Shown here: positions 1 to 31,821 of the stretch, piece after piece
Position numbering within the stretch: position 1 is the first letter of the stretch
Layout of the letters: each line of letters opens with the position of its first letter
DNA from: a virus
Virus record (IMG/VR): IMGVR_UViG_3300002835_011239
Coordinates: 1-31,821 of that record
Reading direction: 5' to 3' (one strand)
Length of the DNA: 31,821 bases
Translations under genes and position numbers: made by a program
Notes under the pieces: model-generated
What the model was told of the DNA's origin: nothing
The model's input: the letters and a program-made list of their open reading frames with translations, nothing else
Databases searched by the model: none

Positions 1-90
1 GGATTATCTACTCAGACAACAACAGGCGTTGATTACTCATATAACCCAATGGCTTTAATGAGAAACAAAAGACAAGATTTATTTGCTTAA
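1..90 (+). CDS. C-terminal end of a truncated gene
   Basis: An open frame enters from the left edge and ends at TAA at 88-90, giving 29 residues that finish in RNKRQDLFA. The next gene starts 11 bases later behind an AAAGGAG ribosome site, so the two are probably co-transcribed. Too little remains to assign a family; position just before the internal virion protein suggests a virion protein. Confidence 0.6.
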   Translation, partial: GLSTQTTTGVDYSYNPMALMRNKRQDLFA

Positions 91-100
91 AGGAGTATAA

Positions 101-3100
101 ATGGCTAATGCAGTCACTTCCTTAATAGGAAAACTTAAAAAGAGCGTTAAAGATACCGCTGATGCTTACACAACTAGAGTTGGGGCTAACTGGCAGGCTA
201 TTAAAGGTGAATTTGCTGACGCACCTGCACAAGTAGATCGTATGATACAAGGCGGGAATGTCTATAAGGATACGTTTGGATATAAAAACCCTCAAACATT
301 AGGACAAAAAACTACTAATACTGGATTAGGTCTGCTAGACAACATCGGTTCTGCATCTTTAAGAGGTGTAGTGAATACAGGCAAAGGTGCTTACGATCTA
401 GGGAGGCTAGGTTATGGACTCGCAACAGGCAATCTAGCGAATCAACCTGATTTTAAAACAAGATCTCAGTATTTGGATATGGCTAAGACACAATTTGGTG
501 ATGCTATGAGGTTTGGTGGAACTACAACACCGTTTAGGAGTGTGCAAGCACTTAAGACGGCTACGCCAGCAATCGGGCTTTATTCGGGTTTAGAAGGCGG
601 TTTAAACGTCCTAAACGATAAAAGTGGTAAAAGTAGAGGGATGAAGTTTGCAGAGGGCGCAGTAAGCGGATTAGAACGCGGTGTGCCTATGGCGGGGGTT
701 GGAACTGTATCTAACCCTTATATCTCAAAGCTGATGGATAAAAGATTAACCACTTTAGGCAAACTGACAATAGGAGTTCCAGCAAACATAGCTGAAGGCT
801 ATGCAATGAATAAATCCGCTGGCATGGATTACACCAAAGAAGATGCCTTAATTGATGCGTTAGTCCCTGGAGGTCTTGTATTAGGTAAAGCTTCACTAGA
901 TCAGATTAAAGGAGCAATATCTCAAGGTGTTAAAGATAAAAAGATTACAAAGGAAACAGCTAAACAACTTGATAATTACATTATGAAAAATGGACGTAAG
1001 TATTGGGCTGGTAAGGTTAACGGTCAATTTGCTACTAAAGACCAATTACAAGTTAAAACTCCGTATAACACAGTTAAAACATATTTCACAAAACAAAAGA
1101 TATCGGATATCAATAATGGCAAGGTAGTTGAAAAGCTTAAACCCATGAAAGATTCAATATCTAATCTCTCAAAGACATGGCAAAACATGGATCTATACGA
1201 TAAAACAGGTAAGTTGTTGGGAAATACTGAACAGTTTAGAAAGTTTTTAGCAGATAATCCCGAACTTGCGGCGTTTGCTCCAGTTCCAGAAATAACTACC
1301 GATGAAAGCGGCAAGATCCAGATTAAAGAAGGTGATTACAATTTGGGTCAAAGAGCTGTAGCATTTGGAGCTTTAAAGGGTGTAAAAAGTGAAGCAGGAC
1401 AAAAACTTATTAAAGGAATCGGGGATAGCCTAAAACGTGGTAGCGAGGGTGTGCAAAATCTTAGCAAGGATTTTGATAAAAACTTTCCAGAAGCAATGAA
1501 TATAGCGATGTCTGCTAGCGGTAATGCCCCTGTCAAAGGGGTGGCTAATTATGCAGATGATGTATTAACCGTAGCAAGGAAACAAATCGGCGAAGCGGGT
1601 AAGGTTAAGCTACCTATTAAGCAGAAAGTAGGACAAGCGTGGGATACGTTTTACAGGGATTGGGTTAACAGATTCCAACCTGTAGAAGATCTTGTAAAAA
1701 ATGTGGAAAAAGCAGGGAAATTAAGTCTGATGCCAGAGAACAACCCAACTATTCAGATTAAGAGGTTGTTAGGTGCAGGCGGTATTGCTGAATACAGACA
1801 TAAAACTAAGTTACAACCTATTTTAGATTCAGTTAAAAACGACATATCTATAGAAGATTTTGATGTATTTTTAAAAGCAAAACGCGATTTAGAATTAGCA
1901 GGACGCGGTATTAAAGGTAGTGATGCAGGACAGGCGAACGCTGTATTACAGGCTTTGAGGTCTAAATATAACCTTCCAAAGATAGAAGAAGCGGCAACTA
2001 AACTTTATCAGTATCAAGATGAAGGGTTGCAGATGTTAAGAGATGGTGGGTTTATTGATGAATCAGTTTATAACGTGATTAAGGATGCAAACAAAAATTA
2101 TGTTCCTTTTCAAAGAGTTATGGACGAACTAGACAACTATTTAGGACTTCCGACATCTAAGTTGCAAAACCCAAGCCAACCACTAAAGAAAATCGAAGGT
2201 TCGAACCGTGCTATATATTCACCTATTGAATCGATCATCGCAAACACATATAAAATTGAATCGGCTGTATCAAAAAACAAAGTGGCTAAAAGCATTGCTA
2301 ACTTGGGTGCTATTGTTCCAGATACTGTTAAACCTGTAGTCAAGTCTGGTGATAACACAATATCAATCTGGGACGGTGGGAAAAAAGCCTATTTCGAGAT
2401 TGATGCAGATATATCTCAGGCAGTAAAAGGGCTTAATGAGGAGCAGATGGGAACTGTTTTGAAAATATTATCAGCTCCAGCGTCTATGTTAAGACAACAA
2501 GCCACAGGTAGAAACATTGATTTTATGATACCTAACGTTGTAAGAGATCAGTTTGAAGCTGCGATTAATGCAAAATATGGCTACGTTCCGTTCTGGGATT
2601 ATATGCGAGGTATGAAAGATTTGATTGAGTACGATAGAACAGGCAGTAACCCAATTGTCGAGGGATGGATACAAAACGGTGGTCAGATGTTTTTTGAATC
2701 AATGAGTGGTCGGAAGAATATTCAAAAACAAATAATGGATGCTACTACAAAGAAAAGGCTAACACGCAGACTTTATGATTTAGCTATTAACGGTATAGAA
2801 AAAGTCGGCAGGTATTCAGAAACACCTACTAGATTAGGTGTGTACAAGCGTGCTTTAGAGAAAACAGGGAATATGGCTATATCGGCAGGTGAATCAAGAG
2901 AAGCTACCTTAGATTTTGCAAGACGTGGAGCTAAGATGTCTCAACTTAATGCTGTAGTACCTTTCTTAAACGCTAGTATTCAGGGCTTTGATAGGATGGC
3001 TAGATCAGTAAAAGAACGCCCAGGGAAGGCATTAACCTTGCTTACTATTTACGGTGGTGTACCAGCACTAATGACTACTTTATACAATAACTTAAATTTT

Positions 3101-4435
3101 AGCGAAGAGTATGCTAATGTTCCAGATTTTGTTAAGAATGATAATTTTGTGATAATGACGGGCGGTACGGATGAAGAAGGCAATTCTAAGTATATAACCA
3201 TCCCTAAAGCACACAACGTTAAGCCTATTGCAAATGCTACACAACAAATGATTGATTATTGGAGCGGTTCGAACCCACAAACGTTTAAGCAATTTGCTTT
3301 AAGCACATTAAGCTCAACCGTTCCACTCTTAGGCGAAGGAGACAGTTTCTCTAGCATTGCTTCTAATACAGTAGGCAGTAATTTACCGCAAGCTTTTAAA
3401 CCAGCTGTTCAACAAGTTACTAACTTTGATTTCTATAAAAACAAAGATATCGTTCCTTTTTACATGGAGAAAAAGCCACTAGAAGCACAGTTTAATAAAG
3501 CAACTCCAGACCTTTACAAGCGAGCAGGAGCATTAACAGGCACGAGCCCGCTAAGGTTACAGAACTTTGCTGAAAGCACATTGCCGATGGCGAAACAGGT
3601 CACTAATGCAATGGATTTAGCTACTTCTTTAAGAGATGGCGAGCCAATGAATCCTAATAAGATACCTGTTGTTAGAAGGTTTAGCGGATCATACTCAGGG
3701 TTTGATACTGAACGTCCTATTGATACTGGCACAGGTATAGGCGATAAGATTACAGAATTTTTAAAACCTAACTCACAAAGTAGTGCAGCGAGTAAAGAGC
3801 CTACTGTTTTAGATGAAAAAACAGTTCGTAAAGTAGATAATATTGCTAAAACGTATGGCTATGATTCATATTTACAAGAAAAACCTACAAAAGATTTAGA
3901 GCTACAGAAATACCAAAAATCTGTTTTATCAGACGCTAAAAAGGTCTTGAAAGATGAATATATGAAAGAAACCGATAAATTAGCATTGGTTCAAAGAATG
4001 GGGCTTGATGCAGAAGACGTTAAATACGATATTTTAGCGAATAGCGATACAGTTGATAGAGCGATTTATGTAAGAGATGAATTAGCGAAGGCTAAAACTT
4101 CAGAAGAAAGATACAAGCTTCTTACTGATTTGTACAATAACAAGTCTTTATCAGATAGCAGGGTTTTTACTGAATCAGTTGCAGAGGAATTAGGTCTTAA
4201 AGATGCATACGATTTAATTTATAAAGAGGCGAAGGCAAAGACTAAAAAAAGTACAAAAAAAATCAACACTCCGAAAATGAGTTTTAAAAAGACCAGTTTC
4301 AAGCCAGCTAGTCAGTCGGAAATGCCTAAACTTGGTATTAAGTTTGAAAAACCAAAAGGAATAAAAATTTCAGCAAATACGGATAAAGGTAAATCGGGTG
4401 TTATCCGTTTACAAAAGAAAGTGGCTAGTATATAG
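101..4435 (+). CDS. Large internal/ejection virion protein (LPD38-like)
   Basis: This 1444-residue protein is the largest in the window and has AAAGGAG seven bases before its ATG. The part at about residues 790-1020 (a WDYMRGMKDLIEYDR segment, then GRYSETPTRLGVYKRALE and RRGAKMSQLNAVVPFLNAS) resembles the large polyvalent protein-associated domain LPD38 of phage internal proteins. The N-terminal 250 residues are rich in glycine and alanine, and the last 130 are lysine-rich and probably disordered. It lies directly before the adaptor and nozzle genes, as internal or ejection proteins of short-tailed phages often do. By inference it is packaged and ejected with the DNA. No peptidase or lysozyme motif is evident. 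It ends in TAG, followed by a structured RNA element. Confidence 0.7.
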   Translation: MANAVTSLIGKLKKSVKDTADAYTTRVGANWQAIKGEFADAPAQVDRMIQGGNVYKDTFGYKNPQTLGQKTTNTGLGLLDNIGSASLRGVVNTGKGAYDLGRLGYGLATGNLANQPDFKTRSQYLDMAKTQFGDAMRFGGTTTPFRSVQALKTATPAIGLYSGLEGGLNVLNDKSGKSRGMKFAEGAVSGLERGVPMAGVGTVSNPYISKLMDKRLTTLGKLTIGVPANIAEGYAMNKSAGMDYTKEDALIDALVPGGLVLGKASLDQIKGAISQGVKDKKITKETAKQLDNYIMKNGRKYWAGKVNGQFATKDQLQVKTPYNTVKTYFTKQKISDINNGKVVEKLKPMKDSISNLSKTWQNMDLYDKTGKLLGNTEQFRKFLADNPELAAFAPVPEITTDESGKIQIKEGDYNLGQRAVAFGALKGVKSEAGQKLIKGIGDSLKRGSEGVQNLSKDFDKNFPEAMNIAMSASGNAPVKGVANYADDVLTVARKQIGEAGKVKLPIKQKVGQAWDTFYRDWVNRFQPVEDLVKNVEKAGKLSLMPENNPTIQIKRLLGAGGIAEYRHKTKLQPILDSVKNDISIEDFDVFLKAKRDLELAGRGIKGSDAGQANAVLQALRSKYNLPKIEEAATKLYQYQDEGLQMLRDGGFIDESVYNVIKDANKNYVPFQRVMDELDNYLGLPTSKLQNPSQPLKKIEGSNRAIYSPIESIIANTYKIESAVSKNKVAKSIANLGAIVPDTVKPVVKSGDNTISIWDGGKKAYFEIDADISQAVKGLNEEQMGTVLKILSAPASMLRQQATGRNIDFMIPNVVRDQFEAAINAKYGYVPFWDYMRGMKDLIEYDRTGSNPIVEGWIQNGGQMFFESMSGRKNIQKQIMDATTKKRLTRRLYDLAINGIEKVGRYSETPTRLGVYKRALEKTGNMAISAGESREATLDFARRGAKMSQLNAVVPFLNASIQGFDRMARSVKERPGKALTLLTIYGGVPALMTTLYNNLNFSEEYANVPDFVKNDNFVIMTGGTDEEGNSKYITIPKAHNVKPIANATQQMIDYWSGSNPQTFKQFALSTLSSTVPLLGEGDSFSSIASNTVGSNLPQAFKPAVQQVTNFDFYKNKDIVPFYMEKKPLEAQFNKATPDLYKRAGALTGTSPLRLQNFAESTLPMAKQVTNAMDLATSLRDGEPMNPNKIPVVRRFSGSYSGFDTERPIDTGTGIGDKITEFLKPNSQSSAASKEPTVLDEKTVRKVDNIAKTYGYDSYLQEKPTKDLELQKYQKSVLSDAKKVLKDEYMKETDKLALVQRMGLDAEDVKYDILANSDTVDRAIYVRDELAKAKTSEERYKLLTDLYNNKSLSDSRVFTESVAEELGLKDAYDLIYKEAKAKTKKSTKKINTPKMSFKKTSFKPASQSEMPKLGIKFEKPKGIKISANTDKGKSGVIRLQKKVASI

Positions 4436-4461
4436 TTAAGATATTACGACATTAGGACTTT

Positions 4462-4522
4462 GAGGATGGTAAATCCTCTGTAAGCCGTGAGAAAGCAGAA
4501 ATGCGAGTACCACGGCTTTTTT
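4462..4522 (+). terminator. Tandem hairpin with loop-E motif, copy 1
   Basis: A first hairpin (GAGGAT/ATCCTC, 4462-4478) is followed by a second at 4483-4517. The outer stem AGCCGTG/CACGGCT encloses a GAAA.../...AGTA internal loop, then an inner GCA/TGC stem with a GAAA tetraloop, and six T follow. GAA opposite AGUA is the sarcin-ricin (loop E) signature. It sits 20 bases before the adaptor start codon. The motif GATATTACGACAT (4440-4452) just upstream recurs before copy 2. Confidence 0.8.
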
Positions 4523-4543
4523 AGCACCTGAAAGTTAAAAAAT

Positions 4544-5248
4544 ATGAACGAAGAAACAGCAATGCAAATTGTATATAGAAGATGGCAGAACTCTGTGGAT
4601 TATCCGTCATCGACAGAAGAAGAATACCTATTAATTAGAGGTGCTTTGAATGATGGAATTGAGGCGTGGGGTGGAAGAGCGAAAGAAGAATCAATCAAGT
4701 GGAAAGAGCTTTTTGTTAATTTATCTGACGCCGCAACTGGCACGAAGACTACAACCGCAAACGATACCACTTACTCTATGCCTACTGATTTTGAAAGTAT
4801 TAGTTCTTGGGTGAAGATAACTGATTCAAGCAACCAGAGCATATATTATCCCTATAAAAAAGCAGATGATGTTATGCGGGCGTTAAAAGAAAATAGTTCT
4901 GAAAGATTTTTTTATATAACAGGTAACGATGGTGCGGGCTATACTTTGAATCTTAATCCTGCTCCTGCTAATACTGGGGATACAATTGGTTATTCATACT
5001 ACAAAAAACCAACTATTTTAGATGAAGAGACAGACACAATTGAGATGGCAAAACCTTATTTTGCTATTTATTTTGCTTTATCTGTGCTAAACGAAGAAGA
5101 AAGACCTGATTTAGCAGGCACATATGCTACAAAAGCTGCTTCGGTGATGGAACAGATGGTAATAGATAACGAAATCCCTCCTTTCAACACAAGCTATGGG
5201 CTAGGCGATTTAGATTACAACCTAACTGGTTCAGCATTTGGGAGGTAA
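4544..5248 (+). CDS. Head-tail adaptor protein (P22 gp4-like)
   Basis: This 234-residue protein has the look of the phage adaptor that docks under the portal ring. It has a helical N-terminus (ALNDGIEAWGGRAKE), a beta-rich middle containing the YSMPTDFESISSW stretch, and a C-terminal helical part (YFAIYFALSVLNEEERPDLA). The NDTTYSMPTDF pattern is common in gp4/gp11-type tail tube adaptors. It is followed after two bases by the nozzle gene, the usual order in podoviruses. The ATG lacks a strong ribosome site and lies just behind the loop-E hairpin, so translation may depend on that leader. The family assignment is by resemblance, not by a search. Confidence 0.7.
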   Translation: MNEETAMQIVYRRWQNSVDYPSSTEEEYLLIRGALNDGIEAWGGRAKEESIKWKELFVNLSDAATGTKTTTANDTTYSMPTDFESISSWVKITDSSNQSIYYPYKKADDVMRALKENSSERFFYITGNDGAGYTLNLNPAPANTGDTIGYSYYKKPTILDEETDTIEMAKPYFAIYFALSVLNEEERPDLAGTYATKAASVMEQMVIDNEIPPFNTSYGLGDLDYNLTGSAFGR

Positions 5249-5250
5249 CC

Positions 5251-7218
5251 ATGCGAATACCTAAGTTTTCGAATTACAAGGTTAATAAATATTTTGAGAA
5301 AATCGACGACTTTAGCGGTGGGTCGAATACTCTCACAAATCAAGCTAGGACTGAAAAGAAATATGCTATAGAAGTGAATAATTTATGGCAAGTACAGGAT
5401 AGAATTTGGCGGACAAGACCAGGAACAACATATTATGGTGAAGCAATTAGCGGTGTCACTAATATTGAGGGGGCAGAAAAATACCTAAAGGCGGACAAGA
5501 CGGTTGAAATTATAGCTATTGGAGACGACGGTAAAGCATATAAGTCATCTAATGGAGGGTCTTGGTCTGAAATTACTGGAGCTACCTTCACACCAGGGAA
5601 TAAGCCTTTCTTTTTACAGATCAATAGCAGATTATACATAACAACAGGTGTGGATGATCTTGCATATTACAACGGGTCGACATTAAACACATATACAGCT
5701 CTAAGCAATCCTAGCGCTGGAACAAGTGGTGGCAGGACTACGCTTACTTCCGGCAGTTACAACAACTATTACAGAGTGGTTGCAGTAAACGATATTGGTT
5801 ATACCGAGCCTAGCGCATCCCTCAATATAACAACGAATAAACACCGTGATAATTGGGCTAGCGGAGAAAATGTATATTTTACAATGCCTACGGTGGTAGG
5901 AGCTACAGGGTATCAAATTTTTTGGGGTGAGGTAGACGGCGAAGAAGTCTATTTAGGACAATTGGCTACGGGAGTAACGACTTTTACAGACGATGGAACG
6001 CTTGAGCCTAACCCATATATAGAAACACCTAGCGATAACACAACTGGTGCGCCTAAGTTCAGATCCATGGAAGTATCTGGGAACAGAATCTGGGCTACCT
6101 ACGATCCTGACAATGAATACAGGGTTTATTATTCAGGCACGGGTCAATATTTAGGATATTTTTCTCCTTTTTATGGTGGTGGATACATTGATCTTGAGAA
6201 AGGGGGTATAAACAAGCCTGTTTCAGTAGTCCACTATAGAGATGGTAAAGGCAACCCTTTAATCACGGTATTATGCTCAAGCCCTGACGGAATAGGGACT
6301 ATCTTTCAAATTGAATTAACAAGTTTAACGATTGGGGAGACGACTTTTACTGTGCCTGCTGCATATAAAATTGTTGGTTCAATAGGCGCAGATTCGCCTT
6401 ATGGTGTCATAAAAGCGGGTGATAACGTCTTGTTCCCTAACAAAAAAGGGGTATTCGCGTTAAGAAACAAAGCTCAAATATTTAATGTATTGGCGTCCGA
6501 TGATCTAACTGCCCCAATACGAAATAAATGGGAGTCCTTAAAAGGTGATAGATCTCCATATTTTGTTGCATATTATAAACCTCCTAGAGCGTTTTTTGCT
6601 GTATCAGAAGGCACAACTAATAATAAGGTCGCTATTTATGATTTTGAAAGAGGAAATTGGACGTGGTCTTGGGATTTAGCGGTTAAACAATTTTTCGAAT
6701 ATACAGGTAGCGATAAGATAACCAGATTCTTATTTGTTCCTGAAACTGGTAACAGACTGATCGAAATAACAGAGAACGCCTCAACTGATTTAGGACAAAG
6801 TTTTTATCAAAGCTATATTTCACCGTTAATTCCGGTAGATAAAGATGACACAGTCTTAGCTAAGGTCAAGGAAGTAATTTTCAGCGTGGGATCATTCAGA
6901 GGGACACTCGGTTTTGAAGTGCTAGGACTAGGGCGGGATAAGCAAATCTCTAGCCTCGGATCTTCTGAAAAATCAGCCACCGTAGGTACTAGCGGTTGGG
7001 ATGATGATTTATTCGACGAATTTTTGTTTGATGATACAAACGATGTTCCGTCCGTATTCACAGAAAGTACCACAAAGGTACGGGTGAAAGTAAATAAACG
7101 ATTGTATGGAATTCAATTTAAGTTGTCTTCAACGACTGCGGGAACTTCCATGGAATTGTTGTCCGTACAGGCTAAAGGTGTTTTACAACCAGCCAGAAGT
7201 CCTAGTTCATGGTCTTGA
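5251..7218 (+). CDS. Tail nozzle/hub protein (P22 gp10 or T7 gp12-like)
   Basis: The 655-residue product begins with a KIDDFSGGSNTLTNQ segment and then NNLWQVQDRIWRTRPGT, the start typical of phage tail nozzle or stabilisation proteins. Repeated beta blades follow (IIAIGDDGKAYKSS, RLYITTGVDDLAYYNG). A fibronectin-III-like module lies at about residues 165-250 (YYRVVAVNDIGYTEPS, VVGATGYQIFWGEV). The ribosome site GGGAGG lies in the end of the adaptor gene. By inference it forms the tip of the short tail and is where fibres attach. It ends in TGA within a promoter-like sequence. Confidence 0.75.
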   Translation: MRIPKFSNYKVNKYFEKIDDFSGGSNTLTNQARTEKKYAIEVNNLWQVQDRIWRTRPGTTYYGEAISGVTNIEGAEKYLKADKTVEIIAIGDDGKAYKSSNGGSWSEITGATFTPGNKPFFLQINSRLYITTGVDDLAYYNGSTLNTYTALSNPSAGTSGGRTTLTSGSYNNYYRVVAVNDIGYTEPSASLNITTNKHRDNWASGENVYFTMPTVVGATGYQIFWGEVDGEEVYLGQLATGVTTFTDDGTLEPNPYIETPSDNTTGAPKFRSMEVSGNRIWATYDPDNEYRVYYSGTGQYLGYFSPFYGGGYIDLEKGGINKPVSVVHYRDGKGNPLITVLCSSPDGIGTIFQIELTSLTIGETTFTVPAAYKIVGSIGADSPYGVIKAGDNVLFPNKKGVFALRNKAQIFNVLASDDLTAPIRNKWESLKGDRSPYFVAYYKPPRAFFAVSEGTTNNKVAIYDFERGNWTWSWDLAVKQFFEYTGSDKITRFLFVPETGNRLIEITENASTDLGQSFYQSYISPLIPVDKDDTVLAKVKEVIFSVGSFRGTLGFEVLGLGRDKQISSLGSSEKSATVGTSGWDDDLFDEFLFDDTNDVPSVFTESTTKVRVKVNKRLYGIQFKLSSTTAGTSMELLSVQAKGVLQPARSPSSWS

Positions 7219-7243
7219 TATTACGACATCTTTAGTATAGTAT
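7215..7243 (+). promoter_or_regulatory. Candidate sigma70 promoter before fibre gene
   Basis: TTGATA (7215-7220) is followed after 17 bases by TAGTAT; an alternative TATAGT gives a 15-base gap. It overlaps the nozzle stop codon and contains the shared ATTACGACAT motif. It would produce a leader that carries loop-E element copy 2. Confidence 0.4.
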
Positions 7244-7262
7244 TTTATTAGTTTGGGTTTTT

Positions 7263-7322
7263 AGGTGATAAACCTTTTGTAGCCCCTCAGAAAGCAGAAA
7301 TGCGAGTACGAGGGGCTTTTTT
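7263..7322 (+). terminator. Tandem hairpin with loop-E motif, copy 2
   Basis: Hairpin one is AGGT/ACCT (7263-7275). Hairpin two has outer stem AGCCCCTC/GAGGGGCT (7281-7317), a GAAA opposite AGTA internal loop, an inner GCA/TGC stem with a GAAA loop, and six T. Compared with copy 1 the outer stem changes from CCGTG to CCCCTC with the partner strand changing to match, which supports selection on the structure. Confidence 0.8.
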
Positions 7323-7348
7323 GTTACCTAAAACCATATTTTAGAAAA

Positions 7349-8401
7349 ATGAGTGCATATATAGGAACAAAAGCGGCAAGGAAATGGACTGGACAAATCG
7401 GCTCTGGAGGAGTCGCGGATAATTCAGTCACTACTGTACCTATCCAGTCAGCCACAGGCTTAACGAATGGTGAAGTATACCTTTTTTATGTGGACAGAGT
7501 AGACAGCAACGGAGTGAAAACTTCAAGCAAAGAGGAGTTAGTTAAAGGCACGTTGTCAGGCACAAATTTTACCTCTTGCACAAGAGGGGTTGCAGGCACA
7601 GCACAGTCACATTCGGCAGGTGCTGTTGTAGAAGTTTTAATGACAGCCACACACTGGAACGAACTAGTTGAAGCATTAGAGGTTGAACACGGCTCAGACG
7701 GCACACATGACAACACTAAGATCGCCTTGCTTGCAGGTACACAAACATTCACTGGCGCAAAAACTTTTACTGAATCAGTGACCGTTGCAGGTACTGCATC
7801 AAGCTCAGCATCTATCAAACTTGCAGAAGATACTGACAACGGAACAAGTTATGTAGAGCTTAAAGCTCCAGCAACGCTGAGTGCTAATAAAACATTCACT
7901 CTGCCAAGCGCTGATGGTACAGCGAATCAAGCGCTTGTTACGGATGGGGCAGGCGCGCTCTCTTTCTTAACTTTAGGTGGGAAAGTTCTTCAAATGAAGA
8001 TTTCAGGCTCACTAGGACAGGTTTCTTCTGCTTTAGACTCAACAGAGGTACATTGGGGAGAGGTTTCAATAACTCCAACATCTGCAACAAGCACTATTTA
8101 TGTTCTTTTGGCTGGATCTGGGTTGGATAACGGAGGCACAGGCAGATTAGAGCTTAAGTTGCGGTATTCGACCAGCTCAGGAGGCACAACAGGCACACAA
8201 TTGAGTATAGGCGCGGTTGCTGGTGATAGTACGGGTACTAATGGACTTTCTAGTATCGTTTTGTTAGGGAGTGTTGCTTTGGGTAATACTACTCTTACCT
8301 ATTTTAAGGCGACAGGTCTACATAACGATACTTCAACAACGTGGTATGTGGGACGTTATTCGTCCCAATCAAATATTTTATTGGTGGAGGTCGGAGCCTA
8401 G
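7349..8401 (+). CDS. Tail fibre protein
   Basis: A 350-residue protein of low charge, rich in Ser, Thr and Gly. Residues 1-110 form a baseplate- or fibre-anchor-like region (GVADNSVTTVPIQSATGLTN, then FTSCTRGVAGTAQSHSAG) seen in many phage fibres. Residues 115-205 carry repeats common in fibre shafts (GTQTFTGAKTFTESVTVAG, NKTFTLPSADGTANQALV). The C-terminal 140 residues look like a beta-rich receptor-binding head. By inference it attaches to the nozzle and contacts the host surface. The gene stands alone behind loop-E element 2, between the nozzle and the lysis cassette. Confidence 0.75.
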   Translation: MSAYIGTKAARKWTGQIGSGGVADNSVTTVPIQSATGLTNGEVYLFYVDRVDSNGVKTSSKEELVKGTLSGTNFTSCTRGVAGTAQSHSAGAVVEVLMTATHWNELVEALEVEHGSDGTHDNTKIALLAGTQTFTGAKTFTESVTVAGTASSSASIKLAEDTDNGTSYVELKAPATLSANKTFTLPSADGTANQALVTDGAGALSFLTLGGKVLQMKISGSLGQVSSALDSTEVHWGEVSITPTSATSTIYVLLAGSGLDNGGTGRLELKLRYSTSSGGTTGTQLSIGAVAGDSTGTNGLSSIVLLGSVALGNTTLTYFKATGLHNDTSTTWYVGRYSSQSNILLVEVGA

Positions 8402-8444
8402 CTTTGCATAAAAGGTGCTTTGCTTTATCCTATGAATCCTAACT

Positions 8445-8609
8445 ATGAGGGAAGAATCAATCGAACCATTACCAACAGGCCAAAAACTAGCCGAGCTGGT
8501 TAACAACACAAACAAAATTGTCATAGCTAGGGTGGATGCAAAAGGTATCGGTGGGAAAGGAACACATTTTGTTCTAGTGACCAAATACGCAAAAGCTGGG
8601 GATATATAG
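8445..8609 (+). CDS. Small protein, possible C39-like peptidase remnant
   Basis: A 54-residue frame starting MREESIEPL and ending at TAG. The stretch NKIVIARVDAKG followed by GTHFVLVTKYAKAGD resembles the histidine-containing core of papain-like C39 peptidase domains, which usually read HFVLVTGY and then reach an Asp-Pro. Here the frame stops before that Asp-Pro and has no upstream cysteine region, so it is either a fragment or a reduced protein. No clear ribosome site is seen. Coding status is uncertain. Confidence 0.4.
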   Translation: MREESIEPLPTGQKLAELVNNTNKIVIARVDAKGIGGKGTHFVLVTKYAKAGDI

Positions 8610-8643
8610 TTAGAACAGTCATTCGGGCTGTATGTGCTTACTT

Positions 8644-8919
8644 ATGAACAACGAAAAATTTGACCAAGAAGTCTTAAAAAAAATACGTGAAGCTTTAGGG
8701 GATTTCCATCCAAGATACCTTAACAAGGTCTATGGAGATATAACACTAGAAGAACAGTTGAAAAAAACTGATGATATCAAAAATCTAAAAGACAGGCTTG
8801 ACAGACCTGAAACAAATCATTTGCAACATCTGCAAGAAGATATATACACAATGGGTATCAAAGTTAATCGAGTTTTAGAAGCTCTAAAAGAGAATGGTTT
8901 TGAACTGGAGGACAAATGA
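8644..8919 (+). CDS. Hypothetical protein, helical
   Basis: A 91-residue, highly charged and mostly helical protein (start MNNEKFDQEV, end ALKENGFELEDK). An in-frame ATG four codons upstream (8632) is an alternative start; neither has a strong ribosome site. Its end overlaps the next start (GGAGGACAAATGA). Position at the head of the lysis genes suggests a lysis accessory or a fibre chaperone, but nothing in the sequence decides. Confidence 0.6.
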   Translation: MNNEKFDQEVLKKIREALGDFHPRYLNKVYGDITLEEQLKKTDDIKNLKDRLDRPETNHLQHLQEDIYTMGIKVNRVLEALKENGFELEDK

Positions 8920-9185
8920 AGCCAGAAGACAACCTAAACGATAGAGTAATAAGGATAGAAACGATAATGGAATACGTGCAAAAAAACGTAGATAAAATCG
9001 TTAGGACTTTGGATACGATGAAGGAAGCATATATTCTAAAGACTGATTTCGATAAGTTAGAAACTAGGGTGGATACGATTGACAACAAAGTAAATAATTT
9101 AGCACTCAAAGTTGCAGGTATTTCAGCTACGGTATCAATTGTAATAGCTGTTATATCTATAGTCATCGAAAGGACGTTAAAATGA
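8916..9185 (+). CDS. XhlA-like coiled-coil membrane protein (lysis)
   Basis: The 89 residues comprise a long coiled coil (about 5-62, heptads such as LNDRVIRIETIMEYV and FDKLETRVDTIDNKVNNL) and one C-terminal membrane segment (about 66-86, VAGISATVSIVIAVISIVI). This is the arrangement of the hemolysin XhlA family that works with holins and endolysins. It starts after GGAGG and overlaps both neighbours by four bases (ATGA), so the lysis genes are translationally coupled. Confidence 0.7.
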   Translation: MKPEDNLNDRVIRIETIMEYVQKNVDKIVRTLDTMKEAYILKTDFDKLETRVDTIDNKVNNLALKVAGISATVSIVIAVISIVIERTLK

Positions 9186-9700
9186 CAAACAAAAAATGGA
9201 TTCATCCAATAAAATTTACGGGAAATTACCCGAACAAGTGGGCTGGTTATACATTCTTACAATGGAGCAAACACTCTTGGAACTGGCACGAAGGTGTCGA
9301 TTATAATTTTGGCTACGGCTCAAATGATCTAGGTTTACCTGTAGTTGCGGTATCAGACGGGGTCATCGATTGGCAAGGCTATCATAAGGGTTGGGGTAAC
9401 CATGTGTTTATCAAACATGAACACCCCATACATGGAACGATCTACAGCCATTATGCCCACCTGAAAAACATGAAAAGGAGAATAGGGGAAAAAGTGAAAA
9501 TGGGTGATCAGATTGGTGAATGCGGTGCTACTGGGTGGTCAAATATGTCGCCTCATCTACATTTTGAGATTAGAAAGCCAATAGGTAAAGGATATGATTT
9601 TTATCCTTCACCTTTGAAGGGTTGGACTAAAACAAAGACTAAACAGTTTTATACCGATCCATATTATTTTATAGAAGCTGATAGTGTAATTAGTTGGTAA
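9182..9700 (+). CDS. M23-family endopeptidase (endolysin)
   Basis: A 172-residue zinc metallopeptidase. The HEGVDYNFGYG segment supplies the first zinc His and Asp, and SPHLHFEIR holds the HxH motif of M23 (LytM/lysostaphin-like) enzymes. No signal peptide or separate wall-binding domain is present, so it is one catalytic domain that likely needs the holin to reach peptidoglycan. Expected substrate: peptide cross-links. It overlaps the XhlA-like gene by four bases, has AAGGA before its ATG, and is followed by a holin-like gene. Confidence 0.85.
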   Translation: MTNKKWIHPIKFTGNYPNKWAGYTFLQWSKHSWNWHEGVDYNFGYGSNDLGLPVVAVSDGVIDWQGYHKGWGNHVFIKHEHPIHGTIYSHYAHLKNMKRRIGEKVKMGDQIGECGATGWSNMSPHLHFEIRKPIGKGYDFYPSPLKGWTKTKTKQFYTDPYYFIEADSVISW

Positions 9701-9706
9701 AAATTT

Positions 9707-9904
9707 ATGTCAAAAAGATTCACACTAAATAGGGAAGACCTAAAAAAAATTGGTAAGGGTGCTATTATTGCTGTACTAGGTGCTTTGTTAACTTATCTAT
9801 CAAAAGAAATAACAAACATGGATTTTGGCGAATATACAGCCGTAGTAATGGCATTCTGGTCTGTATTCACTAATATTGCGTGGAAATATCTAGAACAAAG
9901 ATAA
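9707..9904 (+). CDS. Holin-like membrane protein
   Basis: A 65-residue protein with two hydrophobic stretches (GAIIAVLGALLTYL and YTAVVMAFWSVFTNIAWKYL) separated by a short polar turn, and a positively charged N-terminus. Size, topology and position six bases after the endolysin fit a phage holin that forms holes in the inner membrane. No single holin family is certain. Confidence 0.65.
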   Translation: MSKRFTLNREDLKKIGKGAIIAVLGALLTYLSKEITNMDFGEYTAVVMAFWSVFTNIAWKYLEQR

Positions 9905-9956
9905 TTCGGGAAATGTTCCTCTATCTTAGGACAAAAGAAAGCGCCTACAATGAGAT

Positions 9957-10142
9957 ATGAAAAACCTCATCTACTACGGTGTATTAGCTTTATCTTTAAT
10001 TCCTATTTCATTGATAGCGTACTGGAAGTCTCCAATATCTGATATTGTTTGCGGTGATTGGGGTAACGCCTTTTTATGGCTCTCAAACACCGCTATAGTA
10101 TCGATAATAGGTGCGGTTTTGGTATCAGGTAAGCTTAAATAG
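9957..10142 (+). CDS. Small two-helix membrane protein
   Basis: A 61-residue protein with two membrane segments (YYGVLALSLIPISLIAYW and AFLWLSNTAIVSIIGAVLV) and a short loop with one Cys. It closes the rightward lysis cassette, so it could be a second holin or antiholin; that is inference from position. It ends in TAG and overlaps the end of a convergent gene by eight bases, leaving no space for a dedicated terminator. Confidence 0.55.
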   Translation: MKNLIYYGVLALSLIPISLIAYWKSPISDIVCGDWGNAFLWLSNTAIVSIIGAVLVSGKLK

Positions 10143-10296
10143 ATTTCTTTAGGAAAGCAAGGTAATGATTATAACTAGCCCCAGATATAGAGCCATTATA
10201 GATACTAAGCCTCGTAGGTATTCCGCAAACATTGCAATGAGGCATTAGCACAGTAACCGCCTTCTCTACTATTTTTCTTACGTCATTACCGCTCAT
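10135..10296 (-). CDS. Small CxxC protein
   Basis: A 53-residue frame (MSGNDVRKIV...LAFLKKSI) with one CNVC pair. It starts in the ATGA overlap with the stop of the preceding gene and has GGAGG eight bases upstream, so it is well supported as a real gene despite its size. It is the last gene of the leftward operon and converges on the lysis cassette with an eight-base overlap. Function unknown; the single CxxC might bind metal as a dimer. Confidence 0.7.
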   Translation of the reverse strand: MSGNDVRKIVEKAVTVLMPHCNVCGIPTRLSIYNGSISGASYNHYLAFLKKSI

Positions 10297-10604
10297 TTTT
10301 TTCCTCCATTTGCTTTAGAGATCAAATACTTTCGATATTTTTGGAATAGGCTTCTGAATCCAGGTTGCTGAGCTATTTTCTCATTTAAAATTATATATTC
10401 CAACACACACATTTCAAATTCCTTTAGCGTCTCTTCGTCCTTCTGTTCTAGGGCTTGCTGGAGTGCATTGAATGCTATCCCTGTTAGCACCTCAACTAGA
10501 TATTCTTCTCGGTAATTTTCGTGCTTAACGTCTATTACGATTTTTCGATACTCTGGCTCTACTGCTTTCTCAAACTCTTTAAGTATTTCTTGATTAGTTT
10601 TCAT
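10293..10604 (-). CDS. Hypothetical helical protein
   Basis: A 103-residue acidic protein, mostly helical (FNALQQALEQKDEETLKEFE). It overlaps the genes on both sides, 11 bases with the upstream one and four with the downstream one, which indicates a tightly coupled operon. I do not recognise a family. Confidence 0.6.
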   Translation of the reverse strand: MKTNQEILKEFEKAVEPEYRKIVIDVKHENYREEYLVEVLTGIAFNALQQALEQKDEETLKEFEMCVLEYIILNEKIAQQPGFRSLFQKYRKYLISKANGGKK

Positions 10605-10800
10605 TTTGTTTCTTTAAATAATTATTTCTTGCCATGGCTGGATATTCCCATTCCAATAATGTGATAAACAAAATTTTAAATCTTCTTACACTCCATCCTT
10701 GATGCCATAAGTAACAAATGTCACAGGACTTACTACAGGTTTCGTGAGGAACAAAATCGGAATACTCTGTATAGCATTTATTACCAATATATATTTTCAT
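10594..10800 (-). CDS. Hypothetical Cys-rich small protein
   Basis: A 68-residue protein with four clustered cysteines at about residues 9-29 (one alone, then CSKSCDIC), followed by a hydrophobic and basic stretch (VRRFKILFITLLEW). A good AAGGAG ribosome site lies upstream, and a small hairpin (GTCGG/CCGAC) lies just before that. It may be a zinc-binding regulator; no family recognised. Confidence 0.55.
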   Translation of the reverse strand: MKIYIGNKCYTEYSDFVPHETCSKSCDICYLWHQGWSVRRFKILFITLLEWEYPAMARNNYLKKQNEN

Positions 10801-10812
10801 ACCGTTCTCCTT

Positions 10813-10836
10813 GTCGGTTTTCCGACTAACTAATTA
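10813..10836 (-). repeat. Short hairpin plus TAATTAGTTAG, copy A
   Basis: On the - strand the sequence TAATTAGTTAG runs into GTCGG-AAAA-CCGAC. It covers the end of the LexA-like gene and lies just ahead of the next ribosome site. A close relative occurs at 11311-11341. It may be an operator or an mRNA processing or stability hairpin. Confidence 0.4.
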
Positions 10837-11185
10837 TTCTATACCCTCTAGGCTGGTACTTATCTTTTATTATATGACCTTTTAGACTTAGTAGCCTAAT
10901 ATGCTCGTGAACGGTGGATATAGATTTAAGTCCTAGATGGGTTGCTACTTCTTCTAAAGTCGGAGCATAGCCTTTTTTTATTTCTAAAGAAGAGATTACA
11001 TCCAATATCTCTTTCTGTTTTTTTGTGATAGGGGCTTTTTGTTTAGCCTTCCAGAGAACATAATCTATTGCCATGATCTTTTTGCGATCATCAAAGCCTA
11101 GATTATCCAGAATGGAATCTATCTCCTCGAGTGGACTTAAATCTTTTGCTTTAGTTATATTTTCGATAACATCATTTTTTTTCAT
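10826..11185 (-). CDS. LexA-type winged-helix DNA-binding protein, no protease domain
   Basis: A 119-residue protein whose C-terminal 65 residues match the LexA DNA-binding domain: LTKKQ-like start (ITKKQKEILDVISS), GYAPTLEEVATHLGLKS as the recognition helix-turn-helix, then STVHEHIRLLSLKGHI. The LexA self-cleaving S24 domain is missing, and an unrelated helical N-terminus of about 50 residues takes its place. It could bind SOS-box-like or phage operators without RecA-induced cleavage. An in-frame TTG at 11200 gives a slightly longer version; ATG at 11185, two bases after the previous stop, is preferred. Confidence 0.75.
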   Translation of the reverse strand: MKKNDVIENITKAKDLSPLEEIDSILDNLGFDDRKKIMAIDYVLWKAKQKAPITKKQKEILDVISSLEIKKGYAPTLEEVATHLGLKSISTVHEHIRLLSLKGHIIKDKYQPRGYRIIS

Positions 11186-11187
11186 AA

Positions 11188-11301
11188 TTAGAATATCCAA
11201 CTAAAAACTAACATTAATCCGATAAACAAACCAAATATACACAGCGTCACTAGCAACAAAGAAAACATGACTGATAACATTAATTTTAAATCTTTATCCA
11301 T
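11188..11301 (-). CDS. 37-residue single-pass membrane peptide
   Basis: MDKDLKLMLSVMFSLL begins a peptide that is almost entirely one hydrophobic helix. A GGGGGAA ribosome site lies seven bases upstream, and the stop is followed after two bases by the LexA-like start. The spacing supports a real small gene. Function unknown; small membrane peptides in early phage operons may affect host physiology or superinfection. Confidence 0.55.
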   Translation of the reverse strand: MDKDLKLMLSVMFSLLLVTLCIFGLFIGLMLVFSWIF

Positions 11302-11310
11302 AAATTCCCC

Positions 11311-11341
11311 CTAACTAATTACTTAATCGGTTTTTCCGATT
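11311..11341 (-). repeat. Short hairpin plus TAATTAGTTAG, copy B
   Basis: AATCGG-AAAAA-CCGATT followed by TAATTAGTTAG on the - strand, upstream of the small membrane peptide. Compared with copy A the hairpin stem and the AT-rich motif are in the opposite order. Confidence 0.4.
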
Positions 11342-11370
11342 TAGCATTCTATAACTAAATACTGTTGTCT

Positions 11371-11613
11371 CTAATTCGTTTCAACTGGAGCTTTTTTAGA
11401 AGAATTGGACGTAACTTCTTTTAAGTAGCTACCGATTACCTTTCGCATATCTCTAATTCTACCGTGTGATGGTTTGTCAAAACCTTTCGGTATAAGGTTA
11501 TAGGCAACATTCAGAATTAAAGACAAAATCCTCAACTCCTCAGGGTTCAACATAAATACTGGAAGCTCCTTAAATCCATGTTTACTAGTTACTTCGTTTC
11601 TTAAATATTTCAT
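11371..11613 (-). CDS. Hypothetical protein
   Basis: An 80-residue protein (MKYLRNEVTSKHG...) with no recognised domain. It has GAGGGGAAG as ribosome site inside the end of the upstream gene and overlaps it by four bases (ATGA). The C-terminus is polar and Ser/Lys-rich. Operon membership is clear; function is not. Confidence 0.6.
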   Translation of the reverse strand: MKYLRNEVTSKHGFKELPVFMLNPEELRILSLILNVAYNLIPKGFDKPSHGRIRDMRKVIGSYLKEVTSNSSKKAPVETN

Positions 11614-12092
11614 TCTTCCCCTCCTAATAAACTAAACAAAAAGTCGATTGTTTCGTTTGATTGTAGATTTAGGTCGTCATTAAGTAGTAAGCCCCACATT
11701 AATACAACCGAATGAATGTGCGTATGGAATAACTCTGGATTCATTTTCTTTGCAATTAACAAAACATCGGCAATGCCAATTTTGCGACCTAGGATTTCAG
11801 TAATTTTTACAAACCCCTTTCTGTTGTTGAAATCATTTACATAGTAAACACCTAGGTCTGCATAAACATTCGTTATCTCTTTAATGTGTCCGCCTACTTT
11901 TATACTTGAAGAACTCAAGATTATCCCATCAGAAATTGAAACAATTTCTATCTTTTCAGGCGTGTTTTGCACGAATCCACCAGAATGCACTTCCACGACC
12001 ACTCTACACCCAAACTCAAGCTTCAATATATCTGGATTCGCTGAAATGCAAGCCTCCCTAATAAAATCTATTTTTCGTTGTCTTGTTTTCAT
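11610..12092 (-). CDS. Hypothetical protein
   Basis: A 160-residue protein with a central beta-rich part (CRVVVEVHSGGFV, KIEIVSISDGIIL) and a helical end with HTHIHSVVLMWGLLLND. The mix of an SH3-like barrel and a helical tail is seen in phage early proteins of unknown function. It lies three bases after the zinc-ribbon gene on the same strand. Confidence 0.6.
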   Translation of the reverse strand: MKTRQRKIDFIREACISANPDILKLEFGCRVVVEVHSGGFVQNTPEKIEIVSISDGIILSSSSIKVGGHIKEITNVYADLGVYYVNDFNNRKGFVKITEILGRKIGIADVLLIAKKMNPELFHTHIHSVVLMWGLLLNDDLNLQSNETIDFLFSLLGGEE

Positions 12093-12095
12093 TGT

Positions 12096-12347
12096 TTAAT
12101 TAACTAAATATTTGTTCGCTTTAGGCTCAGACTCGTTCTCGCCTAACTCTCTGCCACTCCATCTGCCAAACCGTTTTTTGCAACCCACACACAAAACTTC
12201 ACTCCATCCATCGTGTCTTTCTGGGTGCGGATAGCTGTACTGGACGAAAACTATGTTTCCAGAACCACAGCTACGGCAAGTTTCTTTGATTGCTCCGACC
12301 TGTACTTTCTCCTTATCTGAACATTCTGCGTATGTTTTGTTTTTCAT
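12096..12347 (-). CDS. Zinc-ribbon protein
   Basis: An 83-residue protein with two cysteine pairs, CRSCGS at about 24-29 and CVGCKKRFGRWSG at about 53-65, the pattern of a four-Cys zinc ribbon. The intervening YSYPHPERHDGWSEV is rich in His. ATG at 12347 is chosen because GAGGCGGA lies upstream; a TTG at 12365 would add six residues. It may bind nucleic acid or a polymerase subunit. It is the second zinc-ribbon gene in a row. Confidence 0.65.
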   Translation of the reverse strand: MKNKTYAECSDKEKVQVGAIKETCRSCGSGNIVFVQYSYPHPERHDGWSEVLCVGCKKRFGRWSGRELGENESEPKANKYLVN

Positions 12348-12351
12348 AATA

Positions 12352-12444
12352 TTAATCCGCCTCAATCTTAACTATCTTGACTTTGCCACATTCTTCACAT
12401 ACATATAACATCTTGACACCGTAGTTTATGCCGTCCATTCGCAT
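12352..12444 (-). CDS. Downstream half of an amber-split zinc-ribbon gene
   Basis: Thirty codons in the same frame as the 39-codon gene upstream, separated from it only by TAG, TTT and CCG. It contains LYVCEECGKVKIVKIEAD, a CxxC knuckle that needs partner ligands elsewhere; the upstream half ends in KWSHRHRF, which offers histidines. No ribosome site is seen before this ATG. Either amber readthrough joins the halves into a 72-residue protein, or ribosomes restart, or the TAG is a recent mutation. Confidence 0.5.
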   Translation of the reverse strand: MRMDGINYGVKMLYVCEECGKVKIVKIEAD

Positions 12445-12450
12445 CGGAAA

Positions 12451-12570
12451 CTACTCTGTTTTCACAAACCTATGTCTATGACTCCACTTCTCAAACATCG
12501 CTGATATGAATTGTTGGATGGTCATTTGGTCTCCTACCTTTAGTTCTTTTATTACTTTGTATTTTTTCAT
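12451..12570 (-). CDS. Upstream half of an amber-split small gene
   Basis: A 39-residue frame (MKKYKVIKELKVG...) with GGAGGC before its ATG, starting two bases after the stop of the large repeat protein. It ends in TAG at 12451-12453 after RFVKTE. The frame continues open for another 32 codons. A CTA-anticodon tRNA candidate in this phage (18345-18435) could read this codon. Confidence 0.55.
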   Translation of the reverse strand: MKKYKVIKELKVGDQMTIQQFISAMFEKWSHRHRFVKTE

Positions 12571-12571
12571 T

Positions 12572-13834
12572 TTAAGCCTCCAACGTTAAACCGAGATATT
12601 CATCTTTAGTCATAGAGAGTGACCATGCTTGCGCATAATCAGCATCATTTTTGCTACCTGCTTCCTGATCGACGCATTTCACATATACTCTCCCTGTGGA
12701 TGGGCAAGTGTACTTTAAGAAGTATTCGGTTTGCGGAAATATATCTTTGACCTCATAAAGCTCATTACCTCTTTTTGATTCATTCAACTTTATGGCTTTA
12801 GCCTCTGCCAACAGCTGTTCAGGGTCATATAGTTTTAAGGCTACCATTCTTTGCTCCATATTTTCCAGTGCCATGATCTCTTTGAAAGTTAATTTTTTTG
12901 ACACAACCTTTTTCCACAAATCCTCGTTAAAATACACACCCCATAGATAATGCTGTTTATATCCGTCCGCAAACTCAATCGCAACTTCTTTTTCAGAATG
13001 CAGCCTTTTAGTACCCTTTACTTCTGTGCGATTAACTTTACTAGGGAGACCGCATACAACACATAAACCATCAAGCTGAATCATATCGTAAATACCAGAC
13101 GTAATCAGATTTCTAAACTTTCCAAAGTTATCGTTTGCTAGTTCCACCCCTATTTTCTCAAAGCCGTCGTAAAAAGCCACCCACCCAAAATCAGAAACAT
13201 TCCCGAAAAGGGCAAAATTAAAGAATTCCAATTGTTGAGTCCCGACTTGATTCCAGACTTGATCCCCGACTTGATCCCCGACTTGAGTCCCGACTTCATT
13301 CCCGACCTGATTCCAGACTTGATCCCAGACTTGATTCCAGACTTGATTCTCGACTTGAGTCCTGACTTGAGTCCCGACTTGAGTCCTGACTTGATTCCTG
13401 ACTTGAGTCCTGACTTGATCCCCGACTTGATTCCAGACTTGATCCCCGACCTGATTCCAGACTTGATCCCAGACTTGATTCCAGACTTGATTCCTGACTT
13501 GAGTCCTGACTTGATCCCCGACTTGATTCCAGACTTGATCCCCGACTTGATTCCTGACTCGATTCCAGACTTCATTGTAGATTTGATCCTCGACTTCCTT
13601 ACCTGTTAGACCTGCGGTCTTCATCATATTCACTGCATACTGAATCCCCAGTGGTGAATCCACGAATATGATTATTGGCTTCTTTAGGTTACAAAACGAA
13701 TATAACCAGTCTATACCCTTCGTTGCTTCGGCTATGTCAACCTCTTTATTGCAATCAAAAATTAGGGATAGCCAGCCATCCCTAACTTCAGCTATTTTTT
13801 CAATTTGTTGCCGAGTAAGTTTTTCAATTTTCAT
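12572..13834 (-). CDS. DUF6745-like protein with tetrapeptide repeats
   Basis: A 420-residue protein. Residues 1-85 hold an N-terminal domain (GWLSLIFDCNKEVD, IIFVDSPLGIQYAV). Residues 86-200 are about 28 tetrapeptides of the form [N/D/T]-Q-V-[W/G/R]. Residues 201-420 contain WVAFYDGFEKIGVEL, RLHSEKEVAIEFADGYKQHY and LWGVYFNEDLW, then a final AQAWSLSMTKDEY. This order matches the widespread bacterial family I know as DUF6745, whose members carry GDQV-type repeats. Function is unknown. The next gene upstream (three bases away) is its usual small partner. The repeat probably forms a long amphipathic helix or solenoid. Confidence 0.75.
   Translation of the reverse strand: MKIEKLTRQQIEKIAEVRDGWLSLIFDCNKEVDIAEATKGIDWLYSFCNLKKPIIIFVDSPLGIQYAVNMMKTAGLTGKEVEDQIYNEVWNRVRNQVGDQVWNQVGDQVRTQVRNQVWNQVWDQVWNQVGDQVWNQVGDQVRTQVRNQVRTQVGTQVRTQVENQVWNQVWDQVWNQVGNEVGTQVGDQVGDQVWNQVGTQQLEFFNFALFGNVSDFGWVAFYDGFEKIGVELANDNFGKFRNLITSGIYDMIQLDGLCVVCGLPSKVNRTEVKGTKRLHSEKEVAIEFADGYKQHYLWGVYFNEDLWKKVVSKKLTFKEIMALENMEQRMVALKLYDPEQLLAEAKAIKLNESKRGNELYEVKDIFPQTEYFLKYTCPSTGRVYVKCVDQEAGSKNDADYAQAWSLSMTKDEYLGLTLEA
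13238..13575 (-). repeat. 12-bp tandem repeat array inside the DUF6745-like gene
   Basis: About 28 imperfect copies of a 12-base unit (GACTTGATTCCA type on the + strand), each encoding one tetrapeptide. Because the unit is a multiple of three, other frames stay open and yield long spurious frames on both strands. Unit variants alternate rather than form one homogeneous block, which suggests old duplications with shuffling rather than recent slippage. Confidence 0.9.
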
Positions 13835-13837
13835 GGC

Positions 13838-14152
13838 TTAATCAACTACGGTTCTGATAGACTCAGTGAACGGATCTCTTTCTCGTTCCATTATGATCGT
13901 ATAAACGCCTGGTACAAAAGTAATTGGTTGATGTTCCTCGTGTGTAAGTAACGCGTTCCCTCCTACAACCTCAAAAGTGTCTTTATCGTCAGCAAATATT
14001 ACTGATGCACCATCGCTAGCGGTAAGCCTGTGTGCATGACCTGTGAATTCACCCTCACGTAATACTATTTGTTTTTGTTTTTTGCCAACAACAGATACTT
14101 TAGCTGTTTTGATGACTAAATCTCCGTGTCTTGCATATACTCGTTGTTCCAT
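13838..14152 (-). CDS. Conserved partner of the DUF6745-like protein
   Basis: A 104-residue beta-rich protein: ARHGDLVIK, then LREGEFTGHAHRL, LTHEEHQPITF and PGVYTIIMERERDP, ending in RTVVD. I recall this HGD...TGHAH...HEEH...REY pattern as a small protein repeatedly encoded next to DUF6745-type proteins in bacteria. Several conserved histidines suggest metal binding in a cupin-like barrel, by inference. AGGAGG lies upstream, and three bases separate it from the larger partner, so the two are co-translated. Confidence 0.65.
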   Translation of the reverse strand: MEQRVYARHGDLVIKTAKVSVVGKKQKQIVLREGEFTGHAHRLTASDGASVIFADDKDTFEVVGGNALLTHEEHQPITFVPGVYTIIMERERDPFTESIRTVVD

Positions 14153-14185
14153 ACATTTCCTCCTAAAAATTTAAATAAACAAAAC

Positions 14186-14455
14186 TTATTCACTCGAGCA
14201 GATAAACTTAATTTGACTCAAAGATTTAAAACTTAACTGTTCCCTAATCGCGATAGGACTATTACCGCAAGCGTCACTTGCTACCATAAAATCACGATAG
14301 GTGAGGTTGTAATTTGAGCCTAAATAGTACCCCGCCCCTAGGATACTTAACAAAAACAGCGTTTTTATCATATTTTTTATGTTCTCGCTAGCCTCGGCTA
14401 CGAGCTCTTTCGCGCTGGTACTCCATGCTTTAAGATTAGGTGTTGGAAAATTCAT
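14186..14455 (-). CDS. Small membrane protein
   Basis: An 89-residue protein starting MNFPTPNLKAWS behind AAAAAGGAG. One membrane segment lies at about 28-48 (MIKTLFLLSILGAGYYLG). The C-terminal part has two cysteines, perhaps facing outward. It follows the transglycosylase gene by 19 bases. A longer frame from 14524 exists but overlaps that gene and lacks a ribosome site. Confidence 0.55.
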   Translation of the reverse strand: MNFPTPNLKAWSTSAKELVAEASENIKNMIKTLFLLSILGAGYYLGSNYNLTYRDFMVASDACGNSPIAIREQLSFKSLSQIKFICSSE

Positions 14456-14474
14456 AAAACTCCTTTTTAAATAA

Positions 14475-15245
14475 TTACTTCCAAAACTGTCTGCAAGTCT
14501 TCCCGTACCACGCGTTAAATCCACGTCCCGAGAAGATTTGGTAACCCACCTGAATGTTTGTTTCGGGATCTTTCAGTTTTTCTCTGCAAGTGTTTACATC
14601 TTTTTCGCCGATCTTTCCGCAGTGAAGAGGCGTGTTTATTTGCATAATTCCAATATCCATCGATCCATTCTTGTTAGTGTTGGTAGCGGTTGGGTTGTGT
14701 CCACCATTCTCGCTTTTTAGACAAACCAACATGTTTTCAGCATCTTTCCCAAAATATTTATGGACTAAAGCTATTACAGTTTCTTTATCTGTAGGTTCTT
14801 TTGCTTCAGCTTTTTTCACTTCTAGCTTTTCTAATTCCCATGAATACAATCTGGTAGGAGAGACATTCACTAGAATTGAACCTACATACCCCCTAGTTCT
14901 AGCTTCTTTTTGTTCGCCCCAAAAAATATGAGCGAACACCAACAAAATCGCTAAAAGAACTATTTCTAGTACGACTATCCTCAATCTATTTTTAGCTAAA
15001 AATCGAGCTATTCTTATCCATGCATAACTCAGAAACATAGAAACAAACCCATTGCGTTTGACACCTTTGTCTCTTCGAATTTTTTTCAAATACCATGCAG
15101 TTTCTTCTTTTCTCAGATGATAATCTCGCAAAACTTGCGATAACGATGTATACTTCGTGTGATTCTTCGTATTGAAGATCACAAGCCAATGCTTAAGTTC
15201 GCCTCTAACTGGAATAGGGGCGAATTTATAACCTTTAGGGATCAT
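14475..15245 (-). CDS. Membrane-anchored lytic transglycosylase-like protein
   Basis: A 256-residue protein with a basic cytoplasmic N-terminus, one membrane helix at about 88-110 (IVVLEIVLLAILLVFAHIFW) and a C-terminal lysozyme-fold domain. MLVCLKSENGGHNP gives the catalytic-type Glu, GSMDIGIMQINTPLH matches the conserved GxMQIN motif, and PETNIQVGYQIF plus FNAWYGKT complete the SLT pattern. It should cut glycan strands outside the membrane. Its place in the early operon, far from the lysis genes, is odd. It overlaps the next gene by four bases. Confidence 0.75.
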   Translation of the reverse strand: MIPKGYKFAPIPVRGELKHWLVIFNTKNHTKYTSLSQVLRDYHLRKEETAWYLKKIRRDKGVKRNGFVSMFLSYAWIRIARFLAKNRLRIVVLEIVLLAILLVFAHIFWGEQKEARTRGYVGSILVNVSPTRLYSWELEKLEVKKAEAKEPTDKETVIALVHKYFGKDAENMLVCLKSENGGHNPTATNTNKNGSMDIGIMQINTPLHCGKIGEKDVNTCREKLKDPETNIQVGYQIFSGRGFNAWYGKTCRQFWK

Positions 15246-15718
15246 AGTTCTCCTTTTTTTAAATTAATATATTCACTCGTTAAATCTACGTTTGACATTT
15301 TCTCTACTAAATCTTCAAATATCTTCAAAAATTCTTGTTCTGCATCATAACCTAATATTTGTTTCTCAGAATATCCGAAACTAATTGCTTTTCTTCGCAT
15401 TGCTTCGTATAAAACGTATCCTTCCCAGTATTGTCTATTAACTTTTCGACCTTTGAGCCAAATGTTTCCAGCCTTCATTCTGGATATCAAATCTCTTAAC
15501 TCGATATTTAACACCTCATGATAGGTTTTCCAGACTAAATCTCTATACCACAAATAATCATTCTCGAACTCCAAACCACAATCCTCGAAATAATTCTTTA
15601 CCTTTCGGTACAAATCTTCCCAACCTAGCATTAAATCCTCCGAAACAGTAAACTCAGCGAGTGTTTTTGGGTTCAAGATATAAATCATCGTGTCGCTGAT
15701 GCTGTAATCTTTATTCAT
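15242..15718 (-). CDS. Hypothetical protein
   Basis: A 158-residue, largely helical protein rich in aromatic residues (WYRDLVWKTYHEVLN, RQYWEGYVLYEAMRR). GGAGG lies eight bases upstream inside the end of the helicase gene, and the two genes overlap by eight bases. Location right after the helicase suggests a replication accessory role, but no loader or primase motif is visible. Confidence 0.6.
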   Translation of the reverse strand: MNKDYSISDTMIYILNPKTLAEFTVSEDLMLGWEDLYRKVKNYFEDCGLEFENDYLWYRDLVWKTYHEVLNIELRDLISRMKAGNIWLKGRKVNRQYWEGYVLYEAMRRKAISFGYSEKQILGYDAEQEFLKIFEDLVEKMSNVDLTSEYINLKKGEL

Positions 15719-21920: not shown

Positions 21921-22123
21921 CCGAAAAGTATATAAAAATATCAATGGGCAAGATACAAGTACCAGAAGATATAGCGTTAGAGAATGGTAAAGAAGTACAG
22001 ATACTTTTATCTGGTGAAGTAACAAAAGTTGAGTATCCAGCAACACAAAGTGAAGACGAAGAGATAGTGTACATAGTTAAGGGCATAGTAGCCTATACCA
22101 TTAATGGAGAAGAAGTAATATGA
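21917..22123 (+). CDS. Small beta-rich hypothetical protein
   Basis: A 68-residue protein (MTEKYIKISMGKIQV...) with an acidic middle and alternating beta strands (VQILLSGEVTKVEY, EEIVYIVKGIVAYTI), like a small OB- or SH3-type barrel. AAGGAG lies upstream, with ATGA overlaps at both ends. No family recognised. Confidence 0.65.
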   Translation: MTEKYIKISMGKIQVPEDIALENGKEVQILLSGEVTKVEYPATQSEDEEIVYIVKGIVAYTINGEEVI

Positions 22124-22296
22124 GCATAACGCCTATATATCGCGTGCCAAAACCTATCCATGAGGTCGTAGATGGAATGAAGGTTTGTCTTAAATGTAAA
22201 GAAAATAAGCCAGTAAGTGAATTTTATAGAAGGTTTAAATATAGTTCAAATTTAAAAGCTAATTGCAAAAAATGTGAAAATGAAAGAAAGCATTGA
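22120..22296 (+). CDS. Zinc-knuckle protein, CxxC...CxxC
   Basis: A 58-residue protein. VCLKCKENKPVSEFYRRF is followed by a second pair in ANCKKCENERKH. The spacing CxxC-(KP..F)-...-CxxC is the widespread short zinc domain found in phage proteins and at the N-terminus of some HNH nucleases. Without a catalytic HNH part it is probably a DNA-binding accessory near the terminase. It overlaps genes on both sides. Confidence 0.65.
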   Translation: MSITPIYRVPKPIHEVVDGMKVCLKCKENKPVSEFYRRFKYSSNLKANCKKCENERKH

Positions 22297-22693
22297 TTTA
22301 ACAACAGAAGAGGGAGGCAAAACTCCACAACCACTTGATGAAGTTGGTAAAGAGACATTACTTGCGTTAATGACGAGCGATACAAAAACGAATGCAGCCA
22401 TAAAGCTAGGTATAGATAGGAAGACATTATACTCTAGGATGGAAAAATATGGTTTACGTGCATATTTATCGCAATTACAGCAAGAAGCATTAGACACTTT
22501 AAGGATGGGTAGTATTAAAGCCGCGGAAAACATGGTCAACAAAATAGATCACAGGGACGCAAAAATAAGCATGGAGGCATCTAGGGATGTACTAGATAGG
22601 GCTGGGATAGGTGTAAAGAAAGAATCCAATACTAATGTACAAGTAAATATCATGAATAAGTTAGAAGAAGATAAAGAGAAATATAATTTTTAG
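22280..22693 (+). CDS. terS: Terminase small subunit
   Basis: A 137-residue protein placed directly before the large terminase. The N-terminal helix-turn-helix reads TNAAIKLGIDRKTLYSRMEK. A middle helical part (QQEALDTLRMGSIKAAENM) and the conserved end DAKISMEASRDVLDRAGI are typical of small terminases that form a ring recognising phage DNA. ATG at 22280 is preferred; a GTG two codons earlier is possible. Confidence 0.75.
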   Translation: MKESIDLTTEEGGKTPQPLDEVGKETLLALMTSDTKTNAAIKLGIDRKTLYSRMEKYGLRAYLSQLQQEALDTLRMGSIKAAENMVNKIDHRDAKISMEASRDVLDRAGIGVKKESNTNVQVNIMNKLEEDKEKYNF

Positions 22694-22697
22694 GAAT

Positions 22698-23492
22698 ATG
22701 AATGAAAACTACTTAAACTGGATACAAGATTATTTGAATATCGTAAACAAAGAGGCAGAGTTAGTGCCGTTTACGCTTAACACTATCCAAAGGCGGTTTT
22801 TAACACAGGATATGACAGGCAGGGATATTATCTTAAAAGCCAGACAGCAAGGGTTTACGTCTATCGTTACTGCCGTGTTCTTGGCTGATTTTATAATGAA
22901 ACGAAATACTTACAACGTTATCGTCGCCGATGATGCAGACAATGCGATGGGCATCCTGAAACGCGTTAAAGATTATTTGGGTTACTGGTGTGAAAAAAAA
23001 GGACTGGAAGAGAAAGACGTGCTTAAGTATAACTCGAAGTATGAATTGTATTTTGAGGCTATGAACTCTACGTATCATATAGGTACAGCACAAAACACAC
23101 AGTTTGGTAGATCGCGTACGATAACAAACTTGCATTTGTCGGAAGGTGCGTTTTATCCCGATTTAACATCGATTTTGGCAGGAGCATTACAAGCAGTAGT
23201 GCCTACAGGCAGGGTTATTATCGAAACAACTGCTAACGGGTTTAACGATTTTAAAGAGTATTGGGATAAAACAGACAAAGGTGAAACATCATTCAAAAAT
23301 CATTTCTATAAAGCGTCTGACTTCTATTCTCGTGAGTTTCTAGATCAGAAAAAGAAAGAGTTAGCAAGGCTATATAAGCAGGAATATCCAGAAACACCAC
23401 TTGAAGCGTTTATCACGTCTGGAGAAACATATTTTAATCAGGAATCATTAGAAGTTTACTTAAGTCTTGTCCAAGATGTTCAAACAGTATAG
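22698..23492 (+). CDS. terL: Terminase large subunit, ATPase part (frame-split)
   Basis: These 264 residues form the ATPase motor: Walker A-like ILKARQQGFTS at about 52, Walker B with catalytic Glu in TNLHLSEGAF at about 145, and motif III IIETTANG at about 175. It ends ...EAFITSGETYFNQES, where intact TerL proteins continue into the nuclease domain, then runs into TAG at 23490. The nuclease part continues in the +1 frame with a 26-base open overlap (23464-23489). Programmed frameshift, two-chain terminase or an indel are all possible. Confidence 0.8.
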   Translation: MNENYLNWIQDYLNIVNKEAELVPFTLNTIQRRFLTQDMTGRDIILKARQQGFTSIVTAVFLADFIMKRNTYNVIVADDADNAMGILKRVKDYLGYWCEKKGLEEKDVLKYNSKYELYFEAMNSTYHIGTAQNTQFGRSRTITNLHLSEGAFYPDLTSILAGALQAVVPTGRVIIETTANGFNDFKEYWDKTDKGETSFKNHFYKASDFYSREFLDQKKKELARLYKQEYPETPLEAFITSGETYFNQESLEVYLSLVQDVQTV

Positions 23493-24129
23493 AAAGCTAG
23501 AAAAAGGAGAGTTCATATTAATAGGTGGTGATACAGCGTCTGGAGGACTTGACTATTCTGCGTCACAATTTTTATCGAAAACCAAGTTAGATGTACCTAT
23601 CGTCTATCATTCGCAAAAGACAACGACAACTATGGTTAATGATTTAGTGCCAAAGATGGAAGAAATATTCGATATTACTGGTGTACCTCCAATCATAGCA
23701 CTCGAACGAAACAATGGCGGGTCGTTTGAGATGGAACGTCTTGCAATGCTAAATCGGGCAAACAAGTTTAGGCTGTATGTAGAAAAGGGTATGGCGGGGC
23801 AGATAGAGCAATCTGAAGCCAAAAGATATGGTTGGACTACTTCGAGTTCTACTAGACCCAAGATGCTAGAAGACCTTAAAAACGCTATAGATAATAAATT
23901 AATCAGGATATACGACAAGCAAACCGTTAACGAAATGTTTGCATTTATTGTTGTGCAGACAAGCAGTAGTTGGAAAGCACAAGCAGAAAAACACGCCCAC
24001 GATGACCTAATAATGAGTTTGGCTATCGCGTGGCAGTTGTATCAGACAGAACAGCCAGAACAAGTTTTTACATCGGGTATAGAAGATTTACCAGACGAAA
24101 GATTATTTAGTTCAGGAGGATTTTATTGA
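23467..24129 (+). CDS. terL: Terminase large subunit, nuclease part (frame-split)
   Basis: About 220 residues with the RNase H-like nuclease of TerL: LIGGDTASGGLDYSASQFL holds the first catalytic Asp, IIALERNNGG the middle Glu, and HAHDDLIMSLAIAWQ the last Asp. It cuts concatemeric DNA at packaging. The frame opens after a TAA at 23461. A TTG (23467) or ATG (23476) could start it, but neither has a ribosome site, which favours fusion to the ATPase part by a +1 shift. The TGA overlaps the next start. Confidence 0.8.
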   Translation: MSKMFKQYRKLEKGEFILIGGDTASGGLDYSASQFLSKTKLDVPIVYHSQKTTTTMVNDLVPKMEEIFDITGVPPIIALERNNGGSFEMERLAMLNRANKFRLYVEKGMAGQIEQSEAKRYGWTTSSSTRPKMLEDLKNAIDNKLIRIYDKQTVNEMFAFIVVQTSSSWKAQAEKHAHDDLIMSLAIAWQLYQTEQPEQVFTSGIEDLPDERLFSSGGFY

Positions 24130-24500
24130 TGGACAAACCTGCCAGCCATTACACAAGACAAAACAAACGTGCGATAGATGCTCAAGAAGCTATTATTGAG
24201 AAATTGGGATATGGTGTGCTTAATGTAGAGGTTGAGTTTCATAACAAACGTGTTGTCAAACAAACCTTTTATGGGAAAGAACGCAAGAAGTATAACAAAG
24301 AAAACTATGAAGATGCACTAAAAGATATGCTAAAACGTGTAAAACAAAGCATGGATCGTAAAGAATCAACAGAGATTGTGTTTCAAGTGAATATACGGCA
24401 AGGCAGACCCGAGCAAGTATTGTGGTTGTCTAACCATACCATAAATTACGACGTTGACAATAGCCCGCAAAACGTGCAAGATAGTAGTATAACAAAATAA
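24126..24500 (+). CDS. Hypothetical protein
   Basis: A 124-residue basic protein (HYTRQNKRAIDAQEAIIEKL; EVEFHNKRVVKQTFYGKERK). Alternating strands with many charges suggest a small alpha/beta domain. Start overlaps the terminase stop (TGATG). It lies between terminase and the loop-E element before the homing endonuclease. No family recognised. Confidence 0.6.
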   Translation: MMDKPASHYTRQNKRAIDAQEAIIEKLGYGVLNVEVEFHNKRVVKQTFYGKERKKYNKENYEDALKDMLKRVKQSMDRKESTEIVFQVNIRQGRPEQVLWLSNHTINYDVDNSPQNVQDSSITK

Positions 24501-24503
24501 TCG

Positions 24504-24574
24504 GTTTATTTTTAAACGAGTTTAGAGATACAAGCCGTGTGAAAGTTCTTCGGAACGAGTAGCACGGCTTTTTT
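24504..24574 (+). terminator. Tandem hairpin with loop-E motif, copy 3
   Basis: Hairpin one is GTTTA/TAAAC with a TTTT loop. Hairpin two has outer stem AGCCGTG/CACGGCT, the GAAA opposite AGTA internal loop, an inner stem GTTC/GAAC closed by a UUCG tetraloop, and six T. The inner stem and tetraloop differ from copies 1 and 2, yet the internal loop is unchanged. It ends 26 bases before the homing endonuclease start. Confidence 0.8.
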
Positions 24575-24600
24575 AGTACATATTTATAAAACAGTAAAGC

Positions 24601-25071
24601 ATGATGAGACTTATGTTATCGGGGGAAGAAATACTATTAGACAATGAAGACTTGGACTTATTCAATGCATACAGTTGGTGGGTTTTAAGAGTTAAAAATC
24701 TTAAATACATTGTCGGTAGGCATGGTAAATCAAAGGGATGTCGGGTGCTTTTTCATAGAGTATTGATGCCAGAGGCTGAGGTAGTTGACCATATCAATGG
24801 GAACGGGTTGGATAATAGGAAAGACAATCTTCGGGGGTGTTCTCATGCAGAAAATATGAGAAACAGAAATATATCCAGGAAAAATAAAAGTGGTTTTAAA
24901 GGGGTTTACTGGCATAAAGCAGATAAGCTATGGAAAGCTCAGCTAAAATATAACGGCAAAAGGGTATTGGATCAGAGTTGTAAAAGTGCTGAGGAAGCTG
25001 CGAGGCTTTACGATAAGTTTGCATTAAAGTATCACGGTGAATTCGCGAAGACAAATTTTAATTATGCCTAA
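24601..25071 (+). CDS. HNH-AP2 homing endonuclease
   Basis: A 156-residue freestanding endonuclease. The HNH part reads VLFHRVLMPEAEVVDHINGN then LDNRKDNLRGCSHAENMRNR, with the catalytic-type His in VDHING. The C-terminal AP2-like DNA-binding domain reads SGFKGVYWHKADKLWKAQL and AARLYDKFALKYHG, ending in FAKTNFNYA. Such selfish genes spread by cutting genomes that lack them. It sits between loop-E element 3 and the portal gene, whose ATG overlaps its last codons, so the portal may have adapted to it. Confidence 0.85.
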   Translation: MMRLMLSGEEILLDNEDLDLFNAYSWWVLRVKNLKYIVGRHGKSKGCRVLFHRVLMPEAEVVDHINGNGLDNRKDNLRGCSHAENMRNRNISRKNKSGFKGVYWHKADKLWKAQLKYNGKRVLDQSCKSAEEAARLYDKFALKYHGEFAKTNFNYA

Positions 25072-26947
25072 AAAACGAGAACAGAAAAAAGAAGATCCAA
25101 AAAAAGAGAACAACTCAATTGATCCTGTTGTGCTATGCGAACAGTATAAAAAAGATTGGGATTCTTATTCAGAGATCCGTGCCGATTGGGATGAAAAAGA
25201 AGCGATACTTTTAAACAGGAATCTTGATTCTATTTCAAAGAACAGCACAAAGTCACAAGTGTTTGATCCTCGGTTATCAACGATAGTATTCGAGCGAATG
25301 TATCGCGTGATGAACCGACTCCCTACTGGAAAGGTCAGGGCTTTGACCAAGAAGAATAAAGGTAAGTCTATGATGATGGACTTGATTCTTCATAACTATG
25401 TTGAGCCAAACGCAAAATCACAATACGGTTCTATCTTGCATAAACTCAGAATGGAAAACTTATATTCACATGTCTATGGTTCTTATGGTCACTTAGTAGA
25501 CTACGTTGTTACAGATGATTACGTGGGTCCTGATATAACTTTAATTTCCCCTTATGATTTAGTTCCGCAACCAGGCAAATACGACATTCATGATTGTCAG
25601 TATGTTTTCGTTGGTAGCTGGGTGTCAAAAGAATGGTTAAAAAGCAAAAAGTCAGACAAGTGGCAAAACATTCAAGAATTATTATTAAAATCCAAAGGTG
25701 ACAAGACGAACGGGCAAGTTAGGGATTTAGACGGTAAATCTTATGCAGAACGTAAGTGGGGTGATAATGCACATGCTCAGCAGATTGAAGACTACCAGCA
25801 AATATATCTAGTAACTAGATACGAACGCGATAGATGGATAACCTTTGCACCTGATTATGACTTAATCGTGAGGGATATACCAAATCCACATGGTAACAAC
25901 CGAATACCTGTAGTTGTGAAGCATTCTATTCCACTACGAGATAGGTTCTGGGGACTTGGAGAAATCGAACGTGGTAAAACATTGCAATACGCTATTAACA
26001 GTTTATGGAATTTGTATCTAGATGGTGTTAAGTTTTCTATTTTCCCACCAAAGTTAGTGAACCTATCTTTAACAGTACCTTCTACCATTCGATCAGAAGC
26101 AGGTGCAAACTGGGTAGTAAAAGATATAAATAATGCAATCAGAGAATTTAATATATCACCGCAAGGTATTAATTCATTCCAAGCTACATATCCTGCTTTG
26201 AGTGCCGCAATGCTCAACATGGCGGGTACAACTGATACATCTATTGCATCAAACGTTGACCCTGGCATGGGCAAAACACCAGTCGCTATAAATGCATTAA
26301 ATGCAAGGCAAAACGCAAGAGATGCGTATGACCGCGAATTGCAAGAAGAAGTTATTCAAGAGACATATGATATGTTTATGGATCTAATATCCAAAAAACA
26401 AGCTCATCCTATAAAACTTAATGTGTTTGAGGAAGAGATTGCGACAATATCACAAACAAATCCTGATATTTTAGATATGTTTGAAGATGGTACAGGAGCG
26501 GAAGTCATAATAAAACCAGAAGATGTTAAAGATATACCTTTCAAGTTTTACATTGATAAAGGTTCTACATACAAACAAGATGAGGCGATGCAAAAACAGG
26601 AGATTACCGATCACCTATCATTAGCTATCAAGCTTGCTGATCCTGCAATCTTGAAACAAACAGGTAAAGTAAGACTTGGGGCTATGGTTATTGATGTTGC
26701 GGAGCTAGTCAAACAATCTTTGATTACAGGTGGAATGCAAAATTATGAAAAAATTATATACGAACAAGAAATGACGCCAGAAGAAATGCCACCAGAGCCA
26801 ATGGCACAAGATCCAATAACACAGCCTAGCGCGCCACAGGGCAGTCCTATGCCACAAGGTGGAATGTCAGGAATGATACCCCAAGGCGTTAACTTTGAAG
26901 ATCCGATGATACAGCAAGTTTTTAATGAAATTTTAAATGGACAATAA
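25064..26947 (+). CDS. Portal protein
   Basis: A 627-residue protein with the size and order of podovirus portals. It has a charged N-terminus, then KDWDSYSEIRADWDEKEAIL, a wing region (ISPYDLVPQPGKYDIHDC), a stem and crown region (FWGLGEIERGKTLQYAINSL, then LYLDGVKFSIFPPKLVNLS) and a Pro/Gln/Met-rich tail. Twelve copies would form the vertex through which DNA enters and leaves. ATG at 25064 overlaps the end of the homing endonuclease gene; a longer frame from 25037 lacks support. Confidence 0.8.
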   Translation: MPKKREQKKEDPKKENNSIDPVVLCEQYKKDWDSYSEIRADWDEKEAILLNRNLDSISKNSTKSQVFDPRLSTIVFERMYRVMNRLPTGKVRALTKKNKGKSMMMDLILHNYVEPNAKSQYGSILHKLRMENLYSHVYGSYGHLVDYVVTDDYVGPDITLISPYDLVPQPGKYDIHDCQYVFVGSWVSKEWLKSKKSDKWQNIQELLLKSKGDKTNGQVRDLDGKSYAERKWGDNAHAQQIEDYQQIYLVTRYERDRWITFAPDYDLIVRDIPNPHGNNRIPVVVKHSIPLRDRFWGLGEIERGKTLQYAINSLWNLYLDGVKFSIFPPKLVNLSLTVPSTIRSEAGANWVVKDINNAIREFNISPQGINSFQATYPALSAAMLNMAGTTDTSIASNVDPGMGKTPVAINALNARQNARDAYDRELQEEVIQETYDMFMDLISKKQAHPIKLNVFEEEIATISQTNPDILDMFEDGTGAEVIIKPEDVKDIPFKFYIDKGSTYKQDEAMQKQEITDHLSLAIKLADPAILKQTGKVRLGAMVIDVAELVKQSLITGGMQNYEKIIYEQEMTPEEMPPEPMAQDPITQPSAPQGSPMPQGGMSGMIPQGVNFEDPMIQQVFNEILNGQ

Positions 26948-27239
26948 CAAACCTTATGCGAGTGACTTATTACAAGAGTTCACTCCACAACAACAACAAG
27001 AAAACAGATTGAGAGATGAAGCATTATATGTACTTGCTCAAACATCGGGGTGGGCGGAGTTACAAAAGATTATCGACCAATACCTTGAATCACTAAAAAG
27101 CCTAAATATTGATCCTAAAGACTCAGTTGAGACCGTGGGATATAAATATTTAGCTTCGGTTACGGCGAAAACTTATTTAGAGGCAGTAAAGGATATCGTA
27201 AATGGAACATATCAAGCAATCGAAGCCGACAGAAAATGA
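26937..27239 (+). CDS. Hypothetical protein, helical
   Basis: A 100-residue, mostly helical protein (ASDLLQEFTPQQQQENRLR; LQKIIDQYLESLKSLNID). Its start overlaps the end of the portal gene by 11 bases. Position between portal and scaffold suggests a head-assembly accessory protein, but no family is recognised. Confidence 0.6.
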   Translation: MDNNKPYASDLLQEFTPQQQQENRLRDEALYVLAQTSGWAELQKIIDQYLESLKSLNIDPKDSVETVGYKYLASVTAKTYLEAVKDIVNGTYQAIEADRK

Positions 27240-27450
27240 GGTGTTTGGTCTAACTCAAGATCAGGTCGAAGAATTAAGGAAGAATGCGATTGAAAGATTA
27301 CAGAGATCAGAAAAAAGGTGGGTTCAGCGTGGACCATATTTAGTATGCATAACTGATAGTGGAGAAGTAGCAACGCATATCGGGACAGCAAAAATCCTTG
27401 TGGGACTTGACGATAAAGGTAATCCGATGTTCAAACAAGTGAATTATTGA
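27202..27450 (+). CDS. Hypothetical protein
   Basis: An 82-residue protein. A helical N-terminus (DQVEELRKNAIERLQRSE) leads to a beta-rich end (PYLVCITDSGEVATHIGTA). It overlaps the preceding gene by 38 bases; an internal start might be used instead, but the next Met is near the C-terminus. Its stop lies within the -35 of a promoter candidate. Confidence 0.55.
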   Translation: MEHIKQSKPTENEVFGLTQDQVEELRKNAIERLQRSEKRWVQRGPYLVCITDSGEVATHIGTAKILVGLDDKGNPMFKQVNY

Positions 27451-27475
27451 CATACATTACGAGGTTTGGTAGATT
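27447..27475 (+). promoter_or_regulatory. Candidate promoter for scaffold/capsid operon
   Basis: TTGACA (27447-27452) and TAGATT (27470-27475) lie 17 bases apart. The -35 is a perfect consensus match and overlaps the stop of the gene before. The spacer contains ATTACGA, shared with the sequences before loop-E copies 1 and 2. TTGACA also pairs with TGTCAA at 27478. Confidence 0.6.
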
Positions 27476-27498
27476 AGTGTCAAATTGAATAGCTTTTT

Positions 27499-27568
27499 GC
27501 TAGCTGAGGTTAGCATTTGTAGCCGTGAGAAAACGAGACGAAAGTTTCGCCAGTATCACGGCTTTTTT
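27499..27568 (+). terminator. Tandem hairpin with loop-E motif, copy 4
   Basis: Hairpin one is GCTA/TAGC (27499-27514). Hairpin two has outer stem AGCCGTGA/TCACGGCT, GAA opposite AGTA, a longer inner stem CGAGAC/GTTTCG with a GAAA loop, and six T. It is followed by another hairpin CTTGTAGA/TCTACAGG (27593-27617), giving the scaffold gene a leader of about 180 bases behind the promoter at 27447. Confidence 0.8.
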
Positions 27569-27658
27569 AGTACCTGAAATCGTAGGTTTGGACTTGTAGA
27601 GGTTTTTCTTCTACAGGATTAAGCCTTTGATCGGGCTGGTGAGGATGACCCAACCTTA

Positions 27659-28522
27659 ATGGAGTCAAAATTAGTTCTTTCAAATATGGATCAAACCAAA
27701 AATCAGGCAATAAATGACCAGGGCGTAGAGAAAACCCAAGATGTGATGCCGACATCTGAATCAAGCGTAGTTGAACCACAGATCGATCAATCTGTAGAAG
27801 ATACAAACGTAGAAGAATCTGAATCTAGTTCTAGTGCTAAGGAATTAGAGGATGCAGAACGTAAACCAACAAGATTGGAGCGGAATTTAGGCAAAAAGCT
27901 ACAGGAAAACAAAGCTCTAAAAGAACGTATTAATCAATTAGAAGGAAAAGCTGATGATGTATACGACTTTTTAGGCGTGAAACCTAAAGCTGACGAGATG
28001 GAAAACTTGTTTACGGAGGAAGAGCTTGCCACAGGTGAGATTTCTAACCCAAGAGATTTTCAGAATCGTATAGCACAAATGGTCGAACAGCGTGCTACTA
28101 AGAAAGTTGAAGAAGTTTTATCAGGAAGAGAGCGGGCTAGTAAGTACCGTGAGACAGTCGAAACTCATACAAAAGAACTGGATGATCTACTAACGGAGAT
28201 GCCAGAACTACAGGATGAAGAAACGGCTAGAGCTTTTGTTGAAACTTATGAAGACATAAATTATTTAGGTGATAGGTTCATTGGACGTGTATCCCCTAAA
28301 AAAATAGCAGAACGTATGTTTGGCACAGCCAAGAGAATAGCCGATCGTAAAACAACTGAGGTAGCCAAACAGGTTGCACAGATGAAAGACGATCAAGCAA
28401 TCGTGTCTGGTGCTGATATATCGAGAAGCAGTGGAGGTCTTACGGACTTATACAACAAAGCTATTGAGACGGGCACAGACGATGATTGGGCTAAATATTT
28501 CAAGGCTAAAAACAGTAAATGA
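27659..28522 (+). CDS. Putative scaffolding protein
   Basis: A 287-residue, strongly acidic and Glu/Lys-rich protein just before the major capsid gene. The N-terminal 65 residues are disordered and Ser/Glu/Gln-rich. A coiled coil follows (ERNLGKKLQENKALKERINQ), then helices through to the C-terminus. These traits and the position match phage scaffolding proteins that guide procapsid assembly and then leave. GAGGATG lies upstream of the ATG; an internal Met at 27686 is an alternative. Confidence 0.75.
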   Translation: MESKLVLSNMDQTKNQAINDQGVEKTQDVMPTSESSVVEPQIDQSVEDTNVEESESSSSAKELEDAERKPTRLERNLGKKLQENKALKERINQLEGKADDVYDFLGVKPKADEMENLFTEEELATGEISNPRDFQNRIAQMVEQRATKKVEEVLSGRERASKYRETVETHTKELDDLLTEMPELQDEETARAFVETYEDINYLGDRFIGRVSPKKIAERMFGTAKRIADRKTTEVAKQVAQMKDDQAIVSGADISRSSGGLTDLYNKAIETGTDDDWAKYFKAKNSK

Positions 28523-28541
28523 TTTTTAGGAGAAATTTTAT

Positions 28542-29447
28542 ATGGCACAGTCCACAGCAAAACTTTATTACGAAGAAAGAGCGATAGGTAATAGAGAAGA
28601 TCTAAGTAATGAGATCACAAATATATCGCCAAAAGAAACACCTTTTTATTCTACTTTCGGTAAAACAAAAGCTAAATCTGTTATCCATGATTGGTTAACC
28701 GATTCTTTAGCTAGCGCAGCCGAAAACAAGCATATTGAAGGAGGAGATTATTCTTTCACTAAACCAGGTGCTAGAACAAGACTTTCAAACTACACCCAAA
28801 TTTTCGTTACACCAGTAGAAGTATCAGATACACAAAGAAATGTTGATACAGCAGGAATCGAAGATGAATTTGCTTATCAAATGGCAAAGAAAATGAAAGA
28901 ACACGCAAGAGATATTGAATACATGTTAGTAAATGGTACAGGGAACTCTGGTGCTTCTGGTACAGCTAGAGAGCTTAAAGGGGTATTGGCTTGGTTGAGT
29001 ACTAATGTCGAGGCTGGTACTGGTACTGGTACTGAATATTTGACTGAAACAATGTTCAATAACCTATTGCAATCTGTATGGGAAGACGGCGGATTACAAT
29101 CTGGCGGTACTGCCTATGCTAATGGTTATCAAAAGAGAAAAATTAGCGGATTTACAGGTGGAGCTACCAAGAATGTTGATTCAGACGATAAATCATTAAC
29201 AAGTTCTGTTGATGTATATGATTCTGATTTCGGAAGAATTGTTATCAAGAGACACAGATATATGACTTCTACTGTTGTAGCGGTATTAGACAACGATTTC
29301 TGGAAAGTAGCGACTTTGAGACCTACCCAAAAGATTGATGTTGCTAAAGTCGGTTCTGCAACAAGAGCGGTTATCGAAACTGAGTTAACACTTGAGTCTA
29401 GGGAAGAAAAATCCAGCGGTAAAATTACTGGTTTGAAGACTTCTTAA
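28542..29447 (+). CDS. Major capsid protein (SU10/DUF5309-like)
   Basis: A 301-residue protein preceded by AGGAGA. The motif ISPKETPFYSTFGKTKAKS followed by IHDWLTDSLA, and later FAYQMAKKMKEHARDIEYM, match the SU10-type HK97-fold capsid family (DUF5309). The C-terminal part DFGRIVIKRHRYM, then VAVLDNDFWKVATLRP and AVIETELTLE, is also typical. It builds the icosahedral head; 19 bases separate it from the scaffold gene. Confidence 0.85.
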   Translation: MAQSTAKLYYEERAIGNREDLSNEITNISPKETPFYSTFGKTKAKSVIHDWLTDSLASAAENKHIEGGDYSFTKPGARTRLSNYTQIFVTPVEVSDTQRNVDTAGIEDEFAYQMAKKMKEHARDIEYMLVNGTGNSGASGTARELKGVLAWLSTNVEAGTGTGTEYLTETMFNNLLQSVWEDGGLQSGGTAYANGYQKRKISGFTGGATKNVDSDDKSLTSSVDVYDSDFGRIVIKRHRYMTSTVVAVLDNDFWKVATLRPTQKIDVAKVGSATRAVIETELTLESREEKSSGKITGLKTS

Positions 29448-29457
29448 CGAGTTAATC

Positions 29458-29478
29458 GAGGGGGTGAAATTCCCCCTC
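29458..29478 (+). terminator. GC-rich hairpin after the capsid gene
   Basis: GAGGGGG/CCCCCTC with a 7-base loop lies between the capsid stop and the next start. No U-run follows, so it is more likely an mRNA stability or processing hairpin that sets the capsid gene apart from the fibre gene than a full terminator. Confidence 0.5.
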
Positions 29479-29484
29479 TCATAA

Positions 29485-31821
29485 ATGAAACCAATTAGAC
29501 AACTAGAGCGTGAAGAATTAGAAAGAAGCACGGGTTTAACAAATAGAACTTTAGAAGAGTTAAGGTATGTTTTTTATTCAGCTAGATCAGGGATAACCTC
29601 TTTGAGCATAAATGATCATATCAGAGCTTACCTAAAAAGGATTACAAGTTCCAGCAATGACAGTTTGTCAGACCTTTGGCGGTCGTTCTATGGCGTTGTG
29701 GGTATAACCTCGAGACTTTCATTAGACGATATGAGCAGAGATTTTTATACAAACAAAAATTTCTACCTTCTTAATGATAATTTTACAACTGATAGATCGG
29801 CAGGTGCAGTTAATGGTACAAACGCTGAACCTAGTGGGCCAGCCAGAAATGTCGTTGATACAAGTAACAATCTATCTACATCTGGTGGTTATTTAGTAAG
29901 GGCTGGTGGTAGTGTTACCGATCCCGTTCTTAGGTATGCTGCCCCACTTGCTAGAGAGAAAGGAATAATCCTCAAATGGGTACTGCCAACAAGTGGGGTA
30001 ACAGTAGTCGGTTATAACGCATTAATTCAAATGAATGCTGCTGAATATATATACTCGAATTCAGGATCTTCCATTATAGTGAGTATTGGGGCAGGAATCA
30101 GTGTTTATGGTGCTCATAGCTATCCATTGCGTCTAGCAATGGTGACAAGAGCTACTGGCACATTCTTTTTTGCTGAAAACAAGCTTTTAGCGATCAACTA
30201 CGTACTAGCACAAGCTTTGAACGTCCACGTTTATTCAACTGGATTAGTTGGTAATATTCTTGACTACATAAAGATGCCTCAAGATAAATGGCTTCCAACA
30301 CCACTAGCTTCAGACAGTTTTAGTGGTTTGTTTGGCGTTACTGATGGCTTAGGTCATGCAGAGACGACTGGTATTGGTTCAGGTGGAGCAAGTCAATCTT
30401 TTGTTCCTAATATATCAATTACGCCTACATCTCCATCACCTGCACTTGGAAGTGAAATATCTACTAATGGTGACTTTGAAAATACTTTTGTTGCGGGTCT
30501 TGCACCTGGGTGGACGAAAACAACCGCTTCAGTAATTCCATCTGAAGAAAATACTATTGTTCATGGAGGTACAAAAAGTCAGAAATTTGTAGGAACAGTA
30601 AACAATGATGGTATTTTCCAGTACGTACCAACAACTGCTGGAAATTGGTATCAAGTAAGTATCTGGACTAATAAAGAAGCTGCTGGAACTTTACGAACTG
30701 GTGTTGCAACAAATGGTGGCAGTACTGTCATTAGGTCTGTTGATTATTCAGCCACAGGGTGGAACCAAACATTAGCAACTTTCAGAGCAACTGGATCAAC
30801 TTCTGGAGCGTTTGCCCTTCAGGCAGGAGCTACAGTTGTAACCGCATATATGGATGATGCGAGCTATAAACAACTTACTTTATCATCACTTTTATCACAG
30901 CCTACAACGTATTCATCTACTAACTACGTAGCTGCATGTACTACAACTTTAACAGCTGGTACTCAAGCAGGTATAGCAGTACAGGTCGATAATCCTGCCA
31001 ACCCTACAAACGGTGTGTTTGCATACCATGATGGGACTAATTTAGTTATAGCTAAATTAGTAGATGGTACATGGACGCAGTTAGGAACTTCTGTACTTGC
31101 ATATTCCGTTGGTGCTCAATTACTGGTGAAGAAGATTGGAACAACATACCAGGTATTCTATAACGGTACATTCAATTATTCAGGAACTATAGCTGATGCT
31201 TCAATCACTTCTGGTACATATCACTGCTTATTCTCAACTTTTGCATCAAACACGTTTGGAGCATTTAATATCAGTGACTACAACACTTGGTATATATCTG
31301 GTGGTAAGTTATTAAATTTTCCAAATCTAGGTAGTAATCTAGTCGTAAACGGTACGTTTGGTGCTGATACTGGCTGGACTAAAGGTACTGGATGGACGAT
31401 TGCAGCAGGTGTTGCGACTGCTACAGCAGCTACATCTCTTCTAACGGCTACAGTACCACCTTTAACAGTGGGTGTTTGGTATCGATCTACCTTCACTGTA
31501 TCTGGTTATGTCGGTGGATCATTCCAACTAGTTGTTGGGGCTGTTGGAAACGTATCAAGATCAGCTAATGGTACATATACCGAAACCCAAAGAGCCACAG
31601 CTACTTCTTTAGACGTGAACGCGTTAACATCTGCTACAGGTAGTGTCGATGATGTGACTGCTGCTCCACTTACGTTATCAGAACTATTTACTGACATTAC
31701 TCATTCAACAGCAAATGTTCTTGTGACATCCGAAATTATATTTACAGCTGGATATCAAATTGGACATGTACTTAATCTCGATTCAGCAAGTAATCCTCAG
31801 AACTTTGTTCTTGTTTATCTA
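29485..31821 (+). CDS. Large fibre/decoration protein with glycan-binding-like modules, 3' truncated
   Basis: An open frame of at least 779 codons, starting MKPIRQLEREELERSTG, runs off the window without a stop. After a 90-residue helical N-terminus it becomes beta-rich. One jelly-roll-like module starts SEISTNGDFENTFVAGLAPG; a second relative starts SNLVVNGTFGADTGW. Between them a LamG-like stretch reads GVFAYHDGTNLVIAKLVDG and YQVFYNGTFNYSG. CBM4/9-like and LamG-like folds are common in receptor-binding fibres and head fibres. Lying right after the capsid gene, it could be a head decoration. Families are by resemblance only. Confidence 0.65.
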   Translation, partial: MKPIRQLEREELERSTGLTNRTLEELRYVFYSARSGITSLSINDHIRAYLKRITSSSNDSLSDLWRSFYGVVGITSRLSLDDMSRDFYTNKNFYLLNDNFTTDRSAGAVNGTNAEPSGPARNVVDTSNNLSTSGGYLVRAGGSVTDPVLRYAAPLAREKGIILKWVLPTSGVTVVGYNALIQMNAAEYIYSNSGSSIIVSIGAGISVYGAHSYPLRLAMVTRATGTFFFAENKLLAINYVLAQALNVHVYSTGLVGNILDYIKMPQDKWLPTPLASDSFSGLFGVTDGLGHAETTGIGSGGASQSFVPNISITPTSPSPALGSEISTNGDFENTFVAGLAPGWTKTTASVIPSEENTIVHGGTKSQKFVGTVNNDGIFQYVPTTAGNWYQVSIWTNKEAAGTLRTGVATNGGSTVIRSVDYSATGWNQTLATFRATGSTSGAFALQAGATVVTAYMDDASYKQLTLSSLLSQPTTYSSTNYVAACTTTLTAGTQAGIAVQVDNPANPTNGVFAYHDGTNLVIAKLVDGTWTQLGTSVLAYSVGAQLLVKKIGTTYQVFYNGTFNYSGTIADASITSGTYHCLFSTFASNTFGAFNISDYNTWYISGGKLLNFPNLGSNLVVNGTFGADTGWTKGTGWTIAAGVATATAATSLLTATVPPLTVGVWYRSTFTVSGYVGGSFQLVVGAVGNVSRSANGTYTETQRATATSLDVNALTSATGSVDDVTAAPLTLSELFTDITHSTANVLVTSEIIFTAGYQIGHVLNLDSASNPQNFVLVYL

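Follow-up and report, generated by a model that had tools for sequence, protein, structure and literature searches.

The four loop-E hairpins of the uncultured tailed phage analysed here (c1 to c4) are probably promoter-proximal intrinsic terminators, that is, attenuators or late-gene gates in the 5' leaders of late gene blocks, as judged from their sequence and setting. The window, i.e. the whole stretch analysed, is the 31,821-nt IMG/VR record IMGVR_UViG_3300002835_011239, a 31.8-kb phage fragment that has one gene running off its end and is probably incomplete. A cassette made up of a promoter-like site and, at most 80 bases further on, a hairpin is present four times among its late genes and resembles an inbuilt gate for each gene block. 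Promoter-proximal terminators with a conserved loop-E core have so far been found in this virus, a single relative and perhaps one phage unrelated to them. The observations at sequence level comprise hairpins, covariation, U-tracts, promoter matches, spacing and the distance to the start codon. An earlier note had called the copies recurrent terminator-like elements, which captured the hairpins and missed the promoter and start-codon context; "promoter-proximal leader terminator" is the better label, since a sigma70-like promoter lies just 5' and a start codon shortly 3'.

All four copies with the architecture given in the earlier note are present in the window. On the + strand, the main hairpins, each ending in U6, occupy 4482..4522 (c1), 7281..7322 (c2), 24532..24574 (c3, with a UUCG cap) and 27520..27568 (c4, with a 6-bp inner stem and a GAAA cap), and they score 58.0, 53.2, 46.4 and 41.3 bits, respectively, with model R1. 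The outer stem is AAGCCGTG/CACGGCTT in c1, c3 and, nearly so, in c4, and AGCCCCTC/GAGGGGCT in c2. Inner stems are GCA/TGC (c1, c2), GTTC/GAAC (c3) and CGAGAC/GTTTCG (c4), closed by GAAA tetraloops in c1, c2 and c4 and by UUCG in c3. The internal loop reads GAAA/GAGTA in c1, c2 and c3 and GAAA/CAGTA in c4, with a GAA/AGTA core identical in 4/4. The signature of the sarcin-ricin or loop-E (bulged-G) motif is 5'-AGUA-3' opposite 5'-GAA-3' with flanking helices, and at the sequence level c1 to c4 all carry AGUA opposite GAA between two helices. Unlike in the 23S sarcin-ricin loop, the strand order is reversed and the tetraloop lies 3-6 bp away, so mimicry of that loop is unlikely and was rejected as an explanation. 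The sequence GGCTTTTTT occurs five times in the window compared to 0.75 expected, a count reached in 0/100 shuffles, and its four + strand occurrences all fall inside c1 to c4. No Rfam 15 family match overlapped the elements, even at E values up to 1.

The predicted folds of c1 to c4 are stable and GC-rich (-14.9 to -20.6 kcal/mol), and the U-tract follows the stem directly. As in intrinsic (Rho-independent) terminators, a GC-rich stem abuts six or seven U residues, namely U6 in c1 to c4 and in an element of a different phage (L196) and U7 in that of a divergent relative (L033); the stem likewise abuts the U-tract in a more distant relative (L239). Unlike in ordinary intrinsic terminators, the hairpin is interrupted here by a bulged-G internal loop. 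Each leader also holds a small hairpin between the predicted start and the main hairpin, located on the + strand at 4462..4478 (c1, GAGGAT/ATCCTC, shuffle p 0.038), 7255..7275 (c2, weak, p 0.13), 24507..24530 (c3, A+T-rich, p 0.20) and 27498..27515 (c4, p 0.033). Position 4462, previously taken as the start of the first element, is thus the start of this small hairpin. The claim that such a hairpin is shared holds for its presence in every copy and is weaker statistically: with values of 0.057 and 0.013 for the remaining two of six sequences, single-locus shuffle p ranges over 0.01-0.2, so support is modest and collective.

Next, we examined the sequences upstream of the hairpins. Sigma70-like promoters lie on the + strand at 4408..4436 for c1 (TTTACA-17-TATAGT; 10/12 matches, p=0.005), 7215..7243 for c2 (TTGATA-17-TAGTAT; p=0.025), 24454..24482 for c3 (TTGACA-17-CAAGAT; p=0.035, in the 3' end of a 124-aa gene) and 27447..27475 for c4 (TTGACA-17-TAGATT with TG; p=0.0025), the p values being derived from a weighted score against the window background. 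The site of c4 is the best + strand promoter of the window and that of c1 the second best; a consensus scan likewise placed sites with 9-10/12 matches just 5' of c1, c2 and c4. The matches of c2, c3 and the L033 element (p 0.017) are moderate only (p 0.017-0.035). Combined over c1 to c4 and L033, the promoter p value is 2.4e-6 (Fisher), calculated with the E. coli consensus. The spacer measures 17 nt in 5/5 of these promoter-like sites, and the distance from the -35 box to the hairpin is 74, 66, 78, 73 and 64 nt (c1, c2, c3, c4 and L033, respectively). As controls, plain terminators 3' of capsid genes in LUZ24-like phages gave promoter p values of 0.5-0.9, and other late-gene starts in the window gave 0.1-0.7.

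The start codon of the gene behind c1 (4544..5248, +; an SU10-adaptor-like protein of 234 aa) lies 22 nt after U6. Those behind c2 (7349..8401, +; a 350-aa protein of unknown family) and c3 (24601..25071, +; an HNH/AP2 endonuclease of 156 aa) both lie 27 nt on, and that behind c4 (27659..28522, +) lies 91 nt on and opens a 287-aa protein (by position the putative scaffold) encoded 5' of the major capsid gene. The elements therefore have the layout of leader terminators, with a promoter match (consensus only) on the 5' side, a gene on the 3' side and, for c1 to c3, no room for a promoter in between. The earlier statement that they precede structural genes is loose for c3: the endonuclease gene sits between the 124-aa gene and the portal gene, and c3 may have arrived with it, since its start codon is directly behind the element. 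Distances of 22, 27 and 27 nt being too short for another promoter, the mRNA of the genes behind c1 to c3 must pass the terminator whether it begins at the near promoter or farther upstream, so two products are predicted per site, a terminated leader and a read-through mRNA.

We infer the following course of initiation, termination and possible control from these sequence features. RNA polymerase would start at the sigma70-like promoter and make a leader of 73-87 nt in the window (71 nt in L033), containing first the small and then the loop-E hairpin. Many complexes would stop at U6, and those that read through would transcribe the gene that starts 22-27 nt further on (91 nt in the case of c4). 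The loop-E hairpin would also dampen read-through from the upstream block. In this way each cassette would set the level of its gene block and might switch it, as attenuators and lambda pR'-tR' do. How polymerase gets past a terminator placed just behind its own promoter has to be explained, and no antitermination gene was recognised in the 31.8-kb window; partial read-through would suffice, and a controlling factor is conceivable. Phage LUZ100 sets a precedent, since read-through of its internal terminators is extensive and its capsid gene is locally controlled (PMC10134795). We found no antiterminator pairing common to all copies and hence not the alternative fold of a classical attenuator. 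Pairing of the upstream with the downstream flank into an enclosing stem of the read-through RNA was seen for c1 (4455-4545, duplex p 0.05) and c2 (7255-7340, duplex p 0.014); it was rejected as a shared antiterminator, being confined to these two and missing in c3, c4 and L033.

The foremost alternative is that c1 to c4 are leaky intrinsic terminators of the plain type that lie between late genes and only tune read-through from upstream, with incidental promoter matches and the loop E as an inherited decoration. Plain terminators that immediately precede a start codon and lack a promoter match are indeed common in LUZ24-like relatives (L325, L327, L329), and read-through can be extensive in phage operons, as in phage LUZ100, where many internal terminators are read through and the capsid gene is surrounded by a local promoter and terminator (PMC10134795). 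It is hard to reconcile with promoter matches at 5/5 elements of the lineage, near-constant spacing and a p value of 2e-6, and we regard it as unlikely.

To assess constraint on the RNA, six sequences (c1 to c4, L033 and L196) were aligned, which is few for covariation. In this alignment, each of the 11/11 stem pairs has both partners altered in one or more sequences, and 95.5% of cells pair, compared to 60.8% after shuffling and no more than 50% in slid controls. Apart from the U-tract, only the eight letters of the core (GAAA and AGTA) are invariant. These values support the previously proposed compensatory change of stems around a fixed loop-E core as well as constraint at the RNA level. 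L033 and L196 were found with queries that contained the core, so the invariance of the loop rests mainly on the four window copies; the stems and contexts of the other two are largely independent evidence.

A further record (L005) represents the same virus. The L033 element was found with the pattern AGAAAGC-N6-GCGAGTA, leaving outer stem and U-tract unconstrained, and precedes homologues of the 234-aa and 655-aa proteins of the window (25-31% identity), with one small gene between. Around the same core it has AGCCCGC/GCGGGTT, a GCC-GAAA-GGC inner hairpin and U7, and it has in common with c1 TAGGACTTT upstream and CCTRAAA downstream; recurrence before a homologous gene is thereby supported for a divergent relative. 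L196 carries CCGGGTGG/CCACCCGG, the core, CCC-UUCG-GGG and U6, followed by AAGGAGG and ATG. Its query contained core and U-tract, leaving only its stems and context as independent; it has no promoter-like site (p 0.72) and may be convergent. Protein homology led to two further loci (L239/L240), where a plain 21-bp terminator precedes the homologous genes. In L239, TTGACA-17-TAAAAT (promoter p 0.005) is followed by a small hairpin, the 21-bp terminator, U7 and then directly ATG. Since L239, a positional homologue, lacks the loop, it is not essential to the job of the site across the wider group. Loop E is best read as a lineage-specific design.

Model R1 recovers 6/6 aligned sequences at 41-58 bits and, on whole records as positive controls, L033 at E 1e-13 and L196 at E 1e-11. 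It returned nothing at E <0.01 in 50 other virus records, and one borderline hit with mismatched stems and no convincing copy in 745 bacterial genomes from three phyla, a search whose stricter filters could miss weak matches. Of the matches from pattern scans of the viral and genome collections, only those in L033, L196 and this virus were accepted as real loop-E terminators. A general bacterial class of loop-E terminators was rejected, as none of 38 pattern matches in the genome collection was a loop-E terminator with paired stems and model R1 gave just the one borderline hit, and matches within genes, e.g. in L339, were discarded as coding coincidence. No such element was present in the stretches examined of the closest capsid relatives (L333 and L334, 54% and 49%), the closest annotated relatives of L196 and L239 (L411-L413) contained no loop-E terminators, and blastn gave no convincing homologues in annotated phages. 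A comparable cassette lies at 8136-8265 of a Manatee Spring relative (L328, MW202481), where a near-perfect promoter (TTGACA-18-TATAAT), a small hairpin and a terminator with U8 are followed by an ATG at most 16 nt on. The gene immediately before it is annotated as antitermination protein Q, for which Pfam gives no support beyond a sub-threshold match to sigma region 4.

The most likely role of the loop-E core is to allow rapid folding into a compact, stacked hairpin beneath a GNRA or UUCG cap; binding of a factor to the core is a minority possibility. The roles proposed earlier for the loop, i.e. contact with a protein or the ribosome, processing or antitermination, are not established, and a special role such as protein contact or antitermination is possible but unproven. 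The stronger version, in which the core docks a phage or host factor or RNA polymerase and thereby switches the terminators, giving a distributed, loop-E-dependent antitermination switch for late blocks, appears distinctly unlikely. Four promoter-linked terminators and one in a relative keep the sequence of a defined RNA 3D motif while their stems change, and terminators are usually treated as featureless stems. Should the loop matter, the cassette would amount to a compact module controlling late transcription in the phage; should the loop be irrelevant, the copies would still offer a clean natural series on how internal loops affect termination.

A second motif accompanies the promoters. TTACGAC occurs on the + strand at 4444..4450, near the c1 promoter, at 7221-7227 for c2, overlapping the promoter spacer, and at 24446-24452, just before the c3 promoter, and TTACGAG at 27457-27463, within the c4 promoter spacer. 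These are the only four + strand copies of TTACGAS (TTACGAC/G) in the window, all just upstream of c1 to c4; the corresponding L033 motif is TTACAAG. The motif was chosen by eye after viewing the copies, so its significance is only approximate. As a fixed-position promoter box it was rejected, since its location shifts between 8 nt upstream of the -35 box and a point past the -10 box, and it might be a site for a regulator or factor.

Such a site recalls phage lambda, whose pR'-tR' leader is about 194 nt. As at pR'-tR', a late promoter is closely followed by a terminator before structural genes, and TTACGA near or within the promoters could be the site of a factor; unlike in lambda, there are four cassettes rather than one and the leader is shorter. 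Lambda-type Q is reported to bind DNA at a site within the late promoter, which renders polymerase resistant to terminators (PMC6606751). HK022 putL is an RNA of ~70 nt with two stem-loops, located behind PL and with non-canonical pairs in stem II (PMC9378689). In gross layout, on which the comparison rests, our leaders resemble this two-stem-loop RNA behind a promoter; put RNA differs in its early promoter, whereas here late genes, a small first hairpin and U6 directly after stem II are found. Typical put RNAs also have a conserved sequence and contact the beta' zinc-binding domain. We treat LUZ100, lambda Q and HK022 putL as layout analogies.

The putL-like layout, the invariance of the loop-E core within diverging stems and TTACGAS at 4/4 promoter regions as a potential DNA site of a factor would suit an elongation-control or antitermination RNA. 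In this reading the two-hairpin leader and its non-canonical loop, or a factor bound to loop E, would modify polymerase so that it passes U6 and later terminators, with an effect like that of HK022 put RNA or of lambda Q at pR'. This reading is at odds with the terminator-like U6 directly abutting the hairpin, the loop-free L239 and the varying position of TTACGA relative to the promoter. No cognate factor was found, and neither Pfam nor PHROGs revealed a Q homologue among the proteins tested from this probably incomplete record. Overall, we consider this reading improbable.

Closely spaced promoters and terminators are also the layout of small-RNA genes, and c1 to c4 could be four phage RNAs (71-87 nt) acting in trans, e.g. 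as decoys of RNA-binding proteins, with the loop-E hairpin as terminator; as the leaders show no conservation between copies in their 5' halves and 3/4 copies lie at most 27 nt from a start codon, this is very improbable. Least probable of all are mRNA 5'-end stabilisers or translation leaders, with a hairpin and U-rich stretch before weak Shine-Dalgarno starts: the genes behind c1 to c3 have no clear Shine-Dalgarno sequence, yet a U-tract that always abuts a GC-rich stem is a signature of termination that translation leaders do not require.

As to the remaining gene content, PHROGs matches include terminase, portal (head-tail connector) and capsid, and the capsid protein shares 32-39% identity with its counterparts in the phages of the annotated collection that match best, LUZ24/tf-like podoviruses among them. 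The window also encodes a phage tmRNA on the - strand at 18534-18801 (Rfam RF00023, 87.6 bits, E 6e-33; no ARAGORN call), whose resume frame, read by eye, is ANFITIEEYAFA-stop, beside a tRNA-Tyr (18452-18527) and a probable further tRNA (18345-18435). Finally, an array of 12-bp units at 13175-13654 lies inside a 420-aa minus-strand gene with repeats like NQVWNQVGDQV, and overlapping frames are open across it on both strands.
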